Part shown: positions 1-64,000 of the stretch, piece after piece
Position numbering within the stretch: the stretch's first letter is position 1
How the letters are laid out: every line of letters begins with the position of its first letter
From: an uncultured Azospirillum sp.
GTDB lineage: Bacteria > Pseudomonadota > Alphaproteobacteria > RF32 > CAG-239
DNA length: 64,000 nt
Reading direction: 5' to 3'
NCBI GenBank assembly: GCA_947301965.1
Contig: CAMYUM010000001.1
Span: 1 to 64,000 of the forward strand
Program-made: the position numbers and the translations under genes
Notes under the pieces: generated by a model
The model's database searches: none
Told to the model about the DNA's origin: nothing
Seen by the model: only the letters and a program-made list of their open reading frames with translations

Positions 1-110
1 GACGTTATGGCTTTACCGATGCCTTATCTGCCTACGCCTGGGCTAACTACACCTTCGGTTCAAGCTATGATGCTATTGCCCTGGGTGCAGGCTTGAACTA
101 CGCTTGGTAA
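1..110 (+). CDS. Outer-membrane beta-barrel (porin-like) protein, C-terminal end only
   Basis: This is the 3' end of a gene that begins before the window; the reading frame starts at base 3 and stops with TAA at 108-110. The 35 visible residues alternate aromatic or hydrophobic residues with small or polar ones (GFTDALSAYAWANYTFG, then IALGAGLNYAW), as in the last strands of an outer-membrane beta-barrel. The protein ends in an aromatic residue (Trp), which fits the C-terminal signal read by the BAM assembly machinery, although Phe is more usual. Too little is present to name the family. A terminator follows about 40 bases later, so this is the last gene of its transcript. Confidence 0.6.
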   Translation, partial: RYGFTDALSAYAWANYTFGSSYDAIALGAGLNYAW

Positions 111-148
111 TATATTCTTGTCCGGCGAGCAACTAATTTAATCAACCG

Positions 149-197
149 AAAGTCATCTCTCATTTGACTGCGAAAGTGAGGGATGACTTTTTATTTT
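149..197 (+). terminator. Rho-independent terminator after the porin-like gene
   Basis: An inverted repeat of about 14 bases with two G-T type pairs (arms 149-162 and 177-190) is followed by a T-rich tract. It lies 39 bases downstream of the porin-like stop codon and upstream of parE. Confidence 0.8.
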
Positions 198-262
198 TGC
201 TTGCAAAACTTAGGGTTTTATAATACTTTGAGCTTAATTTGTTACAGTTTTAAGGGTAAAAA

Positions 263-2251
263 ATGACTGATTTGTTTGATGGCGTAACTTCGGCCACAAG
301 TTCGTATTCCGCACAAGATATTCAGGTTTTGGAAGGTTTGGAAGCCGTACGCGCCAGACCGGGTATGTATATCGGCGGAACCGATGAGCAGGCTTTGCAC
401 CATTTGGCGGCAGAAATTATTGATAACTCCATGGACGAGGCGGTTGCCGGCTTTGCCAATAAAATCGAAATTACGCTCAACTCCGACTATTCGTTGACCA
501 TTGTCGATAACGGGCGCGGTATCCCGGTCGATCCGCATCCGAAATATCCGAAAAAATCAGCATTGGAAGTTATTATGACAATGCTCCACTCGGGCGGAAA
601 ATTCGGAGGAGGAGCATACAAGGTTTCGGGCGGTCTGCATGGTGTGGGCGCTTCCGTGGTTAATGCGCTATCCGAAACCATGACTATTGAGGTTGCTCGC
701 GACAAAAAACTTTATCGTCAGCATTACGCCAAAGGAAAACCTTTGGATAAACTGGAATTGGTCGGTCCGATTTCTAACCGCCGCGGCACGAGTATTACCT
801 TTAGACCGGATCCGGAGATTTTTGGCACCAATTGTTGCTTTGTGCCTAATAAACTGTACCGTATGGCAAGGTCAAAAGCCTTTTTGTTCAAAGGAATTCA
901 TATTTTGTGGAAATGCGCACCGGAGCTTATCGGTGAAGGAGAGCAAACGCCTGTCGAGTGCGAACTGCATTTTCCCGACGGGTTGAAAGACTTTTTGAAC
1001 TATCAAATCGGTACCCGTACAACAGTTAATCGCTCGGCTTTTACCGGCGAAATGCCTTTGGCTAACGATGAGGGAAAAGTTGAATGGGCGGTAACCTGGC
1101 CGGAGGACGAAAACGGATTTTGTTATTCGTATTGCAATACCGTGATTACACCGCAAGGCGGTACTCATGAACTGGGATTTAAATCTGCCCTGCTCCGCGG
1201 ACTGAAAGAATATGGCGATATGGCAAACATCAAAAAAGCCGCAAATGTTACCAATGAAGACTTTTTGGGTGATGCTTGTATTATGCTGTCGGTGTTTATT
1301 AAAGACCCGGAATTTCAAGGACAAACCAAAGACAAATTGACCTCAACAAAAGCTGCAAGGCTGGTCGAACAGGCGGTTAAAGACGCTTTTGACCACTGGC
1401 TGTCTTCTGATGCCGAAAACGCCTCGGCATTGCTGGAATATGTGATTGCACGCTCCGATTTCAGACGTAAGAAAAAAGAAGAAAAAGTACAAATGCGCAA
1501 AACTCCGACCAAACGTTTGCGTTTGCCCGGAAAATTAGCGGATTGTTCGCGTAACGGCGCCGACGATACCGAAATTTTTATTGTTGAGGGTGATTCTGCG
1601 GGCGGCTCGGCAAAACAAGGGCGCGACCGTGCTACGCAGGCCATTTTGCCTCTGCGGGGCAAGATTTTGAACGTAGCAGCGGCTTCTCTCGATAAAATTG
1701 CACAGAATCAAGAAATTAAGGATATGATTGAGGCATTAGGTTGCGGAATTAAAGATGATTATAAAGAAGATAATTTGCGCTATGAGAAAATTATTATAAT
1801 GACCGATGCCGATGTAGATGGCGCGCATATCACATCTTTGCTGATGACGTTTTTCTATCAGCAAATGCCAAAACTTATTGAAAACGGACATTTGTTTATT
1901 GCTACACCACCGCTGTATAAAATAGCTGCCAGCGGCAAAAACTATTATGCTCTCGACGACGATGACAAAGAACTGATTTTGAAAAAAGTTACAAAAGGTA
2001 ATACAAAAGCCGATATCAGCCGTTTTAAAGGTTTGGGCGAGATGAGTGCACAACAGCTCAAAGAAACAACTATGGATAAACAGAAGCGCACCCTGCTCCG
2101 CGTTATGTTGCCGGATACCGGTACTGAAGAAGGCAAAGAAGAGGCTTTTGAAACCAGGCGGCAGGTTGAGCGGATTATGGGTAAGAACCCGGAACTGCGC
2201 TTTAAGTTTATTGTTGAGCGGGCAAAGTTCGTCGACGATTTGGATATTTAG
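263..2251 (+). CDS. parE: DNA topoisomerase IV subunit B (ParE)
   Basis: ParE is the ATPase subunit of topoisomerase IV, which unlinks sister chromosomes; its partner ParC is not in this window. The 662 residues show the GHKL ATPase signature (DNSMDEA near residue 52, DNGRGIP, GGLHGVGASVVNALS) and the TOPRIM motifs [15 protein letters not shown] and DADVDGAHI. It is about 150 residues shorter than the second type II topoisomerase B subunit in the window (41744-44191), as expected for ParE versus GyrB. The start at 263 has an AAGGG ribosome site just upstream. The gene is alone on its strand and is followed directly by a tRNA with its own promoter. Confidence 0.95.
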   Translation: MTDLFDGVTSATSSYSAQDIQVLEGLEAVRARPGMYIGGTDEQALHHLAAEIIDNSMDEAVAGFANKIEITLNSDYSLTIVDNGRGIPVDPHPKYPKKSALEVIMTMLHSGGKFGGGAYKVSGGLHGVGASVVNALSETMTIEVARDKKLYRQHYAKGKPLDKLELVGPISNRRGTSITFRPDPEIFGTNCCFVPNKLYRMARSKAFLFKGIHILWKCAPELIGEGEQTPVECELHFPDGLKDFLNYQIGTRTTVNRSAFTGEMPLANDEGKVEWAVTWPEDENGFCYSYCNTVITPQGGTHELGFKSALLRGLKEYGDMANIKKAANVTNEDFLGDACIMLSVFIKDPEFQGQTKDKLTSTKAARLVEQAVKDAFDHWLSSDAENASALLEYVIARSDFRRKKKEEKVQMRKTPTKRLRLPGKLADCSRNGADDTEIFIVEGDSAGGSAKQGRDRATQAILPLRGKILNVAAASLDKIAQNQEIKDMIEALGCGIKDDYKEDNLRYEKIIIMTDADVDGAHITSLLMTFFYQQMPKLIENGHLFIATPPLYKIAASGKNYYALDDDDKELILKKVTKGNTKADISRFKGLGEMSAQQLKETTMDKQKRTLLRVMLPDTGTEEGKEEAFETRRQVERIMGKNPELRFKFIVERAKFVDDLDI

Positions 2252-2254
2252 TGC

Positions 2255-2283
2255 TTGACATTTGAGGAGATTTTATTTATTAA
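2255..2283 (+). promoter_or_regulatory. Sigma-70-type promoter for tRNA-Ala
   Basis: A perfect -35 box TTGACA (2255-2260) is separated by 17 bases from a TATTAA -10 box (2278-2283), just after the parE stop codon. The predicted transcription start is about 7 bases upstream of the tRNA 5' end. Confidence 0.75.
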
Positions 2284-2296
2284 ATGTCTTGACCTT

Positions 2297-2372
<76 letters not shown>

Positions 2373-2378
2373 ATTCGG

Positions 2379-2410
2379 CAGGCATCGTCATAAAAACGGT
2401 GCCTGTTTTT
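2379..2410 (+). terminator. Rho-independent terminator after tRNA-Ala
   Basis: The arms CAGGCATCG (2379-2387) and CGGTGCCTG (2397-2405) form a 9-base-pair stem with one G-T pair and are followed by five T residues. The end of the oppositely oriented rlmN gene just touches it. Confidence 0.85.
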
Positions 2411-3470
2411 ATTGTTCTGTTTTCTTGGATTTCAGTTGTCCGCAGGCGGCGAGAATATCTTGACCACGAGCAGTGCGTATCGGAGCGGCAAAGCCGTGTT
2501 TTTGCAGTTCCTCGGAAAAAGCATGAATGCGATTGTTGGAACTCGGAGCAAAATTACACCCCGGCCACGGATTGAAACCTATCAGGTTAAATTTGGCATT
2601 AATGCCATATTGCTTCATCAATTTTATCAACTCAGCCGCATGGGCGTAAGTGTCATTAAAGTTATTAAGCATTAGATATTCAAAAGTAATGTATCCGCCG
2701 TTGTTATCCTGATATTGGCGACAGGCCTGCATAAGTTCGGGCAAAGGATATTTTTTGTTAATCGGCATTATTTGTGAGCGCAGTTCATCATTCGGGGCGT
2801 GCAGGCTGATTGCCAGACGAGTGCCGACCTCAGTATCAAAGTTCGGAATATGCGGAACTATGCCCGATGTTGAAACGGTTATACGGCGTTTGGACAGCGC
2901 TATGCCCTCACCGTCAGATATGATTTTAACCGCACGGCAGAGATTGTCATAGTTTTGAAAAGGCTCGCCCATGCCCATAACCACAATATTTGAAAGCATG
3001 CGCGCTTGTTCTTTCAAATTCCATTCTTTATAAACATCACGGGCAACCATAAACTGGGAAACAATTTCACCGGCGGTCAGATTGCGAGTGAGTTTTTGAC
3101 TGCCGGTATGGCAGAATTTGCACCCCATGGCGCACCCGACTTGGGTAGATATGCACACGGCTCCGCGGTCTTCTTCAGGAATATAAACCATTTCAACCCG
3201 TTGGCCGTCTTTGAACTCAAGCAACCACTTGTGAGTACGATCAACGGAAATTTGTTCATCAACAATCTTGGGGCGGGAAAGCTCGAAATAATCAGCCAAT
3301 TTTTCGCGCAGGGGTTTAGATAAATTAGTCATATCGGCAAAATCGGTTTTGCCGTAAAAATACACCCACTGCCAAATTTGTTTGGCGCGAAACGAGGGTT
3401 CTCCAAGAGATTTTAAGTGCTCTTGGAGTTCTTCTTTGGAAAGTCCGATAAGTTCGATTTTATCGCTCAT
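2409..3470 (-). CDS. rlmN: Dual-specificity 23S rRNA (A2503) / tRNA (A37) C2-methyltransferase RlmN
   Basis: RlmN is a radical-SAM enzyme that methylates C2 of A2503 in 23S rRNA and A37 in some tRNAs. The 353-residue protein contains the CxxxCxxC iron-sulfur cluster motif (CAMGCKFC), the downstream GMGEPFQNY and SLHAPND motifs, and a C-terminal ARGQDILAACGQL segment that carries the Cys used for covalent catalysis. I place the start at the ATG at 3470 because it overlaps the upstream stop as ATGA, a typical coupled start; an alternative start three codons earlier (3479) would lie inside the upstream gene. It forms a two-gene operon with the IalB-like gene. Confidence 0.95.
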   Translation of the reverse strand: MSDKIELIGLSKEELQEHLKSLGEPSFRAKQIWQWVYFYGKTDFADMTNLSKPLREKLADYFELSRPKIVDEQISVDRTHKWLLEFKDGQRVEMVYIPEEDRGAVCISTQVGCAMGCKFCHTGSQKLTRNLTAGEIVSQFMVARDVYKEWNLKEQARMLSNIVVMGMGEPFQNYDNLCRAVKIISDGEGIALSKRRITVSTSGIVPHIPNFDTEVGTRLAISLHAPNDELRSQIMPINKKYPLPELMQACRQYQDNNGGYITFEYLMLNNFNDTYAHAAELIKLMKQYGINAKFNLIGFNPWPGCNFAPSSNNRIHAFSEELQKHGFAAPIRTARGQDILAACGQLKSKKTEQ

Positions 3471-3973
3471 CGACGGCACTTTGAACTAATTGCACGATAT
3501 GCGGCAGTAAAGCCTTTGAGCGAATAAGAATCCTTGGTTAAAGTTCCTTTGCTCGAGGTTCCCTCTATGAATAAACGTTCACCTTTTTTCATGGCATCAA
3601 CCAGTTTTTTATCAGCCGCGGCGTTCATCGCCCAAGCTTTGTCTCCGTCGACAAAAAGATCAGTAATGGTTTCTTTGCCGATTTTTACAGTAACCGGAGT
3701 GCTGTTTTTATAGGTGTATCCGGCAACAAAATTAACTACATCATAGGTTTTGTCGGCGGGACGATGGGTTATTACCATATAAACATTGCCACGCTGGGTA
3801 TATTTTCCTTCGGATTTTTGGGGAGAGCTGGCCATATAGCAAACAATGTTTTTGCCTTCACGATAGAAAAATGCCGACCAGTCATTGTATTCACCTATCA
3901 TTTGCGGAGCTTCGGCATGAGCAAAAAATGCAAAAAAACAAAAGACAACGGTGAGAAATCCGATTTTTTTCAT
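3467..3973 (-). CDS. IalB-family periplasmic protein
   Basis: The 168-residue protein begins with a cleavable signal peptide (hydrophobic core FLTVVFCFFAFFAHA, with cleavage likely after AHA). The mature part has the pattern of the invasion-associated locus B family: a tryptophan near the start (DWSAFF), an early Cys (IVCYMAS), VYMVITHRPADK, a VVNFVAGY segment, AWAMNA, LVDAMKKG, GTSSKGTLTKDSYSLKGF and a terminal Cys (SSKCRR). The two Cys residues probably form a disulfide. IalB was named for a role in erythrocyte invasion by Bartonella, but the family is widespread in alphaproteobacteria and its general function is unknown. It is the upstream gene of the rlmN operon. Confidence 0.85.
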   Translation of the reverse strand: MKKIGFLTVVFCFFAFFAHAEAPQMIGEYNDWSAFFYREGKNIVCYMASSPQKSEGKYTQRGNVYMVITHRPADKTYDVVNFVAGYTYKNSTPVTVKIGKETITDLFVDGDKAWAMNAAADKKLVDAMKKGERLFIEGTSSKGTLTKDSYSLKGFTAAYRAISSKCRR

Positions 3974-4063
3974 TGTGTTTATCCTTTTTTATGGTTAGGG
4001 TTTGGTTATATAAATACAAAAAAATATCAAACATTACAACCCGTATTTTGCAACAGGCCTAAA

Positions 4064-5278
4064 ATGATAAAAGACAAATATTTGGACATAAGTAAAATTA
4101 CTACTGATAGTCATATATTGAAGATTTTTGACATTGTGCGAAATCATGGCGGAACCGTGCGCTTTGTCGGAGGTGCCGTGCGTGATGTTTTGGCCGGAAA
4201 AACAGGTTTTGACCTTGACCTGTCAACCGATTTGTCACCGGACGAACTGGCAGAGGCGTGTGAAGACGCCGGAGTGCGTACCGTGCCAATCGGGCTGAAA
4301 TACGGAACCCTCGGGGTGCTGATTAATGATACATTGCTTGAAATAACTTCTTTGCGAAAAGACATAAAAACCGACGGACGGCATGCGGAGATTGAGTTTA
4401 CGGATAACTGGGAAGAAGATGCCATGCGTCGTGATCTGACCATCAATGCAATATATGCCGACGAAAGCGGAAATGTTTTTGACTACTATAACGGTATTCA
4501 GGATTTGGAAAAAGGTGTCGTACGTTTTATCGGCAAACCAGAACAGCGAATCAAAGAAGATTATTTGCGGATTTTGAGGTTTTTCCGTTTCCATTCCCTG
4601 TTTGCCAAAACACCAATGGATAAAAAGGCTTTAAAAGCTTGTATTGATAACAAAAACGGTTTGAAAAAAGTGTCGATTGAGCGTATCCGTGACGAGTTTA
4701 TCAAAATCCTCTTAACTCCAAATGCGGCCAGCGTTATTAAGGTTATGCTTGATAACGGAATTTTGGTAAATTGGCTTGGAAAATCGGAATATATTGATAA
4801 TTTGGACTTTTTAAGCAAGCTCGAAAAGTCGTGCAATATTTTTCCTAATGCAATGCGCAGGCTTTTTGTTCTGTATTTTCCAAACAAGAACTTGGCCGAA
4901 AATATTGCCGTACGCCTGCATTTGACCAGGCGACAAAAGGAAATGCTGGTCGCATGGGCAAATAATAAAGTCGGAATTGAAAACATTCTTGAGCCAAAAT
5001 TACGAAGAAAGGTCATTTATTATTACGGCAAAGAATTTTGTTTTGATAAATTGATAATTGAATCGGCAAAACAGATGGAAATTCCTGACGGATTGATTGA
5101 TATAAGGGATGCAATTTTCAATGAAATTGTGCCGATTTTCCCGATTAGTGGTAGAGATGTTATTAAGGCCGGAAAATCCGAGAACGCCCAAATAGGCGCC
5201 GTTCTTGACAGGCTGAAACAAAATTGGGTCAACAGCGATTTCAGCCTGTCACGAGAGGAATTGTTACAACAAATTTAA
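4064..5278 (+). CDS. cca: CCA tRNA nucleotidyltransferase / poly(A) polymerase family protein
   Basis: This class II nucleotidyltransferase probably adds or repairs the 3' CCA of tRNAs. The 404-residue protein has GGAVRD near residue 35, the metal-binding pair FDLDLSTD, the RRDLTINAI motif that separates the nucleotidyltransferase and RNA-binding parts, and RILRFFRF. The start at 4064 gives a normal N-terminus; the frame is open further upstream, but that extension lacks family similarity and overlaps the divergent IalB-like gene. The family cannot always be split into CCA-adding enzyme and poly(A) polymerase by eye. As the only copy seen here, in a lineage that normally has one, CCA addition is the better guess. 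It converges with the LonB-like gene, overlapping it by 4 bases. Confidence 0.88.
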   Translation: MIKDKYLDISKITTDSHILKIFDIVRNHGGTVRFVGGAVRDVLAGKTGFDLDLSTDLSPDELAEACEDAGVRTVPIGLKYGTLGVLINDTLLEITSLRKDIKTDGRHAEIEFTDNWEEDAMRRDLTINAIYADESGNVFDYYNGIQDLEKGVVRFIGKPEQRIKEDYLRILRFFRFHSLFAKTPMDKKALKACIDNKNGLKKVSIERIRDEFIKILLTPNAASVIKVMLDNGILVNWLGKSEYIDNLDFLSKLEKSCNIFPNAMRRLFVLYFPNKNLAENIAVRLHLTRRQKEMLVAWANNKVGIENILEPKLRRKVIYYYGKEFCFDKLIIESAKQMEIPDGLIDIRDAIFNEIVPIFPISGRDVIKAGKSENAQIGAVLDRLKQNWVNSDFSLSREELLQQI

Positions 5279-7713
5279 CAACCGATGCGGCCAAATGTTT
5301 CTTTGGCATATTGAGCATAAAGTTCATAAAATTTATCCAAACTCTGCTTAACCTGCCAATTAATCGTTCCTTTCGGGAACTCGCCTTTGGCGTTGGGTTT
5401 GCCGGCTTTGACACCGGTCAAAATTTCTATGCCGTCATCAACATTGTCTATGGCGTAAATATGAAACTTTCCTTCGCTTACGGCGTTAATAACATCTTCA
5501 CGCAACATAAGGTTGCCGATGTTGGTGCGGGGAATGATTACCCCTTGGTCGCCGGTTAAGCCGCGATGTTTGCAAACATCAAAGAAACCTTCAATTTTTT
5601 CATTAACTCCGCCAATCGGCTGAATATCACCAAATTGGTTGATAGAACCGGTTACGGCGATGTTTTGTTTAATCGGAATATTTGCTATTGCCGACAACAG
5701 GCAATAATATTCCGTTGATGAAGCGCTATCGCCGTCAACGCCGCCGTAAGACTGTTCAAACACAATTGAAGCGGATAGTGATAGCGGTGAATTTTTAGCA
5801 AAACGATTGGCGATAAGCGACTGCAAAATGAGTACGCCTTTAGTATGTATCGGACCGCTCATGTTGGTCTCACGTTCAATGTTGACGAACTCGCCGTTAC
5901 CGATACGGGCTTGGGCAGTAATGCGAGCCGGCTTTCCGAATGAAAAACGCGAAAAATTATAAACAACCAAACCGTTAATTTGTCCGACTTTTGAACCCTT
6001 GGTGTCCATCAAAATCGTACCTTCGTCAATCTGCTCAAGCATAGATTGTTTGATGCGGTCGCTACGATAGATTTGGGCATCAATTGCCATATCAATATGT
6101 TTTTTGCCGATTTGTTTAGAATTGGATTTACGTGCCCAATAATCAGCCTCACGCAGCAAATCGCCGATTGAGGCAATATGGGCCGTCAGCTTTTTAGAAT
6201 CATCAGCAAGGCGCGAAGAATGTTCAATTATACGGGCAACCGCCTGCTTATTAAGGCTGCGCAGTTTCTTTTTGTTGGAAAGAGAGCCTATCAGTTTGGC
6301 ATATTCAATCTCGTTTTTGTCATTGCGATCCATGATGGTGCCAAAATCAGCCTCAACTTTGAAAAAGTCAGAAAAATCCGGATCACGTTCAGACAGCAAA
6401 TCATAAAGTTCTTCGTCTCCGGTTAAGATGACTTTGACATCTAAAGGTATCGGCTCAGGATCAAGAGAAATAGTAGTAAAGCTGGTTTCGTCTCCGGGAG
6501 ACTCAATCTTGATGCTTTTTGAAGCAAGCGCACGCTTTAGCGAATCCCAGGCAAACGGTTGCAAAAGAAGTTTGCGAGCATCTATAAGCAAAAAGCCTCC
6601 GTTGGCGCGATGCAAAGCGCCGGCCTTAATCAATGTAAAGTCGGTAAGCAGTGCGCCGTATTGCTGAATACGCTCAACTCGTCCGACCAAATTGCCTTGT
6701 GTCGGGTGATCAAGATGAATTATCGGGGCGCCCGAATCTGGTTCGTTCTTGACAATTACATTAACCTTAAATTTGGCAAATTTATCTTCTTCCTGCCGGT
6801 TCATTTTGGACAGTAACATTGTCAAAGCGTCTTCTTCCGCCGGAGAATTGCCGTTTTCGCCTTCGGCAGGCAAAAAGTCATCTATATTTGAGGTGATGTG
6901 ATTTTGAATGTTTTTAAGAAAGTCGATAACCTCGCGGAAACCCTTATATTTTTGACGCAAAGTATCAATCGGATTTTTAACCGCAATTTTTATAAACTTT
7001 TCGCGCAAAAGATTGCGTTCGCGGCGTTGCTTATCCTCCCATTCGGGAAGGTCTTTGGCAACTTTTTCTATTTCTTCCTGCATCATATTAAGGTCGCTTA
7101 AGAGCTGTTTTTTCTCGTCTTCAGGAAGGTTGTCAAACACCTCGGGGCTCAAGACTTCGCCGTTTTTTACCGGCGCAACAACCAGACCGACCTGCATATG
7201 CAACAAAGATACGCTCTTGCCTTTGGCTTTCTTTTGTAAAATGCGTAAATATTCGTCTTTTTTATGTTTATATTTTTCCTGAATTATGCTGATGCCGGCC
7301 TTATATTCATCGCTTTCAAGAACGGCGGGAATCGCAATGCTGAAATCTTCAATAAGTTTATCAACGTCTTTGGCAAACTCGCAGGCCTGTCCGGCGGGAA
7401 AACTTATGCTGTGCGGCTTATACGGCTCATCAAAATTATAAACATATGCCCAATCACACGGTGTGGGGCGTTTTTTTGATTCTTCTTCAAGAATCCTTTT
7501 GACCAAACTTGTTTTGCCGGTTCCTTCGGGACCAAGGCAAAAAAGATTATAGCCTTTTGACTTGATGTTAATGCCGAGTTCGACCGCATTGATGGCCCTA
7601 TCCTGCCCCAGTGCCGACATTCTTTCTTCAAGTTCTGCGGTGGTTGAAAAATCAAATTTTTGCGGATTGCATACCGTATATAATTGACCTGGTTTTAACT
7701 TAGAAATACTCAT
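5275..7713 (-). CDS. LonB-like ATP-dependent protease
   Basis: This is an AAA+ protease with a C-terminal Lon-type serine-lysine protease domain. The 812-residue protein has a Walker A motif (GPEGTGKT) near residue 60, a central coiled and Lys-rich insertion of the LonB/YcbZ type, LIDARKLLLQP in the ATPase, and a proteolytic domain with SYGGVDGDSASS (catalytic Ser) and GGVNEKIEGFF (catalytic Lys). It lacks the N-terminal substrate domain of classic Lon. Two ATG codons are close together (7722 and 7713); I prefer 7713 because the AAGGA ribosome site is only one base from the first ATG but 10 bases from the second. Confidence 0.88.
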   Translation of the reverse strand: MSISKLKPGQLYTVCNPQKFDFSTTAELEERMSALGQDRAINAVELGINIKSKGYNLFCLGPEGTGKTSLVKRILEEESKKRPTPCDWAYVYNFDEPYKPHSISFPAGQACEFAKDVDKLIEDFSIAIPAVLESDEYKAGISIIQEKYKHKKDEYLRILQKKAKGKSVSLLHMQVGLVVAPVKNGEVLSPEVFDNLPEDEKKQLLSDLNMMQEEIEKVAKDLPEWEDKQRRERNLLREKFIKIAVKNPIDTLRQKYKGFREVIDFLKNIQNHITSNIDDFLPAEGENGNSPAEEDALTMLLSKMNRQEEDKFAKFKVNVIVKNEPDSGAPIIHLDHPTQGNLVGRVERIQQYGALLTDFTLIKAGALHRANGGFLLIDARKLLLQPFAWDSLKRALASKSIKIESPGDETSFTTISLDPEPIPLDVKVILTGDEELYDLLSERDPDFSDFFKVEADFGTIMDRNDKNEIEYAKLIGSLSNKKKLRSLNKQAVARIIEHSSRLADDSKKLTAHIASIGDLLREADYWARKSNSKQIGKKHIDMAIDAQIYRSDRIKQSMLEQIDEGTILMDTKGSKVGQINGLVVYNFSRFSFGKPARITAQARIGNGEFVNIERETNMSGPIHTKGVLILQSLIANRFAKNSPLSLSASIVFEQSYGGVDGDSASSTEYYCLLSAIANIPIKQNIAVTGSINQFGDIQPIGGVNEKIEGFFDVCKHRGLTGDQGVIIPRTNIGNLMLREDVINAVSEGKFHIYAIDNVDDGIEILTGVKAGKPNAKGEFPKGTINWQVKQSLDKFYELYAQYAKETFGRIGC

Positions 7714-7765
7714 TTTGCGCATATCCTTACGAAAACTATTTTTGTTTAGATATAAGCAACAAAAA

Positions 7766-8635
7766 CTAAAATCTGGTAAATATCGGAAAAGAATTTAGAC
7801 TATTTAACATAATTGTTCCGAATACGTCGCTTTTTTCATAGGCTAAAATATAATAATGCTGCGGAATAACAAGATTGCGTAAATTATCCCATAACCCGTT
7901 TTTTACAACCAGGTTGTTTTTCAGAATAAATGTGCTGAGCGGAGCAGACCATGCAACCATATTAAAGTCGCCGAAAATAACAACCGGGTTGTCTTGTTCG
8001 GCAACAAAGGTTGATAAATTGTTCAGGCAATCTTTAATTTGGGTGAACGAAAGTTTTGAAAAATCAACTGCGACATACATTATTTCATTTGCGTCGCCGT
8101 TCGTTTTAACAAATTCGGCATATGCATGACCAATGTTTACTCTTCCGGATTGTTCGACGTTGAAACGTGACAGCACAAAACCGGAATTGTCTTCATCTGA
8201 TGCATGCAGGAAATTGTATTGTGACGGAATTTCACTTTGGCGAGGCAGGGAATCGACTTTTGAAACAAAAGCAATATCCGGCGAATCAGCGGTTATAAAA
8301 TCAAACAGACGGAGCGTATCATCTTGTTTGCCGGCAAAAAACACTGTTGTTCCGCTTTGAAAAGGACTGTGAAACGTTGCAATTGAAGAAACAGCAAAGA
8401 AGTTAATTGTCAGCAATATGAAAAATGTAATCATATATCCATAAAAACGACGAAATGCCGTGTAAACCAAAACCACCGCCAACGCCAAAAGCAACTGCCA
8501 GCGGAACTCATTCAAAAACAACGCAAAATTGTTTTTGCCAAAAGCCGAAAAAGTTATAAAGGCTGAAATCAGTGTAAAAAATCGCAAAAAAGCGTTTATG
8601 TGTGCCTGACGTTTTTTGTTTTCCAAATATCTCAT
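7766..8635 (-). CDS. Membrane protein with a degenerate endonuclease/exonuclease/phosphatase (EEP) fold domain
   Basis: The 289-residue protein has about three N-terminal membrane segments (roughly residues 17-35, 46-60 and 66-86), then a periplasmic-type domain resembling the EEP superfamily. The clearest match is VVIFGDFNMVAWS (217-230), the conserved GDFN metal/phosphate loop. Other catalytic positions look lost: where family members have a Gln-Glu pair after PDIV, this protein has SPDIAFVSKVDS (118-129) with Lys in place of the metal-binding Glu, and the terminal Ser-Asp-His motif is replaced by NSLNSFP. It is therefore probably a binding or structural protein, or a strongly diverged enzyme. 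Confidence 0.65.
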   Translation of the reverse strand: MRYLENKKRQAHINAFLRFFTLISAFITFSAFGKNNFALFLNEFRWQLLLALAVVLVYTAFRRFYGYMITFFILLTINFFAVSSIATFHSPFQSGTTVFFAGKQDDTLRLFDFITADSPDIAFVSKVDSLPRQSEIPSQYNFLHASDEDNSGFVLSRFNVEQSGRVNIGHAYAEFVKTNGDANEIMYVAVDFSKLSFTQIKDCLNNLSTFVAEQDNPVVIFGDFNMVAWSAPLSTFILKNNLVVKNGLWDNLRNLVIPQHYYILAYEKSDVFGTIMLNSLNSFPIFTRF

Positions 8636-8728
8636 GATTGCAGATCTTCTTTTTCATTGTTTTTTAATAACTGATATAATAGTCTTATATATTGAAAAAA
8701 GCTTTTTGTAAATAACAGCGGACCGGCA

Positions 8729-9973
8729 ATGAATAATATTTTTGATTTTTCTAAAATTCTGCTCCCTATAACCCAGAAAACGGAAGCGTTGTATCATAAT
8801 GTCGCCGCTTACATTGTGTCTTTACCCAACAATAAATTGCTGGCGATTTCGTTGTTTTTAATTTCAATTATATTGTTTTTTATTTTGGTGTTGGTTTGGT
8901 ACATAAGAGCCATTGCAAGAACAATAAAAGAAGAAACTCGCCGCGAACAAGAAATTATGCAAAGCATTGACACACGCCTCGACCGCAAAATGCCCGAAAA
9001 CTACAACGAGCTAAACATTGATTTTGACGACGGACATAAAAGCAACGTCAAAAACAATGATGCAAACGGCGGCGAATCGCTTGATTTTGATTGGAATCGA
9101 AAAACACGATTTTCGGCTTCGGATACAATTCGCTCCGCTGAGGCTTTTCAATACAGACTAAAACCTCAAAAGCTGGAAAAATTATTGGGGTTGATTGTCG
9201 ATTTGCTGGAAAGAGGAATTGACGAACCAAAAATTTCGCAAACCGTTATGTATAAAAATCAGCACCTTAGCAGCGAAGACGAAATAATTCAGACGATTAC
9301 CGCGGTAAAGTTTTTTATTTATATGTGCTTGAGCGGGCGGTTTAGAAAAGTTGATTCCGATAAAATGCTGCCTCAAGAAAATGCCGCAATATTCCATTTG
9401 GCAAAGGGAGATTGTTCTTTGGCTTTGGTTTTGTTGGAGGCGTTAATCGATAATAATATAGCTAAAATTAAGAATATGTCTGAAGGAGAGGAAAAAGAGC
9501 GTAAATGGAGCGAGACTTCAAATTGTGCAACGATTTTCGGAACTTTAGCCTCTTTTGAAAACAAAGAGTTAGCCGCGGCAGCCTTTGAATTGGCAATAGA
9601 GCTTAATCCTCGTAACGTTACGGCATGGGGCAGAATTGGTGATATGTACGCACAAAGCGCAAAATTTGACGATGCCGTATGGGCTTATTCAAATGTATTA
9701 AATTTGGCTGATGAGGGGATTTATACCCAGCAGATAGCCAATGCCAACAAAATGCTGGCCGGACTGTATAACGAAAAAGGACAGCGGCAAAAAGCCGAAA
9801 CCCTGGCTCAAAAAAGTCGGCAATATTATGACAGTATCGGCATAAACACGCCGTTGACCGACAGGGAAAACAAAATTGTTTATATTATGGAATCAACAGA
9901 ACGCGAAAAAATGGAAGACATAATTGATCATTTTTTCAACAAAACGGATAATCAAACCTCCGGGTATGTATGA
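8729..9973 (+). CDS. Membrane-anchored TPR-repeat protein
   Basis: The 414-residue protein has one strong transmembrane segment (about residues 37-58) followed by a charged, probably coiled stretch and a long cytoplasmic part. Between about residues 280 and 385 the sequence shows TPR-like helical pairs (AAAFELAIELNPRNVTAWGRIGDMYAQSAKFDDAVWAYSNVLNL, in which the A-G-Y-A-P spacing is visible). No enzymatic motif is seen. TPR proteins of this shape act as scaffolds, but the partner is unknown. Its stop codon abuts the stop of the convergent Lys/Glu-rich gene with no base between them. Confidence 0.6.
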   Translation: MNNIFDFSKILLPITQKTEALYHNVAAYIVSLPNNKLLAISLFLISIILFFILVLVWYIRAIARTIKEETRREQEIMQSIDTRLDRKMPENYNELNIDFDDGHKSNVKNNDANGGESLDFDWNRKTRFSASDTIRSAEAFQYRLKPQKLEKLLGLIVDLLERGIDEPKISQTVMYKNQHLSSEDEIIQTITAVKFFIYMCLSGRFRKVDSDKMLPQENAAIFHLAKGDCSLALVLLEALIDNNIAKIKNMSEGEEKERKWSETSNCATIFGTLASFENKELAAAAFELAIELNPRNVTAWGRIGDMYAQSAKFDDAVWAYSNVLNLADEGIYTQQIANANKMLAGLYNEKGQRQKAETLAQKSRQYYDSIGINTPLTDRENKIVYIMESTEREKMEDIIDHFFNKTDNQTSGYV

Positions 9974-11101
9974 TTATCGACCGCGTCCGCTTCTGTTGAT
10001 GATAAATTGAGTCTGACGCTGTTTGGTTTTTTCTTCTTCAATCTCTTTTTCGGTTTTTTCTATTTCTGCCTGTTGTTCAAATATTTCAGCATCAAGATAA
10101 TCTGAAGAGTTGGTTGTGCGACCGCTCTTTTCCAAAATAATCTGTCGAGCCGTTTTTTCATCAAGTTCGCGTTTTTCCGGTTGCGGATTTTCCTGTTGTT
10201 GTTCAGGAGGCAACGGCTGTTTGATTTTTTCTTCTTCTTTTTGAATAATTTTTTCCTGTTTTTCTTTTTGCTGAATGATTTCGGCGGCAGTTTCCTGTTC
10301 TTTTTCTTTTTGTTTTTCGGGATTTTCGGTTTTTTGTTTTTTGGTTTTTTCTTTGGTTACCGCATTAATCTCTTCTTTTTTCTGCAGTTGTTTTTCGAGT
10401 TCTTTTTTGGTCGATTTCTTTTCTTTTTCAGCATCATCAATAATTGCCTTGCGAACTTCTTTAGTTTCGGCATCTTTAATCTTCGGAAGTTCTTTTGCCG
10501 GTTTAATCGGTTTTTCTTCCTTGTTTTTGGTTATTGCTTTTTCTTTCTGTTTTTTACGTTTTTTAAGATTGTCTTCGGCTAAATCTTTGGATTTAACATC
10601 TTCTACACGAGTGCGTTTTTGTTCCGTAATCTTACGATCTGCTTCCAGACCGGCGTTCTTGAGAACTTTTTCCGCACGCTGAAGTTGAATGTCACGATTA
10701 ACAGACTGACGAATATTGATTTCTTCCGGCTGTTGTTTTTCCATCTGTTCAAGCTGTTTCTTCTCTTGCGGAGTTAATGCCAGTTCAAGAGATGACACTT
10801 CTTTATCCATGAAAACCGGAACCAAAATATACTCGGCATCATCTTCGTCCTCGTCGTCATAAGAATCCTTGATTTTTTTTCGGATTTTTTTAAAACCCTG
10901 CGGAACATCAAGCGGAGTGCGGGCTTTGAATTTCGGTTTGGTATCGCGCTTTTTGTTGGCGCTGTACATGTTGGCTTCTTTCACATTGACTTTCAGCGTC
11001 AGGCGTTCGTGTTTGTCAATGCCGCTTTTCTTCCAATCCATGTTGGAATCTTCTTTAACATCTTTTGTTTCTTTCGGATCAGAAAAAATATCGTCGTCCA
11101 T
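9974..11101 (-). CDS. Lys/Glu-rich coiled-coil protein of unknown function
   Basis: I do not recognise this protein. It has 375 residues with an extreme charged composition: about residues 125-330 are mostly Lys, Glu and Gln and are predicted to be helical or coiled coil. The N-terminal third has an acidic patch (DSYDDEDEDDAEY) and a less biased stretch (YILVPVFMDKEVSSLELALTPQEKKQLEQM), which may be a folded element. The C-terminus is RSGRGR. There is no signal peptide or membrane segment. It lies in the same direction as, and 62 bases downstream of, the PAS protein gene. It could be a surface-independent scaffold or nucleic-acid-associated protein, but this is a guess. Confidence 0.55.
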   Translation of the reverse strand: MDDDIFSDPKETKDVKEDSNMDWKKSGIDKHERLTLKVNVKEANMYSANKKRDTKPKFKARTPLDVPQGFKKIRKKIKDSYDDEDEDDAEYILVPVFMDKEVSSLELALTPQEKKQLEQMEKQQPEEINIRQSVNRDIQLQRAEKVLKNAGLEADRKITEQKRTRVEDVKSKDLAEDNLKKRKKQKEKAITKNKEEKPIKPAKELPKIKDAETKEVRKAIIDDAEKEKKSTKKELEKQLQKKEEINAVTKEKTKKQKTENPEKQKEKEQETAAEIIQQKEKQEKIIQKEEEKIKQPLPPEQQQENPQPEKRELDEKTARQIILEKSGRTTNSSDYLDAEIFEQQAEIEKTEKEIEEEKTKQRQTQFIINRSGRGR

Positions 11102-11163
11102 GTGGTGTGTCCCAGTGTTTCCTTTTTATCAGTGTAAGGAAAATTAATCCCTTTGTCAAACAA

Positions 11164-12846
11164 TTAAGCTGACGGCAGCTTGCGCATCAAAACCATAATC
11201 GACTCGTTTGAAAGCAAGGTTGAAAAGCATTCCACCGTATCACCGCTGCTTCTGCGCAAACTAAAGGTTTTGGTGTTGCTGCTGAACAGATGTTTGACAA
11301 TGTCTTTTTTGAGGCTGCGCCAATCAGCAACATCGCTGAAAAATGATTTTTGCATTTCAATAAGGTCATTGAAGGTCGGCTCATTGTCAAGATCTTCAGG
11401 TTTGACATTCCAAAGTTCAATGTACGCCTGATTATACAGTTTCAGGCGTCCGTTGCCGCCAAAGATTAAAACAGCTTCTTCTATGTTGTTCAAAATTTCC
11501 TGTTGTACACTCATTAAAGAGTTGTATTCACGGCTGGCGGCCAGTCTGTCGGATATGTCTTCAAAAGCAAAGACCATGCCTCCTTTTAGATATTGAGCGC
11601 GAACCCGGCGCAACGAACGACCATCGGGCAAGTGGAGCAAATCTTCCTTGGGTTCGATGATTGTTCCGAACATTTTTTGTTCTTCGTTTTTAAAATATGG
11701 ATAGTCGGGAACTTCCGGCAAAAGGCGACGCTCACGCAAATTATCCAAAAAGTTGCCGTAGGTTATGCCGGTGTTGAGCCAATCTTCGTCAAGCCGCCAC
11801 AGAGTTTTGAATGCCTGATTATAAAACGATAATTTGAAATTGTTGTTAAAGACCGCAAAAGCCGTGCCGAGTGTTCCCAAAATTTCAAGGTTTGCGTTTT
11901 GATTTTCTTTGATGTTGTGCTTAAGTTCATCAAGTTCGCTTATGTTATAAAGGGTTCCGACAGTGGCAATCTTGTCCAGGCTTTCTTCGCTATGAAACGG
12001 GGTTTCAATTGCCTCAAAACAAAAACGCTTGCCGCCTCGGTTGCGGCTGATGTTACAGCTGTGCGAGCGGTTATCGTTCTGTGCGGCCAACGCAAGTTGT
12101 TTGATTTGACCGTCATCGGCACCGTTGTCGATTTCTACATTATTTGCAACAATTGCCGATTTGTCGGCACCGTCCACGAATTCAACATATTTTTTGTTGA
12201 CCAACTCTAAATTTAGTGACGAATTTCGCAACCATACCGGATACGGCAGATTGTCGACCAGGTCTTCAAGTCTTATGAGTTTGTTTTTCAGCTGTGATTG
12301 CTCTTCTATCAGCTTGTCAAAGTATACGGCTTCCCCGCTGATGTCGCGAAACCAAATTATATCACCGTATATACTGCCGTCAGCCCCGCTGACCCGAGCT
12401 CCGCTTAAGTTAAGCGTTTTGCCCGATTTAAGCAAAAACTTGTCTTCGAAAGAAACGCCGTCTTCTTGCAAAAGAGCGATGTATTTTCGAATTTTTTCAA
12501 CATCGTCTTTGTAAAAAAGATGCATAACGTCGGCAAGAGATGAATTGATTCCGTTCGGCAAATCAAGAATAACCGCAAGACGACGAGAGCAGTATTCAAC
12601 CACGGGATGCTGGTCGTTTATGCGGTCGTCGGGATAAATAAACATATAATATCCGTCTTTGCAGGCGTTCATGGTTTCGGCATAACGATCCTCATCGCGT
12701 TTGATGAAATAGTTTTTGTTACGAAGCCCCAATATGGTGTAATACAAAAAAATTATCACCGCAAACAGAACAATGAAGCAAACCAGAATCGTGTACCACA
12801 ACTCGGGAGCCGCATAAAACATATTTGAAAGCAGTTCTTTACTCAT
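11164..12846 (-). CDS. Membrane-anchored multi-PAS protein without a kinase domain
   Basis: The 560-residue protein has one N-terminal transmembrane segment (about 17-40), then at least three and perhaps four PAS-like domains. Recognisable units include VEYCSRRLAVILDLPNG, YPVWLRNSSLNLELVNKKYVEF, AVFNNNFKLSFYNQAFKTLW and LIFGGNGRLKLYNQAYIELW. In alphaproteobacteria such PAS arrays normally precede HisKA and HATPase domains in sensor histidine kinases. Here the protein ends right after the last PAS domain (MVLMRKLPSA) and no kinase motifs (H-box, N-box, G-box) follow in the remaining 62 bases before the next gene. It may sense redox state or ligands and act through a partner. It is transcribed divergently from tsaB. 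Confidence 0.7.
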   Translation of the reverse strand: MSKELLSNMFYAAPELWYTILVCFIVLFAVIIFLYYTILGLRNKNYFIKRDEDRYAETMNACKDGYYMFIYPDDRINDQHPVVEYCSRRLAVILDLPNGINSSLADVMHLFYKDDVEKIRKYIALLQEDGVSFEDKFLLKSGKTLNLSGARVSGADGSIYGDIIWFRDISGEAVYFDKLIEEQSQLKNKLIRLEDLVDNLPYPVWLRNSSLNLELVNKKYVEFVDGADKSAIVANNVEIDNGADDGQIKQLALAAQNDNRSHSCNISRNRGGKRFCFEAIETPFHSEESLDKIATVGTLYNISELDELKHNIKENQNANLEILGTLGTAFAVFNNNFKLSFYNQAFKTLWRLDEDWLNTGITYGNFLDNLRERRLLPEVPDYPYFKNEEQKMFGTIIEPKEDLLHLPDGRSLRRVRAQYLKGGMVFAFEDISDRLAASREYNSLMSVQQEILNNIEEAVLIFGGNGRLKLYNQAYIELWNVKPEDLDNEPTFNDLIEMQKSFFSDVADWRSLKKDIVKHLFSSNTKTFSLRRSSGDTVECFSTLLSNESIMVLMRKLPSA

Positions 12847-12939
12847 CGGTATTCAAAAAGATATTGTCATTTTTGCTGTATATAATATAAATTAATGCTA
12901 TCGTAAGTAAATTATAAAAACAAATTGGTAAACAGAAAG

Positions 12940-13599
12940 ATGATTAATTTAGCGTTTGACACCACCGCTCAAAGCTGTTCGGTTGCTTTAACAAAGGACG
13001 GGGTCGTACTTGCAAAATCAATACAAAAGATGGATTTCGGGCAGGCTGAAGCGTTAATGCCGGCAATCCAAAAAGTTCTCGATGAAAATAAAATAACAAT
13101 TAATGATGTTGATTTAATTACCGTTTGCACCGGACCGGGGTCTTTTACCGGGGTTCGCTCGTCACTTTCGGCGGCGAGAACTTTTGGTCTGGCATTACCT
13201 AACGTAGGACTAACGGGGGTTTCGGCTTTTGAGACATACATTGAGGATATGATGCCTGACGAGTTGGCGGAAATTAATGCCGTGATTATAGAAACCAAAA
13301 GAAGCGATTTTTATTTTCAGGCTTTTGATCAACACAAAAAACCGATTTGCCAACCGCAGGCTTTGATGTATGACGATATTATAAATCAGCTTCGCAATCA
13401 CAAGGTTTCGTTTATCGGTGACGGTGTTGAACGTTTTTTAAATCAGCCGTCCGGGTTGAGTCTGCATGCTATCAGAATGGAAGAAATTCCTCCCGTTGTC
13501 GCTTTGGCAAAATGCGGAGAGAATCGATATGCAAAAAAGAATTTGGATTATCCCAAGCCTTTGTATTTGCGCGCTCCCGATGTTTGTGTAAAAGGTTAG
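12940..13599 (+). CDS. tsaB: tRNA N6-threonylcarbamoyladenosine (t6A) biosynthesis protein TsaB
   Basis: TsaB is the ASKHA-fold partner of TsaD, which installs t6A at position 37 of tRNAs that read ANN codons. The 219-residue protein shows LAFDTTAQSCSVAL at the N-terminus and TGPGSFTGVRSSLSAARTFGLAL, the diagnostic TsaB segment. The ATG at 12940 is chosen because it gives the normal MINLAFDTT start; an in-frame TTG at 12925 is less likely. TsaE (48375-48833) and TsaD (from 63278) are also in this window but in separate transcripts. Confidence 0.9.
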   Translation: MINLAFDTTAQSCSVALTKDGVVLAKSIQKMDFGQAEALMPAIQKVLDENKITINDVDLITVCTGPGSFTGVRSSLSAARTFGLALPNVGLTGVSAFETYIEDMMPDELAEINAVIIETKRSDFYFQAFDQHKKPICQPQALMYDDIINQLRNHKVSFIGDGVERFLNQPSGLSLHAIRMEEIPPVVALAKCGENRYAKKNLDYPKPLYLRAPDVCVKG

Positions 13600-13651
13600 G
13601 CTTTTTTAACTTATTTTTGCTATATTGCCAGCGAATCGCAAGAGGCATAAA

Positions 13652-15496
13652 ATGACACCGAAAACACCAAAAAAAAATAACAAAAAAAACAACGTAAAAA
13701 AGACTACCGCAAAAAAGAAAACTCTTAAACGCGGAAAAAGTAAAAGCAGAAAAAACAACCATAACAGGTGGTGGCTTAAACCCCTGCTGATTTTAATACT
13801 GGCTTTTACTTTAGCCATCGGTGCATATGTGTTTTATTGTTGGCTTACAATGCCCGATATAAAAAAGGCAATTGAACGCACACGATTGCCGGCGACAACC
13901 ATTTTGAACGAAAACGGACAAGAAATCGGATCGTACGGAGGCGTTTATTCCGACATTGTTTATGCCAAAGATTTGCCTCAATATGTTGTAGATGCGGTTA
14001 TTTCAACCGAAGACCGGAGATTTTATTCACATTTCGGATTTGATGTTATAGGTTTTTCGAGAGCTATGGTCGTAAACCTCATTCATCGTCGCTATGTTCA
14101 GGGCGCCAGCACCATTACCCAACAGGTGAGCAAAAATTTGTTCTTGAGTTCTGAAAAAAGCATTCGAAGAAAAGTACAAGAGTTGTTAATGGCTTTTTGG
14201 CTTGAGAAGCATTTTGATAAAGAGCAAATTTTAACTTTGTACCTCAATCGTGTATATATGGGAGCAGGAACCTACGGAATCGAAGCGGCATCACAAAAAT
14301 TTTTCCACAAACCGGCGCATGATATAAATATGATGGAGGCGGCAATTTTAGCTGGGTTATTAAAAGCTCCGGCAAGATATAATCCGTCATCGAATCGTCA
14401 GCGGGCAATCGATCGTGCCAATGTGGTTTTGCAAAATATGGTTAATAACAAAAAAATATCTCCCGCGCAAAAACAACAGGCTTTGAAAATGCCCATCGGA
14501 AACAATAAATACAGTTTCGGAATCGGTAAATATTTCGGCGATTGGGTTTATAACGAAGTAAATGCCTACATCGGCGAGCGCGATACAGATATAAATGTTT
14601 ATACAACTCTTGACGGCAAAATCCAAAAAGCCGCTGAAGAAATTTTGCAGAAAACTATCGCCGCGAATCGAGATAAAAATGTTACTAACGGAGCAATCGT
14701 TGTTATTGATAACGGCGGCGCGGTAAGAGCTATGGTCGGAGGGGTGGATTATAACAAGAGTCAGTTTAATCGGGCAACACAATCTTTGCGTCAGCCGGGG
14801 TCTTCTTTTAAGACATTTGTGTATTTAGCCGCGCTTGAAAACGGGTTTAAGCCTGACGACATTATTGAAGACAAACCGATAGCCGTCGGTAAGTGGAAAC
14901 CGGAAAATTATGATAAAAAATACTATGGAGAAGTAACGTTAAGCGACGCTTTTCGTCGTTCGCTTAATTTGGCAACAATTGATTTGAGTTCAAAATTTTC
15001 AAAGCGAAAAATTATTAACCTGGCACACAAAATGGGTATCAGCACCCCGATTGAAAACAGTGCGGCAATGGCTTTGGGAAGTTCGGAAGTAAAAATTATT
15101 GATATGGCGGTTGCTTATTCAACCATATCTAACGGCGGTTTTGCAAACTGGCCTTATTCTATTACGGAAATTTATACAAAAGACGGTTATAAAATTTATG
15201 AACGCGTAGCTGATGAAAAACAAAGAATCATCAGTCCCGAAAGTGCAGAAAAAATTACAGCAATGTTGCAAAAGGTGGTGGAATCCGGCACCGGAAAAAG
15301 AGCGCAATTACCGTGTTTTGCCGCCGGAAAAACCGGAACATCTCAAGATTATCGCGATGCGTGGTTTGCCGGTTTTGCAAAAGGATATACCGCCGTTGTT
15401 TGGCTGGGTAACGACAATAATTCGCCGATGAAAAATGTCGGCGGAGGAACTTTGCCGGCGCAAATATGGAAAGAACTTATGCAACAAATTGAATAA
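13652..15496 (+). CDS. mrcA: Penicillin-binding protein 1A (bifunctional glycosyltransferase / transpeptidase)
   Basis: This class A PBP polymerises and cross-links peptidoglycan at the outer face of the inner membrane. The 614-residue protein has a very basic cytoplasmic N-terminus (about 45 residues, many Lys), a transmembrane helix (about 48-68), and a GT51 domain with EDRRFYSHFGFD, GASTITQQ, and the RKVQE and YLNRVYMGAGTYGIEAAS motifs. The transpeptidase domain has SSFK (SxxK), SLN (SxN) and KTGTS. The start at 13652 has an AAGAGG ribosome site. It is short for the family, with no large C-terminal extension. It opens a run of envelope genes on the same strand. Confidence 0.92.
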   Translation: MTPKTPKKNNKKNNVKKTTAKKKTLKRGKSKSRKNNHNRWWLKPLLILILAFTLAIGAYVFYCWLTMPDIKKAIERTRLPATTILNENGQEIGSYGGVYSDIVYAKDLPQYVVDAVISTEDRRFYSHFGFDVIGFSRAMVVNLIHRRYVQGASTITQQVSKNLFLSSEKSIRRKVQELLMAFWLEKHFDKEQILTLYLNRVYMGAGTYGIEAASQKFFHKPAHDINMMEAAILAGLLKAPARYNPSSNRQRAIDRANVVLQNMVNNKKISPAQKQQALKMPIGNNKYSFGIGKYFGDWVYNEVNAYIGERDTDINVYTTLDGKIQKAAEEILQKTIAANRDKNVTNGAIVVIDNGGAVRAMVGGVDYNKSQFNRATQSLRQPGSSFKTFVYLAALENGFKPDDIIEDKPIAVGKWKPENYDKKYYGEVTLSDAFRRSLNLATIDLSSKFSKRKIINLAHKMGISTPIENSAAMALGSSEVKIIDMAVAYSTISNGGFANWPYSITEIYTKDGYKIYERVADEKQRIISPESAEKITAMLQKVVESGTGKRAQLPCFAAGKTGTSQDYRDAWFAGFAKGYTAVVWLGNDNNSPMKNVGGGTLPAQIWKELMQQIE

Positions 15497-15572
15497 CCGT
15501 ACATTTGTACTTTTATTCTTTCCGTAATTATATATAATCTTGAACAAAAAGAACCATAAAAAGGAAAAAGAA

Positions 15573-17108
15573 ATGAGACAGAAGCCTGTAATGCTGTTAA
15601 TTCTTGACGGCTGGGGTTATCGTGAAAAGATTACTCCGGACAACGCCATTGAACAAGGACATACTCCAAATTGGCACGAATATTTGAAAGAATATCCTCA
15701 CAACTTAATTCAAACCTCCGGTCTGGCCGTGGGATTGCCGGACGGACAAATGGGTAATTCAGAAGTCGGACACACCAATTTGGGTGCCGGTCGTGTAGTT
15801 ATGCAGGATTTGCCCAAGATAGATATGGCAATTAAAGACGGAAGCCTTGAAAAAAATAACGTTTTACAAAAACTTATTTCGACACTTAAACAAAACGGAA
15901 AGACCTGTCATTTAATGGGTTTGATGTCACCGGGCGGTGTTCATTCGTCACAGGCTCATATTGTGGCTTTAGCCAAAATATTGGATAAAAACGGCATTAA
16001 AACCGATGTTCATGCTTTTTTGGACGGTCGCGATACCCCGCCGGAATCGGCTGTTGATTTTTTGGCAGATTTTGAAAAAGATATTGCCGAGTTGGGGCTT
16101 GTAAAAATTGCGACTATTTCCGGGCGCTTTTATGCTATGGACAGAGATAAACGCTGGGACAGAGTCGAAAAAGCGTATAATAATTTGGTGTTTGCCGACG
16201 GTAAAAGATTTGCAACCGCAGATGAAGCCATAAAATCATCCTATGCCGACAAAGTAAGCGATGAATTTGTCGTTCCGTGCGTGGTCGGGAACTATGCCGG
16301 AATGGAAGACGGCGATGCCGTTTTGATGGCAAACTTCCGCGCCGACAGAGCCAGAGAAATTTTGTACGCTCTTGCCGATAAAACGTTTGAAGGTTTTGCG
16401 AGAAAGAAGGTTCTCAACCTTTCAATGGCTGTCGGTATGACCGAATATTCAGTTGACCACAACCGTTTTATGCAAACAATGTTTCCGCCGGAAGCGTTGA
16501 TAAATATTTTCGGAGAAGTTGTTTCTAAACACGGTTTAACTCAATTGCGCATCGCCGAAACCGAAAAATATGCTCATGTAACCTTCTTTTTTAACGGTGG
16601 CGAAGAAAAAGAATTTGACGGCGAATCGAGAATTTTGATTCCAAGTCCGAAAGTCGCAACTTATGATTTGAAACCGGAAATGTCGGTTTATGAGGTTACG
16701 GATAATTTGGTTGATGCTATTGAAAACCAAAAATTTGACGTGATTATTTGCAATTTTGCAAACGGAGATATGGTCGGACATACCGGAATTATGGAGGCGG
16801 CGCTTAAGGCTGTTGCCGCCGTCGACGAATGTCTGGGAAGGGTTGTTAAAGCCATAAAAGACGTTGGCGGCGTTATTTTGGTAACCGCAGACCACGGCAA
16901 CGCCGAAAAAATGGTCGACGAAAATACCGGACAGCCCTATACCGCACATACCGTCGGTGATGTGCAGGCAGTGTTGATTAATGCCCCGAAAAATATTACC
17001 GCTTTGCAAAAAGGAAAACTTGCCGATATTGCCCCGACGTTGCTCGATTTGTTGGGAATTGAACAACCGAAGGAAATGACCGGAAAATCTTTGCTGGTAA
17101 AAAAATAG
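15573..17108 (+). CDS. gpmI: 2,3-bisphosphoglycerate-independent phosphoglycerate mutase
   Basis: GpmI interconverts 3- and 2-phosphoglycerate in glycolysis and gluconeogenesis using two Mn ions and a phosphoserine intermediate. The 511-residue protein has LLILDGWGY at the start (first metal Asp), GNSEVGHTNLGAGRVV containing the nucleophilic Ser, FLDGRDTPPESA, ISGRFYAMDRD, and the late metal motifs GMVGHTG-type (ANGDMVGHTG) and TADHGNAEKM. The ATG at 15573 follows AAGGA with normal spacing. It precedes an EnvC-like gene and ctpA, an arrangement common in Proteobacteria. Confidence 0.96.
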   Translation: MRQKPVMLLILDGWGYREKITPDNAIEQGHTPNWHEYLKEYPHNLIQTSGLAVGLPDGQMGNSEVGHTNLGAGRVVMQDLPKIDMAIKDGSLEKNNVLQKLISTLKQNGKTCHLMGLMSPGGVHSSQAHIVALAKILDKNGIKTDVHAFLDGRDTPPESAVDFLADFEKDIAELGLVKIATISGRFYAMDRDKRWDRVEKAYNNLVFADGKRFATADEAIKSSYADKVSDEFVVPCVVGNYAGMEDGDAVLMANFRADRAREILYALADKTFEGFARKKVLNLSMAVGMTEYSVDHNRFMQTMFPPEALINIFGEVVSKHGLTQLRIAETEKYAHVTFFFNGGEEKEFDGESRILIPSPKVATYDLKPEMSVYEVTDNLVDAIENQKFDVIICNFANGDMVGHTGIMEAALKAVAAVDECLGRVVKAIKDVGGVILVTADHGNAEKMVDENTGQPYTAHTVGDVQAVLINAPKNITALQKGKLADIAPTLLDLLGIEQPKEMTGKSLLVKK

Positions 17109-17117
17109 GAACTTGCC

Positions 17118-18365
17118 GTGAAAACCAAAACTTTGCTTATATACGTGATTGCATTGGGGCTGCTCGCATGCAGCGCCAATGCCGCACCTGTATCAAAGCA
17201 AGATTTGGAATATGTGCAACAGCAGGTTAAACAACAAAATACGAAACAAAAGAAACTGCAGCAGGAGAGTGAAAAAGTCGGGCGGGAGTTATCACAAATA
17301 AGCAAGACTATGGTAACAAAGGCCAAACAGATTCAAAATATTGAGGACAAAACTTCAAGTTTGGAAAAAGAACTTTTGCAACTGCAAGAAGAACTGAAGG
17401 TAGCAGAAGCTGACTTTTCGATTGAAGACAAAAACCTGATTCAAACTCTTTATGCTTTGCAAAATTTGGCGCTTAAACCGACAGAATCGTTGTTTGTGCA
17501 GCCGTTGACGCCGGTCGAAATAATCCGTAGCGCAATGCTCTTGCGCGAGACCGTTCCTTATTTGTCTGAAGAAGCAACAAAAATAAGACGTAAGCTGGAG
17601 GACATTACCAATAAAAAGAAAAGCATTGAACAACAAATGGCAAAAATTACGTCAAGCAAAGCCTCTCTTGAAAAAGAACATGCAAAAATGCGCAATTTGA
17701 TGGCTCAAAAATCAGCCATGCAGAAAAAACTGCAAACACAATCTCAAGAAACAAAACAAAAAATAAAACAACTTGCCGAACAGGCAAAAGATGTTAAAGA
17801 ATTATTGGATAAGTTAGAGCGTGAAAGGTTGGCGAGAGAAAAAGCCGAAAGGTTGCGCAGAGAGAAAGAAGCGCGCGAAAGAGCCGAGCTTGAAACTTAC
17901 AGAAAACAGCAGAATATTGCTGAACCTGTTCCGACAGAAACGGTTCAGACTTCTGGTAATTTTATGAAAGAAACCGGAAAGAGCTTTGTTAAGGCTCGCG
18001 GAAAATTGCCTATGCCGGCACGAGGACCGATTGTAGTTTCGTATGGAGAAGAAACTTCAAAAGGCGTAACCTCAAAAGGTGTTTCGATTAAAACCCGGTC
18101 ACAGGCACAAGTAATTTCTCCGTATGACGGATCGGTTATTTTTGCAGGACCGTTCCGCGGCTACGGAAAACTAATTATTATTGAACACGGAGAAGGATAT
18201 ATGTCTTTGTTAGCCGGAATGGAAGACATTGATTGTGAAGTAGGGCAAATGCTCTTGGCCGGAGAACCGGTGGGACAAATGCCCAAAAGCGACAACACTC
18301 ACCTTTATGTCGAGCTGAGAAAGAACAATAAGCCTTTGGATCCTTTGGCTTGGATTGCTAACTGA
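17118..18365 (+). CDS. envC: EnvC-like murein hydrolase activator (degenerate LytM/M23 domain)
   Basis: EnvC-type proteins recruit and activate periplasmic amidases during cell division. The 415-residue protein has a signal peptide (LLIYVIALGLLACSANA), a long coiled coil from about residue 25 to 265, and a C-terminal LytM domain (PYDGSVIFAGPFRGYGKLIIIEHGEGYMSLLAG, then THLYVELR). Key zinc ligands of active M23 peptidases are replaced, as in EnvC, so it is probably an activator rather than an enzyme. The start is GTG at 17118, 9 bases after the gpmI stop, with AGGAA upstream. CtpA follows 27 bases downstream. Confidence 0.85.
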   Translation: MKTKTLLIYVIALGLLACSANAAPVSKQDLEYVQQQVKQQNTKQKKLQQESEKVGRELSQISKTMVTKAKQIQNIEDKTSSLEKELLQLQEELKVAEADFSIEDKNLIQTLYALQNLALKPTESLFVQPLTPVEIIRSAMLLRETVPYLSEEATKIRRKLEDITNKKKSIEQQMAKITSSKASLEKEHAKMRNLMAQKSAMQKKLQTQSQETKQKIKQLAEQAKDVKELLDKLERERLAREKAERLRREKEARERAELETYRKQQNIAEPVPTETVQTSGNFMKETGKSFVKARGKLPMPARGPIVVSYGEETSKGVTSKGVSIKTRSQAQVISPYDGSVIFAGPFRGYGKLIIIEHGEGYMSLLAGMEDIDCEVGQMLLAGEPVGQMPKSDNTHLYVELRKNNKPLDPLAWIAN

Positions 18366-18392
18366 AAAACAACTTAAAACGGGAATACGAAC

Positions 18393-19688
18393 ATGTTAAA
18401 AAAACTGATGATTTTTGCTTTAACTTTTAATCTTTTGTTTGCGTCAGGCTGTGTGACCGCAGCGGACAAACAGACCGCTCAATCAAAGGAAGAAACGTTT
18501 GATACATACGAAATGTTAAATCTCTTCGGCGAGGTTATGGAGAGAACAAAAGTTTCTTATGTGGAAGAGGTAAGTGACCAAAAGTTATTGGAATCGGCGA
18601 TGAACGGCATGCTGTCGTCTTTGGATCCGCATTCGAGTTTTTTGGATGCAAAAAGTTTTAAGTATTTGAACGAGCAGACACAGGGCAAATTCGGCGGATT
18701 GGGAATTGAAGTTACAATGGAAAACGGCGTGGTCAAAGTTGTATCACCGATTGATGACACGCCGGCATTCAGAGCAGGATTGCAACCCGGAGATTATATT
18801 ATTTCTCTCGACGGAACTCCGGTTATCGGTATGACTCTGAATGAAGCCGTTGATAAAATGCGCGGCAAACCCGGCACGAAAATTAAGTTGACAATTCGCC
18901 GCAACAGCGAAAAACCGTTTGATGTTGTTTTGAAACGTGAAGAAATAAAAATTCAGTCAATAAAGAGTGATATAAAAGCCGATGATATTGCTTATATTCG
19001 TATTTCTTCGTTCAGCGAAGATGCAGATAAAACTATAGAAAAAGAAATCGCAAAGATGCAGAAGAAAACCGAAAACGGCATTAAGGGCGTTATTTTAGAT
19101 GTTCGTAACAATCCGGGCGGTTTGTTGGATCAGGCTGTAGCTGTATCGGACTTATTCCTGAATGAAGGAGAAATTGTTTCTACTCGCGCTCGTAATGAGG
19201 AAGACACATTAAAGTACACTGCAACAAAAGGCGATATTGTTGACGGATTGCCGGTTGTGGTTATGATTAATGACGGCTCGGCCTCGGCTTCGGAAATTGT
19301 TGCCGGCGCATTGCAGGACCACAAACGTGCGGTTATTTTGGGCGAAAAATCGTTCGGCAAAGGTTCGGTTCAAAGCGTTATTCCGTTTGGCAAATACGGA
19401 GCCATTCGTTTGACCACCGCTCGCTATTATACCCCGTCAGGACGTTCTATTCAGGCAAAGGGAATCGAGCCGGATATTGAGGTTAAACCGGCCAAGGTTG
19501 AAGAAATCAACACCGACGGTTTGACCATCAGCGAGGCTGAGCTGAAGAACGCTCTGAAAAACGAAACAGCCGAAAACAAAAAAGACGATAAAAATAATAA
19601 TTCGCAAGACGAGGAGCTGAAGAAAGATTATCAATTGCTGAGAGCTGTTGATACTATAAGAGCCTTGAGTATTTATAACAAACGATAG
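18393..19688 (+). CDS. ctpA: Carboxy-terminal processing protease (S41 family, CtpA)
   Basis: CtpA proteases cleave the C-termini of exported proteins and help control peptidoglycan hydrolases. The 431-residue protein has an N-terminal signal sequence (LMIFALTFNLLFASGC, where a lipoprotein Cys is possible but the lipobox is weak), a PDZ domain (VVSPIDDTPAFRAGLQPGDYIISLDG, about 118-190), and the S41 catalytic region with GSASASEIVAGAL (catalytic Ser) and GEKSFGKGSVQ (catalytic Lys). A charged tail follows. The next gene, rppH, starts 9 bases after its stop, so they are probably co-transcribed. Confidence 0.95.
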   Translation: MLKKLMIFALTFNLLFASGCVTAADKQTAQSKEETFDTYEMLNLFGEVMERTKVSYVEEVSDQKLLESAMNGMLSSLDPHSSFLDAKSFKYLNEQTQGKFGGLGIEVTMENGVVKVVSPIDDTPAFRAGLQPGDYIISLDGTPVIGMTLNEAVDKMRGKPGTKIKLTIRRNSEKPFDVVLKREEIKIQSIKSDIKADDIAYIRISSFSEDADKTIEKEIAKMQKKTENGIKGVILDVRNNPGGLLDQAVAVSDLFLNEGEIVSTRARNEEDTLKYTATKGDIVDGLPVVVMINDGSASASEIVAGALQDHKRAVILGEKSFGKGSVQSVIPFGKYGAIRLTTARYYTPSGRSIQAKGIEPDIEVKPAKVEEINTDGLTISEAELKNALKNETAENKKDDKNNNSQDEELKKDYQLLRAVDTIRALSIYNKR

Positions 19689-19697
19689 CGATTTCAG

Positions 19698-20156
19698 ATG
19701 GGCGATTTGTACAGACGTAATGTGGGTATTGTTCTTTGCAACAGCAATAATCTGGTGCTGTGGTGCGAAAGAAAAGATTTGCGCGGACAATGGCAATTTC
19801 CACAAGGCGGAATCGAAAACGGAGAGTTGTTTGTTGATGCCGCCAAAAGAGAACTGCGGGAGGAAACTTCTGTCGTTTCCGTGGAACTTGTAGCAACAAT
19901 TGACGCCCCTTTAAAATACGATTTTCCGCCCAAAATTGCGGCTCGTTTTAATAAAAAAGGACAGGCGATGAACTGGGTTTTATTCCGTTTTGTCGGCGAC
20001 GAATCGGAAATCAATTTAAAAACTTCAGAGCCTGAATTTCGGAGCTGGAAATGGGTAGATATTGACGAAGCGCCAAAAAAGATTGTAGAATTCAAGAAGG
20101 TCGTTTATTCAAAAATGGTAGAAATATTCAGACCATATCTTAAAAAGGATTTGTAA
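19698..20156 (+). CDS. rppH: RNA pyrophosphohydrolase RppH
   Basis: RppH removes pyrophosphate from the 5' end of mRNAs and so starts their decay. The 152-residue protein has YRRNVGIVLCN at the start, the WQFPQGGIENGE motif and a complete Nudix box (G-x5-E-x7-REL-x-EE-x-S), plus the family segment W(V/K)WVD near the C-terminus. It follows ctpA closely, and its TAA stop overlaps the ATG of the next gene by one base. Confidence 0.93.
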   Translation: MGDLYRRNVGIVLCNSNNLVLWCERKDLRGQWQFPQGGIENGELFVDAAKRELREETSVVSVELVATIDAPLKYDFPPKIAARFNKKGQAMNWVLFRFVGDESEINLKTSEPEFRSWKWVDIDEAPKKIVEFKKVVYSKMVEIFRPYLKKDL

Positions 20157-20905
20157 TGGATCAAAACGATATTCAAAATTTGGTGGAACAAGCTCTCACA
20201 TGCACAATTGTATGCGATGTCGAGCTGTATCCCAATCAAATTGATGCGTTGCAAAACTTAAGCGATTATTGCGTAAGATTGGTGTTGCAAACACCGGAAG
20301 TTATGCGCGAGCCGCTCAAAATCATCTACAAAAGTAACGAGGAATTTAAGCTTGCTTTAGTTGCTTTTTGCTTGTGTCAGTCGCTGACAAACCCAAGAAG
20401 AAAAGTAAAAGAAAATAAGGAATTTTTTGAAAAAAACATTACCGTTTATCATCATTCCAATAACGTTAAAGAAGTTAGGTTTGGCGAAATTGATCCTTTT
20501 AATGTGCGAGAAGCAATCAGCTGGGATATTGTCGAAGATTGGAAACTCTATCGTGACAACGAGTGTGGCGGAATTAAGGCGCTGGTTGATGAAAAAACAA
20601 AACTCACCGGTCTTGATACCTACCAACGAGGCGGTGATCCGTTGTACGAATTTGCTCGTTTTCATCGCAAGTTTACGGAAAAAGAAAATCGAATTGCAGA
20701 ACAAAGCAGGATTGAGGCGCAAAACGCTTTCCGTAATGCGGTGGTGCAATCTGTTGCGACAGAAGTGGCAAAACAACAATTATCGCAAGGTAAGAACCCG
20801 ATGGACATTATTAATTCTCTCTTGGGACAGGAAGACAGGCTGCAAATCGGGTCAAAAAAACAAAAAACTCCGCGATTAACCCATAAACGGAAGAACAAAA
20901 AATAA
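20156..20905 (+). CDS. Hypothetical protein, unrecognised
   Basis: I do not recognise this 249-residue protein. It has no signal peptide or membrane helix. The N-terminal half looks globular and mostly helical (LYPNQIDALQNLSDYCVRLVLQTPEVMREPLKII), the middle contains DPFNVREAISWDIVEDW, and the C-terminal 70 residues are helical and end in a very basic tail (PRLTHKRKNKK) that could bind nucleic acid. Its start overlaps the rppH stop by one base (TAATG), so it is translationally coupled to rppH and may act with it in RNA metabolism; that link is inference from position only. Confidence 0.5.
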   Translation: MDQNDIQNLVEQALTCTIVCDVELYPNQIDALQNLSDYCVRLVLQTPEVMREPLKIIYKSNEEFKLALVAFCLCQSLTNPRRKVKENKEFFEKNITVYHHSNNVKEVRFGEIDPFNVREAISWDIVEDWKLYRDNECGGIKALVDEKTKLTGLDTYQRGGDPLYEFARFHRKFTEKENRIAEQSRIEAQNAFRNAVVQSVATEVAKQQLSQGKNPMDIINSLLGQEDRLQIGSKKQKTPRLTHKRKNKK

Positions 20906-20937
20906 AAAAAACACCCGCGCTTTGCGGGTGTTTTTTT
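20904..20937. terminator. Bidirectional terminator between the rppH operon and secB
   Basis: A GC-rich stem (ACACCCGC / GCGGGTGT) with a short GCTTT-type loop is flanked by seven A residues on the left and seven T residues on the right, so it can stop transcription from both converging sides. Confidence 0.9.
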
Positions 20938-20948
20938 ATTGCTTTCGA

Positions 20949-21398
20949 TTATGCGTCTTTTTTGGTTGCTTCGGCTTGCTTGCGGCTCATATACATAGCT
21001 CCGAAATCGATCGGATTTAGCATAAACGGAGGCAAACCTCCTTCGCACAGACACTGAGTAACCACGTTGCGCGCATACGGGAAAATCAGACGCGGCAGTT
21101 CTACCATCAATACCGGCTCCAAATGCTCTTCGGGAACGTTGACTTCGGCATATGCCATATAAGAAAGTTCCAAAACAAACAGGGTTTTTTCTTCAACTTT
21201 TCCGGTCATGGATATATCAAGTTGCGAGGTATATAAATTGTTACCTTTGGGGTCGGTTTTTACATCAATGTGTACATCCATTTTCGGCGCAGTTTTAATT
21301 TCGGCAAAAATTTCCGGCGCATGGGGAATTTCCAAAGACAAATCTTTGATAAACTGTCCGTGAATCGCTATCGCCGGTTTTACAGATTGTTCATCCAT
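20949..21398 (-). CDS. secB: Protein-export chaperone SecB
   Basis: SecB keeps preproteins unfolded and delivers them to SecA. The 149-residue protein shows QFIKDLSLEIPHAP at the start, LDISMTGKVEEKTLFVLELSYMA in the middle, and YARNVVTQCLCEGGLPPFMLNPIDF near the end, all diagnostic. The ribosome site AAGGAGAG precedes the ATG. It is transcribed divergently from the timA-mltA-smr operon, an arrangement conserved in alphaproteobacteria. Confidence 0.97.
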   Translation of the reverse strand: MDEQSVKPAIAIHGQFIKDLSLEIPHAPEIFAEIKTAPKMDVHIDVKTDPKGNNLYTSQLDISMTGKVEEKTLFVLELSYMAYAEVNVPEEHLEPVLMVELPRLIFPYARNVVTQCLCEGGLPPFMLNPIDFGAMYMSRKQAEATKKDA

Positions 21399-21527
21399 TT
21401 ATACTCTCCTTATTCTTTGTTTGGTTAGAGTATAATAAATATTTTTTACAGGTCAAACAAATAGGTTGATAATATTAACATTTTAGCTATATTATAGGCA
21501 AATAAGGCTTTTAATGAAGAGGTAATG

Positions 21528-22181
21528 ATGGCGTTAGATATTATAATTCTGTTGCTTGTTGTGGTGGTCGTTTTCCAAAAGCTGTGGAGCGTTTTGGGAA
21601 CAAAACCCACAGAAACACGTCCGATAAGCAAAGAAAGTGCAGAAAAAATCTTTGATATTCTGATGAAAGAAAACTTAAGGCATTCACAGAAAAACACGGT
21701 TGACGGCGGAGAGTTGAATGCCGAATCAAATTCCGAACTGAGCGAGACGGAAAAAGTTTTGCGCCAGATTCCGAAATTTAACCAGGAATCGTTTTTAAAC
21801 GGAGCAAAGCGGGCTTTTGAAATAATCATTACTTCGTTTGCCAACGGAGATACGGCAACTCTTAAAACTTTGGTCGGAAAAAATTTGGTTAAAAAGTTTG
21901 ATGAAATTATAAAACAGCGCAAAGCTGACGGCATCAGCGCCGAAACCGATTTTGTCGGCTTTAATTCGGCCGAAATAATCAATGCAAAAATCGACAACAA
22001 AAGCAATGCACAAATTGCCGTGCGTTTTGTAAGCGAACAAGCTAATGTGCTGAAAGATGCCAAAGGTAATGTGATTGAAGGAGATGAAAATTTTATTCAG
22101 TCGATTACCGATGTTTGGACTTTTGAAAGAAGCATTAACGCAACCTCCCCTAACTGGCTTTTGGTATCTACAAAAAAATGA
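21528..22181 (+). CDS. Tim44/TimA-family membrane protein
   Basis: The 217-residue protein has one N-terminal membrane segment (IIILLLVVVVVFQKLW) and a C-terminal Tim44-like domain (FLNGAKRAFEIIITSFANGDTATLKTLV, then DVWTFERS and NWLLVSTKK). This is the bacterial counterpart of the mitochondrial inner-membrane import factor Tim44; in alphaproteobacteria it is called TimA and is thought to work at the inner membrane. I choose the ATG at 21528 because the GAAGAGG ribosome site is too close to the ATG at 21525. It overlaps mltA by 4 bases and is divergent from secB. Confidence 0.85.
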   Translation: MALDIIILLLVVVVVFQKLWSVLGTKPTETRPISKESAEKIFDILMKENLRHSQKNTVDGGELNAESNSELSETEKVLRQIPKFNQESFLNGAKRAFEIIITSFANGDTATLKTLVGKNLVKKFDEIIKQRKADGISAETDFVGFNSAEIINAKIDNKSNAQIAVRFVSEQANVLKDAKGNVIEGDENFIQSITDVWTFERSINATSPNWLLVSTKK

Positions 22182-23353
22182 AAAACTTAGCTGTACTATT
22201 CTTGGTTTTTTTGCTGACCGCATGCCCACAGAAAAAAGATAATCGGCCTGATGAGTTGTCAGTTGTGTCAGGAGCAAAACCTGAACTGCAAGCCGCCGCG
22301 TTTGATGAACTTGAGGGGTGGAAAAACGATAATATTGCGGAAATGTATGTAACTTTGCAAAAAAATTGCCAAAGAATCGCGAGTATAAAAACAGATTGGC
22401 TGGGAAACAGCGCCATAAAAGTTGATACGAAACTGTATCAAAAAATTTGTGAGAAATTTGAAAAACAAACATTTGCCAACGATGATGATTTGCGAGTTTT
22501 TCTGGAGCAGAATTTTAATCCGTTTTTAGTATTAAACGACGGAGATGCGGACGGAAAATTTACGTCGTATTACGAATCACAAATAAACGCTTCTTTTCAT
22601 AAACACGGAAAATATAAATATCCCGTTTACGGCGTACCCAACGATTTGGTAGAAATTAATCTTAAAGATTTTGACGAATCGTTACCTAATAAGCGCCTGG
22701 TCGGAAGAATTACCAAAAAGAAAGTTGTTCCCTATTTTGACAGAGAAGCCATTGAAACCAGCGGGGCATCCGCACCGGTTTTGATGTATGCCGACAGCCT
22801 TGTAGATGTCCATGTTATGCAAATTCAGGGGTCGGCAGTAGCAATAATGGACAACGGCAAAAAAGTTCGCGTAGGTTATGCTGACAACAACGGTTTGCCG
22901 TTTAAGGGAATCGGCAGCATCCTGTTGGAAAATAAAGAACTGTCCGCAGGCAAGGCAAATATGATTGAAATAAAAAAATGGCTAAACGAAAATCCTGAAA
23001 AAGCAAAAAAATATATGCACCAAAATCGCCGCTATATTTTTCATCGAATTATAAAAGAAAGCGGTCCCGTAGGCGCCTTCGGAATACCCTTGCAGGCAGG
23101 GAGAAGTTTGGCGGTTGATCGCGACATTATCCCGCTAGGAAGCTTGATGTGGCTTGTTACGACAAAGCCTGACGGCGAACCTATTAACAAACTGGTGGCG
23201 GCGCAGGATATCGGTAGCGCCATTAAAGGCGTGGTCAGAGGCGATTATTTTTGGGGAAGCGGCGGTGATGAAGTTTTGGCGCAAGCCGGCAGTATGAATT
23301 CCGTCGGAAAATATTTTATTTTATTGCCTAAAGGACAGCGCGATGGTCTTTAA
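22178..23353 (+). CDS. mltA: Membrane-bound lytic murein transglycosylase A
   Basis: MltA cleaves peptidoglycan glycan strands to form 1,6-anhydro-MurNAc ends. The 391-residue protein starts with a lipoprotein signal (FLVFLLTAC, lipobox LTAC). It contains GKFTSYYES, the ALMYADSLVDVHVMQIQGSA-type core (MYADSLVDVHVMQIQGS) and the double-psi barrel segment with VAAQDIGSAIKG and DYFWGSG, where Asp is catalytic. It overlaps timA by 4 bases and smr by 11 bases, so the three genes are tightly coupled. Confidence 0.93.
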   Translation: MKNLAVLFLVFLLTACPQKKDNRPDELSVVSGAKPELQAAAFDELEGWKNDNIAEMYVTLQKNCQRIASIKTDWLGNSAIKVDTKLYQKICEKFEKQTFANDDDLRVFLEQNFNPFLVLNDGDADGKFTSYYESQINASFHKHGKYKYPVYGVPNDLVEINLKDFDESLPNKRLVGRITKKKVVPYFDREAIETSGASAPVLMYADSLVDVHVMQIQGSAVAIMDNGKKVRVGYADNNGLPFKGIGSILLENKELSAGKANMIEIKKWLNENPEKAKKYMHQNRRYIFHRIIKESGPVGAFGIPLQAGRSLAVDRDIIPLGSLMWLVTTKPDGEPINKLVAAQDIGSAIKGVVRGDYFWGSGGDEVLAQAGSMNSVGKYFILLPKGQRDGL

Positions 23354-23867
23354 TGACGACGAATCGTGGATTGCGGCAACCAAAGGGGTGTCTCCTTTGA
23401 AAAAAACACCGCGTGATAACAGCAGAAAAACAAAAGAGCTGTCTGTTACTCCGAAAATATCCGCAAACACCGTTTATCACGGCAATCGTCTTGATGATTT
23501 GGAGTTCGGGAAAACAGATAATATCGATGCCAATACGGCAAAAAAATTTAAGGACGGAAGTTTTCGAATCGAGGAAGAACTAGATTTGCACGGTTGCACG
23601 GAAAATGCAGCTTTTGAAAAAGTAATAAGTTTTGTAAAAAACGCTTATATCCGCGGCAAAAGGTGTGTTGCAATTATTACCGGAAAAGGTCTGCATGTTG
23701 AAAATGAAGATGAAATTTTTCAAACACGCGGGGTGCTCAAAGAGCGCGTTCCGCAATGGCTTAATCTGCCGGAAATTCGTCCGTTTATTTTAGCAATAAA
23801 CCACCCGCAAGCCAAAGACGGCGGAAGCGGCGTAATCAAAATTTTGATAAGAAGAAAACGTGTTTAA
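23343..23867 (+). CDS. Smr-domain protein
   Basis: The 174-residue protein has an unstructured basic N-terminus and a C-terminal Smr (small MutS-related) domain with the LDLHGCT motif, the TGKGLH motif and GVIKILIRR at the end. Smr domains are nucleases or nucleic-acid binding domains; bacterial stand-alone members act on DNA repair or on mRNA of collided ribosomes. The exact role here is unknown. It follows mltA with an 11-base overlap, and its stop overlaps the stop of the convergent J-domain gene by 4 bases. Confidence 0.88.
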
Positions 23868-24412
23868 GAAAGTTCTTTAAGAAGTTCCTGATACGCTATT
23901 GTCAGGCGTTTGAATTTTTCTTCGGCATCTTTGTCGCCGCCGTTAACATCGGGGTGATATTTTTTAACCAGTTTTTTATATTGCTTTTTAAGCAAAGGAA
24001 TCGTTATTTCTTCTTCGGATATTTCCATAATGTTCAAAAAATCATCATGCATCGGAGAGGTCGGACGACGCGGTTTGTAGTCGTCAGAATAGGTATTAAA
24101 AAAGTCAAACTCTTTTGCAAAATCATATCCGAATTGATATTTCACGCGCGACTTAAACGAGCCGAAATGCATACGAGAATTGTTTTTCTTTTCCGTCTCT
24201 TCGTTAAATTCGCCATCATAATAGTTCCACTTGGCGTTATAGGCTTGGACGTGTTCAAGACAAAACCAGTAATATTCTTTTAATGAGCGGTCTTTGGGGG
24301 CGCGAAATTCTCCGGCTTTGTTGCAACCGGGAAAATCACACTTGCAGCCCCTGCTCTCTCGCTGAGGGTTATAATATTTGCTTCTTACGCCGTTTTTTAC
24401 ACGTTTTATCAT
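23864..24412 (-). CDS. J-domain (DnaJ-like) protein
   Basis: The 182-residue protein has its J domain at the C-terminus (about 125-182) with the essential HPD motif in [18 protein letters not shown]. The N-terminal part carries several Cys residues ([25 protein letters not shown]) that could bind a metal. This layout is a known short alphaproteobacterial family, distinct from DnaJ. It would stimulate the ATPase of a DnaK-type chaperone for an unknown client. Confidence 0.85.
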
Positions 24413-24512
24413 TTGTTGTTATTTTTTTTCTTTTTTTAGTTGTGTTACATATTATTTTAATATACTCTTTATCTGAAGTTATGGCAATAGTGTTGTGATA
24501 AAGGTTTCTAAA

Positions 24513-24809
24513 ATGACCAAACTACTCAATAAGGTTTTATTTATCAATAACCGTCGAACAAGTATGCGTTTGTGTTCAACCGAATGGCAGTTGCTTGATT
24601 TGATTTGCACCAAAGAACACATATCAAGAAACGATTTTTTGGAAATTATGGAAAACAGCAACCATTGCGGGCTAGGTCTTACGTATTATACGCGGCTTTT
24701 TATCATGCTATATTTTTACAACAAATCATCTTTGGGCAACATCAAAACCCGACGACACGGGATAGGAAGCAAGTCGTTTATAAACGAAGTTGTTACAACA
24801 ATCCAATAA
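24513..24809 (+). CDS. Ribbon-helix-helix domain protein
   Basis: The 98-residue protein has a typical ribbon-helix-helix (RHH_4-like) sequence, INNRRTSMRLCSTEWQLLDLICTKEHISRNDFLEIM, in which the strand RRTSMRL would form the DNA-contacting ribbon. Such proteins are usually small DNA-binding regulators; the target is not known. The ATG at 24513 is chosen because AAAGG lies 8 bases upstream; an in-frame earlier start at 24495 is less likely. mutM follows about 57 bases downstream. Confidence 0.65.
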   Translation: MTKLLNKVLFINNRRTSMRLCSTEWQLLDLICTKEHISRNDFLEIMENSNHCGLGLTYYTRLFIMLYFYNKSSLGNIKTRRHGIGSKSFINEVVTTIQ

Positions 24810-24866
24810 GTAATTGCAAAAAAAACTCTATATTTTATACTGGTCGATGATTGGGAGATGTTAGAT

Positions 24867-25706
24867 ATGCCTGAATTGCCCGAAGTCGAAACAGTAAAAA
24901 ACGGAATTGAAAAGTTTATCGGAAACGCAACCATCGTTGACGTAAACATACGTAATCGCAATTTCCGCGAGATTGTGCCGGCAGATACGGAATCGAAAAT
25001 CAAGGGAACAAAAATCAAAAAATATCGTCGTATCGGCAAATATATCGTAATTGATTTAAGCAATAATTATTCGATTGTTTGGCATTTGGGAATGAGCGGA
25101 AAGATAAAAACCTTTTCTGAAAAACCAACGGCTCCGGAAAAGCATGACCACATCGTATTGAGTACAAACCATGGATGTTTAGTATATAACGATCCGCGCA
25201 GGTTCGGACTGTTTTCATACGCAAAAACCAATCAATTGCTCATGTTTAGGGGATTGCAAAAAATGGGGAAAGACCCTTTTGATGCAAGTTTGAACGAAAA
25301 ATATTTGTTTGAGCATTTAAAAAACAAAAAAATCCCGATAAAACCGGCGTTGCTCGACCAATCAATAATTAACGGAATTGGCAATATATATGCTTCGGAA
25401 ATATTATATGCATCAAAAATTTCACCATTGCGTCCGGCAAACAAAATTTCAATAAAAGAGTGTAAAGAAATTATTTGTAACACTCGCGCCGTGTTGCAAA
25501 AAGCGATTGATAACGGCGGTTCGACTTTGAGAGATTATCATAAACCCGACGGAAGTTTGGGATATTTTCAAAACCTGCATTGCGTATATAACAAGACAGG
25601 AGAAAAATGTCCAAACTGTAAATGCAATATAAAAAATACCGGCGGAATCCGCAAAACGATTCAGGCCGGGCGGTCAACTTTTTATTGTCCGACTTTACAG
25701 AAGTGA
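24867..25706 (+). CDS. mutM: Formamidopyrimidine-DNA glycosylase (Fpg/MutM)
   Basis: MutM excises 8-oxoguanine and other oxidised purines and nicks the abasic site. The start at 24867 gives MPELPEVE, so the catalytic N-terminal Pro is exposed after Met removal; the ATG nine bases upstream would block it. The 279-residue protein has RRIGKYI, the H2TH segment (DQSIINGIGNIYASEILY) and a C-terminal zinc-finger region. That finger is odd: it starts CPNCKC, has an insertion of several residues, and ends FYCPTLQK, so the normal fourth Cys is Leu. The rest looks intact. A small secreted-protein gene follows 6 bases downstream. Confidence 0.93.
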   Translation: MPELPEVETVKNGIEKFIGNATIVDVNIRNRNFREIVPADTESKIKGTKIKKYRRIGKYIVIDLSNNYSIVWHLGMSGKIKTFSEKPTAPEKHDHIVLSTNHGCLVYNDPRRFGLFSYAKTNQLLMFRGLQKMGKDPFDASLNEKYLFEHLKNKKIPIKPALLDQSIINGIGNIYASEILYASKISPLRPANKISIKECKEIICNTRAVLQKAIDNGGSTLRDYHKPDGSLGYFQNLHCVYNKTGEKCPNCKCNIKNTGGIRKTIQAGRSTFYCPTLQK

Positions 25707-25712
25707 GGAAAC

Positions 25713-26075
25713 ATGAAAATATTAAGCACATTATTTTTAGCATTGTTTTTGGTAGTGCCGGAAGCGTTCGGCGCAGAGTTTGTTGACGGAATGGACGACA
25801 TTCCGCTTCCGGAGGGAATGTTGCAAATTCACAGCGCAAGCATTTCTTTCGGTAACGACGAAAGCCGTTTTAACGAGGCTTATATAAGCTCCAAAAAGGC
25901 AACGTTTGCAAAAGTCGCGGAGTTTTATAATAATACTTTGCCGCAATTGGGGTGGAATTTTGTTGGCAAAAAAGAAAACTCTTTACATTTTGAACGCGAT
26001 ATGGAAATTTTGGATATAGTATTAGAAAAAAGCAAACCGCTTCTGGTAAGAATGACATTAAAAAGCAAAGATTAG
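25713..26075 (+). CDS. Small secreted protein, unrecognised
   Basis: This 120-residue protein has a clear signal peptide (ILSTLFLALFLVVPEAFGAEF, with cleavage likely after FGA). The mature part (about 98 residues) has FVDGMDDIPLPEGM, AKVAEFYNNTLPQLGWNFVGKKENSLHFERD and a basic end. I cannot name the family; the EFYNNTLPQLGW segment resembles small periplasmic or lipoprotein domains in other Proteobacteria that are of unknown function. It starts 6 bases after mutM and ends 9 bases before the enoyl-CoA hydratase, so it is in the same operon. Confidence 0.6.
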   Translation: MKILSTLFLALFLVVPEAFGAEFVDGMDDIPLPEGMLQIHSASISFGNDESRFNEAYISSKKATFAKVAEFYNNTLPQLGWNFVGKKENSLHFERDMEILDIVLEKSKPLLVRMTLKSKD

Positions 26076-26084
26076 GATATGGTC

Positions 26085-26831
26085 ATGACAGATATTAAAG
26101 TTGAGAAAAAAAATCGAATCGGACTTGTAACATTGTTAAGCGACAATGATTTGAATTTTATTGATGCGGACGCATTAAAGAATCTTGCCGCAAAAATGGC
26201 GTTGCTTGATAACGATGATTCAATACGCGTTATTGTGTTGCGCGGGTCAGAAAAAGCTTTTTCGTCCGGAATCAACGCAACGGATTTTGTTAAAACCGTC
26301 AACACCGCAACGCTTAATGATATGATTGATAACTTTGATAAAATTGCCGATATAAAAAAGCCGGTGATTTCCGAGATTTCCGGTTATGCCATAGGACTCG
26401 GACTGGAGTTGGCTTTGGCCGGAGACATTATTTTTTGCTCGGACAACACATGGTTTGCCGTGCCTGACTTAAGTCTCGGAACGGTTCCCGGTTTCGGAGC
26501 AACACAGCGGTTGACCAAGGCTGTCGGCAAAGCAAAGGCTATGGAAATGATTTTATCCGGACGCGCAATGAATGCTTCAGAAGCTGACAGAATCGGACTT
26601 ATAAGCCGTATTATTCCTCTGATGTATTTGCATGATGAAACAATGAAAGCAGCAGAAATCATTGCCTCAATGCCGGAAGTTGCTACAAATACGTCAAAAG
26701 AGTTGATTAAAACCGCCGTCGGAAACACCGATTTGGAAGAAGGGCTTGATATCGAAAAACAGGTTTATAAGACCGCTCTTGAGTCTGATGAATACAAAAT
26801 CAATCTCGAAAAAATGTTAGAAAAAAAATAA
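26085..26831 (+). CDS. Enoyl-CoA hydratase/isomerase family protein
   Basis: The 248-residue protein belongs to the crotonase fold. It has the oxyanion-hole segments FSSGINATDF and SGYAIGLGLELALAGDI and the family stretch VPDLSLGTVPGFGATQRLTKAVG. In canonical hydratases the two catalytic Glu residues sit in the QPE and MEM motifs. Here the first is Asp (VPD) and the second is present (AMEM), so activity may differ from fatty-acid hydratase. The ATG at 26085 has AGGA at good spacing; another ATG six bases upstream is too close to it. Its place between mutM and rpsT is conserved near dnaA in many alphaproteobacteria. Confidence 0.88.
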   Translation: MTDIKVEKKNRIGLVTLLSDNDLNFIDADALKNLAAKMALLDNDDSIRVIVLRGSEKAFSSGINATDFVKTVNTATLNDMIDNFDKIADIKKPVISEISGYAIGLGLELALAGDIIFCSDNTWFAVPDLSLGTVPGFGATQRLTKAVGKAKAMEMILSGRAMNASEADRIGLISRIIPLMYLHDETMKAAEIIASMPEVATNTSKELIKTAVGNTDLEEGLDIEKQVYKTALESDEYKINLEKMLEKK

Positions 26832-26857
26832 AAACCGCATTTTTGCAAAAAATTGTG

Positions 26858-26886
26858 TTGACTTCACAGCTTATAAGAGTTTATAA
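26858..26886 (+). promoter_or_regulatory. Sigma-70-type promoter for rpsT
   Basis: TTGACT (26858-26863) and TTATAA (26881-26886) are separated by 17 bases, ending about 50 bases before the rpsT start codon. Confidence 0.6.
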
Positions 26887-26936
26887 AGCATATCAGAAAA
26901 TTTTTTAATTAACGTAATTTTAAGGAATAAAGAAAA

Positions 26937-27197
26937 ATGGCCAATCATAAATCGGCAAAAACAAGAATCAGAAGAAACAGCAAGCGCGCTATGATTAACG
27001 GCGCCCGCAGAAGCAGAGTTCGCACCTTTGTAAAGAAGGTTGAAGCTGCCGTTGCAGCTAAAGACAAGGCTTTGGCTCAGACCGCTTTTGTTACCGCAGA
27101 ATCTGAGTTGATGAAAGCCGTAAATAAAGGTGTTATGCACCGCAATACCGTATCGAGAACAATTTCTCGTCTGTCGGCAAAAATTAAAGCTCTTTAA
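26937..27197 (+). CDS. rpsT: 30S ribosomal protein S20
   Basis: S20 binds 16S rRNA and stabilises the 30S subunit. The 86-residue protein starts [17 protein letters not shown], typical of S20, is highly basic and mostly helical, and ends [22 protein letters not shown] strong AAGGA ribosome site lies 8 bases upstream. It has its own promoter and a terminator-like hairpin after it. Confidence 0.97.
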
Positions 27198-27219
27198 TTT
27201 AAAAATATTTTTAGCAATC

Positions 27220-27256
27220 AAATCACTACTCGTTGAATCGGGTCGGTGATTTTTTG
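27220..27256 (+). terminator. Terminator-like hairpin after rpsT
   Basis: AATCACTACTCG pairs with CGGGTCGGTGATT with one bulged base and two G-T pairs, and six T residues follow. It sits 23 bases after the rpsT stop and upstream of dnaA. Confidence 0.6.
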
Positions 27257-27452
27257 CTTTTTAAATAGCCCAAAACATTGAGAATCAGGGCGAATCACAA
27301 AAATATTGTGTCAAGAAATTTAATTGCAATGTTCGTTAATTGTTCTGTTGTTTTTTATTTTTTAACCTTTTATTATCTGACCATCAAATCGATGAAAATC
27401 GAAGATGAAAATATTTTTGTTTTAACCTATTACTTATAAGGATGCGAAGATA

Positions 27453-28901
27453 ATGGCTGGCGAAGCAATTACTACTAATAACGAAGATGTCCAAGATGAA
27501 TGGGGACAAATTTGCTCGCAATTAAAACAAGAGGTTGGAGAAAAGGCTTTTGACAGTTGGTTGAAGCCGTTGAGCATAAGCTCTTTTTCCAGCGGAGTAA
27601 TGAACATCAGTGTGCCGACGCGTTTTATGCGCAACTGGGTTATCACAAATTACTCTGACAGAATTCATAAAATATGGGAAAAGAAAAATCCTAATATAAA
27701 AAGTATTAATTTTATTGTTCAGGCCGCAGACGAAGGTATTATGACCGGAGTGCGTAATTCTACCTGTAGATCTTTATTAAAGAAAGTTTATCAAAGTCCG
27801 GCACCACAAAACATATATCAGTCCGGGTTAAACAATATTCAGCTGGAATCCGGTTATGTTTCTGATGCTAACCAATCGTTGTCTGTGCCGCTGAATCCGC
27901 AATATACCTTTGAAAATTTTGTTGTCGGCAAAACTAACGAGTTTGCTTATGCTGCGGCAAGAAAGGTTGCCGAATCCGACGATATACCGTTTAATCCGTT
28001 GTTTTTATATTCGGGCGTAGGACTCGGAAAAACCCACCTGATGCACGCCATTGCATGGAGAATTAAACAAAGAAATCCAAACAAAAATATTGTTTATTTG
28101 TCTGCAGAGAAGTTTATGTATAAATTTGTAAGAGCTCTGCGTTATAAAGACACCGCCGCTTTTAAAGAACAATTTCGCTCAGTTGATGTTTTGATGGTTG
28201 ACGATGTTCAGTTTATGGGCGGTAAAGACACCACACAGGAAGAATTTTTCTACACCTTTAACTCTTTGATTGAAGAAGGCCGTCAGATAATTATTTCTGC
28301 AGATAAATCTCCTTCTGATTTGGAGGGAATCGAAACCCGTCTGCGTTCTCGTTTGGGTTGCGGATTGGTCGCTGATATTCATCCGACTGATTTTGACCTC
28401 AGAATCGGTATTTTGCAAGCCAAAGCAAAACAGCTTAATTGCGAACTGCCACAAAAAGTTGCCGAATTTTTGGCGCAGAAAATTACTTCAAACATCCGTG
28501 AGCTGGAAGGTGCTTTGCGTCGCATAATTGCTCATACACAATTGCTGCCGGGTAAAGAGATAACCCTTGAAAACACTCAAGATGTATTGAAGGATATGTT
28601 GCGTTCTTATGACCGCAGAACAACAATAGATGAAATTCAGAAAAAAGTAGCTGAACACTTCAATATATCGGTCAAAGAAATGCAATCATCACGCCGTGCA
28701 AGAACCGTGGCCAGACCTCGTCAGATTGCCATGTATTTGGCCAAGCTTTTGACATTGCGTTCTTTGCCGGAAATAGGGCGAAAATTTGACCGTGATCATA
28801 CAACGGTAATGCACGCGGTGCGCAAAGTTGAAGAACTTATAAAAGAAGATTCAAGCGTTGCCGAGAGCGTTGAAGTTTTGCGTCGATCTTTAGAGGCATA
28901 A
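27453..28901 (+). CDS. dnaA: Chromosomal replication initiator protein DnaA
   Basis: DnaA binds DnaA boxes at oriC and melts the origin. The 482-residue protein has the N-terminal domain (WGQICSQLKQEVGEKAFDSWLKPL), a variable linker, the AAA+ ATPase with LFLYSGVGLGKTHLMHAIA, VLMVDDVQF and the RSRLGCGL sensor region, and the C-terminal DNA-binding domain with the signature RHH-type loop FDRDHTTVMHAVRKVEEL. The start at 27453 has AAGGA upstream. It is preceded by rpsT and followed by a Nudix gene, dnaN and recF, a standard cluster. The 250-base gap before it lacks clear DnaA boxes. Confidence 0.98.
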   Translation: MAGEAITTNNEDVQDEWGQICSQLKQEVGEKAFDSWLKPLSISSFSSGVMNISVPTRFMRNWVITNYSDRIHKIWEKKNPNIKSINFIVQAADEGIMTGVRNSTCRSLLKKVYQSPAPQNIYQSGLNNIQLESGYVSDANQSLSVPLNPQYTFENFVVGKTNEFAYAAARKVAESDDIPFNPLFLYSGVGLGKTHLMHAIAWRIKQRNPNKNIVYLSAEKFMYKFVRALRYKDTAAFKEQFRSVDVLMVDDVQFMGGKDTTQEEFFYTFNSLIEEGRQIIISADKSPSDLEGIETRLRSRLGCGLVADIHPTDFDLRIGILQAKAKQLNCELPQKVAEFLAQKITSNIRELEGALRRIIAHTQLLPGKEITLENTQDVLKDMLRSYDRRTTIDEIQKKVAEHFNISVKEMQSSRRARTVARPRQIAMYLAKLLTLRSLPEIGRKFDRDHTTVMHAVRKVEELIKEDSSVAESVEVLRRSLEA

Positions 28902-28907
28902 AAAAAC

Positions 28908-28934
28908 AAAGCCGGATTTATTCCGGCTTTTTTT
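28908..28934 (+). terminator. Rho-independent terminator after dnaA
   Basis: AAAGCCGGA and TCCGGCTTT form a 9-base-pair stem with a short loop, followed by a run of T residues. Confidence 0.9.
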
Positions 28935-28946
28935 ATGAGAGGTTTT

Positions 28947-29357
28947 ATGGAAGAAAAAATTGTAAAAGTCGGTGTGGGCGTACTGATTTATAACAACAAG
29001 GATGAAATATTACTGGGGTTGAGAAAATCTAAGCACGGAGAAGGAACCTGGTGTCCTCCGGGCGGACATCTTGAATACGGAGAAAGTTTTGAAGATGCCG
29101 CTGTCCGAGAGACTGAGGAAGAAACCTCTTTGGTTTTAAGCAAAGACCGCATTACCGTTTTAGGGGTTACGAACGATTTTTTCCAAGAAAGCGGAAAACA
29201 TTATGTTACGGTGATGATGACCACAACAAAATTTGACGGAGAGCCTAGGGTTGTCGAGCCGGACAAATGTGCCGAGTGGCGGTGGTTTGCAAAAGACCGG
29301 TTGCCAGACAATTTGTTTTTGCCAATTCGCAATTTTTTGAACAAATACAGCCTGTAA
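28947..29357 (+). CDS. Nudix hydrolase, NUDT15/MutT-like
   Basis: The 136-residue protein has a full Nudix box (GHLEYGESFEDAAVRETEEETSL). The context VGVLIYNNKDEILLGLRKSKHGEGTWCPPGGHLE resembles NUDT15 and other nucleotide-sanitising Nudix enzymes that hydrolyse oxidised or unusual dNTPs. The exact substrate cannot be told from sequence. I choose the ATG at 28947 because it follows GAGAGG; an in-frame ATG at 28935 lies immediately against the dnaA terminator. It sits between dnaA and dnaN. Confidence 0.85.
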   Translation: MEEKIVKVGVGVLIYNNKDEILLGLRKSKHGEGTWCPPGGHLEYGESFEDAAVRETEEETSLVLSKDRITVLGVTNDFFQESGKHYVTVMMTTTKFDGEPRVVEPDKCAEWRWFAKDRLPDNLFLPIRNFLNKYSL

Positions 29358-29475
29358 CCGAATCCGTAAAAAAGCTGTTGAATATTTACTATTTTAAGTT
29401 TTGAAAGCAATATATTGTGCTATTATTGCATGGAGTGTAAATTTGCTCATAATTTAATTTTTTCGGAATAATGCC

Positions 29476-30594
29476 ATGAAATTTGTTATAGAACGCGCTA
29501 TTTTATTAAAAACTTTGAGCCACATTCAAAGTATTGTCGAAAAACGTAATACCATTCCGGTATTGTCAAACGTCCGTATTGAAGCATTAGGTGACGGCAT
29601 AAGCTTTAAGGCTACCGATATGGATACGGAAATCACCGAAATTGTTGACGCTAAAATTGCCGAAACCGGTGCAACCACCGCTCCTGCCCATATGCTGTAT
29701 GATATCGTACGCAAATTGTCGGACGGAGCAGAGGTTGAACTGACTTTCCCCGACGATAAAGGTCAGTTGACTATTGCTTCCGGACGTTCAAAATTTGCGT
29801 TATCAACCATTGGAGTTGAAGATTTTCCGATTATTGCCGGAGATAAGTTGCCGATTAATTTCAGTATCGCCAGAGAAGAGCTTAAAGACGTTATTGACCG
29901 CACTCAATTTGCGGTTTCGACCGAAGAAACGAGATATTATCTGAACGGTCTTTATGTCCACGCCAAAAGCGAAGGGGCGACCAAAGTATTGCGCGTTGTT
30001 GCTACCGACGGACATCGTTTGGCTTGTGTTGAATCTCCGCTGCCGAAAGGTGCCGAAAAAATTGCCGGCGTTATTATTCCGAGAAAAACCGTAAGCGAAG
30101 TTCGTAAGCTGCTTGACGACACCAAGGCAGAAAACATTTCTGTTGCTCTGTCAGATAACAAAGTTCGCTTTACTCTTGAAGAAGTTACCCTAACTTCAAA
30201 ATTGATTGACGGAACATATCCTGATTATGAAAGGGTTATTCCTACAGATACCGATAAGCTGCTTGAGGTTTCGGTTAAGGAATTGTCAAATGCCGTTGAC
30301 CGTGTTTCGGTTGTGGCCGAGCGCACCCGTGCAATCAAAATGATTGCTCAAACCGGAAAAATTGTTATTACAACAACAAGTCCGGATTTAGGATCAGCGT
30401 TGGAAGAAATTGATGCAAAATATGACAGCGAATCTTTGGAAATCGGCTATAATTTCCGTTATTTGCTGGATATCCTGTCCGAGATTAAAGGGGAATCCGT
30501 ACAAATCAGTTTTTCTGATGCGTCTTCTCCGTCAGTAATTCATGACACCTCCGACTCAAGTGCTATTTATGTATTGATGCCGATGAGGGTATAA
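29476..30594 (+). CDS. dnaN: DNA polymerase III beta sliding clamp
   Basis: DnaN is the ring that holds polymerase III on DNA. The 372-residue protein has the three repeated clamp domains; recognisable pieces are FVIERAILLKTLSHIQSIVEKRNTIPVLSNV at the start, VVATDGHRLA in domain 2, and the C-terminal PMRV, which forms part of the hydrophobic partner-binding pocket. recF starts two bases after its stop, so the two are coupled. Confidence 0.98.
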   Translation: MKFVIERAILLKTLSHIQSIVEKRNTIPVLSNVRIEALGDGISFKATDMDTEITEIVDAKIAETGATTAPAHMLYDIVRKLSDGAEVELTFPDDKGQLTIASGRSKFALSTIGVEDFPIIAGDKLPINFSIAREELKDVIDRTQFAVSTEETRYYLNGLYVHAKSEGATKVLRVVATDGHRLACVESPLPKGAEKIAGVIIPRKTVSEVRKLLDDTKAENISVALSDNKVRFTLEEVTLTSKLIDGTYPDYERVIPTDTDKLLEVSVKELSNAVDRVSVVAERTRAIKMIAQTGKIVITTTSPDLGSALEEIDAKYDSESLEIGYNFRYLLDILSEIKGESVQISFSDASSPSVIHDTSDSSAIYVLMPMRV

Positions 30595-30595
30595 G

Positions 30596-31813
30596 TTGGA
30601 CAGTTTGGCGCAAAACATACAGTCAGTTATCAGTAAAAAGTCAGGCGTTACGCGTCTGACTTTAACTGATTTTAGGAACTATGCTTTTTTGCGCATGAAT
30701 ACAAATTTGCGCCCGATAATTATTACCGGCGAAAACGGAAGCGGAAAAACAAATATTTTGGAAGCAGTATCTTTTCTAACCCCGGGAAGAGGTTTGCGCG
30801 GAGCCAGATTGGCCGACATAAGAAGATTTACTCCGGCTGTCGTTGAAGATGATTATGTGCCGTCAAACGGCTCGTGGGCGGTCTCGGCAATGGTTTATAA
30901 AAATGGCGAAGATTTTGAGATTGGAACCGCTGTTGAAAATTCTCCTAAAGATGAAGACGACGAAATCAGTAGCTATAACAAGAGAATCGTTAAGATTGAC
31001 GGACAAAAAGCAGTTTCTCAGGGTGAATTAGGACAGTATGTTTCGGCAATATGGCTCACTCCGCAAATGGACCGACTGTTCCGCGGCGGCTCACAACCGC
31101 GAAGAAGTTTTTTGGATCGATTGGTGTTTGCTTTTGATAATGAACACGCTAAAAGAACCGCTAATTTTGAACATCTTTACAAGCAGTGGTATCAGTTGAT
31201 TAAAAGTACAAACGGGCGTGCAGATAATGCATGGCTTGAGGGAATCGAAGAAAATATGGCAGCAATCGGCGTGGCAATTGCCGCGGCTCGCAGAGAGCAA
31301 ATTGCCCGATTGAACAGTTTTATTGAAAACGAGCCTGACGACGTTTTTCCGAATGTGATTTTGGAGCTGGACGGAACAATTGAAAAAATGCTTGATAAAA
31401 TGCCCGCCGTAGATGTTGAAGATTTTTATATTGATAAACTCAAAAAAGAACGACGGAATGTTTTATACAATGACAGCGTTGACGGTGTAAACCGTACCGA
31501 TTTTAAGGTTACTTACAAACGAAAACACATGCCGGCGGAATTGTGTTCAACCGGAGAGCAGAAATCGTTGCTGATAAGCATTATTTTGGCACAAACTAAA
31601 TGCCAAATTTTATATCAGGGGTTTGCTCCCGTTTTGTTGCTTGATGAAATTGCCGCTCATCTTGATAACACAAAAAAGGAGGCTCTGTTAGATAAAATAA
31701 AAAATCTCGGTTTACAGGCTTGGATTACGGCAACGAATCGCGATATTTTCCAAACCCTGAAAAATGATGCAGATTTTTTTGAAATTAAAAACAATATGGT
31801 TACACAATTATAA
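30596..31813 (+). CDS. recF: DNA replication and repair protein RecF
   Basis: RecF loads RecA onto single-stranded gaps together with RecO and RecR. The 405-residue protein shows LTDFRNYAFLRM, the Walker A GENGSGKTN, and the ABC-type Walker B and signature region STGEQKSLLISIILAQ and PVLLLDEIAAHLD. No ATG lies at a suitable position; a TTG at 30596, two bases after dnaN and about 5 bases after GAGGG, fits as the start. recR is also in this window (33421-34014). Confidence 0.93.
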   Translation: MDSLAQNIQSVISKKSGVTRLTLTDFRNYAFLRMNTNLRPIIITGENGSGKTNILEAVSFLTPGRGLRGARLADIRRFTPAVVEDDYVPSNGSWAVSAMVYKNGEDFEIGTAVENSPKDEDDEISSYNKRIVKIDGQKAVSQGELGQYVSAIWLTPQMDRLFRGGSQPRRSFLDRLVFAFDNEHAKRTANFEHLYKQWYQLIKSTNGRADNAWLEGIEENMAAIGVAIAAARREQIARLNSFIENEPDDVFPNVILELDGTIEKMLDKMPAVDVEDFYIDKLKKERRNVLYNDSVDGVNRTDFKVTYKRKHMPAELCSTGEQKSLLISIILAQTKCQILYQGFAPVLLLDEIAAHLDNTKKEALLDKIKNLGLQAWITATNRDIFQTLKNDADFFEIKNNMVTQL

Positions 31814-31820
31814 AAGTTTG

Positions 31821-31844
31821 AAAGCCTCTCTTCGGAGAGGCTTT
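31821..31844 (+). terminator. Terminator hairpin after recF
   Basis: AAAGCCTCTC and GAGAGGCTTT form a perfect 10-base-pair stem around a TTCG tetraloop. The following T tract is weak (CGTTTATTTG), so efficiency is uncertain. Confidence 0.7.
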
Positions 31845-31847
31845 CGT

Positions 31848-31961
31848 TTATTTGTCTTTGTTGCCGTGACCACAGCCGCAACCGCAACCCTGTCCTTTTT
31901 CGCCGGGTTTTGATTTGGTGTTATCAGTCGGCTTTTTGGGTGTTTCTTTACAAACGCTCAT
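31848..31961 (-). CDS. Small Cys-rich protein (37 residues)
   Basis: This short ORF starts with ATG at 31961 preceded by a strong GAGGAG ribosome site 8 bases upstream and ends with TAA at 31848. The protein begins MSVCKETPKKPTDNTK, has a Lys/Pro-rich linker, and ends GQGCGCGCGHGNKDK, where three Cys alternate with Gly next to a His. Such a tail could bind a metal (zinc, copper or iron-sulfur) or be a redox peptide. No named family is recognised. It lies downstream of the ptsH gene on the same strand but after a strong terminator hairpin, so it may need its own promoter or read-through. Confidence 0.6.
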   Translation of the reverse strand: MSVCKETPKKPTDNTKSKPGEKGQGCGCGCGHGNKDK

Positions 31962-31974
31962 TTAAAAACTCCTC

Positions 31975-32018
31975 AAAAAATTAACCTAAATCCAAAAACA
32001 GATTTAGGTTAATTTTGT
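31975..32018 (-). terminator. Terminator after ptsH
   Basis: A perfect 16-base-pair inverted repeat (arms 31977-31992 and 32001-32016) lies 30 bases after the ptsH stop. In the ptsH direction it is followed by a run of T residues, and only a few bases later comes the GAGGAG ribosome site of the 37-residue ORF. The hairpin could also act as an attenuator. Confidence 0.85.
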
Positions 32019-32046
32019 GTTTTTTCAACCAATGTTATCTTTTGTT

Positions 32047-32316
32047 TTATTCTTCCCCGAACTTATCATCAACTAAAGAAGATATCGCCTCCATGGCCTG
32101 TTGTTCGTCATCACCGGAAGCGGTAACCTTGATTGTTGTTCCCTGCGATGCCGCCAACATCATTAATCCCATGATGGAACAGCCGCTGACTTTTTGTCCC
32201 AGCCTCTCAACATCTATTTTGGCACCAAAGCTTTCGGCGGTCTTTACAAAGGCCGCGGCAGCACGAGCGTGGAGACCTTTGCGATTTTTTATTTCGAGTT
32301 CCTTACTGATGCTCAT
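32047..32316 (-). CDS. ptsH: HPr-like phosphocarrier protein
   Basis: HPr passes phosphate between PTS components. The 89-residue protein has the phosphorylated His in GLHARAAAAFV and the regulatory Ser in VSGCSIMGLMML, the target of HPr kinase. It is downstream of an EIIA gene with one base between stop and start, and the HPr kinase HprK is encoded at 47960-48394. Such alphaproteobacterial sets lack sugar permeases and act as regulators linking metabolism to other processes. Enzyme I is not in this window. Confidence 0.93.
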   Translation of the reverse strand: MSISKELEIKNRKGLHARAAAAFVKTAESFGAKIDVERLGQKVSGCSIMGLMMLAASQGTTIKVTASGDDEQQAMEAISSLVDDKFGEE

Positions 32317-32317
32317 T

Positions 32318-32716
32318 CTATAAACCTAACAGCTGTGATGCGATATTAATGTATTTTTTGCCGGCCTCCTGCGCTCCTAATACCGTATCTTTAAGATTTT
32401 TTTCTTTACGGAGCGAGGCGATTTTTATCAACATCGGAAGATTGACACCGGCAAGAATTTCAACTTTTGCTTTATCCATAATTGAAATCGCCAAATTTGA
32501 CGGGGTTCCGCCAAACAGGTCGGTTAAAACTATCGTTCCTTCGCCGCTGTTGACTTTTTCGACTTTGTGAAGAATTTCATCGCGGCGATCTTCCATGTTA
32601 TCTTCAGGACCGATGCAAACTGTTTCTATCTGCTCCTGTTTGCCGACCACATGCTGCATTGCCGACACAAATTCTTTGGCTAAATTGCCGTGTGTAACCA
32701 AAACCAATCCCAACAT
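32318..32716 (-). CDS. PTS EIIA component, mannose family
   Basis: The 132-residue protein is a mannose-type (PTS-Man) EIIA domain, with the phosphorylated His in LVLVTHGNLAKEF and the family motif VLTDLFGGTPSNLA. It has no EIIB or membrane partner nearby and precedes ptsH, so it is probably a regulatory EIIA that signals phosphorylation state, as with EIIA-Man next to HPr and HprK in Rhizobiales. The ATG at 32716 follows a short gap after the 141-residue unknown gene. Confidence 0.9.
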   Translation of the reverse strand: MLGLVLVTHGNLAKEFVSAMQHVVGKQEQIETVCIGPEDNMEDRRDEILHKVEKVNSGEGTIVLTDLFGGTPSNLAISIMDKAKVEILAGVNLPMLIKIASLRKEKNLKDTVLGAQEAGKKYINIASQLLGL

Positions 32717-32728
32717 TTATTTTTGTCC

Positions 32729-33154
32729 TTATTTTTTCTCGGAGCTGCCGCCAGACCAAACATGAATGGCGCCGAAATTTTTAATAACATCTTCTTTGCT
32801 TTTGGCCATAATCAGCTCGTCTGCCCGAGTTTGACGCCCTTTAAACACGATTTCCTCAACGTTGTCAACCGGAACGGCATAAACGCGCTCAACCATTTTG
32901 CCTTGCAATTCAACAATCATGACAAACTCAGCTTCGGCAAGAGGACCTTTGGTTTCCTCGTCAATATTATCAAGTTTTACCGCCAGTCTTCCGTCACGTT
33001 TTAACAAAGCTGTTTTTTTGCCGTCATATTCAAGAATCGGATTGACCGGGGTGCCGTCACGGGCATCAATAAATATTGCCAATTCACCGTATTTGTTTTC
33101 AATAATTTCAAAAAAGTCCTGTTTTTCAACGACTGTGTAGTACTGCGTTTCCAT
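32729..33154 (-). CDS. Hypothetical protein upstream of the PTS genes
   Basis: I do not recognise this 141-residue protein. It has no signal peptide; it is a mix of beta-like segments (YYTVVEKQDFFEIIENKYGELAIFID, FVMIVELQGKMVERVYAVPVDNVEEIVFKG) and ends with charged residues. The ATG at 33154 has AAGGG 7 bases upstream and is preferred over an ATG at 33169. It is the first gene before EIIA and HPr and probably in the same transcript, so it could take part in the same regulatory circuit; this is inference from position. Confidence 0.5.
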   Translation of the reverse strand: METQYYTVVEKQDFFEIIENKYGELAIFIDARDGTPVNPILEYDGKKTALLKRDGRLAVKLDNIDEETKGPLAEAEFVMIVELQGKMVERVYAVPVDNVEEIVFKGRQTRADELIMAKSKEDVIKNFGAIHVWSGGSSEKK

Positions 33155-33234
33155 GTTCAATCCCTTCAAATTAAACTTATTTTGAGCAAGATAATAATAT
33201 AATATCCATAAACTGTCAATTTTGTGTTAAAAAA

Positions 33235-33417
33235 ATGGAAAAGTCTGCTTTTAGTTTTGTTTGGAAGTATTTAAATCTGTGCGAGACGGATAGGATTTTG
33301 GTGTTTGAAAAGGGAAAAATAGTCGAAGACGGAATACATGAAGAATTAATTAATAAAAACGGTGTTTATGCAAAATTGTACAGTATGCAAGTTTCGGGAT
33401 TTATGGTTGCCGGGTAA
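33235..33417 (+). pseudogene. Remnant of an ABC transporter (MsbA-type) with an internal deletion
   Basis: The 60-codon frame starts MEKSAFSFVWKYL, which looks like the N-terminus of a six-helix ABC exporter, and then jumps to DRILVFEKGKIVEDGIHEELINKNGVYAKLY, the extreme C-terminus of an ABC ATPase (after the H-loop). The transmembrane domain, Walker motifs and signature sequence are absent. The simplest reading is that almost all of an ABC transporter gene was deleted, leaving the two ends fused. The N-terminal assignment is tentative; the C-terminal one is firm. Confidence 0.75.
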
Positions 33418-33420
33418 AAA

Positions 33421-34014
33421 TCACATTTCTTTGCGAGAATTGAGGGCGAGTTGGATTGTGCCTTCGTCCATATAATCAAGCTCGGCACCGACAGGAATAC
33501 CTTGAGCCAGGGTTGTGATTTTTACATTACTGTTTTTCAGTTTTGACACCAAATAGTGTGAGGTTATTTGCCCGTCAATGGTTGCCGGCAGGGCTAACAC
33601 GATTTCGGAAACCGCCCCACTCTCAACACGCATAAAAAGGGAATCGATATTTAAATCTTCGGGTGCTATGCCGTCAAGGGCTGACAAAACACCTCCCAAA
33701 ACATGGTATTGTCCGTGATAGAATCCGGTGCGCTCCATCGCCCATAAATCGGCAACGTCCTGCACAACACAAATTATATTTTTTTCTCTTTTTTCAGATG
33801 AACAGATTGAGCATGGTGATGTGGTATCAAAGTTGCCACAGATTTCACAGCTTTTAATGTTTTCTGCAACATCTTGCAAAGCCTCTATCAACGGCAACAG
33901 AACCGAATCTCTTTTTTTTATGAGATGCAGAACTATACGACGAGCCGATCTTGTGCCTAAAGACGGCAGTTTTGATGCAAGCTTAATCAGTTTTTCAATA
34001 TCTTGACCTGCCAC
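33421..34014 (-). CDS. recR: Recombination protein RecR
   Basis: RecR works with RecF and RecO in gap repair. The 197-residue protein has the helix-hairpin-helix segment (LASKLPSLGTRSARRIVLHLIKK), a four-Cys zinc site (CEICGNFDTTSPCSIC), and the Toprim domain (IICVVQDVADLWAMERTG). I choose GTG at 34014, which gives the typical (M)AGxxIExLI start and has AAAGG 8 bases upstream; a GTG at 34023 overlaps the ribosome site. It follows ybaB and dnaX in the conserved dnaX-ybaB-recR order. Confidence 0.94.
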   Translation of the reverse strand: MAGQDIEKLIKLASKLPSLGTRSARRIVLHLIKKRDSVLLPLIEALQDVAENIKSCEICGNFDTTSPCSICSSEKREKNIICVVQDVADLWAMERTGFYHGQYHVLGGVLSALDGIAPEDLNIDSLFMRVESGAVSEIVLALPATIDGQITSHYLVSKLKNSNVKITTLAQGIPVGAELDYMDEGTIQLALNSRKEM

Positions 34015-34025
34015 AATAATCACCT

Positions 34026-34346
34026 TTAAAACGGAAGTTTCAGACCACCAAGATTTAATCCGCCGGTAACGTCTTTTAAGCCTTCGCTCATCATGTTTTC
34101 AGCTTTGTTTTGTGCGTCATTACAGGCAGCTACTACTAAATCCTCTAAAATATCAACTTCATCGGGATTGAGAAGGGACTTGTCTATTTCGACTTTTTTG
34201 GTTGCCATTTTGCCGGTAACCGTGACCTTGACCATGCCACCACCGCTGACGCCGGTTACTTCACTTTGGGCTAATTTTTCCTGTGCTTCGCTCATCTTTT
34301 TTTGCATCATTTGAGCTTGTTTCATAAGATTTTGCATATTCATCAT
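34026..34346 (-). CDS. ybaB: YbaB/EbfC-family nucleoid-associated protein
   Basis: The 106-residue protein has the helical MKQAQMMQKKMSEAQEKLAQSEVTG region and the central GGGMVKVTVTGKM sheet that define YbaB/EbfC proteins, which dimerise and bind DNA with loose specificity. Its ATG shares a base with the dnaX stop (TGATG), so it is coupled to dnaX, and recR follows 11 bases downstream. Confidence 0.95.
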   Translation of the reverse strand: MMNMQNLMKQAQMMQKKMSEAQEKLAQSEVTGVSGGGMVKVTVTGKMATKKVEIDKSLLNPDEVDILEDLVVAACNDAQNKAENMMSEGLKDVTGGLNLGGLKLPF

Positions 34347-36022
34347 CAGTTAAAGTCCTCGTTTACAAATTCATCATTATTTTCTTCAAAGTTTCCGTTT
34401 TCGCCGGAGGCGACTTTGCGCATTAAGGTTTCAATTTTTGCACCTTTAAACTCATTAAGAATCTCCTTAACCAGCGGGTTTTCAGCAACATTCTTTTTGT
34501 CGGCCTCTTTTTGTGCATTTTCAATATTGGCAATGCTTAAGATTACTTCGCCGGGAATAAGGTCGGTTTTCCATTTTTTACCGGTAGCGGCCTCCAAAAA
34601 CTTATTAATGGTAAGTATAACATCGGCAGAAACTCGTTCTGTTGCCTTAAATTTCATTATTCCGTCAGTAAACTCGACTACCTCAATGTCGTTTTTTACA
34701 GTATAAGCAAGGCGCAGTTGCTTATTTTCCTCAAGATAATGAACAAAGTCATTGATTTTTGCAAACGTTGAAGTTGAAGCCGGCGGCGGTGTACTTGAAA
34801 AAGTCGGTTGAGGAGTTGTTTTTGATACAGAATTGATTGGAGCGGCTACGCTAGATTTTTTTTTTACACTCTCGAGCAGCTCTGCCGGAGTTGGTAAATT
34901 GGCCGAATATGCAATGCGAATCAAAACCATCTCAAGCGCATCTATCGGCACGGGAGCATTTTGGACTTCGTTCAAACCTTTTATGAGCATTTGCCAGATT
35001 TTTGACAATAGCGCTACATTTGTTTTTGCAGACGCTGCGTTAAAAAATTCTCGTTCGGTTTCGGAAAGTTTTTCATCCTTCAGCATTGCCGGTATGAGCA
35101 AAACTTTGGTCAACATGTGGGTTATGTTGATTAAATCGTTCAAAATAGCTGTGGGATTAGCCCCGTTTTTATATACCTCTTGAAGTTTTTGGAGCAAATC
35201 GTTCATGTTGCCGCTGATGAGGTGATTAAAAATTTCAAATGCCTGACCGCGATCTGCCATACCCAGCATTTCTTTAACTATGTCTACTCTGACCTTGCCG
35301 CCGCCAAGCGAAATTGCCTGATCTAACAAAGACAGACCATCGCGAGCAGATCCGTCTGCGGCAGAAGCTATCATATGGAGAGCTTCCTCGTCAGCTTTGA
35401 GTTTTTCTTCAGCGACAATCTTATTAAACAGCTTCATTAAATCATCAATTTGCAGGCGCTGCAAATCGAATCGCTGACACCGAGAAAGAACGGTAATCGG
35501 AACCTTGCGAATCTCGGTTGTGGCAAAAATAAATTTTACATGAGCCGGCGGTTCTTCCAAGGTTTTCAGAAGAGCGTTGAAGGCGTTCTTTGACAGCATA
35601 TGAACTTCATCGATGATATATATTTTATAACGACAATTGGTCGGCTTGTAACGAACGCCGTCTAAAATGTCGCGGATATCATCAACACCGGTACGAGATG
35701 CCGCATCGAGTTCCAAAACATCAATATTGCGTCCGGCGGCAATAGATTTGCAATTTTCACAAATATCACAAGGGTGTGTCGTGGGACCGCCTTTTCCGTC
35801 AGGTCCGATACAGTTAAGCGCTTTGGCAATAAGGCGCGCGGTGGTGGTTTTACCCACACCGCGAATTCCGGTCAAAATATATGCATGGTGCAAGCGATTT
35901 GATTTTATGGCGTTGGTAAGTGTCTGCACCAAAGCATCCTGTCCCAGCAAATCTTCAAAATTTTGCGGACGATACTTTCGCGCTAAAACCACATAATTGT
36001 CTTGTTTTTCTTCTTCTGCCAT
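34346..36022 (-). CDS. dnaX: DNA polymerase III subunit gamma/tau
   Basis: DnaX is the clamp-loader ATPase and links it to DnaB and the core polymerase. The 558-residue full-length (tau) protein has RKYRPQNFEDLLGQDALVQTL, the Walker A GIRGVGKTTTARLIAKAL, a four-Cys zinc module (CIGPDGKGG, then CDICENCKSI), the DEVHMLS Walker B motif, and LSRCQRFDL (SRC). The C-terminal 170 residues are specific to tau. At codons 386-389 a run of ten A residues probably makes a truncated gamma form, described separately. The SRP RNA gene lies just upstream, an association seen in many alphaproteobacteria. Confidence 0.96.
   Translation of the reverse strand: MAEEEKQDNYVVLARKYRPQNFEDLLGQDALVQTLTNAIKSNRLHHAYILTGIRGVGKTTTARLIAKALNCIGPDGKGGPTTHPCDICENCKSIAAGRNIDVLELDAASRTGVDDIRDILDGVRYKPTNCRYKIYIIDEVHMLSKNAFNALLKTLEEPPAHVKFIFATTEIRKVPITVLSRCQRFDLQRLQIDDLMKLFNKIVAEEKLKADEEALHMIASAADGSARDGLSLLDQAISLGGGKVRVDIVKEMLGMADRGQAFEIFNHLISGNMNDLLQKLQEVYKNGANPTAILNDLINITHMLTKVLLIPAMLKDEKLSETEREFFNAASAKTNVALLSKIWQMLIKGLNEVQNAPVPIDALEMVLIRIAYSANLPTPAELLESVKKKSSVAAPINSVSKTTPQPTFSSTPPPASTSTFAKINDFVHYLEENKQLRLAYTVKNDIEVVEFTDGIMKFKATERVSADVILTINKFLEAATGKKWKTDLIPGEVILSIANIENAQKEADKKNVAENPLVKEILNEFKGAKIETLMRKVASGENGNFEENNDEFVNEDFN
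34853..34867 (-). promoter_or_regulatory. Probable slippage site in dnaX giving the gamma form
   Basis: On the coding strand the codons GTA AAA AAA AAA (386-389) form a run of ten A residues. If one A is gained or the ribosome moves back one base, the next codons are ATC TAG; if one A is lost, they are AAT CTA GCG TAG. Both alternative frames therefore stop within four codons, giving proteins of about 390 residues that keep clamp-loader domains I-III. This matches how Thermus (polymerase slippage on A9) and E. coli (-1 frameshift on A6G) make gamma. Confidence 0.65.
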
Positions 36023-36039
36023 AATTCACTCAACTCAAA

Positions 36040-36131
36040 AAGGCGGAGGAACACCGACCTCAGGCTGGTTCGTTACGGCTGCTTTCTTCCGAACCTGACC
36101 GGGTTGGCGAACGCTTGACCCGATGCCCTCC
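36040..36131 (-). ncRNA. ffs: Signal recognition particle RNA (4.5S type)
   Basis: The minus strand contains the conserved SRP RNA core GGTCAGGTTCGGAAGAAAGC and AGCCGTAACG, which forms the Ffh-binding hairpin with its GGAA-type loop. The outer ends pair GGAGG (5') with CCTCC (3') and the 3' end runs into five T residues, a terminator. The length of about 90 bases fits the small bacterial form without an Alu domain. It lies about 18 bases upstream of dnaX. Confidence 0.92.
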
Positions 36132-36197
36132 ATAACAGTAATTCACATAAGGGCAGATTTTGTTCTTAATTTCAAGTAAAAAATCCGCTCTATCCCA

Positions 36198-37529
36198 TTA
36201 ATATTGATATATTGAATTGCCTTCAATGTATCCTCTAAGCGGGCGACCAAAAATTTCTGTCTCTGCTTCTTGTGGGTCTTTGCCCAAAATTAACGGCGCG
36301 TTTCCGTCGTACAGTGACGCCGCATCAATGCCGTCAAGAGTGTCAGGGTCAGCAACAAACTTGCGCGGGGCGGAATCGACAACAACATCTGCCGACGGAG
36401 TAATTTGCATTATGTCCAAACTGTGTTGGTTTTTACCGTTAGCAAAAAAGCGAAAGGCTCCGTTAATACCTACAAATCCGTCAGGACTGGTAATGGCTTC
36501 ATCAAGATTGTAGGGGTTTCTTTTGGCAAGCGCCGACGATAAAGCCACGGCATCATAAGCAAGAGCAAAAATACCACTTGGATATGTGCCGTACATTGAT
36601 TGATATTTTTTATTAAAATAGGCACTGTGGCTACGCGACAACGCAGGGTATACCGCTTTGTTTAAGGTTGTTTCTTTGTTCAGGTTGGTGTTTTCCCATA
36701 CAGATGTTCCCAAAAACATTACATCGGGATAAAAGACATCATAGTATCCAAACATTGCGGTTGCGGATTTTAGACGGCTTCCGGACTCCGGAACAATAAC
36801 CGCGTCAAAATTTGCTCCCCGAGATTTTTCACCGTTTGAAGAAGACGGGCGACTGTCATATTCGCTTATTTTGCGAATGATGTCGGAAAAATCTGTCGTG
36901 TTTGGCGGATAAAATGCTATTTTAGAGACTGTTCCACCGTATTTTTTAGCGGCTTTTACCGCAGATTTAGCAACGGCTGTGCCGGTTGCATTGTCTGGCA
37001 GTAAAAGTGCAAAACGAGAGCGACCTTTTTGTGCGGCGTGAGAAATTATGCGATTAACCTGTTCCTCAATAAGCAAACCGATTGTATAAACCTGAGGCTG
37101 AAGAATGGCATCATTGGTTGAAAAAGCAATTACGGGAATGTCGTGTTTGCGGGTCTGATAAGATATGGCCTCAACTTCACTCGACATTAGCGGACCGATA
37201 ATCATTTTGACTCGTTGGTTGATGGCGTTTTCTACGGCTATACGTGCGCCCTCGGGGGTGCTTCTGGTGTCGTAAAACTGCAAAATGAGGTTGGGGTTAT
37301 TTATATCTTCAAGAGCTATCATGGTAGCGTTTTTAAGCCCCTGTCCGACAGCGGCGGCATCACCGCTCAACGGCAACAAAACACCAACCCTGAAACTTGA
37401 TTTTGTAATAAAATTTTCTTCACTGATTTGGGTGGTATTGTCAGAAAAACGACCGGTAGATGTAATCATCGGAGCGCGACAGGAAGCAATAAAAACCACC
37501 ATCGCCAAAATGTAAATTTTTTTAAACAC
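36198..37529 (-). CDS. LpoA/LppC-like lipoprotein (penicillin-binding protein activator, periplasmic-binding fold)
   Basis: The 443-residue protein starts with a lipoprotein signal (KIYILAMVVFIASC, lipobox IASC) and has a periplasmic-binding-protein type 1 fold: FRVGVLLPLSGDAAAVGQGLKNATMIALEDIN, then MIIGPLMSSEVEAIS and VIAFSTNDAILQPQVY. This is the domain of LpoA, the outer-membrane activator of PBP1A in enterics, without the N-terminal TPR domain. The GTG at 37529 is chosen because it gives a normal lipoprotein signal; the frame is open further upstream but overlaps rsmI. It is divergent from rsmI, the conserved arrangement. PBP1A (13652-15496) is a plausible partner. Confidence 0.85.
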   Translation of the reverse strand: MFKKIYILAMVVFIASCRAPMITSTGRFSDNTTQISEENFITKSSFRVGVLLPLSGDAAAVGQGLKNATMIALEDINNPNLILQFYDTRSTPEGARIAVENAINQRVKMIIGPLMSSEVEAISYQTRKHDIPVIAFSTNDAILQPQVYTIGLLIEEQVNRIISHAAQKGRSRFALLLPDNATGTAVAKSAVKAAKKYGGTVSKIAFYPPNTTDFSDIIRKISEYDSRPSSSNGEKSRGANFDAVIVPESGSRLKSATAMFGYYDVFYPDVMFLGTSVWENTNLNKETTLNKAVYPALSRSHSAYFNKKYQSMYGTYPSGIFALAYDAVALSSALAKRNPYNLDEAITSPDGFVGINGAFRFFANGKNQHSLDIMQITPSADVVVDSAPRKFVADPDTLDGIDAASLYDGNAPLILGKDPQEAETEIFGRPLRGYIEGNSIYQY

Positions 37530-37600
37530 TTGCTTTTTATCCCAAAATATAAAACAATACGAGTAATTTAAATTAAAAAACACGGAATGTAAATAAAGAA

Positions 37601-38443
37601 ATGACAAGCGGATTGTATATTGTTGCCACACCTATAGGAAACATCTCTGATATTTCAGACAGGGCAAAAACAATTTTGGGCGAAGCTGATGTTTTGGCCT
37701 GTGAAGATACGCGTGTTACAAAAAAATTGCTGACTTTGCTTAATATCGGATTTGCAAACAAAAAATTTATTACTTTTCACGACCACAACGAACAAGAAAA
37801 AACTCAAGAGATAGTTGATTTGGTCAATCAAGGGCTGTGCGTGGCACAAGTCAGCGACGCAGGATCGCCTTTGATTTCTGATCCGGGATATAAGTTGATA
37901 AAACAATGTCATGAGCAAAATATTCCGTTTGCCGTGGTGCCGGGATGCTGTGCAATAATCTGCGCTTTGCAAATGTCGGGGTTGCCTACCAATCGTTTTA
38001 TGTTTGCCGGTTTTGTGCCAAACAAAGACAAAGCTCGTGAGGATTTGTTTAAGGAGCTGGCTCCGATAAACACAACTTTGGTGTTTTATGAAACCGCTCC
38101 GCGGTTACTGAAAACATTGGCTGTTGCTAAAAATGTTTTTGCGAATCGAGAATTTGCAATTGCAAGAGAAATTACCAAAATCTACGAGGAATGCAAAACC
38201 GGCGCGGCAGACGAAATTATTGCCCATTTTGAAAAAAATCCTCCGAAGGGTGAGATTGTGTTTATGGTCGCGCCACCGTCCGATGAGTGTGTATCTGAGG
38301 TTGATGCAGAAAAACTTTTGCGGCAAAAAATGAAAAAAATGCCTTTAAAAACAGCCGTAAACGAGGTTGTGGCAGAGCACCGGCTCAACAAAAACGAGGT
38401 TTATAAACTGGCGGTAAAAATCAAAAATGAACAACAGGCTTAG
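37601..38443 (+). CDS. rsmI: 16S rRNA (cytidine-1402-2'-O)-methyltransferase RsmI
   Basis: RsmI methylates the 2'-OH of C1402 in the decoding centre of 16S rRNA. The 280-residue protein has GLYIVATPIGNISDISDRA, ACEDTRVTKKLL, VSDAGSPLISDPGYKL and FYETAPRLLKTL, the tetrapyrrole-methylase-fold motifs of this family. yraN overlaps its end by 17 bases, as in many bacteria. Confidence 0.95.
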   Translation: MTSGLYIVATPIGNISDISDRAKTILGEADVLACEDTRVTKKLLTLLNIGFANKKFITFHDHNEQEKTQEIVDLVNQGLCVAQVSDAGSPLISDPGYKLIKQCHEQNIPFAVVPGCCAIICALQMSGLPTNRFMFAGFVPNKDKAREDLFKELAPINTTLVFYETAPRLLKTLAVAKNVFANREFAIAREITKIYEECKTGAADEIIAHFEKNPPKGEIVFMVAPPSDECVSEVDAEKLLRQKMKKMPLKTAVNEVVAEHRLNKNEVYKLAVKIKNEQQA

Positions 38444-38783
38444 CGGAAAAATTGCAGAAACAGCAGCGGCTGTATATTTTTTGTTGCACGGTTTTAGAGT
38501 TGTTGCGCGAAATTATGTTACCGGCAAAAGAACCGGCGCCGGAGAAGTTGATTTGATTGTTGCCAAAAAGAAACTGATTGTTTTTGTTGAGGTAAAAAAG
38601 CGCTCCGGTATTGATGATGCCGCATATGCTATTTTGCCACAACAGCAACAGCGAATTTGGAGAGCGGCGGAAAATTTTATAAAAAATAATCCGCAATTTG
38701 ATGATTTTGATGTGCGTTTTGACGCTTTTTTAGTCAGCTCAAAGCTGTCTTTCAGACACATTGCCGACGCTTGGCGAAAATAG
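38427..38783 (+). CDS. YraN-family (UPF0102) nuclease-fold protein
   Basis: The 118-residue protein has the restriction-endonuclease-like core of the UPF0102 family: KIAETAAAVYFLLHGFRVVARNYV, then GAGEVDLIVAKKKLIVFVEVKKR, where the E-x-D and E-x-K residues are a classic metal site. The family is thought to be a nuclease or resolvase but is not well characterised. It is coupled to rsmI. Confidence 0.9.
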   Translation: MNNRLSGKIAETAAAVYFLLHGFRVVARNYVTGKRTGAGEVDLIVAKKKLIVFVEVKKRSGIDDAAYAILPQQQQRIWRAAENFIKNNPQFDDFDVRFDAFLVSSKLSFRHIADAWRK

Positions 38784-38860
38784 AAAAACTCAATAAAAAA
38801 TCTTGGCTAATACATATTTGTAAACTATATTAGAGCATAATATTGTTGAGGAGAGTTGCA

Positions 38861-41608
38861 ATGGCTGAAAAAATCTGTTTGGTTGACGGTTCGGGGTATA
38901 TTTTCAGAGCCTTTTACGGCCTGCCGCCGATGACGGCTCCTGATGGAACCCCGGTTAATGCCGTATACGGCTTTACCAATATGTTTATGAGGCTGACAAC
39001 CAAATTTGATTGCAACTACAACCTGGTACTGTTTGACGCTAAAAGAAAAAATTTTCGCAACGATATTTTTCCTGATTATAAGGCAAACAGAGCCGAGCCT
39101 CCGGAAGAATTAATTCCTCAATTTCCGATTATTCGAGAAGTTGTAGATGCGCTTAATTTAAATCATTTGGAAATCGAGGGATATGAAGCAGACGATTTGA
39201 TCGCAACCTATGCCCAACAAGCCCTTGATGCCGGCATGGAAGCAATTATTGTTTCGGCAGACAAAGATTTGATGCAATTAATCCGGCCGGGGGTTACTTT
39301 TTATGATCCGATGAAAGACAAATTTTTTACACCCGACGATGTTAAAGAAAAATTCGGCGTTTATCCGGAAAAAGTTGTTGATGTGCAGGCGCTTTCCGGA
39401 GACAGCACAGATAATATTCCGGGAGTGCCGGGAATCGGTCCAAAAACGGCGGCAGATCTTGTAAATACTTTCGGCTCTTTGGCCGAAGTGTTGGCTCATG
39501 CCGGCGAAATAAAACAAAACAAGCGGCGAGAAACTTTGTTGGCAAATATTGAAAATGCTCAAATTTCTCTCAAGCTTGTAACGCTCAAAAACAACGTTCC
39601 GGTTGAAAACGCGGTAACCTATTACAGACATCGTTGTCCTGATTTGTCCGTTGCCCAAAATTTTATTGAAAAATACGGCTTTAACAGCTTGAAAATACGG
39701 TTGGCAAAGTGGGTGGAAGAACAGTGTCAAAAAGCCGGTGTAACCTCACAGACTTCAAAACCAGAAATAAAAATAAACTATCAGCTGATTGAAAACGAAA
39801 AAGACTTGGTCTTGTGGCTCAAAAGCCATATGCAAAAACAAATGCTTGCTATTAAGGTCCTGTCTACGGGAAACAATCCGGTTTTTGATGTTCCGCTCGG
39901 TGTTGCTTTGGCCGCTGATGAAGGTACGGCCGCCTATATCCCGATTAAAAACGAAACGCCCGGACAAACTTTGGATTTGTTCAGTTCCGCATTAAACAAA
40001 AAGCAGGGGTTGAGCGCCAAACAGCTCACCGATTGTATGCTTGAGGTTTTAAATTCTCAATCAGTCCTCAAAATCGGACACAATCTTAAATTGGATATGC
40101 ACTTTTTTGACGGAATCTGCGACGGAAAAACAAAAATTTTTCCCTATGACGATATTGCGGTAATGTCATACGTTTTGGATTCATCTGTTCATACCCACGA
40201 TTTGCAGACTTTGGCCGAAATGTTTTTGGATTATAAAATGCAGAATCCCGACGAAATTTTTGGTGTGGGCAAACAACGCATTGATCCCGACAGTGTTGAT
40301 AAAAATGTTTTGTGTAAATATATGTGCGAACAGGCAGATTTTGTTTTCAGGCTTTGGAGCGTGTTAAGAAATCGACTGCTCGGTGAGCATATGGTAACCG
40401 TTTATGAGCATTTTGACCGCCCTTTGGTTGCAACATTGTTTGAAATGGAAAAAAACGGCGTAACCGTAAATGTTAAGCAACTGGCAGAACTGAGCCGTCA
40501 ACTTGAACAACGGCAACAGGATATTGAAAAAGAAATTTTTGCTTTGGCCGGAGAAACTTTTAATATCGGATCTCCAAAACAAATCGGTGAAATTTTATAT
40601 AACAAATTGAAACTGAGCTCCAAAAAGCATACCAGCGGAAATTTTCAAACCGGCGCAGAGGTGTTGGAACAGTTGGCGGAAGAACATCCTTTGCCGGCAA
40701 AAATTTTGGAATGGAGAGCGATAAACAAACTAAAAACAACCTATACCGATACCCTGCTCCAACAACTGGATAAAAACAATCGGGTTCATACAACTTATGA
40801 TCAGACAAACGTCAACACCGGAAGATTGTCGTCAAACAATCCGAATTTGCAAAATATTCCTATTCGCAGTGATGACGGGCAAAAAATAAGACAGTGTTTT
40901 GTGGCGGCTCCGGGGCATAAACTTATATCCGCAGATTATTCTCAGGTTGAATTAAGGTTGTTGGCGGTTTTGGCCGATGTTAAGGCTTTGAAAGAGGCTT
41001 TTACCGACAAAATAGACGTGCATACTGCAACCGCCATGAAAGTTTTCGGGCTGAAAAAAGAAGAAGTTACCCCGGTTATAAGACGACATTCCAAGGCGAT
41101 TAATTTCGGAATTATTTACGGTATTTCACAATACGGATTATCAAAACAAATCGGGGTTGCTCCGGCAGAAGCAAAGCAATATATAGATGCGTATTTTGCG
41201 CAAATGCCGGAAATAAAAGTTTTTATGGAAAAGAGTATTGATTTTGCACACAAACACGGCTACGTCGTCACTCCCTTCGGCAGAAAATGCGCTATTTTAG
41301 GGATTAATGAAAAAAATCACCGCGTATTGTCTTTTGCGGAAAGAGCCGCCATGAATGCTCCGTTGCAAGGCGGTGCCGCCGACATTATGAAACGAGCCAT
41401 GAACAATATGTACAAAGCCTTGATTGATGGAAAATTTAAATCAAAAATTTTGCTGCAAGTGCATGATGAAATGGTGATAGAAGCTCCCGATGACGAGGTT
41501 GAAACCGTTGCCGCGTTGCTGAAAAACACCATGGAAAGCGCCGTAAATTATGATGTTAAATTTATAGCCGAAGTCGGAATCGGCGACAACTGGCGCGACG
41601 CTCATTAA
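38861..41608 (+). CDS. polA: DNA polymerase I (5' nuclease, polymerase; proofreading domain degenerate)
   Basis: PolA fills gaps and removes RNA primers. The 915-residue protein has an intact 5' nuclease domain (DGSGYIFRAFYGLPPM, VVDVQALSGDSTDNIPGVPGIGPKTAADL) and an intact polymerase domain (motif A DYSQVELR, motif B RRHSKAINFGIIYG, motif C QVHDEMVIEAPDDEV). The middle 3'-5' exonuclease domain keeps the GHNLKLDMHFF motif but lacks the Exo I D-x-E (AIKVLSTG near residue 330) and has YMCEQAD instead of Y-x3-D, so proofreading is probably lost. The ATG at 38861 with GAGGAGAG upstream is the start. Confidence 0.95.
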   Translation: MAEKICLVDGSGYIFRAFYGLPPMTAPDGTPVNAVYGFTNMFMRLTTKFDCNYNLVLFDAKRKNFRNDIFPDYKANRAEPPEELIPQFPIIREVVDALNLNHLEIEGYEADDLIATYAQQALDAGMEAIIVSADKDLMQLIRPGVTFYDPMKDKFFTPDDVKEKFGVYPEKVVDVQALSGDSTDNIPGVPGIGPKTAADLVNTFGSLAEVLAHAGEIKQNKRRETLLANIENAQISLKLVTLKNNVPVENAVTYYRHRCPDLSVAQNFIEKYGFNSLKIRLAKWVEEQCQKAGVTSQTSKPEIKINYQLIENEKDLVLWLKSHMQKQMLAIKVLSTGNNPVFDVPLGVALAADEGTAAYIPIKNETPGQTLDLFSSALNKKQGLSAKQLTDCMLEVLNSQSVLKIGHNLKLDMHFFDGICDGKTKIFPYDDIAVMSYVLDSSVHTHDLQTLAEMFLDYKMQNPDEIFGVGKQRIDPDSVDKNVLCKYMCEQADFVFRLWSVLRNRLLGEHMVTVYEHFDRPLVATLFEMEKNGVTVNVKQLAELSRQLEQRQQDIEKEIFALAGETFNIGSPKQIGEILYNKLKLSSKKHTSGNFQTGAEVLEQLAEEHPLPAKILEWRAINKLKTTYTDTLLQQLDKNNRVHTTYDQTNVNTGRLSSNNPNLQNIPIRSDDGQKIRQCFVAAPGHKLISADYSQVELRLLAVLADVKALKEAFTDKIDVHTATAMKVFGLKKEEVTPVIRRHSKAINFGIIYGISQYGLSKQIGVAPAEAKQYIDAYFAQMPEIKVFMEKSIDFAHKHGYVVTPFGRKCAILGINEKNHRVLSFAERAAMNAPLQGGAADIMKRAMNNMYKALIDGKFKSKILLQVHDEMVIEAPDDEVETVAALLKNTMESAVNYDVKFIAEVGIGDNWRDAH

Positions 41609-41701
41609 AAAACGCCTAAACACTATGAAAAATATACACAAAACGGTTAATTTTTGTGAGTTTTTGCTATGTTTTTTTTCAAAATGTTGTATAGTAATTA
41701 A

Positions 41702-44191
<2,490 letters not shown>

Positions 44192-44208
44192 GAAAACGCC
44201 AAAAATAA

Positions 44209-44238
44209 AAACCGGCATCTTTCGGTGCCGGTTTTTTT
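44209..44238 (+). terminator. Rho-independent terminator after gyrB
   Basis: AACCGGCA pairs with TGCCGGTT around a short loop and is followed by seven T residues; A residues on the left may make it work in both directions. Confidence 0.9.
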
Positions 44239-44250
44239 GATGCAAAAAAA

Positions 44251-44934
44251 CTATTCTACGTTCATTTCAATCAGGCGGTCGAGGCTGTTCTGTTCCGATT
44301 TATTGTAGCCGTCAGCCCCCTTGTCCGTCTTTTTGGTATCTTTATCGCTTTTCTTTTCAACTTTGGGCTGTACAAGCTTGTTAAACAAATTATCCATATC
44401 TTCGGATATTACTTTTTCTTCTTTTTTGTCTTTGTTATCTTTTTCCGCATCTTTGGTAATGATGTCTTTAGGTATTAGTTTTTCTATCGGTTCGGCAAAA
44501 GTTCCGGCCAACTGGAAATATTTCGATTGTTTAAATATTTCGGGCTGTTCTTCAGCCGGAATTATCCACCCGACCATAATGTTAAACAAAATTACTAAAA
44601 TACACGCTCTTATAACACCAAAGAAAAGTCCTAATGTGCGGTCAAGCGAACTAAGTTTGCTGGAGCGAATTTTATCAATTATGCTGGAAGTTATTATAAT
44701 CCAAAGAATAAAGAAAATAACAAAAATCAGCAGTGCCGAGGTTATGATTGCCATTGTGTCGTCTTCAACGCGTGTTTGAACAAGCGGCTTTACAATCGGC
44801 AACATAAAAACGATTACCACAACCGACAAAAACCACCCGATAATAGAAAGGACCTCTTTTATCAGGCCGCGATTAAGAGCGATAAGCGCCGATATTGCTA
44901 CAACAACTAATATGCATAAATCAAGATTATTCAT
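44251..44934 (-). CDS. CvpA-family membrane protein
   Basis: The 227-residue protein has four hydrophobic segments (LDLCILVVVAISALIAL, VVIVFMLPIV, IITSALLIFVIFFILWIII, FFGVIRACILVILFNIMVGW) and the CvpA signature NRGLIKEVLSIIGWFLSV. CvpA proteins are inner-membrane proteins first linked to colicin V export; the cellular role is uncertain. The charged C-terminal tail of about 80 residues is Lys/Glu/Asp-rich. It follows radA by 11 bases; the radA-cvpA pair is conserved in alphaproteobacteria, usually followed by purF, which is absent here. Confidence 0.85.
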   Translation of the reverse strand: MNNLDLCILVVVAISALIALNRGLIKEVLSIIGWFLSVVVIVFMLPIVKPLVQTRVEDDTMAIITSALLIFVIFFILWIIITSSIIDKIRSSKLSSLDRTLGLFFGVIRACILVILFNIMVGWIIPAEEQPEIFKQSKYFQLAGTFAEPIEKLIPKDIITKDAEKDNKDKKEEKVISEDMDNLFNKLVQPKVEKKSDKDTKKTDKGADGYNKSEQNSLDRLIEMNVE

Positions 44935-44945
44935 AACAAAATTCC

Positions 44946-46319
44946 TTAGTTGAACCAGTTGATCAGCTTTTGAACATTGCCGATTTCGTGCAAAGATATG
45001 TTCTTTGATGACAGTTTTTTGTCGTTTTTATATTGAGCCGGAACGATTGCACTCTTAAAACCGAGTTTTCCGGCTTCTTTCAGGCGCAATGTCGGTTGGC
45101 TTACGGCGCGGATTTCACCAGACAAACCGATCTCACCAAAAATAACCATGTCAGCAGGCAGCGGACGATTGGTCAACGATGAAATGATGGCCATTGCTAC
45201 CGCTAAATCGGCGGCCGGTTCCGATATTTTTAAGCCTCCGGCTATGTTTAAATAAACATCTTGGCTGCTTAAATTTAATCCGCCTCGCGCTTCCAAAACG
45301 GCAAGCACCATCGCTAAACGTCCCGAATCCCAGCCGACAACCGCTCTTTTGGGGCTGGCATAGCCGGTTTGACTGACCAGTGCTTGTATTTCTACCAATA
45401 CCGGTCTTGAGCCTTCTATCCCGGCAAAAACACAAGAGCCGGATATGTTGCCCTGGCGCTCTGCCAAAAACAGAGCCGATGGGTTTTCTACTTCAACCAG
45501 CCCCTTATCCTGCATTTCAAAAACGCCGATTTCGTCAGTAGCGCCATAACGATTTTTTACTGCACGTAAAATGCGGAATTGGTGACCGCGCTCACCCTCA
45601 AAGTACAAAACGGTATCAACCATATGTTCAAGCACGCGAGGACCGGCAATAGAACCCTGTTTGGTAACATGACCGACTAAAAAGAGCACAAAACCTTTGC
45701 GTTTGGCAATTTTTATCAATTCGTATGCGCAGGCTCGTACCTGAGATACGCTTCCCGGAGTTGATTCTGCCTCTTCCAAATACATCGTTTGAATGGAGTC
45801 AATCACAACTATTTTGGCATTGGTTTTCTCAAGAGTATCAACAATATCTTTGACATCTGTTGCTGAGGCAAGATTAACCGGCGATTGGTCAAGTTCAAGA
45901 CGTTTGGCGCGAATCCGAACCTGGTCTAACGCCTCTTCTCCAGATATGTAGTAGCATTCCGGATGTTCGGGGGAACAGGCTATGCTGGCACAGGCCTGTA
46001 ATAATAGTGTTGACTTGCCGATACCGGGGTCGCCACCAACCAAAATTACCGATCCGGCAACCAGCCCTCCGCCGCTTACACGATCAAGTTCTTTTATGCC
46101 GGTTGATATGCGCTCAATGTTTTGAGAAACACCGCTTAAGGAAACAAAATCTATCATCTTCCCTTTATGTTTGGGGTGAAAATTTGAAAAACCTTCACCT
46201 CCGACATGCTCTTCAATGATTGTGTTCCATTCGCCGCAAGAATCACATTTGCCTTGCCATTTTGGATATGCGGCACCGCAATTTTGGCACAGGTATTGGA
46301 CAGATGATTTTTTGACCAT
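44946..46319 (-). CDS. radA: DNA repair protein RadA
   Basis: RadA is a RecA-like helicase that drives branch migration. The 457-residue protein has the N-terminal zinc site (CQNCGAAYPKWQGKCDSCGEWN), the Walker A GGDPGIGKSTLLLQ, the RadA-specific KNRYG motif (in AVKNRYGATDEIGVF) and a Lon-like C-terminal domain (NIAGGLKISEPAADLAVAMAI). A clear AGGAG precedes the ATG. It lies 8 bases after the start of the divergently non-overlapping mlaF on the same strand and heads a gene set with cvpA. Confidence 0.96.
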   Translation of the reverse strand: MVKKSSVQYLCQNCGAAYPKWQGKCDSCGEWNTIIEEHVGGEGFSNFHPKHKGKMIDFVSLSGVSQNIERISTGIKELDRVSGGGLVAGSVILVGGDPGIGKSTLLLQACASIACSPEHPECYYISGEEALDQVRIRAKRLELDQSPVNLASATDVKDIVDTLEKTNAKIVVIDSIQTMYLEEAESTPGSVSQVRACAYELIKIAKRKGFVLFLVGHVTKQGSIAGPRVLEHMVDTVLYFEGERGHQFRILRAVKNRYGATDEIGVFEMQDKGLVEVENPSALFLAERQGNISGSCVFAGIEGSRPVLVEIQALVSQTGYASPKRAVVGWDSGRLAMVLAVLEARGGLNLSSQDVYLNIAGGLKISEPAADLAVAMAIISSLTNRPLPADMVIFGEIGLSGEIRAVSQPTLRLKEAGKLGFKSAIVPAQYKNDKKLSSKNISLHEIGNVQKLINWFN

Positions 46320-46327
46320 ATTTGCTC

Positions 46328-47098
46328 CTAAATTTCTACCTTTATCGGACCTTGAGAACTTCCTTTAACAAATTGGCAAACGTATGGGTTTTTTGTTTTT
46401 TCAAGCTCTTTTACTGTTCCCTGCCAAACGATTTTGCCTTGATAAAGCATGGCGATGCGATCTGCAATTTTGCGAGCCGAAGCCATATCATGGGTAATAG
46501 TAAGCGCGCTCGCCCCGATTTTTTTGACCGAATTAATAATAAGGTCGTTAATAACATCAGCCATAATCGGGTCTAACCCTGTGGTCGGCTCGTCAAAAAA
46601 GATGATTTCAGGCGTGGTGGCGATTGCGCGAGCCAAACCGACACGTTTTTGCATACCTCCCGATAGTTCGGAGGGTGATAAATCGGCAACATCTGCACTA
46701 AGACCGACTTGGCGCAGGTATTTAACCGCTTGTTCTTTGGCTTTTTTGCGAGGCATTTTTTGATTTTCTATCAAACCAAAGGCAACGTTTTCCCAAACGC
46801 TAAGGCTGTCAAACAACGCTCCTCCCTGGAACAGCATTCCCATTTTGGCATAGAGTTTTTCTGCCTCCTCCCGGTCAAGACCTATGGTTTCCTTGCCGTC
46901 AATTTTAATTGAGCCTTCGTCAGGTTCAAGCAACCCTTGAATGCATTTAATTAATACTGATTTTCCGGTACCGGAGCCTCCTATTACAACCAAAGACTCC
47001 CCTTTATTTATTTCTAAATCAACACCATCTAAAACCACTTTTTGACCAAAGGATTTGTGCAAATTTTTTATTTCTATTTTCGGTTTATTATTTGCCAT
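46328..47098 (-). CDS. mlaF: MlaF-like ABC transporter ATPase (phospholipid trafficking)
   Basis: MlaF powers the Mla system, which moves phospholipids between the inner and outer membrane. The 256-residue protein has Walker A (GGSGTGKSVLIK), the signature LSGGMQKRVGLARAIA and Walker B (IIFFDEPTTGLDP). The long C-terminal helix and the QGTVKELEKTKNPYVCQFV segment are typical of the MlaF/Ttg2A group. It follows mlaE by 9 bases. No MlaD substrate-binding protein is next to it. Confidence 0.92.
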   Translation of the reverse strand: MANNKPKIEIKNLHKSFGQKVVLDGVDLEINKGESLVVIGGSGTGKSVLIKCIQGLLEPDEGSIKIDGKETIGLDREEAEKLYAKMGMLFQGGALFDSLSVWENVAFGLIENQKMPRKKAKEQAVKYLRQVGLSADVADLSPSELSGGMQKRVGLARAIATTPEIIFFDEPTTGLDPIMADVINDLIINSVKKIGASALTITHDMASARKIADRIAMLYQGKIVWQGTVKELEKTKNPYVCQFVKGSSQGPIKVEI

Positions 47099-47107
47099 TC
47101 TTAACTC

Positions 47108-47896
47108 CTAGTCTGTAAAAATCATGCCGGTAATGATGTAGTTAAAAATCAAAATAAGTATTGAAGATGATACAACCGCATTGGTCGTGGCGCTGCCGAC
47201 ACCTTGCGCTCCGCCCTTTGATTTATAGCCGTTATAGCACCCCATTAGGGCTATTATAAAACCAAAAACCGCCCCTTTAATCAAACCTGTGGTAATATCA
47301 ATCAGCGCCAGTTCGTTGATGGTGGTATTGATGTAGTTTGCGGCATTATATTCCAGTTGATAAATGGCTATCGTATATCCACCGAAAATACCGATAACAT
47401 CACCAATCAAAACCAATAACGGCAAAACAATAATACCGGCCAAAAGACGCGGGGTAACGAGATATTTAAACGGATTGGTGGAAAGGGTTGCAAGAGCGTC
47501 TATTTGTTCCGTAACACGCATGGTGCCGATTTCCGCAGCCATGGCGGCACCGATACGCCCCGCAACCATCAGTCCGGAAAACACCGGCGCAAGCTCGCGT
47601 GTAACAGCGATTAATACAACTGTTGCAACAGCGCTTTCAGCTCCGTAGCTGGAAAAACCGGCGTTTGTCTGCAAAGCAATAACCATGCCGGCAAAAACTG
47701 TGGTTAAGGCCACAACCGGCAAAGAATAAAAGCCGATATCAATCATTTGTCGCAGTAAAAGTTTCAGATAAAACGGCGGGGTTACGCAATTATACAAGGC
47801 TCTGGCGATAAACAGCGAAAGTTCTCCTAAACGAGAGATAAAACCGACCAGCGGTTTACCAAGAGCGCGTAAAAAATTTTCTGCATACTTTTTCAT
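47108..47896 (-). CDS. mlaE: MlaE-like ABC transporter permease
   Basis: The 262-residue membrane protein is a MlaE/Ttg2B permease: QMIDIGFYSLPVVALTTVFAGMVIALQ, AVATVVLIAVTRELAPVFSGLMVAGRIGAAMAAEIGTMRVTEQIDAL and several further hydrophobic helices. It pairs with MlaF in a phospholipid or lipid transporter in the inner membrane. The ATG at 47896 follows AAGGAACAACCG. Confidence 0.93.
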   Translation of the reverse strand: MKKYAENFLRALGKPLVGFISRLGELSLFIARALYNCVTPPFYLKLLLRQMIDIGFYSLPVVALTTVFAGMVIALQTNAGFSSYGAESAVATVVLIAVTRELAPVFSGLMVAGRIGAAMAAEIGTMRVTEQIDALATLSTNPFKYLVTPRLLAGIIVLPLLVLIGDVIGIFGGYTIAIYQLEYNAANYINTTINELALIDITTGLIKGAVFGFIIALMGCYNGYKSKGGAQGVGSATTNAVVSSSILILIFNYIITGMIFTD

Positions 47897-47959
47897 TCGG
47901 TTGTTCCTTATAAAATCATAGCCGAATGATAGATTATCAAGTTGTAAAATGCAACTGTT

Positions 47960-48394
47960 CTATTGATTTTTGTAACAAGCTGAGAGTATTTTGTCGGGAG
48001 CCGAGGCTTCAAACGGCCATAATTTGACAAGGGGAACCTTTACTCCCAAAAAATCAATCTGTTCCGGTGCAGGCAAGCGTTCAATTTCAGATAACGATGA
48101 AACCAGCTGAACCACCAGTTTGACTCTTGCCGATGATAAATAGGGAAATTTACAAATTCCGACCCCCCTCACCTCAAGAAGTCCGCGAATACTTTTCGGG
48201 CACGAAACTTTAAGGTTGCCGTTTTCGGCTTCTATGTCAGCTCTGTCGTCGGCAATCAATATTGCATTTTTGTTCATAATCATTCGCAGAGCCAAGTCCG
48301 ATTTTCCGCTACCCGGAGAACCGATGATTAAAACAGCCGCACCGTCAACGGCAATTGCTGTGGTGTGTATGTTTTCAATCGACAAGAGTTTCAA
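47960..48394 (-). CDS. hprK: HPr kinase/phosphorylase, short alphaproteobacterial form
   Basis: HprK phosphorylates HPr on Ser and so tunes the PTS regulatory branch; the HPr and EIIA genes are at 32047-32716. The 144-residue protein consists of the kinase domain only, with Walker A in GSPGSGKSDLALRM and the downstream CPKSIRGLLEVRGVGI motif. The absence of the N-terminal domain is normal for alphaproteobacterial HprK. It starts 20 bases inside the end of tsaE, so the two are coupled. Confidence 0.92.
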   Translation of the reverse strand: MKLLSIENIHTTAIAVDGAAVLIIGSPGSGKSDLALRMIMNKNAILIADDRADIEAENGNLKVSCPKSIRGLLEVRGVGICKFPYLSSARVKLVVQLVSSLSEIERLPAPEQIDFLGVKVPLVKLWPFEASAPDKILSACYKNQ

Positions 48395-48833
48395 GCCTCT
48401 TTTGTTTGTTAATGTCTTTGGTTTTTATGCTTATTTTTCTTCCGCTGGCAAAGGGTGTGATTTCAACCCGAAAGGCGTTATTAGGTAGATATGCTCCCAT
48501 TTTTTCAGGCCATTCAACCAAACAAACGCCTTCATAAATAGCTTCTTCCATTCCCAGTTCAAAAATCTCTTCGGCTGATTTTATGCGATAGAGATCAAAA
48601 TGATAAATGTCAAAATTCGGGGTTTCGTACGTTTGAACCAAAGTAAACGTCGGGCTCGGAACTTCGTCGGCATCCGTCAAAGCATGAACAAAGGCTCGGG
48701 ACAACACGCTTTTTCCCATTCCCAGAGTTCCGAAAAGAGCAAAAACATCTCCTTTTTGAGCTATGCCTGCCAATTTTTTACCAACAGAGATGGTGTCTTT
48801 TTCGGTAGCGCAAATAAAATCAATGCTGTTCAT
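48375..48833 (-). CDS. tsaE: tRNA t6A biosynthesis ATPase TsaE
   Basis: TsaE is the ATPase that cycles the TsaB-TsaD complex. The 152-residue protein has Walker A (GTLGMGKSVLSRAF), the SPTFTLVQTY segment, the HFDLYRI motif and the LVEWPEKMG motif. It directly abuts the membrane nuclease gene upstream and overlaps hprK by 20 bases. Part of a compact set with hprK that has no obvious common function. Confidence 0.94.
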   Translation of the reverse strand: MNSIDFICATEKDTISVGKKLAGIAQKGDVFALFGTLGMGKSVLSRAFVHALTDADEVPSPTFTLVQTYETPNFDIYHFDLYRIKSAEEIFELGMEEAIYEGVCLVEWPEKMGAYLPNNAFRVEITPFASGRKISIKTKDINKQKRLETLVD

Positions 48834-49850
48834 TTATATAAAATCCCAAATGCGTTTGGTGCTTTTTCTTTTAGGTTTATGAATTTTTATTTGCGGGCGT
48901 TGCGATTGTAGTTTTATCCAATCCCACGGTTTGTAAAAACGCCCTTTCCACATACCTCTGCGCGCTCTCTGCGCCTGTTCCTCATAAGGACGATATATTT
49001 CGTTTTGCGGAAGACTTACTGCCCACCCCGCAGACACCAAAGCCGCTCCGATGTCGTATTCTCCCAAAGAACAGGTGGCAACTACATTGCCGCGAGAATT
49101 TTGTTTGATTACGTGACATTCAATTTCGTTGTCTTCAAGCCAGCTTTGTAACCATCGAGACGCTTCTTTTCCGCAATAGTATGTACTGCCTCGTGATGTT
49201 GTACAGGTTTGATTGATTTCGGGAGCGTCTATTCCGTAAAGGCGAATAAAGTGGCGGCGCATCAAAAGCGTATCGCCGCTGACAACCTGTACGTTTCCGT
49301 ATACTGCGGGATAGTTGTTGGGGTTAAAATTGCCGGAATCGGTTTTTCCTTTTCCGGAAAACAGATTGCTGACATAGTTGAGCACTCCGCCTTGTTCTTG
49401 TTCGGGACGCTGCATTTCGGGTTGCGGAAGTTTTTCGTTTTGAGGATCAGGAACCGCATCATCAAAGTTTTCATTAATGGTCAATTTGGGAACAATATCT
49501 TCTTCATCAAGCTTTATGGTTTCAAAATCATCGACATTTTGCCGTTCTGATCCGCTGTTGATACCCATAAAATTCTTTATGTTCGGAATAACATTATATA
49601 TTCCGCCGTTAAAAGCTCCGATTGCATAGAGAATAAACAAAATTATGCCCGAAAAAATAATAAATGACGGCAAACAACCCATGGCTCGCCATACCAGTTT
49701 TCCGAATATGTAAAGAACAACCAGCCCGGCAACTATTCCGACAAGACCCACGCCTTGCATCAGAATGCTGTTGCTTTGGGTGCCGCTGCCGCCTATAAAA
49801 ATGAGACCGGCGGCAATCAAACCCAAAAATATTTTCTTTAATAACAACAT
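48834..49850 (-). CDS. Membrane-anchored staphylococcal-nuclease-like (SNase) protein
   Basis: The 338-residue protein has two to three N-terminal membrane segments (LLLKKIFLGLIAAGLIFIG, LVGIVAGLVVLYIFGK, LPSFIIFSGIILFILYAIG), an acidic linker, and a C-terminal thermonuclease domain. The motifs YGNVQVVSGDTLLM, IRLYGIDAPEINQTC (metal Asp and Glu) and the RGNVVATC segment are present, so a calcium-dependent nuclease is plausible. The ATG at 49850 has AAAGGA upstream. Whether the domain faces the cytoplasm or periplasm depends on whether two or three helices cross. TsaE follows without a gap. Confidence 0.8.
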   Translation of the reverse strand: MLLLKKIFLGLIAAGLIFIGGSGTQSNSILMQGVGLVGIVAGLVVLYIFGKLVWRAMGCLPSFIIFSGIILFILYAIGAFNGGIYNVIPNIKNFMGINSGSERQNVDDFETIKLDEEDIVPKLTINENFDDAVPDPQNEKLPQPEMQRPEQEQGGVLNYVSNLFSGKGKTDSGNFNPNNYPAVYGNVQVVSGDTLLMRRHFIRLYGIDAPEINQTCTTSRGSTYYCGKEASRWLQSWLEDNEIECHVIKQNSRGNVVATCSLGEYDIGAALVSAGWAVSLPQNEIYRPYEEQAQRARRGMWKGRFYKPWDWIKLQSQRPQIKIHKPKRKSTKRIWDFI

Positions 49851-49946
49851 ATTTGTTCCTTTGTATGGCAAAATTATTGTTATATTTTAGCCGCAGAGAG
49901 TAAAAATATTGTTACTTTTTACAAGTTTTGTGCCAAAAAAACAAAA

Positions 49947-50834
49947 TTATCCCGCTTTTTTGTTCGATAACATGTCAATAATTCGGTCAAGTTCCGACAA
50001 ATCGGCATATGGCAAAATAACTTTTCCGCTACCGTTCGCAGATGAAGATATTTTTACATTAAAACCAAGACTTTGTTTGAGGCTTTTTTCAATATCCGCA
50101 ACATCGGAATTTGTTTTTTTCTTGGTTTTGGTTTTAGTTTCTTTGCTCTTTTGTACAAGCTGTTCTACTTCGCGAACACTCAAACCTTTGTCTACAATTT
50201 TTTTGGCCAAAGCTTCGGCTTGTTCAAGTCCAACCAACGGGCGGGCATGTCCGGCGGTCAGTTTATTATCACGAATCATTTGCTGTACGCTGGCGGGCAG
50301 AGTTAAAAGCCTTAAGGTGTTGGCAATATAACTGCGCGATTTTCCGATAACACTGGAAAGGGCTTCTTGTGTATGCGAAAACTCATTAATCAGGCGCTGT
50401 AAACCCTCTGCCTCTTCAATTGCTGACAGGTTTTCACGCAAAAGGTTTTCAACTAACGCTACCTCTAAAACCTCTTTGTCGGCCATATCTTTTACAATAA
50501 CCGGAATTTCGGACAGCCCAGCTTGACACGCTGCTCTAAAACGGCGTTCGCCGGCGATGATTTCAAACTTTCCGTTATTTTTAGCACGAACCAATAAGGG
50601 CTGGAGAACTCCTTTTTCTTTGATAGAAACCGTCAGGGCATCCAGTGCTTCCTGATTAAATTCGGAACGGGGCTGATATTTACTGGCATAAAGCAGTTTT
50701 ATCGGCACCATTTTAACGTTTTCGCCGGATACATTTTCTTTAGTCGGAGTTTCTTCGGTCAACAAAAGAGCGTCTTCACCTAAAAGAGCACCCAAACCGC
50801 GACCTAAACTTTTTCTTTTATTGTCTTCTAACAT
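49947..50834 (-). CDS. parB: Chromosome partitioning protein ParB
   Basis: ParB is a CTP-dependent clamp that loads on parS and spreads, marking the origin region. The 295-residue protein has the RKSLGRGLGALLG start, the arginine-rich CTPase patch (IIAGERRFRAACQAGL), the helix-turn-helix region (FSHTQEALSSVIGKSRSYIANTLRLL) and a C-terminal dimer domain. The ATG at 50834 overlaps the end of parA. Two perfect parS sites lie at 52191-52206 and 53394-53409. Confidence 0.97.
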   Translation of the reverse strand: MLEDNKRKSLGRGLGALLGEDALLLTEETPTKENVSGENVKMVPIKLLYASKYQPRSEFNQEALDALTVSIKEKGVLQPLLVRAKNNGKFEIIAGERRFRAACQAGLSEIPVIVKDMADKEVLEVALVENLLRENLSAIEEAEGLQRLINEFSHTQEALSSVIGKSRSYIANTLRLLTLPASVQQMIRDNKLTAGHARPLVGLEQAEALAKKIVDKGLSVREVEQLVQKSKETKTKTKKKTNSDVADIEKSLKQSLGFNVKISSSANGSGKVILPYADLSELDRIIDMLSNKKAG

Positions 50835-51607
50835 GCTAATAATTCCTTTTCTCTTTTTAACATTTCTCCGGCCAGGCTTATGTATGCCTGAGATCCCGGA
50901 CATTTGAAATCGTACAACAAAACCGGTTTTCCGTGAGACGGTGCTTCAGAAACACGAACGTTCCGCGGAATAACTGTTTTATAGACTTTTTTGCCAAAAA
51001 AGCCGCGAACGTCTTCTTCTACCATTTGGGTAAGATTGTTGCGGCAATCGTACATTGTTAAAACAACCCCCTGTAGTTCGAGTTTGGGGTTAAAGTGCTT
51101 TTTGATTAAATTTATATTGCTGATTAAGTCGCTTACGCCCTCAAGAGCCAAATATTCACATTGCAGAGGAACAACAACCGCATCTGCGGCAACAAGTGCA
51201 TTGATTGTTACCAGACTGAGTGACGGAGGACAATCAATCAGCACATAATCATAGTTGTTCACCGTTTTATTGAGGGCATTACGGAGATAAAATTCGCGGC
51301 GGTCTTTATCAATTAATTCAACCTCGGCTCCGGCAAGGTCGGGGGACGAAGGAACTAACGAAAAATTGGGGATTTCGGTCCAAACAACCGCCTCGCTTAA
51401 ACTGCGTTCGCCAATGATGACATCGTATGAGGACACCATGTTGTCATGTTTGTTAAAACCGAGTGATGTCGTTGCATTGCATTGGGGGTCAAGATCAATA
51501 ACCAGCACCTTTTTACCCGTGGCCGCCATGGCGGTGGCAACGTTTACCGTGGTAGTGGTTTTTCCAACTCCCCCTTTGCGGTTGGCAACAGCAATTATTC
51601 TAGGCAT
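50828..51607 (-). CDS. parA: Chromosome partitioning ATPase ParA
   Basis: ParA is a deviant-Walker ATPase that moves ParB-bound origins. The 259-residue protein shows KGGVGKTTTTVNVATAMA (deviant Walker A), VLVIDLDPQCN and YDYVLIDCPPSLSL. Its stop overlaps the parB start by 7 bases, and its start overlaps the end of rsmG by 8 bases, giving one tight operon with mnmG, the HD gene, rsmG and parB. Confidence 0.97.
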   Translation of the reverse strand: MPRIIAVANRKGGVGKTTTTVNVATAMAATGKKVLVIDLDPQCNATTSLGFNKHDNMVSSYDVIIGERSLSEAVVWTEIPNFSLVPSSPDLAGAEVELIDKDRREFYLRNALNKTVNNYDYVLIDCPPSLSLVTINALVAADAVVVPLQCEYLALEGVSDLISNINLIKKHFNPKLELQGVVLTMYDCRNNLTQMVEEDVRGFFGKKVYKTVIPRNVRVSEAPSHGKPVLLYDFKCPGSQAYISLAGEMLKREKELLAC

Positions 51608-52232
51608 AGTTTTCTCTCCGTTTTTTAATATTGCCGATAATCAGTATTTTTCCGTCTTTTGATGTTTTGCTTTGTTTTTCTTGCAAATCAAAAAACCAGT
51701 GTTGTCGAGCCGCGTCTATTTCGTCCTTATAGCTGCGTCCTTTAAGAAAAATGCAGATCCCGTTTTTTGAAAGCAGCGGGGCAACATATTCAAGCAGGTT
51801 ATCCAGCGATGTTACGGCGCGGGCAGTAATTACATCAAATTTTTTATCGGTAATGTTTTCAACCCGGCAGTTTAATATTTCGGTATTTGAAATGCCGGTA
51901 ATTTCTTTAACATGGTTTAAATACACTGTTTTTTTGAGCGTGCTGTCAACCAGTGTTATCTTTAAATACGGTGTTTTTTCGGCGGATATTATAGCCACAA
52001 CCATTCCCGGGAACCCTGCCCCACTCCCAACATCAAGCAGCTTTTGGGCTTTCGTCGGAATATATTCAAAAATTTGGGCGGAATCCTCAATGTGGCGATT
52101 CCATATATCGTCCAGCGTGTTTTTGCTTATAAGATTAAACTTTTGCTGCCATTCAATTAGAGATTGACGATAGCGGTCGAGTTTTAAATATGTTTCACGT
52201 GAAACATGATATTTACTGCAAAAATTTTCCAT
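51600..52232 (-). CDS. rsmG: 16S rRNA (guanine-527-N7)-methyltransferase RsmG
   Basis: RsmG (GidB) makes m7G527 in 16S rRNA; loss gives low-level streptomycin resistance. The 210-residue protein has FNLISKNTLDDIWNRHIEDSAQ, LLDVGSGAGFPGMVVAI (SAM motif I) and VITARAVTSLDNLLEY. The ATG at 52232 gives a normal N-terminus; the frame extends to a TTG at 52271 but lacks support. A perfect parS sequence lies inside the gene near its start, encoding the residues VSRET. Confidence 0.95.
   Translation of the reverse strand: MENFCSKYHVSRETYLKLDRYRQSLIEWQQKFNLISKNTLDDIWNRHIEDSAQIFEYIPTKAQKLLDVGSGAGFPGMVVAIISAEKTPYLKITLVDSTLKKTVYLNHVKEITGISNTEILNCRVENITDKKFDVITARAVTSLDNLLEYVAPLLSKNGICIFLKGRSYKDEIDAARQHWFFDLQEKQSKTSKDGKILIIGNIKKRRENYA
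52191..52206. promoter_or_regulatory. parS site 1 (inside rsmG)
   Basis: TGTTTCACGTGAAACA is a perfect 16-base palindrome matching the bacterial parS consensus recognised by ParB. It overlaps codons of rsmG. Confidence 0.95.
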
Positions 52233-52449
52233 AATCTTTTTATATATTTTAAAATTGTTTTTTAAAAACAAAAAAGCAACTTATAAACATATAAAAATTT
52301 TTATATTTTTCAGGATTCTAGCAAACCAAAGTGAATCTTTGCAAGAGAATGCACATATCTTTTGTAATAAAAACAAACAGATGTAAAAACAAAAAGAATC
52401 TCTTTCTGAATAAATCAGTTTTGCCGATGGCTGTTTTGTTTTTGGCACA

Positions 52450-53100
52450 TCAATCTTTTATGCCCAATATTTCGTAGATATCCGATCCGGTTTTTTCATC
52501 AAAATATTTTTTTAGTTTCATTGACCTTTTAAGCAGGCTCTCTTTTTGTTTTTCGCCAAGTTTGTAGCGTTTTACAATTCCTTCTATACGGTTTGAAATT
52601 GATACTATGGAAAGACCTTCAAAAAATTTATCGCATAGCGATATTAGATAATCATAATCATCATACTCTATATTTTGTAACATGCCGCGAGCCCAGTCTT
52701 TCCATTCTTGGGGGTAAGAATAATCTTCGTCGGAAAAGTTTTTTTCTGAAAATGTGTGTGTTAAACAGACTTTAGCAACATCAGGATACCCTTGTTTTAG
52801 CATTTGTTCGTATCCTTCGCGACCATGAAAACGACCTTCTATTCTTTCGTTTATTCTTTTGCCGTAATCGTGCAACAATCCTAAAACAAAAGCTTTTTCG
52901 GGATCCATATTCGGAACATGACGCGCAATTTTTTCGGCGGCAGAAGCTACACCCATGGTATGAAAGCGGTATTCATTTTCAAAAGTAAATCCATAAGGGC
53001 GAGATAGGCGGTATATTATACCGGCTTCCCAGATTTTGAGGGCTTGTTCTCTGTTTGGATATTTATTTTTTTCAATTGTTTTTTCTGCCAAATTATTCAT
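52450..53100 (-). CDS. HD-domain phosphohydrolase-like protein
   Basis: The 216-residue protein contains an HD-type metal-binding pattern, with [16 protein letters not shown] followed by [11 protein letters not shown], then a further conserved HTF segment. HD proteins hydrolyse nucleotides or phosphodiesters; the substrate here is unknown. Its ATG overlaps the mnmG stop (ATGA), so it is coupled to mnmG. Most alphaproteobacterial mnmG-rsmG pairs do not have a gene between them, so this is an insertion into the cluster. A 178-base AT-rich gap with no recognisable feature separates it from the 3' side of rsmG's upstream region. Confidence 0.75.
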
Positions 53101-54935
53101 TTTTTTATATGCCCCAATATCGCCATAATTGCTGCCGGAGTAACGCCGGATATTCGCGATGCCTCGCCTATGGTTGATGGACGGATACGGCTTAGTTTTA
53201 TCACCATTTCATTGGAAAGTCCGCCGATTTTGCTATAGTCTATATCATCACGGATTTTAAGTTTTTCGTCTTTTTTAAACACTTCGATATCAGACATTTG
53301 TCTTTTTATATATCCAGAATATTTGGCCTCTATTTCTATTGCTTCATAAATTTCCGGTTTAAATTCAGTCAGTTGAGGCCATATTTTTAAAATTGTTTCA
53401 CGTGAAACATCTTCATACGACATTAAGTTAAAAGCCGTGCGGCGCGAATCTTTCTTGATGCCGTATTTTTCCATCTCAAGCGGACGAATGGTTAAATTGT
53501 CGACAAGGCTGCGAAGTTTAGATATTTGTTCTTGTTTTGCTTTGAAAACATCATAACGATATTGTCCGACGCACCCGATTTTATAGCCGGCTTCTGTCAA
53601 CCTCGCATCTGCATTGTCTGCACGAAGATAAAGTCTGTATTCAGAGCGCGATGTAAACATTCGATATGGCTCATCAACACCTTTGGTAATGAGGTCGTCA
53701 ACCATCACACCTATATATGCCTGACTACGATCAATCGTAAATTCTTTGCCTTTATCAATAGCATTAAGTGCGGCGTTAATACCGGCTAATATACCTTGAG
53801 CGGCCGCTTCTTCGTACCCGGTGGTACCGTTGATTTGACCGGCAAGATATAAGTTTGGTATTTTTTTGACTTGCAAACAGTGGTCAAGCTCCTGCGGGTC
53901 AACATAATCGTATTCTATAGCATAAGCATAGCGCAAAATTTCGACATTTTCCAAACCTTTTATGGTGTGTAAAAATGCATCTTGAACATCGGCGGGGAGC
54001 GAGGTGGATAATCCGTTCGGGTAAATAACCTTACTGTTTAATCCTTCGGGTTCAAGGAAAATTTGATGGCTGGTTCGATCGGCAAATTTTACCAACTTAT
54101 CTTCTATACTCGGGCAATATCTGGGGCCGACACCTTTTATCAATCCGGAAAAAAGAGCGCATTTTTCAAAATTATCACGGATGATTTTATGAGTGGCCTC
54201 GTTGGTGTGGGTTATATAGCAGTTAATTTGCGGATTGGTAATTTCTTTAGTTAAATAAGAAAAAGGCTGCGGGTGTTCGTCTCCCGGTTGGACATCCAGT
54301 ACATCCCAGTTTATTGAATCAGCGTTCAGGCGAGCGGGTGTGCCAGTTTTGAGCCGTCCGACCTTAATTCCTTTAGATTTTAAATACGGTGTTATACCAA
54401 CACATGACACATCGTTAACTCTGCCACCGATTGACGTTGTATGACCGACAAACATTACACCGTTTAAGAAAGTGCCGGTTGTTAAAACAACTGAAGATGC
54501 TTTGATTTCCGTGTTATCAGAAAGTTTTACGCCGATAATAGCGTCTTTTTCAAACAATAAACCTTCAACAGCAGATGAAAGAATTTTAAGATTTTTTTGC
54601 TCATTAAGAGCTTCCTGTATATATTTGCGATATAAATCTCGATCGGCTTGAGCGCGGGGACCGCGAACGGCCGGACCTTTTGACATATTAAGCATACGAA
54701 ATTGTATTCCCGCCTTATCAATAACACGCCCCATAAGACCATCAAGAGCGTCTATCTCACGCACAAAATGTCCTTTTCCAAGTCCACCTATAGCCGGGTT
54801 GCACGACATTTCACCAATAGTCGATATTTTGTGAGTTATAAGCAAAGTTTCAGCGCCCATGCGCGCAGCTGCAGCGCATGCTTCACAACCGGCGTGTCCT
54901 CCGCCTACAACTATAACGTCGTACTTTTTCTGCAT
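53097..54935 (-). CDS. mnmG: tRNA uridine-5-carboxymethylaminomethyl modification enzyme MnmG (GidA)
   Basis: MnmG with MnmE makes (carboxymethyl)aminomethyl-uridine at the wobble position of some tRNAs. The 612-residue FAD protein has the dinucleotide-binding motif [50 protein letters not shown] and [22 protein letters not shown] parS site lies inside it, encoding VSRET. mnmE is at 55635-56975, separated by a plus-strand methyltransferase gene. Confidence 0.97.
53394..53409. promoter_or_regulatory. parS site 2 (inside mnmG)
   Basis: A second exact copy of TGTTTCACGTGAAACA, about 1.2 kb from the first. Both sites encode a VSRET peptide in their host protein. Confidence 0.95.
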
Positions 54936-55050
54936 TTGTATAATCTCTTATTGAATCAACTTGGTTTAGTATAGTTTTATACTTTTGGCAAGGTAAAAAT
55001 TAACCTTTATTTAGCCAGATTTGGTTAAAATACGGTTTAAGGAGAGGTTT

Positions 55051-55626
55051 ATGTTTGTTTTTTGTTTATTGCTGAGTATAAATATTGTTTGTTTTGTCCT
55101 TTTGGGATGGATTTGGTATATTATAATAAAACTCTATACAGACAAGCACTTTAGAGAGTGTCCTCCTTACGTTCCGAGTGTCGGGTTGGAAAAAAAGGTG
55201 ATTATTGAAAGTGTTTCAGAGGTATTGAAATTGTCCGCAAAACAAATGATTGTGGTTGATCCCGGTTGTGGTTTCGGCGGGCTTATAATAACCCTAGCAA
55301 AGCGTTTTCCGGAGCATAAATTTGTGGGAATAGAGTGGGGTGGTATTGTTTCAAAAATTGCTAAAATAAGAACAAACAAGCTCAAAAATACCCAAATATT
55401 AAAGCAGGATTTTTTTGATTATGATTTTAGCAAATGTGATATAATTGTTTGTTTTTTGATGGATAGTTTGATGAAAAAATTTGGGGAGAAAATCAAACAC
55501 GACCACAAAGAAACAACTCAGATAATATTTTCAAATTCTTTTGAAATTCCCGGTCTGCCGCTGATTAAAGAAATAAAAACCGGAAAGAACTTGTTTTTTA
55601 AAAACGTGTACATCTACAAGCTTTAA
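55051..55626 (+). CDS. Membrane-anchored class I SAM methyltransferase, FAM173/KMT-like
   Basis: The 191-residue protein has one N-terminal membrane segment (MFVFCLLLSINIVCFVLLGW), a YVPS stretch and a short methyltransferase core: VVDPGCGFGGLIITLAKRFPEHKFVGIEW (SAM motif I to acidic loop), then QDFFDYDFSKCDIIVCFLMDSLMKKFG. The order PYVP, motif I, Asp-Phe and a C-terminal PGLPLIKEI resembles the FAM173 lysine methyltransferases (ANT and ATP-synthase c-subunit methylating enzymes in mitochondria). The similarity is by eye and the substrate is unknown. AAGGAGAGG precedes the ATG. It is a lone plus-strand gene between mnmG and mnmE. Confidence 0.65.
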   Translation: MFVFCLLLSINIVCFVLLGWIWYIIIKLYTDKHFRECPPYVPSVGLEKKVIIESVSEVLKLSAKQMIVVDPGCGFGGLIITLAKRFPEHKFVGIEWGGIVSKIAKIRTNKLKNTQILKQDFFDYDFSKCDIIVCFLMDSLMKKFGEKIKHDHKETTQIIFSNSFEIPGLPLIKEIKTGKNLFFKNVYIYKL

Positions 55627-55634
55627 ATACAGTG

Positions 55635-56975
55635 TTATTTTCCAATACAAAAGCTACCGAATATTTTATCTAAAATTTCATCTACTTCGATATGTCCGGT
55701 AATTTTTCCAATGCCTCGAGCCGCAAGCCTGATATCTTCAGCAGCAAGTTCTATGGATTTTGTTAAATTGAAACCATCAAGGTCTTTAAATACATCGTTC
55801 AAAATCTCCCTGTAACGCTGTCTTGTTATGAGCGCTGATGAATTTTGGGTAAATTCAGAAGAAATATGTTTATTGATTATTGAAATCAGAGCATCTATAC
55901 CTTGCTTGTTTTTGGCCGAAATAATCACATATCCTGATTTTTTATAGTCAGAACATTGTTTTTCATCAATCAAATCAGACTTGTTTAGTACATAGATAAC
56001 CTTATTTTTACAAACAGATGCTATTTCATCAAACTGTTTAAGATTAGGATCTTTACCATCAATAAGGGCTAAAATGAGATCTGCATCTTTAGCTCTGTCA
56101 TAAGCTATTTCTATACCTTTCTTTTCAATAGTTTCATTGGTTTGACGAAGTCCTGCCGTGTCTGTAAAAACAACCGGATAACCGTTTATATCCATATGAA
56201 TATCTATAGCATCGCGGGTGGTGCCGGCAATATCAGAAACAATGACGGCATCACGATGAGCAAGGGTATTAAGTAAACTTGATTTTCCAGAGTTTGGTTC
56301 TCCGATTATAACAACCCGGAAACCATCCTTCAATCTTTCACCATAATTGCTTTGCGAAAGATGTTGTTTTATTGATTTTTTGATTTTAAATACAGTGTTT
56401 TCAAGGTTTAAAACAATGTTATCATGTAATTCTTCATCAGGAAAATCAATATAAGCCTCAAGATAAGATAAAACTTTAACCAATTCAGTCCGCCAACCGT
56501 CATACAAATCTTTAAGTTCACCACTCATTTGACGGAGAGCATATTTTTGTTGTTCCGAAGTTTCGGCATCAATCAGGTCGGCCAAACCTTCGGCTTCGGT
56601 TAAATCCATCTTGTTGTTATAAAAAGCGCGTTTTGAAAATTCACCCGGTTCAGCTAAACGAAAATTTTGAATTTGTGATAGATTTGCAAGTATTGATGAT
56701 ATTACAGCTTTTGAACCATGGCTGCTTATTTCAACAACATCTTCGCCGGTAAAAGATTGAGGGGCTTGAAAATATATTACTACCGCATGATCAAGCGGAG
56801 TATTGTCAACTCCGTGGAGTTTTGAAAAATAAGCGTGTCTAGGAACAATGTTTTTTATATCAATATCAGAAAGTTTTTTTAGGCACTCAATAGCGTTTTT
56901 TCCGGAAATACGAAAAACTGCAACTCCGGATTTTCCAAAAACTGTTGATAGAGCATAAATGGTTTTATCGTCCAT
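55635..56975 (-). CDS. mnmE: tRNA modification GTPase MnmE (TrmE)
   Basis: MnmE is the GTPase partner of MnmG in wobble-uridine modification. The 446-residue protein has the N-terminal tetrahydrofolate-binding domain, the G1 loop GEPNSGKSSLLN, G2/G3 region DIAGTTRDAI and DTAGLR, NKSD (G4), and the C-terminal CIGK motif with the catalytic Cys. It converges with the methyltransferase gene 8 bases away. Confidence 0.96.
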   Translation of the reverse strand: MDDKTIYALSTVFGKSGVAVFRISGKNAIECLKKLSDIDIKNIVPRHAYFSKLHGVDNTPLDHAVVIYFQAPQSFTGEDVVEISSHGSKAVISSILANLSQIQNFRLAEPGEFSKRAFYNNKMDLTEAEGLADLIDAETSEQQKYALRQMSGELKDLYDGWRTELVKVLSYLEAYIDFPDEELHDNIVLNLENTVFKIKKSIKQHLSQSNYGERLKDGFRVVIIGEPNSGKSSLLNTLAHRDAVIVSDIAGTTRDAIDIHMDINGYPVVFTDTAGLRQTNETIEKKGIEIAYDRAKDADLILALIDGKDPNLKQFDEIASVCKNKVIYVLNKSDLIDEKQCSDYKKSGYVIISAKNKQGIDALISIINKHISSEFTQNSSALITRQRYREILNDVFKDLDGFNLTKSIELAAEDIRLAARGIGKITGHIEVDEILDKIFGSFCIGK

Positions 56976-57157
56976 ATTTTTAATTCCTCTTTATTAATAA
57001 AAATATTTATAACCTGTTTGATTTTTTGTGCAAGGTTAAAAAGGGTGTTTTTTTGACTCTAGAGAGTCCTTTTATTTATTCTTAATACTTGTGTCATAAA
57101 ATGCTTTAAAAGTCTCTGTACGGGCTTGTGACGGATTCAAATTTTTACGGGGAAAAA

Positions 57158-57817
57158 ATGAAAAAATTGGTAATTTGGGATTTTGACGGAGTAATTGCCG
57201 ATACTGAAAAATTATGGCTTGAAACACGACTGGAATTATTAAACAGAGATTTTGGTCTGAATTGGAGTTTTGATACCATAAATAAGTATTGCGGCGGAAT
57301 GAGCGACAAAACCAAACGTGAAATTTTGGATAAATTAGGAATTATAACAAGTGATGACTTCTGGGCAGAAGCACTCGAAAAAGATATAGAAAAATTAAAT
57401 AAAGGAATAAAACCGGTTTATGGCATAGTTAAAATATTAAAAAATAAATCTTTACTACAATGTGTGGCAACGGGCGGTCTTTTTAAGAAAACAATGTTAA
57501 AAATAAAATCAGCAAAAATTGAAAAATATATTCCGGTTGAACATTTATTTACGGCCGATATGGTAAAAAAAGGAAAACCTGAACCTGATTTGTTTTTATT
57601 AGCAGCTGAAAAAATGGGTGTAGAACCAAAAAACTGTGTAGTGATTGAAGATTCTATTGCCGGAATAACAGCGGGTTTGAAGGCGGGAATGAAAGTTGTG
57701 GCCTTTTTGGGTTGTGAGATGAATAATAATCAAAAATATATCGAAAAAGTCAAAAAACTCGGTATTAAAAACATCTTTTTTAGAATGAAAGATATTGAAA
57801 GTTTTTTGATTAAATAA
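57158..57817 (+). CDS. HAD-superfamily phosphatase (beta-phosphoglucomutase/phosphoglycolate phosphatase group)
   Basis: The 219-residue protein has all HAD motifs: WDFDGVIADTEKLW (motif I, catalytic Asp), ATGG (motif II region), KKGKPEPDLFLLAAEKMG (motif III Lys) and VIEDSIAGITAG (motif IV). The cap domain is of subclass I. The substrate cannot be named. The start at 57158 follows GGGGAAAAA; an earlier in-frame ATG is possible. It faces rho across a bidirectional terminator. Confidence 0.8.
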   Translation: MKKLVIWDFDGVIADTEKLWLETRLELLNRDFGLNWSFDTINKYCGGMSDKTKREILDKLGIITSDDFWAEALEKDIEKLNKGIKPVYGIVKILKNKSLLQCVATGGLFKKTMLKIKSAKIEKYIPVEHLFTADMVKKGKPEPDLFLLAAEKMGVEPKNCVVIEDSIAGITAGLKAGMKVVAFLGCEMNNNQKYIEKVKKLGIKNIFFRMKDIESFLIK

Positions 57818-57818
57818 A

Positions 57819-57848
57819 ATAAATCCCCTTTGAGGAAAGGGGATTTAT
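57819..57848. terminator. Bidirectional terminator between the HAD gene and rho
   Basis: ATAAATCCCCTTT and AAAGGGGATTTAT form a perfect 13-base-pair stem with a four-base loop; T-rich flanks lie on both sides. Confidence 0.85.
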
Positions 57849-57851
57849 ATT

Positions 57852-59105
57852 TTAAGAATTCATATTATTGAAGAAATCTTTGTTATCTTTGCTTTGTTTT
57901 AGTTTATCAAGCAAAAATTCCATTCCGTCAGTCATTCCCATTTGCATTAATACACGACGTAAAACCCACATTTTGGTTAATGTATTTTTATCAACCAAAA
58001 GTTCTTCTTTTCTGGTGCCGGAACGTGTAATATCAATAGTCGGGAATAAACGTTTATCGGTAAGTTTGCGGTCAAGTATGATTTCAGAGTTACCTGTTCC
58101 TTTAAACTCTTCAAAAATTACTTCATCCATACGAGATCCGGTATCAATCAAAGCAGTTGCAATAATAGTCAGAGAACCACCTTCTTCAACATTACGTGCT
58201 GCACCCAAAATACGCTTTGGACGTTGTAAAGCATTTGCATCAACACCACCGGTTAAAACTTTGCCTGATGAAGGAATAACCGTATTATATGCACGACCTA
58301 AACGAGTAATAGAATCGAGTAAAATAACAACATCTTTTTTGTTTTCGACCAGGCGTTTAGCTTTTTCAATTACCATTTCGGCAACTTGAACGTGGCGGGT
58401 TGCCGGCTCATCAAAAGTTGATGATATAACTTCACCTTTAACCGAACGGGTCATATCCGTAACTTCTTCAGGACGCTCATCAATCAATAAAACCATAAGA
58501 TAAATTTCAGGATGATTGCTTGAAATTGCATGAGCAATATTTTGCAACATAACTGTTTTACCTGTTCGTGGCGGAGCAACAATCAAACCGCGTTGACCTT
58601 TGCCTTGCGGAGCTATTAAGTCAATTATTCTTGTGGTATAATCTTTGTCACCGCAAAGAATATCAAAATCCAGTTTTTCGGTAGGATATAAAGGTGTTAA
58701 GTTATCAAAATTTATACGTAATTTTGATTTTTCGGGATCATCAAAGTTAATACGATTGATTTTAGTCAGCGCAAAATAACGCTCGTTTTCTTTGGGAGCC
58801 CTGATTTCACCTTCTATGGTATCACCGGTACGAAGACCGAATTTTTTGACCTGGGCCGGAGATACATAAATATCGTCAGGACCGGCAAGATAGTTGGATT
58901 GAGCTGAACGCAAAAAACCAAAACCGTCTTGCATAACTTCAATTGTGCCATCGCCGTAGATAATATTATCATCAGAGGCAACTTTTTTTAGGATTGAAAA
59001 CATTAAATCTTGTTTACGCATAGATGATGCGTCTTCAATACCTAAGGCTTCTGCTTCTTCAAGCAGTTGAGCCGGTGATTTTTCTTTTAATTCTTTTAAA
59101 TGCAT
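57852..59105 (-). CDS. rho: Transcription termination factor Rho
   Basis: Rho is the hexameric RNA translocase that stops transcription. The 417-residue protein has the N-terminal helix bundle ([20 protein letters not shown]), the RNA-binding FGFLRS region, Walker [12 protein letters not shown], the Q-loop segment, and the [14 protein letters not shown] and [32 protein letters not shown] motifs. The ATG at 59105 is chosen because it gives the typical [11 protein letters not shown] start; the frame is open up to 59171 but without similarity. It is the last gene before the gene-free region. Confidence 0.97.
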
Positions 59106-59171
59106 ATGTACCTGTTTGAAAATTTTTAGTAGGATTGTGTTGGAAAATATATAAGAAGTGTTAAATAACAA

Positions 59172-59593
59172 TTGCTTTATATATTATTTTTTAAAGTATG
59201 TCAATGTTTGATTGTTCGGCTTTTTATCAACAGTTCGTTTCACCCAATAAATATTTTAAAAAAGTTTTTGTGGTTTGTAAATAGCTGCTCAATTTGGGGA
59301 TTATTTTTTATACACCGGGTTATACATATGTTGATAATATTGTGATAATAAACTTTATATTTTTAAATGCTTTTAAGAGACTCGTGTAAGACCTAATATA
59401 AAAATTTGTAAACATTTTTATTGAATAAAAAATCAAATATACGGTTATTAAGATAAAGCAAATATGTTTACAAAACTTATCAACTTGTTATTATCTTTAT
59501 TGGTTAAATATCAATTATCAGGATTAAATTTGATGATTGATTAATTTTGACGGTTTTATACACAAGGGATGTTTATAATTCGGAATCAGAATA
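59172..59593. other. oriC: Predicted chromosomal origin of replication (oriC)
   Basis: This is the longest gene-free region in the window; including the stretch to the rho start it is about 490 bases. It is very AT-rich and contains six 9-mers close to the DnaA box TTATNCACA: TTATCAACA (59224), TTATACACC (59308), TTATACATA (59320), the reverse of TTATCAACA (59329-59337), TTATCAACT (59477) and the exact TTATACACA (59556). A long A/T run from 59341 to 59475 could be the unwinding element. Two GANTC methylation sites lie at 59379 and 59583. In Caulobacter-type genomes oriC lies between the rho side (with hemE) and the coaE/dnaQ side, exactly this setting. Not confirmed by skew or experiment. Confidence 0.75.
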
Positions 59594-60178
59594 ATGAAAC
59601 TTATAGCGATTACAGGTTCCATAGGTTGCGGAAAAACCACTATTGCAAAAATTGTAAGAGAGCAGGGATATACAGTTTTTGATGTCGATGCGTGGGTGCG
59701 CAGAATGTATTTTCAAAAATCTTTTATTGCACAAATTGCAAAAACTTTTCCAGATGTTATGGAAGAAGGTGTGGTTAACAAAAGATTACTCAGAAACAAA
59801 GTGTTTGATGATGAAAAAGAATTGAAAAAACTTGAAAAGCTAACCCACCCGTTTTTGCGAAAATATTTAAAATATGTAATCAAAAAAAACAGTAAATATA
59901 ATGATTGTTTTTTTATTGATGTGGCTTTGTTGTATGAACTAGGTTTGGAAAAGTTTTGTGATTTTGTAGTGGTAGCCGATGTTGATTATAAAATACAAAA
60001 AAAGAGGGTAATGAAAAGAGACGGCGTTAAGGCTGAAGATTTTGATAAAATTAATGATATACAAATGAGTAATGAAATAAAAAAACAAAAAGCCGATATC
60101 GTTATTGATACCGATAAATCACTTAATTTATTAAAACTTGATGTAATAACTATGATTGACTATGTAGAAGGTTTTTAA
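59594..60178 (+). CDS. coaE: Dephospho-CoA kinase
   Basis: CoaE phosphorylates dephospho-CoA, the last step of coenzyme A synthesis. The 194-residue protein has the P-loop GSIGCGKTTIAK, the DVDAWVRRMY segment, the THPFLRKYL motif and VIDTDKSLNLLKL near the end. It lies next to the predicted origin and 4 bases before dnaQ, an order conserved in alphaproteobacteria. Confidence 0.93.
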   Translation: MKLIAITGSIGCGKTTIAKIVREQGYTVFDVDAWVRRMYFQKSFIAQIAKTFPDVMEEGVVNKRLLRNKVFDDEKELKKLEKLTHPFLRKYLKYVIKKNSKYNDCFFIDVALLYELGLEKFCDFVVVADVDYKIQKKRVMKRDGVKAEDFDKINDIQMSNEIKKQKADIVIDTDKSLNLLKLDVITMIDYVEGF

Positions 60179-60182
60179 GACT

Positions 60183-60905
60183 ATGGTTAGAGAAATTGTT
60201 TTTGATACAGAAACAACAGGACTTTCTCCGGAAAAAGGCGACAGATTGGTTGAAATAGGAGCAGTTGAGCTTATTAATCATTTGCCGACCGGAAAAACGT
60301 ATCATCAATATATTAATCCTGAAAGAGATGTGCCGGAAGAAGTTGTTGCGGTACATGGTTTGACTGAAGAATTTTTAAAAGATTATCCGGTGTTTGCTGA
60401 TGTGGCACAGGATTTTATAGATTTTGTCGGTGATGATGGAATTTTAGTTGCTCATAATGCTTCTTTTGATATGGGTTTTATAAATTATGAACTGAGAAGA
60501 ATAGGGCGGGAAGAATATAATTGTGACAATGTTGTTGATACATTGGAAATTGCGCGCAAAATGTTTCCGGGGTCCAAAAACAATTTGGATGCTTTATGTA
60601 AGCGTTTTGGTGTTGATAACAGTAATCGTACATTGCACGGAGCTTTGCTTGATGCTGATTTATTAGCAAAGGTTTATTTGGAATTATTGGGTGGTGATGA
60701 GCCGTCCATGCTGGCAGACGCACAACAAACAAAATCACTAAACAATAATAATGCAGATTTTTTGAGTGATAAAAAATATCATGAACCGAGAATTTTTGCG
60801 ATCAGCGAAGCAGAAGAAAAAGCTAATCGTGAATTTTTAGAAGCAAAAATAAAGAATTCTATTTGGTTGTCGGACGAATCAGAGAGCGCCGATAAGGGAA
60901 AATGA
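60183..60905 (+). CDS. dnaQ: DNA polymerase III epsilon subunit (3'-5' exonuclease)
   Basis: DnaQ proofreads for the replicative polymerase. The 240-residue protein has the three exonuclease motifs: FDTETTGL (Exo I), AHNASFD (Exo II) and HGALLDAD (Exo III with the HxAxxD pattern). A short charged tail would bind the alpha subunit. Its 3' end overlaps the end of the convergent ADP-kinase-like gene by 27 bases. Confidence 0.96.
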   Translation: MVREIVFDTETTGLSPEKGDRLVEIGAVELINHLPTGKTYHQYINPERDVPEEVVAVHGLTEEFLKDYPVFADVAQDFIDFVGDDGILVAHNASFDMGFINYELRRIGREEYNCDNVVDTLEIARKMFPGSKNNLDALCKRFGVDNSNRTLHGALLDADLLAKVYLELLGGDEPSMLADAQQTKSLNNNNADFLSDKKYHEPRIFAISEAEEKANREFLEAKIKNSIWLSDESESADKGK

Positions 60906-62279
60906 TGATATAGTGTCACCCATTCCGACCAAGGTTTTAGGGTGGTCAATCAATATTGTAGGAACTGCTATAATATCGAATCCTTTATATTCACAAATTC
61001 CTTTAGTTAAAAGGGTTGTTTTTTTAAGGTGCAGTCCGAGATTATAAAGTTCTTTTATACCAACATCAGATACTTGCATACCATAAGACTTTAAAATATC
61101 CTGAGGTTTTGAAAGTTGCCCATAAAAAGCTTTGCTGGCAGCAGAAGTTGCGGCTAAAATCATACCGTTACGGTTTTTGGCCGGAGAAATAGAAAAGTTT
61201 TTGTCTTGTATTGTTATATACAATCCAAACATATGTAATTGAATACGAGGACATTTTAGTTTTGTTTTTATTCTTAAGATTGCATCAAAAAGATTTGACG
61301 ATGATGGATTTTGTCGGCATTTTTCAAGAAGTTTGTTTTGGTTAAGCGCTTTTAGAATATCCATTGTTTCGCGTTCGTTTACACCTATAGAATCGACATT
61401 AGGTATAAGATATCGGGTGATGTTTTTAAGAACATTATTGTCTTGAGTTGAAGCAATTTCAAGGTGAACAATTGATTTTGGACTTTGTTCTTTCCAGTTA
61501 TGAATAATATTAACACTATTTTTTATATGTTTAAGAGCGTGATTTTTTGAACTTAATGCTTGATATCCGGAAAGAACAAAATAATCAAACTTGTTGTTGT
61601 TAGTATAATCAATAAAATTTTTATCAATTACAAAATTAAACAGCGGCGGGTCATAAGTAATGATAAAACGATTTGATTTAGGACATGTAAATTCACATCC
61701 TTCTAAAGTTATTTTATCTCCTTTATCAAACTCAACTATCCAGTGAATCGAAGATATTTTATCACGATTAATTTTTGAAGCTTGTTTAAGAATCCCTTTT
61801 TTATCAAAAGAGAGTAAATTTTTGCGGTTAAAAAACTGGCCGGCCTGTAAAGAACTCAGAGCGTTACTATGAACAACAACTTCTTTTATGTCTGTCAGCG
61901 ATAAGGTGTTAGCGATAATACCTCCTTGACCCCCGACTTGCATTTTTTTTACGCCAAGATTTTTTAACATCCAATCGAACATTTCAGGTTGTTCTGCAAC
62001 CCATTCTTCAGCAATACCGTTTGTAAAACAACGGAAAACACCACGCAATAAATCAAGAGGTGAATTTACAGAACAATGAACAATGTTTTTTAACTCTTTA
62101 AGTGAAGATTTTTGTTGCAAAAAAAGATTGGTAAAATCTTTTCCTGATAATTTTACGACCGAATCTATACAACTGTTAAAAGCACAAGCAACACGCTTTA
62201 TTTTTGACATTTTTGCAAGGGTGTTAGGTGCTTTTTTGTAAAGAGTATTCCAAATATTATTTGGTAACGTTTTGGGCAT
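60879..62279 (-). CDS. ADP-dependent sugar kinase family protein (glucokinase/phosphofructokinase-like)
   Basis: The 466-residue protein matches the ADP-dependent glucokinase/phosphofructokinase family, known mainly from archaea and animals. Motifs (numbered from the TTG-started frame two residues longer) are GGQGGIIAN (118-126), the substrate-binding HLEIAS (274-279), the metal-binding GVNERE (301-306) and the catalytic GMGDTIS (454-460) with Asp457. All key residues appear present, so it should be active. The ATG at 62279 follows GAAGG. It overlaps the upstream Mic60-like gene by 23 bases, so they are co-translated. The sugar and phosphate donor are not determined. Confidence 0.78.
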   Translation of the reverse strand: MPKTLPNNIWNTLYKKAPNTLAKMSKIKRVACAFNSCIDSVVKLSGKDFTNLFLQQKSSLKELKNIVHCSVNSPLDLLRGVFRCFTNGIAEEWVAEQPEMFDWMLKNLGVKKMQVGGQGGIIANTLSLTDIKEVVVHSNALSSLQAGQFFNRKNLLSFDKKGILKQASKINRDKISSIHWIVEFDKGDKITLEGCEFTCPKSNRFIITYDPPLFNFVIDKNFIDYTNNNKFDYFVLSGYQALSSKNHALKHIKNSVNIIHNWKEQSPKSIVHLEIASTQDNNVLKNITRYLIPNVDSIGVNERETMDILKALNQNKLLEKCRQNPSSSNLFDAILRIKTKLKCPRIQLHMFGLYITIQDKNFSISPAKNRNGMILAATSAASKAFYGQLSKPQDILKSYGMQVSDVGIKELYNLGLHLKKTTLLTKGICEYKGFDIIAVPTILIDHPKTLVGMGDTISSFSLIGAL

Positions 62280-63195
62280 CTTCAACCTTCATTATTAACA
62301 ATGATGCGTTAATTATGTTTGATAAAGATTTATAAAAATCGAGCTGATTTTTTGTTTGCTCATACCAATTTTGTAAATTTTCATCAGACATAAGATTTTG
62401 ATTTTGAGGCTTTGAAAGCTCGTTTAATGCTGCTGAAAAATCACCGCCGTTTACAAGCTGTTTAATCGGAGACAATATTTTGATGGGGTCGTATGGTTCT
62501 TGTTGCGGTTGATTACGGTTTGAAATTTGGACATATTCACCGAGTTTGGTAGAAAGACGCTGTTTCCAGTTTTGTTCATCTTTGGGTTGCAGTTTTTTTT
62601 CGGTTTGATTGTAAATATCATTAAAATTATTAATGAGAGTGTTGTTAGAAACAAAACCCGTATTACAATGATTGGAAATAAATTCAACATCTTGAGAAAT
62701 ATTATCAATGTTTTTGGCTAAGATTTTTAATCCCTCGGCTTCGTTTTTACAACCAATACCTTTGTAAATATTATCACGAATAAGCATTGCAGATGTTAAT
62801 AACAAGGCACCTGAGTTTGATGTTTGCGAAAGTTTTTTGGTAGAATTACGAAGGTCGTTTATTTGGTTTGTGAGAGTAATTATTTGCTCGTTATCGGCTT
62901 TTGATTTTGCGAAGGTATTAAAATTTTGTTGGAGTAAATCAGATTTTTCCGCACTGTTTTGGGTGATTAAATTCAGGGTTTCAAGTTTGTTTTCGATAGT
63001 TTCTATTTTGGCGGAATTGATAGATGAAAGTTGATTGTCGCTGATTTTAAGCCATTGAGTTAAATATTGAGGTTTTTGCCACAAAAATACGGCAAGTCCG
63101 ATAATTGATAACAATACAAATAACTCTATTGTTTTAAATAAAAAGGAACATATTTTGCCAAATTTGCTCGGAAGCGATGTTTTGTTTTTTGCCAT
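62257..63195 (-). CDS. Mitofilin/Mic60-like inner-membrane protein
   Basis: The 312-residue protein has a single N-terminal membrane segment (IELFVLLSIIGLAVFLW), a coiled coil (about 60-125), and a C-terminal domain with the helical pattern of alphaproteobacterial Mic60/mitofilin (LLLTSAMLIRDNIYKG, then IKQLVNGGDFSAALNEL and NWYEQTKNQLDFYKSL). Mic60 shapes inner-membrane invaginations and contacts the outer membrane, and is the ancestor of the mitochondrial protein. Its position beside tsaD (divergent) fits the usual neighbourhood, although hemC and hemD, which often lie between them, are missing. Confidence 0.7.
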   Translation of the reverse strand: MAKNKTSLPSKFGKICSFLFKTIELFVLLSIIGLAVFLWQKPQYLTQWLKISDNQLSSINSAKIETIENKLETLNLITQNSAEKSDLLQQNFNTFAKSKADNEQIITLTNQINDLRNSTKKLSQTSNSGALLLTSAMLIRDNIYKGIGCKNEAEGLKILAKNIDNISQDVEFISNHCNTGFVSNNTLINNFNDIYNQTEKKLQPKDEQNWKQRLSTKLGEYVQISNRNQPQQEPYDPIKILSPIKQLVNGGDFSAALNELSKPQNQNLMSDENLQNWYEQTKNQLDFYKSLSNIINASLLIMKVEDAQNVTK

Positions 63196-63277
63196 TGTTA
63201 TTTCCTTTGTAAAAAATTTTTTATTGGTTTATATTATGAGCCAATAATAGTTAAAATTTTATCAAAAAGACTGGAAG

Positions 63278-64000
63278 ATGATAGTTTTAGGAATTGAAAG
63301 CAGCTGTGATGAAACCGCCGCGGCGATAGTTACGGATAAAAAAGAAGTTTTATCCGACGTAGTGTTGTCGCAGGAAGAACATAAAAATTTTGGCGGAGTT
63401 GTTCCGGAAATTGCCGCAAGATCACATCTTGACCATATTGACGATATTATTGAGCAAGCGTTTCAAAAAGCAAGGATAAGACCGGCTGAAATAGACGCAG
63501 TTGCAGCGGCGTCAGGGCCAGGGTTGATTGGTGGCGTCGTGGTCGGGGTTATGGCGGCAAAAGCTCTTTCTTTAGGATTGAACAAACCGTTTGTTGCGGT
63601 CAATCATTTGGAAGGTCATGCACTTGTTTCGCGCTTGACTAATGATGTTGAATATCCATATCTTTTGCTTTTGGTGTCGGGTGGGCATTGTCAAATTTTG
63701 GTAGTTAAAAATGTAGGCAATTATGAGCGTTTGGGTACAACGATAGATGATGCCGCAGGAGAGGCTTTTGATAAAGTGGCAAAAATGCTGAAACTCGGAT
63801 ATCCCGGTGGTCCGATGATTGAAAAAATGGCGGCAATAGGTGATGAAAACCGTTTTAGCCTACCGCACCCGTTGCGTGGTTCTGGTGATTTAAATTTGTC
63901 TTTTTCGGGGTTGAAAACGGCAGTCAGAAAAATTATCGAATCGTATGGAAACGGAAATATTGAAGAAACCGTTTTGCCGAGAAAAGATGTGGCGGATATT
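63278..64000 (+). CDS. tsaD: tRNA t6A transferase component TsaD, N-terminal part
   Basis: TsaD transfers threonylcarbamoyl to A37 of tRNA. The gene starts with ATG at 63278 (GGAAG upstream) and runs off the window; 241 codons are visible without a stop. Motifs are [16 protein letters not shown] at the start, the metal-binding NHLEGHAL (HxxxH) and [11 protein letters not shown], then the [15 protein letters not shown] segment. It is divergent from the Mic60-like gene. With tsaB and tsaE also here, three of the four core t6A genes are in the window. Confidence 0.96.

Follow-up and report, generated by a model that had tools for sequence, protein, structure and literature searches.

The bacterial need for gamma besides tau, both made from dnaX, has long been debated. 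Several routes to gamma have been described. In Thermus thermophilus, gamma comes from transcriptional slippage on a run of nine A (Larsen et al. 2000, as related in PMC1088944 and PMC5009743). In E. coli, a -1 frameshift takes place on A_AAA_AAG, with an SD-like stimulator about 10 nt upstream and a downstream stem-loop. Antonov et al. 2013 reported split dnaX genes that need recoding for tau, in which the zero frame ends as gamma and a poly-A stretch lies at the gamma/tau boundary; in nine of these genes it has ten A (PMC3711429). In Caulobacter crescentus, gamma results from ClpXP processing of DnaX, that is, from proteolysis of tau with no recoding and no poly-A site (PMC5422525). A poly-A frameshift is also found in dnaX of Blochmannia (Gammaproteobacteria). 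It is situated past the gamma site, within the part that only tau has, and was interpreted as an eroding gene that slippage rescues (PMC3017870).

The dnaX gene described here lies in a window of 64,000 nucleotides, the whole stretch of DNA that was analysed, and belongs to the same class as Caulobacter, with which it would share the making of gamma besides tau. Its sequence-level features are those of Thermus dnaX, namely a coding-strand run of at least nine A, a single ORF for tau, both other frames closed by stops close to the run, and a shorter product without the tau C-terminus, here predicted; the gene would thus work like its Thermus counterpart. The Thermus type also comprises mRNA of mixed run length and two proteins at about 1:1. 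The present gene differs from that of Thermus in phylum, in the position of the run (69% along the gene and after domain III, compared to seven-eighths along), in its ten A (nine in most genera of the family) and in the second run of some lineages. With E. coli it shares a gamma end just after domain III, about two-thirds along the gene, but it has none of the three E. coli signals, and unlike a -1 frameshift site it keeps a +1 stop as well. Compared to the split genes of Antonov et al., the poly-A is similarly placed but the zero frame encodes tau; the relatives that do resemble them are family f7 and two genomes with eleven A. The Blochmannia case is a different situation.

The literature searched, which covered few subscription journals, contained no account of dnaX slippage for this class. 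The slippage mechanism itself is already known from Thermus, and for Alphaproteobacteria only proteolysis was found reported. What is new, and was not contained in an earlier note on this DNA, is the candidate site shared by a whole family, its apparent recurrence across the class, the tandem runs and the reversed layout. The variation at class level (tandem, reversed, replaced) is the more interesting part.

The A10 run of dnaX and its predicted products

The dnaX gene is a 558-codon ORF on the minus strand (34346..36022) for tau, a DNA polymerase III clamp-loader subunit (NCBIfam NF006585, E 1e-216), with Pfam matches to the AAA, lid, domain III and PF12362 C-terminal domains. It is followed on the same strand by ybaB/ebfC (34026..34346), which overlaps the last base of the dnaX stop, and by recR (33421..34023), the third gene of a dnaX-ybaB-recR cluster identified by ORF and domain search, while a small SRP RNA gene (36039..36134, minus strand; RF00169, 67.4 bits) lies just upstream of dnaX. 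Clamp-loader domain III (PF12169, E 1.1e-41) occupies codons 245-385 (34868..35290, minus strand), and solved E. coli gamma chains align with residues 9-380. The tau-only C-terminal domain PF12362 (E 2e-19), absent from gamma, occupies codons 422-531 (34430..34759, minus strand).

The A10 run, a candidate slippage site, consists of the third base of GTA386 and of AAA387-389 (34856..34865, minus strand; T10 on the plus strand) and begins one codon after the end of domain III, in the minus-strand context GAG AGT GTA AAA AAA AAA TCT AGC GTA GCC. Gain of one A, or a -1 shift, leads to the TAG at 34851..34853 (minus strand), read as ...AAA ATC TAG, for a predicted gamma of 390 residues ending VKKKI. 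Loss of one A, or a +1 shift, leads to the TAG at 34846..34848 (minus strand), read as ...AAT CTA GCG TAG, for a predicted gamma of 391 residues ending VKKNLA. These stops lie at +12 in the -1 frame and at +17 in the +1 frame, and gain or loss of two A would end at the same nearby stops, giving 392 and 389 residues, respectively. The computed masses of the short products are 43.2-43.5 kDa (43.3 kDa for both one A more and one A less), and that of tau is 61.9 kDa. The run, the two stops and the domain boundary are thus directly seen. They agree with what the earlier note had claimed from the letters alone, that is, ten A at codons 386-389 at the end of clamp-loader domain III, stops within four codons in both shifted frames giving about 390 residues, and proteins of about 43 and 62 kDa.

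Very probably, selection keeps the A10 run as a programmed site of RNA-polymerase slippage that yields both tau and gamma. The polymerase would add or drop A's on the run, giving dnaX messages of mixed length. Messages with ten A's, or with ten plus or minus three, would be read through to tau. With any other length, translation would end at one of the two nearby stops and yield a gamma of 389-392 residues, which would hold domains I-III without the tau-only C-terminus.

Conservation of the run and of both stops in the family

In order to compare the run across relatives, as the earlier note had asked, dnaX genes were taken from 16 genera of the same family. An uninterrupted run of A9, A10 or A11 was present at the site in all 120 readable genes, and no relative breaks it. 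The statistics were made on 118 of these genes (the count of 120 adds L142 and L147), of which 77 had A9, 39 had A10 and 2 had A11; A9 is the usual length in most genera, while the window has A10. When the protein was held fixed and synonymous codons were redrawn according to each gene's own usage, 28.9±4.1 genes had a run at the site, with a maximum of 42 in 200 trials, compared to the 118 of 118 seen. Elsewhere in the family dnaX genes, outside the site and the linker, no run of nine or more A was seen vs 6.9 expected.

The codon before the run shows the same preference. Valine at this place was GTA in 73 of 73 genes although GTA makes up 14% of valine usage, leucine was TTA in 30 of 30 (22% of usage), and isoleucine was ATA in 14 of 14 (21% of usage). 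On the family tree this codon underwent at least 15 changes, with A as its third base throughout. One relative (L013) has the run shifted by one codon phase, yet still as A10. Together with the A-ending codons, this indicates that the nucleotide run, rather than the peptide, is conserved, and conservation beyond the protein's need is seen directly. The family sequences are related, so that the counts are not independent trials, a concern which the counts of changes on the tree partly answer. The family-wide run is not a matter of chance, and the codon statistics indicate that it is kept by selection.

The stops are maintained as well. Both shifted frames were closed within about 9 codons in 115 of 118 genes vs about 37 under the synonymous null (summed over genera). 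Of 117 relatives, 91 had the -1-frame stop exactly at +12 and 94 had the +1-frame stop at +17. Where a gene holds a stop at that place, changes between TAA, TAG and TGA that kept the stop occurred on the tree at least 20 times in the -1 frame and at least 24 times in the +1 frame. In g3 and g14 the -1 stop has mostly shifted to +15 to +24, and the +1 stop is kept at +14 or +17 in the majority of genes. Taking these two genera and family f40 together, the -1-frame stop is mostly found at a distance of 15-30 nt rather than 12, a point that speaks against programmed slippage. Closure of both frames is needed by slippage in both directions, whereas a pure -1 ribosomal shift needs only one. Well over a hundred species thus keep a predicted gamma-making site through dozens of stop-to-stop changes, and selection that keeps such a candidate site across a clade would be a strong comparative argument for the importance of gamma.

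A second A9 or A10, 32-77 nt past the first, was found in 31 of the 118 genes, carried by 15 of 15 g4, 7 of 7 g7 and 5 of 6 g8 genes and by four single cases; a further g4 gene, L147, also has it. The second run is in another phase (GAA AAA AAA AAN), and both shifted frames mostly close soon after it. The synonymous null for a second run in the linker gave 14.7±2.7 with a maximum of 22, compared to the 31 seen. Glu and Lys abound in the linker, and the evidence for reading the second run as a second slippage site is therefore moderate. The tandem-run genes fall within L016, L021-L025, L074, L078, L085-L087, L091-L099, L102-L104, L111-L120, L126, L134 and L147, although not every number in these ranges carries a second run.

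Probable polymerase slippage and other explanations

If the ribosome were the slipping party, by -1 frameshifting on A_AAA_AAA or by bidirectional sliding on poly-A, gamma would be made from a homogeneous message. Some -1 shifting is possible because the heptamer A_AAA_AAA lies inside every A9 or A10. In favour of ribosomal slipping, most genera have the -1-frame stop nearer to the run than the +1-frame stop, sliding of ribosomes on A runs is known (PMC4363877), and A_AAA_AAG with a -1 stop stands at or near the same place in some other Alphaproteobacteria (L264, L286, L293 and L279). In the window, the -1-frame stop right after the site is present (ATC TAG), but A_AAA_AAG is absent from the run, which is A10 followed by T and contains A_AAA_AAA only as part of itself. 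Upstream of the run, the window has no SD-like motif and the 16 genera have no conserved one, and no unusually stable fold was found in the 70 nt downstream (z +0.23 in the window, mean z -0.24 over the 16 genera). The heptamer, the SD-like stimulator and the stem-loop were thus all missing, which argues against an E. coli-type site and bears out the difference from the E. coli A6G frameshift that the earlier note had drawn. Ribosomal slipping is also hard to reconcile with the maintained +1-frame stop and with a family run that is never shorter than nine A. Among 180 dnaX genes from the whole class, the longest A run at the site was 1-7 or 9-10 and never 8, and this bimodal distribution suggests a length threshold of the kind expected for a polymerase, since six or seven would be enough for a ribosomal heptamer. 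Ribosomes in a reconstituted E. coli system slid strongly at A11 and little at A9 or A10 (PMC4363877), and in E. coli the A_AAA_AAG heptamer is more slippery than A_AAA_AAA (PMC5009743). We consider gamma production by ribosomal slipping improbable. The missing stimulators, the length threshold, the in vitro sliding data and the Thermus precedent point to the polymerase without proving it, and we infer from them that the polymerase slips; the product ratio and a function of gamma are likewise conjectural. The likeness to Thermus transcriptional slippage that the earlier note had suggested is supported by the comparison, given the conserved run, both stops, the missing stimulators and the minimum of nine A.

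Two further explanations leave programmed slippage aside. The run could be merely part of a lysine-rich linker in an AT-rich gene, with no recoding, and gamma, if made, would then come from ClpXP. Lysine is indeed mostly AAA (78%) in the family dnaX genes. A clpP gene was found in the genome, a weak test because ClpP is nearly universal. It makes a route as in Caulobacter (PMC5422525) possible, yet ClpXP would not explain the run. The synonymous resampling (29 of 118 compared to all 118), the invariable GTA before the run and the avoidance of A9 or longer elsewhere already contradict the linker as a full account. In addition, AT-rich members of the class, such as Bartonella and L265, have no long run at the site, whereas a Marinicaulis MAG with a dnaX of 60% GC has A9 there. 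This explanation is therefore very unlikely. The run might otherwise be a contingency tract, in which slippage during DNA replication would leave some subpopulations with full dnaX and others with a truncated form, as two g3 genomes (L145 and L146) with A11 and gamma in the template frame could suggest. Their A11 runs, however, come from single draft genomes, the A9 and A10 lengths are largely constant within clades (the family tree shows 8 changes), and an essential role is expected of dnaX, so that we give phase variation hardly any credence.

Polymerase slippage also agrees with the rarity of long A runs in the genome. Nine-A words were seen 3 times in the window vs 31 expected from dinucleotide shuffles, and the 1.29-Mb assembly has 27 nine-A words in 25 runs of A9/T9 or longer. 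Two runs in the genome reach ten, and only the one in dnaX is deep inside a clear gene, as judged from 3-kb loci in which the coding or non-coding status of some runs is approximate. Runs of nine or more A are thus strongly avoided, and genome-wide avoidance of long A runs is a criterion for a polymerase that is likely to slip on them (PMC1088944). Other A9 runs within long ORFs were noted at L176 (C1:169161 of the same genome), in a recombinase-like ORF that is XerC/D-like by eye, at L183 (C4:71923), inside a 560-codon ORF, and at 13669-13677 of the window, near the start of a 522-codon ORF.

Related sites in other Alphaproteobacteria

Outside the family, A9 or A10 was found at or near the same place in L148, which belongs to the same order, and in L044, L061, L305, L166, L068, L289/L218, L278, L288, L280, L161, L064, L304 and L263. 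By sequence comparison the trait turns up again in about ten further families of Alphaproteobacteria, and it changed at least 8 times on the DnaX tree (FastTree, unrooted, which does not tell gain from loss). The trait is absent from many GC-rich members of the class. In the Marinicaulis MAG (L263; dnaX about 60% GC), the A9, at locus position 3152, is the only run of A8+/T8+ in 4.1 kb.

The layout is reversed in family f7 (L153, genome G266, and L156, genome G038), where an A9 is present, a zero-frame stop follows gamma and PF12362 lies in the -1 frame. This arrangement, with gamma in the zero frame and the tau domain shifted, was also seen in L145 and L146, and not in the window, where the zero frame runs to tau. 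In L145 (G146) and L146 (G149), both of g3, the run is A11, the template frame ends as gamma and tau needs the loss of one A. These runs are possibly natural reversals or homopolymer errors of the draft assemblies.

It is quite conceivable, though we would stop short of favouring it, that gamma made by poly-A slippage is widespread and readily changes its form in Alphaproteobacteria, the mechanism turning over while only the output of gamma and tau is conserved. Under such turnover there would be single runs, tandem runs that raise or buffer the gamma fraction, and the reversed layout, while elsewhere A_AAA_AAG frameshifting or proteolysis by ClpXP would have taken the place of slippage. The question whether gamma is conserved while its mechanism changes can be put to direct comparison among close relatives, and the single, tandem and reversed sites offer natural slippage cassettes for measuring polymerase slippage.

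Split dnaX genes that have the tau domain shifted out of frame and no long A run occur in L149 (G231) and L152 (G183). Their slippery words are AAGGAGACACTAAAAAGGGGGAGTAG, near the end of a 400-codon ORF in L149, and a C5A3 word in L152. In L264 (Bartonella sp. DB5-6), L286, L293 and L279, the -1 stop lies 9-12 nt past the A_AAA_AAG, at or near the domain III boundary, and we regard these as alphaproteobacterial candidates for a dnaX frameshift site of the E. coli type.

Follow-up and report, generated by a model that had tools for sequence, protein, structure and literature searches.

The window analysed here covers the initial 64 kb of contig C1, which is 266,773 bp long and belongs to a draft genome of 1.29 Mb in 21 contigs (G000). 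An earlier note on this DNA described the gene order parB-parA-rsmG-mnmG-mnmE-rho | coaE-dnaQ; this order is present, with a few small genes interspersed (e.g., a gene for a HAD-type hydrolase at 57128). The divergent genes rho and coaE are separated by a gap of 488 bp (59106-59593), in which no Rfam match to an RNA element was found. The earlier note had started the gap at 59172, as the rho open reading frame can be extended to a TTG codon; this start is wrong, since the alignment to the Rho family model begins with residue 1, at the ATG at 59105. The features of the locus are listed below, with the strand where one applies.

27453-28901, plus: dnaA (TIGR00362), approximately 31 kb left of the probable origin
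57852-59105, minus: rho (TIGR00767, 684 bits), ATG at 59105
59106-59593: rho-coaE intergenic region, very probable oriC (boxes, AT maximum, skew change-point, 75 relatives)
59176-59204, minus: putative rho promoter TTGACA-N17-TATAAA, read from the sequence, columns conserved in the family
59224-59232, plus: DnaA-box-like TTATCAACA, rho-side box; exact box near this place in 24 of 76 aligned spacers
59244-59284: conserved A/T-rich tract (column conservation in the 76-spacer alignment), candidate unwinding element
59296-59304, minus: exact DnaA box here in about 25 of 76 aligned spacers; degenerate in the window
59308-59337: cluster of three box-like 9-mers, TTATACACC at 59308 (plus), TTATACATA at 59320 (plus) and TTATCAACA at 59329 (minus)
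59330-59348: where relatives most often have the CtrA-type TTAA-N7-TTAA (37 hits in 76 spacers); the window's clade has lost it
59379-59383: GANTC (GACTC), CcrM-type methylation site; the same stretch carries one in most relatives
59478-59490, plus: IHF-like site TATCAACTTGTTA, by consensus match
59556-59578: coaE-side box pair TTATACACA-N5-TGTTTATAA, conserved more than any other part; first box exact at this place 73 times in 76 aligned spacers
59583-59587: GANTC (GAATC)
59594-60178, plus: coaE, dephospho-CoA kinase (TIGR00152)
60183-60905, plus: dnaQ, DNA polymerase III epsilon subunit (TIGR01406)

The gap contains six DnaA-box-like 9-mers with at most one mismatch to TTATNCACA, at 59224 (+), 59308 (+), 59320 (+), 59329 (-), 59556 (+) and 59570 (-), versus 1.06 expected (sd 1.01, composition-matched; P ~0.0005). 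Both the number of boxes and the exact match at 59556 (TTATACACA, plus strand) agree with what had been claimed; the latter is the sole exact box among the six, several sites that are strong in relatives being degenerate here. The gap ranks first of the 135 ORF-free gaps that are 300 bp or longer, both in number of boxes (6; next 4) and in density (14.2 per kb). Six or more boxes within 430 bp were found at just two places genome-wide, the gap and C6:8550; the cluster at C6:8550 (7 boxes) was rejected, as it lies inside an ORF. The AT content of the gap is 76.4% vs 58.9% in the genome and is unmatched by any other 488-bp window; the two GANTC sites reported before are indeed found at 59379 and 59583. 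Thus, two features used to recognize alphaproteobacterial origins (Pubmed Central PMC1914354), an AT content above the genome average and several DnaA boxes with no intergenic rival, were observed at this locus.

The relatives compared were metagenome-assembled genomes, several of them from rumen, deer and other gut samples, with 'Azospirillum sp. CAG:239' among them. The rho-gap-coaE arrangement is kept in 75 of 80 named relatives, with a gap of 412-624 bp that carries 5-12 boxes (median 9). The strongest aligned blocks are the rho promoter, the 59224 box, the A/T tract, the TGTGGATAA/TTATCCA cluster at 59296-59330, and the coaE-side pair TTATNCACA...TGTGNATAA; the box blocks near 59476 and 59556 are conserved among G000, G002 and G009. 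GANTC occurs 2.4 times per spacer in relatives vs 0.6 expected. IHF-like matches are found in 35 of 76 spacers (0.51 per spacer in the family vs 0.12 expected); the window has one, at 59478.

The motif TTAA-N7-TTAA occurs 138 times in the spacers of relatives vs 7-32 times for each other spacing from 3 to 12, and CtrA sites, with this sharp peak at spacing 7, are present in the origin of 63 of 75 relatives. No TTAA-N7-TTAA was found in the gap of the window, where there is only an N6 variant at 59363; the N7 sites are gone throughout the window's clade (G000, G002, G009, G008) and in G010. Conserved in most relatives, the CtrA-type sites of the origin have been lost (window positions 59330-59376) in one clade that retains ctrA: the genome encodes CtrA (NF045991, 402 bits), as well as GcrA, a RAMA-domain protein of the CcrM kind, and a single DnaA (one Bac_DnaA_C match). 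CtrA sites are also missing from some known alphaproteobacterial origins (PMC1914354).

In outgroups of the class, the gene order is hemE-gap-ppsR-maf-aroE-coaE, the gap carrying DnaA boxes and GANTC sites; in G042, for example, hemE (3604131-3605144) is followed by ppsR at 3605846, maf at 3606691, aroE at 3607304 and coaE at 3608138. Four outgroup hemE-ppsR gaps contain 4-6 boxes and 3-4 GANTC sites each. Searches for hemE, ppsR and aroE gave no match in the window's genome or in the 33 relatives from its family and order that were covered, whereas control genomes did match. The earlier note was therefore right to regard flanking genes as lost, and its list of missing genes holds for hemE, ppsR and aroE but not for maf, as a Maf protein is encoded at C13:17443. 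Most family members have a single Maf gene elsewhere in the genome; outgroups often have two. As both genes are absent from the family, adjacency to hemE or ppsR is impossible here; on the coaE side, a position orthologous to that of the hemE-ppsR (COG1806) origin (PMC1914354) was nevertheless found. The outgroup gene order and box-bearing gaps, combined with the family-wide absence of the three genes, indicate that the gap is orthologous and that the loss is old. In the short outgroup loci, rho was not seen next to hemE. The ancestral adjacency on the rho side is based on the position of rho beside hemE in Caulobacter.

The absence of hemE, ppsR and aroE extends over the entire family (G000-G033). 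It suggests that haem synthesis has been lost and that a step of the shikimate pathway is missing or has been replaced.

On C1, raw skew has strongly positive values for 200 kb to the right of 55-60 kb and is negative at approximately 45-55 kb, and weakly positive at 0-45 kb. To separate transcription from replication, plus- and minus-strand genes were compared at fourfold-degenerate sites (strand-corrected skew). The maximum-likelihood change-point on C1, obtained with no position prior, falls between -7.3 and +3.7 kb of coaE and gains 110 log units over a model with no break. In relatives, the change-point coincides with the gap in G029 and lies within 3 kb of it in G010 and within about 7 kb in G024. 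Its position is less precise in G006 and G002; on the contigs of G004, G009, G011, and G012, which are short or one-sided, it is found elsewhere. When the break is fixed at the gap, the skew steps up by +0.20 to +0.36 in all seven genomes having both flanks. In all 60 named relatives whose flanks both reach 5 kb or more, the rho side has the lower GC skew (mean -0.066 vs +0.170), and the cumulative GC skew has its minimum at the gap in a 391-kb contig of G024. The sign is reversed at the gap in G006, G010, G011, G024, and G029, but not in G000 and G002. Hence a skew minimum, the check that the earlier note had proposed, is seen in several relatives but not in the window's own genome, where the skew steps up without a change of sign on the left. 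A replication-linked skew switch, as at bacterial origins, is found at the locus. The KOPS-like GGGNANGG also switches strand at the gap on long contigs (45/79 left, 59/27 right, P 6e-6), and in G000 it points away from the gap (1/7 left, 12/5 right). The same kind of test in 10-kb flanks was uninformative, as GGGNAGGG is mostly on the plus strand on both sides (80/6, 34/2); we suspect that this excess is due to conserved coding sequence.

As the skew, the box enrichment, the conservation in 75 relatives and the outgroup synteny agree, we conclude, as the earlier note had proposed, that the rho-coaE gap at 59106-59593 is the oriC of the main chromosome, from which replication starts in a DnaA-dependent manner (with a probability of roughly 0.94). 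It is of the ordinary alphaproteobacterial kind, but its flanking genes are new. As far as we have searched the literature, which yielded no joint mention of CAG-239 and a replication origin, an oriC between rho and coaE is new for this family. The gap marks oriC in draft genomes of a large uncultured family of gut alphaproteobacteria, and the position of oriC has to be known if growth rates are to be estimated from metagenome coverage or plasmids built.

Two other readings of the gap have to be considered. It could be the ancestral origin in a clade that now initiates replication further left, the left arm being copied toward the gap. The skew of the same sign on the left and right in G000 and G002, though most blocks are oriented as in G010 and G006, would fit such a shift, as would the partly degenerate boxes and the lost CtrA sites of the window's clade; however, a sharp skew step persists at the gap in G000, GGGNANGG is still directed away from it there, the box blocks at about 59476 and 59556 are still conserved in G000, G002, and G009, and no other box cluster stands out in any gap, so that we regard a moved start as very improbable. 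It is equally hard to credit that the gap is only a conserved region with divergent promoters of rho and coaE, the boxes being regulatory or accidental and the origin lying elsewhere: the conserved TTGACA-N17-TATAAA does face rho, and the skew sign is not reversed here in G000, but such a region would leave unexplained the skew step in every genome with both flanks, the strand switch of the KOPS-like motif, the 5-12 boxes in every relative and the box-bearing orthologous gap beside hemE in outgroups, and there is no rival gap elsewhere in the genome.

The oriC between rho and coaE occupies the same ancestral place as the Caulobacter crescentus origin (Cori), which lies between hemE and COG1806 (ppsR), the outgroups here keeping hemE-gap-ppsR-maf-aroE-coaE. 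Like Cori, it is approximately 400-500 bp long, is richer in AT than the genome as a whole, and contains several DnaA boxes, GANTC, and a candidate IHF site; CtrA sites are present in most relatives, and ctrA, gcrA, and a ccrM-type gene in the genome. Unlike Cori, it is flanked by rho and coaE (hemE, ppsR, and aroE being lost), and the window's clade lacks TTAA-N7-TTAA. The Rickettsiales, whose origins lie between hemE and COG1806 in Rickettsia and between hemE and COG1253 in Wolbachia and Ehrlichia, also have about 400 bp of AT-rich intergenic DNA carrying DnaA, CtrA, and IHF sites, and set a precedent in that their flanking genes have changed and their CtrA sites vary in number (PMC1914354); however, they keep hemE on one side, whereas here neither hemE nor ppsR remains.

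By analogy with the Caulobacter type, DnaA, encoded at 27.5 kb, would bind the box arrays at 59224, 59308-59337, and 59556-59578 and open the neighbouring A/T-rich tract at 59244-59284, after which two forks would leave the origin, one through rho and the other through coaE. CcrM may act via the GANTC sites inside the gap, and in most relatives the CtrA sites, placed among the DnaA boxes as in Caulobacter, could have a regulatory role. The position is very probably the ancestral alphaproteobacterial one: prior to the radiation of the family, hemE was lost on one side and ppsR, maf, and aroE were lost on the opposite side, so that rho and coaE came to lie at the edges of the origin. The alphaproteobacterial origin thus keeps its place while its classical marker genes disappear.

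The left arm of the window's clade is unusual. Strand-corrected b equals +0.08 on the left and +0.38 on the right in G000, and +0.22 and +0.42, respectively, in G002; the asymmetry is opposite in G010 (-0.30 left, +0.06 right). About half of the G000 sequence is in contigs with strong skew (~0.37) and half in contigs with weak skew (~0.1); the KOPS-like GGGNAGGG follows the skew in the former (18/0) and mostly opposes it in the latter. Inversion of the left arm was rejected as the cause, as most left-arm blocks are oriented as in G010 and G006, and so was gene-strand bias, as plus- and minus-strand genes were compared at fourfold-degenerate sites. The hexamer GAATCG is strongly strand-polar in G000, being enriched on one strand while its complement is depleted (528 vs 52, each contig being oriented by GAATCG itself), independently of gene strand (274/23 and 217/15), and its polarity does not switch at the origin, the window left of it containing 45 plus- and 2 minus-strand copies. 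The 8-mer ACGAATCG is found in 58 copies in G000, with one orientation per contig.

The main chromosome of this clade might be copied mostly by one fork, the right fork running round the circle, or be subject to another whole-chromosome single-strand process. Either would explain the lost or slightly reversed skew of the left arm despite outward KOPS-like motifs, as well as the single polarity of GAATCG through the origin. We consider this unlikely, as the genomes resemble one another in step size and differ mainly in the offset. Circular chromosomes are described as bidirectional, and unidirectional replication has been demonstrated for chromids (PMC7858055). The unidirectional chromids of Pseudoalteromonas, with their atypical GC skew at the origin, are a possible parallel to the missing sign reversal here (PMC7858055); however, they are secondary replicons, whereas the origin described here is a DnaA-type origin of a main chromosome, with a normal sign reversal in several relatives.

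Within 10 kb of the origin, GAATCG counts in 75 species are 70/106 on the left and 213/24 on the right, i.e., the hexamer tends to switch there, and these counts show that strict whole-chromosome polarity is not general among the relatives. In G024, no GAATCG was found in the portion of contig C2 covered by the analysis. The 391-kb record JAISVX010000001.1 is titled 'Lactobacillaceae bacterium'; its coaE position coincides with that of contig C4 of G024, an alphaproteobacterium of this family, and the label looks wrong.

Follow-up and report, generated by a model that had tools for sequence, protein, structure and literature searches.

A predicted ADP-dependent glucokinase with a conserved gene order in gut-associated alphaproteobacteria, probably the only free-glucose kinase of its host genome

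The window, by which we mean the whole stretch of 64,000 nucleotides that was analysed, comes from an alphaproteobacterial genome and carries a predicted ADP-dependent glucokinase (ADP-GK). We consider it likely that this enzyme is the sole free-glucose kinase of the host genome, that its gene keeps a fixed order in a gut-associated bacterial order, and that its product would pass through PGI to an ADP-type phosphofructokinase (PFK) of the PFK-A fold, the AMP formed being recharged by adenylate kinase and/or PPDK.

Priming glycolysis with ADP has been regarded as a speciality of archaea, animals having a single, puzzling enzyme of this kind. A bacterial clade in which an ADP-GK is apparently the main or only glucokinase would offer a testable system for why cells spend ADP. 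Bacterial members of the family (PF04587) as such have been mentioned before, in the available excerpt of PMC7948494; what gives the present case its weight is the clade-wide presence of the kinase, its glucokinase signature, the lack of a second glucokinase in the host genome within the families searched, and the ADP-type motif of the host PFK. The open-licence literature, which leaves most subscription papers outside its scope, yielded no paper on an ADP-GK in these alphaproteobacteria.

The kinase gene and its family

The host genome (G000) has 1.29 Mb in 21 contigs and is 100% complete, the kinase lying on a contig of 267 kb. The features of the locus are the following:

60183..60905, plus strand: exonuclease/dnaQ-like gene, named by sequence resemblance; convergent with the kinase gene, overlapping its 3' end by 27 nt; outside the system
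60879..62279, minus strand: predicted ADP-dependent glucokinase (PF04587), 466 aa, ATG start; assigned by PF04587 profile, motifs, residues and AlphaFold model
60915..60926, minus strand: GMGD codons (residues 452-455, catalytic Asp455), at a computed position, the motif being aligned
62257..63195, minus strand: upstream gene, 312 aa, overlapping the kinase gene by 23 nt; by eye, a hydrophobic stretch at the N-terminus and sequence resembling coiled coil

The kinase frame runs on the minus strand from the ATG at 62279 to the stop at 60879 (466 codons), and a TTG at 62285, upstream of this ATG, is in frame. It encodes a full-length PF04587 protein in which every catalytic motif is present. In a Pfam search PF04587 matched it with 235.4 bits (cut-off 27; E 1.3e-69) over model positions 1-429 of 430, and no ATP-dependent ribokinase model competed for it, the next Pfam match having an E-value of 0.16. 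The sequence-only reading had assigned the gene to the ADP_PFK_GK family; with a score far over the threshold and no better ribokinase match, this assignment holds.

The same reading had noted all family motifs, including the catalytic GxGD, as present, and the alignment with archaeal-type enzymes shows GGQGGI at 116-121, HLE (H272, E274), NERE (N301, E304) and GMGD (D455). The family motifs HXE, NXXE/DXXE and GXGD and the phosphate-binding Arg (R206) are all present in the window's kinase. Of 106 kinase loci, 105 could be aligned (91 distinct over the last 350 aa; the divergent protein of genome G810 was unmatched and left out). H280, E282, E313 and R206 are kept in 105/105 loci and D471 in the 104/104 with a residue there. 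The NCBIfam equivalogs all fell below their cut-offs (ADP-PFK TIGR02045, 201.5 of 408.1 bits; GK PRK14038, 174.8 of 554; PRK14039, 171.6 of 387). With the Pfam score far over its cut-off and these scores far under theirs, membership of PF04587 is certain, whereas an equivalog name is not secured.

Gene order around the kinase

The overlap of 23 nt between the two reading frames makes translational coupling of the kinase with the upstream gene, which had been stated as a fact, plausible. Two other statements on the locus were not upheld. The upstream gene owes the name "Mic60-like" to its position only, Mitofilin being absent from the 25 families shown out of 27 that had a match in at least one of 21 members (Pfam, E 0.1). 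With respect to a place next to the replication origin, the kinase lies ~32 kb from a dnaA-like gene (27453-28901) and 9 kb from parAB-like genes (49947-51607), all named by resemblance. A sigma-70 scan returned 20 promoter-like sites where 10.1 were expected, and a terminator scan returned none where 1.9 were expected; both were left unused.

In 80/80 relatives fetched (the best 80 of 289), the kinase stands on the same strand behind one or two conserved genes. These are the homologue of 62257-63195 in 45 cases, this homologue together with a TPR gene in 33, and the TPR gene alone in 2. The TPR gene resembles HemY, under the model cut-off (54.5 of 142 bits). The simplest explanation is that the kinase gene came to lie behind the gene pair in the ancestor of the family and then stayed there.

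Most of the genomes were assembled from metagenomes, and the kinase gene could in principle be an archaeal one misplaced in a bacterial bin. However, the 267-kb contig has bacterial genes on both sides of the kinase, whose GC (0.326) is like the 0.323 of the upstream gene and near the 0.367 of dnaQ and the 0.364 of rho; the window has 0.404. The upstream neighbours are kept in every one of the best 80 of 289 relatives, and the kinase recurs across the family, as described below. Such an artefact has a negligible probability and is already refuted in practice.

Distribution and origin

PF04587 was found in 114/152 genomes of the host's own family, in 15/16 genera (113 matches over cut-off), and in 115/153 genomes of the order; the host genome has one copy. 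We take this clade to be the GTDB order RF32, family CAG-239. Among 14 control genomes two had the family, both methanogens. A class sample of 385 genomes gave five matches, four of them from the own family and one from genome G201, and one more own-family genome had no match; the count for other sampled alphaproteobacteria is hence 1 (G201) in ~380. Among 398 genomes sampled from the phylum, the host genome aside, only G810 matched, weakly and over part of the model (53 bits). The unusual host pointed out in the sequence-only reading, an alphaproteobacterium with a family known mainly from archaea and animals, is confirmed. The accessible text of PMC12696579 names the family from archaea and animals, and that of PMC7304191 has no member in Candidate Phyla Radiation bacteria.

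The G810 protein, a divergent PF04587 match over model positions 85-429, comes from the 5.6-Mb genome of an alphaproteobacterium outside the host's family, and possibly represents a separate PF04587 subfamily. Within the order, genomes without the kinase belong mostly to one genus, g7, in which 28 of 35 genomes lack it (28 of the 38 non-carriers in all). A suspected pseudogene remnant in genome G066, a match of 37 residues, is a gene truncated where its contig stops.

A scan of named genomes returned the best 80 of 289 relatives, so relatives in other phyla could be among the other 209. The labels among these 80 are Alphaproteobacteria, proteobacterium, Pseudomonadota, Rhodospirillales, Rhodospirillaceae and Azospirillum (one being Azospirillum sp. 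CAG:239). One metagenome-assembled genome labelled Lactobacillaceae (JAISVX010000001.1) shares this gene order and falls within the clade in the tree, and its label is probably wrong. A gut site or faeces is named for 15 of these best 80 of 289 relatives, the rest having no legible habitat, and it is from these 15 that a gut habitat is suggested for the window's host.

In a midpoint-rooted tree, 34 alphaproteobacterial proteins were split at 100/99 from three archaeal-type PDB sequences (one natural and two reconstructed ancestors). The tree has long branches, and the early forks within the alphaproteobacterial set have weak support. A donor search in plasmids gave only two haloarchaeal matches, at 24-25% identity. 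The proposal of an old horizontal gain fits the distribution (114/152 genomes in the family and about 1/380 elsewhere in the class sample), but the tree with its three archaeal-type sequences does not identify a donor.

Residues of the sugar pocket

In AncMsPFK, a reconstructed ancestral Methanosarcinales ADP-PFK, residues have been assigned by mutation (PMC7948494, in the part available): K179, N181 and R212 are tied to F6P binding, their alanine mutants having an F6P Km raised ~200- to 1000-fold, and E90 is the residue of glucokinases and bifunctional enzymes. In our alignment K179 is lost in 105/105 loci (Leu in 93, Ser in 7, Met in 5), N181 is replaced by His and R212 by Asp in 105/105, as in P. 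furiosus GK, and E90 is kept in all 104 loci with a residue there (one gap). The ADP-PFK signature of K179, N181 and R212 is absent from all 105. In the window's kinase position 179 is Ser, 181 is His, 212 is Asp and 90 is Glu, which is the ADP-GK signature (E90 kept, N181 replaced by His, neither K179 nor R212). Because E90 is kept and the three F6P-binding residues are replaced, we conclude that the window's kinase is a predicted ADP-glucokinase.

The AlphaFold model of the kinase (pLDDT 92.7) has the two-domain ADP-kinase fold: the top 17 VIA-align rows are all ADP-GK or ADP-PFK, with Z from 32 to 49, and the next row has 22.9. The first places are taken by P. horikoshii GK (Z 49.3; 1.7 A over 435 residues), P. 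furiosus GK (48.3) and T. litoralis GK (47.4), with the PFKs lower (F6P-bound AncMsPFK 45.4, P. horikoshii PFK 39.3). The kinase resembles the Pyrococcus and Thermococcus ADP-GKs (1ua4, 5o0j, 4b8s) in fold (Z 47-49), catalytic motifs and the P. furiosus GK-type residues H181, D212 and N310. It differs from them in sequence (23-28% identity), in its bacterial and presumably mesophilic host, and in a gene fixed behind a conserved bacterial pair. The animal ADP-GKs (5ccf, 5ck7) share family and fold (Z 32-33) but are more distant (19% identity).

Other scores would lead to an ADP-dependent PFK, or to a bifunctional ADP-PFK/GK. AncMsPFK (6c8z, 6xio), which has the same fold, is the best PDB sequence match (182.6 bits, followed by P. 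furiosus GK with 144.3) and the first Foldseek match by E-value, and the best NCBIfam score (201.5 bits) also goes to ADP-PFK. Besides, the near-complete carriers G005, G047 and G121 have no PF00365 match, and a PFK activity of the ADP kinase is possible in these three genomes. However, the window's kinase is unlike AncMsPFK at the F6P-binding residues, as are all other aligned loci, the structural Z favours GK, and the host genome already has a PFK-A. The residues weigh more than the structural Z, since domain closure affects such scores, and it is on K179, N181 and R212 that an ADP-PFK identity was rejected; we regard either form of this alternative as unlikely.

As a further alternative, the ADP-dependent kinase could act on a different sugar, such as glucosamine or mannose, with glucose entering otherwise, e.g., through a mannose-type PTS. 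Glucosamine is said to be a substrate of some archaeal ADP-GKs, and position 244 of the sugar pocket is Gln in the window's kinase and His in 93/105 members. Two near-complete genomes without ADP kinase, ROK and Glk, described below, also count in its favour. On the other side, the glucose contacts D36, E90, G115, Q116, H181 and D471 are as in P. furiosus GK (position 115 is Ala in 2/105 members), and another sugar seems improbable to us.

Other routes to glucose 6-phosphate

Profile searches for Glk, ROK and PFK-A covered 72 genomes (38 non-carriers and 33 carriers of the order, and G201), and those for PTS_EIIC (PF02378), PGI, PPDK and PfkB covered 45, one of them outside the order. In these searches the host genome had no Glk, ROK, PfkB or PTS_EIIC PF02378. 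The same profiles found matches in the 14 control genomes (Glk in 4, ROK in 12, PTS_EIIC in 7, PfkB in 14).

Across the genomes searched, Glk matches occurred in 19/72, strong only in G093 (211 bits), the other 18 falling on ROK genes. ROK was found in 44/72, PTS_EIIC PF02378 in 0/45, and PfkB in 35/45, the host genome not among these. All four families are missing together from the host genome, G079 and G084, which belong to one genus. Among the carriers searched, 31 reach a completeness of at least 95%; 16 of these had neither ROK nor Glk, 14 had a ROK match (weak or split in G103, G121 and G201) and one had Glk. Neither family was found in 9/38 non-carriers; seven of these are under 95% complete, and G006 and G058 are near-complete. 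Genomes of this kind, without the kinase, ROK and Glk, indicate that the glucose phosphorylation step may be dispensable.

ROK is found more often in genomes that lack the ADP kinase (29/38 against 15/34 carriers, p 0.008; 22/24 against 14/31 among near-complete genomes, p 0.0004). A clean exchange of ADP-GK and ROK was nevertheless rejected, since the association arises from genus g7 (25/28 non-carriers against 4/7 carriers, p 0.08) and vanishes outside it (4/10 against 11/27); it is not claimed as independent evidence.

The ADP kinase is thus probably the only free-glucose kinase of the host genome, a statement that covers Glk, ROK, PfkB and PTS_EIIC PF02378 and leaves room for a hexokinase PF00349 or a mannose-type PTS; draft genomes, besides, can miss genes. 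The window also encodes, at 32318-32716, an EIIA-Man-like protein, named by resemblance, in a genome with no PF02378 match. It probably belongs to a regulatory PTS; it also makes a mannose-type glucose PTS a real gap in the argument for a sole glucokinase. The case differs from that of animal cells with ADP-GK, which also have hexokinases (PMC12696579, in the excerpt available).

It had been suggested from the sequence that the kinase lets the cell use ADP when ATP is low, which is possible. As the families searched yielded no second glucokinase, the use of ADP may be the principal route rather than a reserve for emergencies.

The phosphofructokinase step and the recharge of AMP

In the proposed pathway, the ribokinase-fold ADP-GK would convert glucose and ADP into glucose 6-phosphate and AMP, a normal PGI would convert G6P into F6P, and the predicted ADP-type PFK-A would convert F6P and ADP into FBP and AMP. 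The AMP would return to ADP through adenylate kinase at an ATP cost, or directly to ATP through PPDK (PEP + AMP + PPi giving pyruvate + ATP + Pi). PGI was found in 44/45 genomes (733 bits in the host genome).

The accessible part of PMC11609450 reports ADP-only PFK-As in cyanobacteria and Azospirillum brasilense, and links GGDGSxxI to ADP, GGDGSxxG to ATP and GG(D/E)D(S/T) to PPi. The single PFK-A of the host genome (G000:C3:7846-8928) has GGDGSMNI, a GGDGSxxI motif that predicts the use of ADP. Forty PFK loci were fetched, two of them of a second, long type and the other 38 from 38 genomes. In these 38 genomes, out of 64 with PF00365, the fourth residue after GGDG is Ile in 34, Val in 3 (genus g16), Met in one (G201) and Gly in none. 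The second type, in G152 and G201, comprises longer PF00365 proteins of 403 and 412 aa that lack GGDG and stand alongside the short PFK-A.

In a small PFK tree the clade groups at 98/99 with a cyanobacterial plasmid PFK (GGDGSLDI, itself a putative ADP type), apart from Bacillus-type ATP-PFK; the cyanobacterial and ATP-type rows are long-branched, the other forks are weak, and an Ilyobacter PFK with GGDGSQKI falls outside the group. Measured against a mark of over 40% identity to, and clustering with, proven ADP-PFK-As, identities of the host PFK-A do not discriminate (45% to the cyanobacterial enzyme, 39% by tblastn, against 42% to the ATP-type Anoxybacillus and 42% to the Ilyobacter sequence). 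An NCBIfam subfamily model calls the host PFK-A ATP-dependent (350 bits, cut-off 253), and such a model-based name, "ATP-dependent 6-phosphofructokinase", may misread these genomes. In motif the host PFK-A is like the ADP-dependent PFK-As of the available part of PMC11609450; it is of the PFK-A fold, unrelated to the window's kinase, and would be the partner step.

PFK-A is present independently of the ADP kinase (34/38 genomes without it and 30/34 with it), which indicates that the ADP kinase in general does not fill a PFK gap. Ile-type PFK-As are likewise present in genomes that lack the ADP kinase, such as G032, G039, G044, G056 and G058, so that the two are not strictly co-inherited.

Since recharge by adenylate kinase costs ATP, the use of ADP would save none on that route. 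PPDK scored 1342 bits in the host genome (cut-off 843) and was over cut-off in 42/45 genomes and in 4/14 controls. Being common in the order and present in controls, it is permissive and not specific; it may serve gluconeogenesis, and its part in the recharge of AMP is putative. For Thermococcus kodakarensis, whose glycolysis combines ADP-GK and ADP-PFK, the accessible text of PMC8100219 makes the same argument with PEP synthase. The likeness is that the AMP of two ADP kinases would be recharged at the PEP step; the differences lie in the PFK-A fold of the PFK here and in PPDK as the predicted enzyme of the PEP step.

An Embden-Meyerhof flux primed with ADP at both kinase steps, by a ribokinase-fold ADP-GK and a PFK-A-fold ADP-PFK, with AMP maybe recharged by PPDK, is put forward tentatively, as a possibility somewhat short of probable. 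If true, bacteria would have reached the Thermococcales scheme with a different PFK and partly unrelated parts. Together with the ADP-dependent PFK-A described for alphaproteobacteria (PMC11609450, in the excerpt available), both halves of an ADP-primed pathway would lie in one genome.

Outside the family, at L119:8533-12578 (G152) and L120:6398-10396 (G201), the kinase is found beside NADH-dependent [FeFe] hydrogenase-like genes. The G152 hydrogenase matches the group A6 model (812.5 bits, cut-off 765), its G201 counterpart is named by resemblance, and these neighbours point to a possible hydrogen-evolving fermentation.
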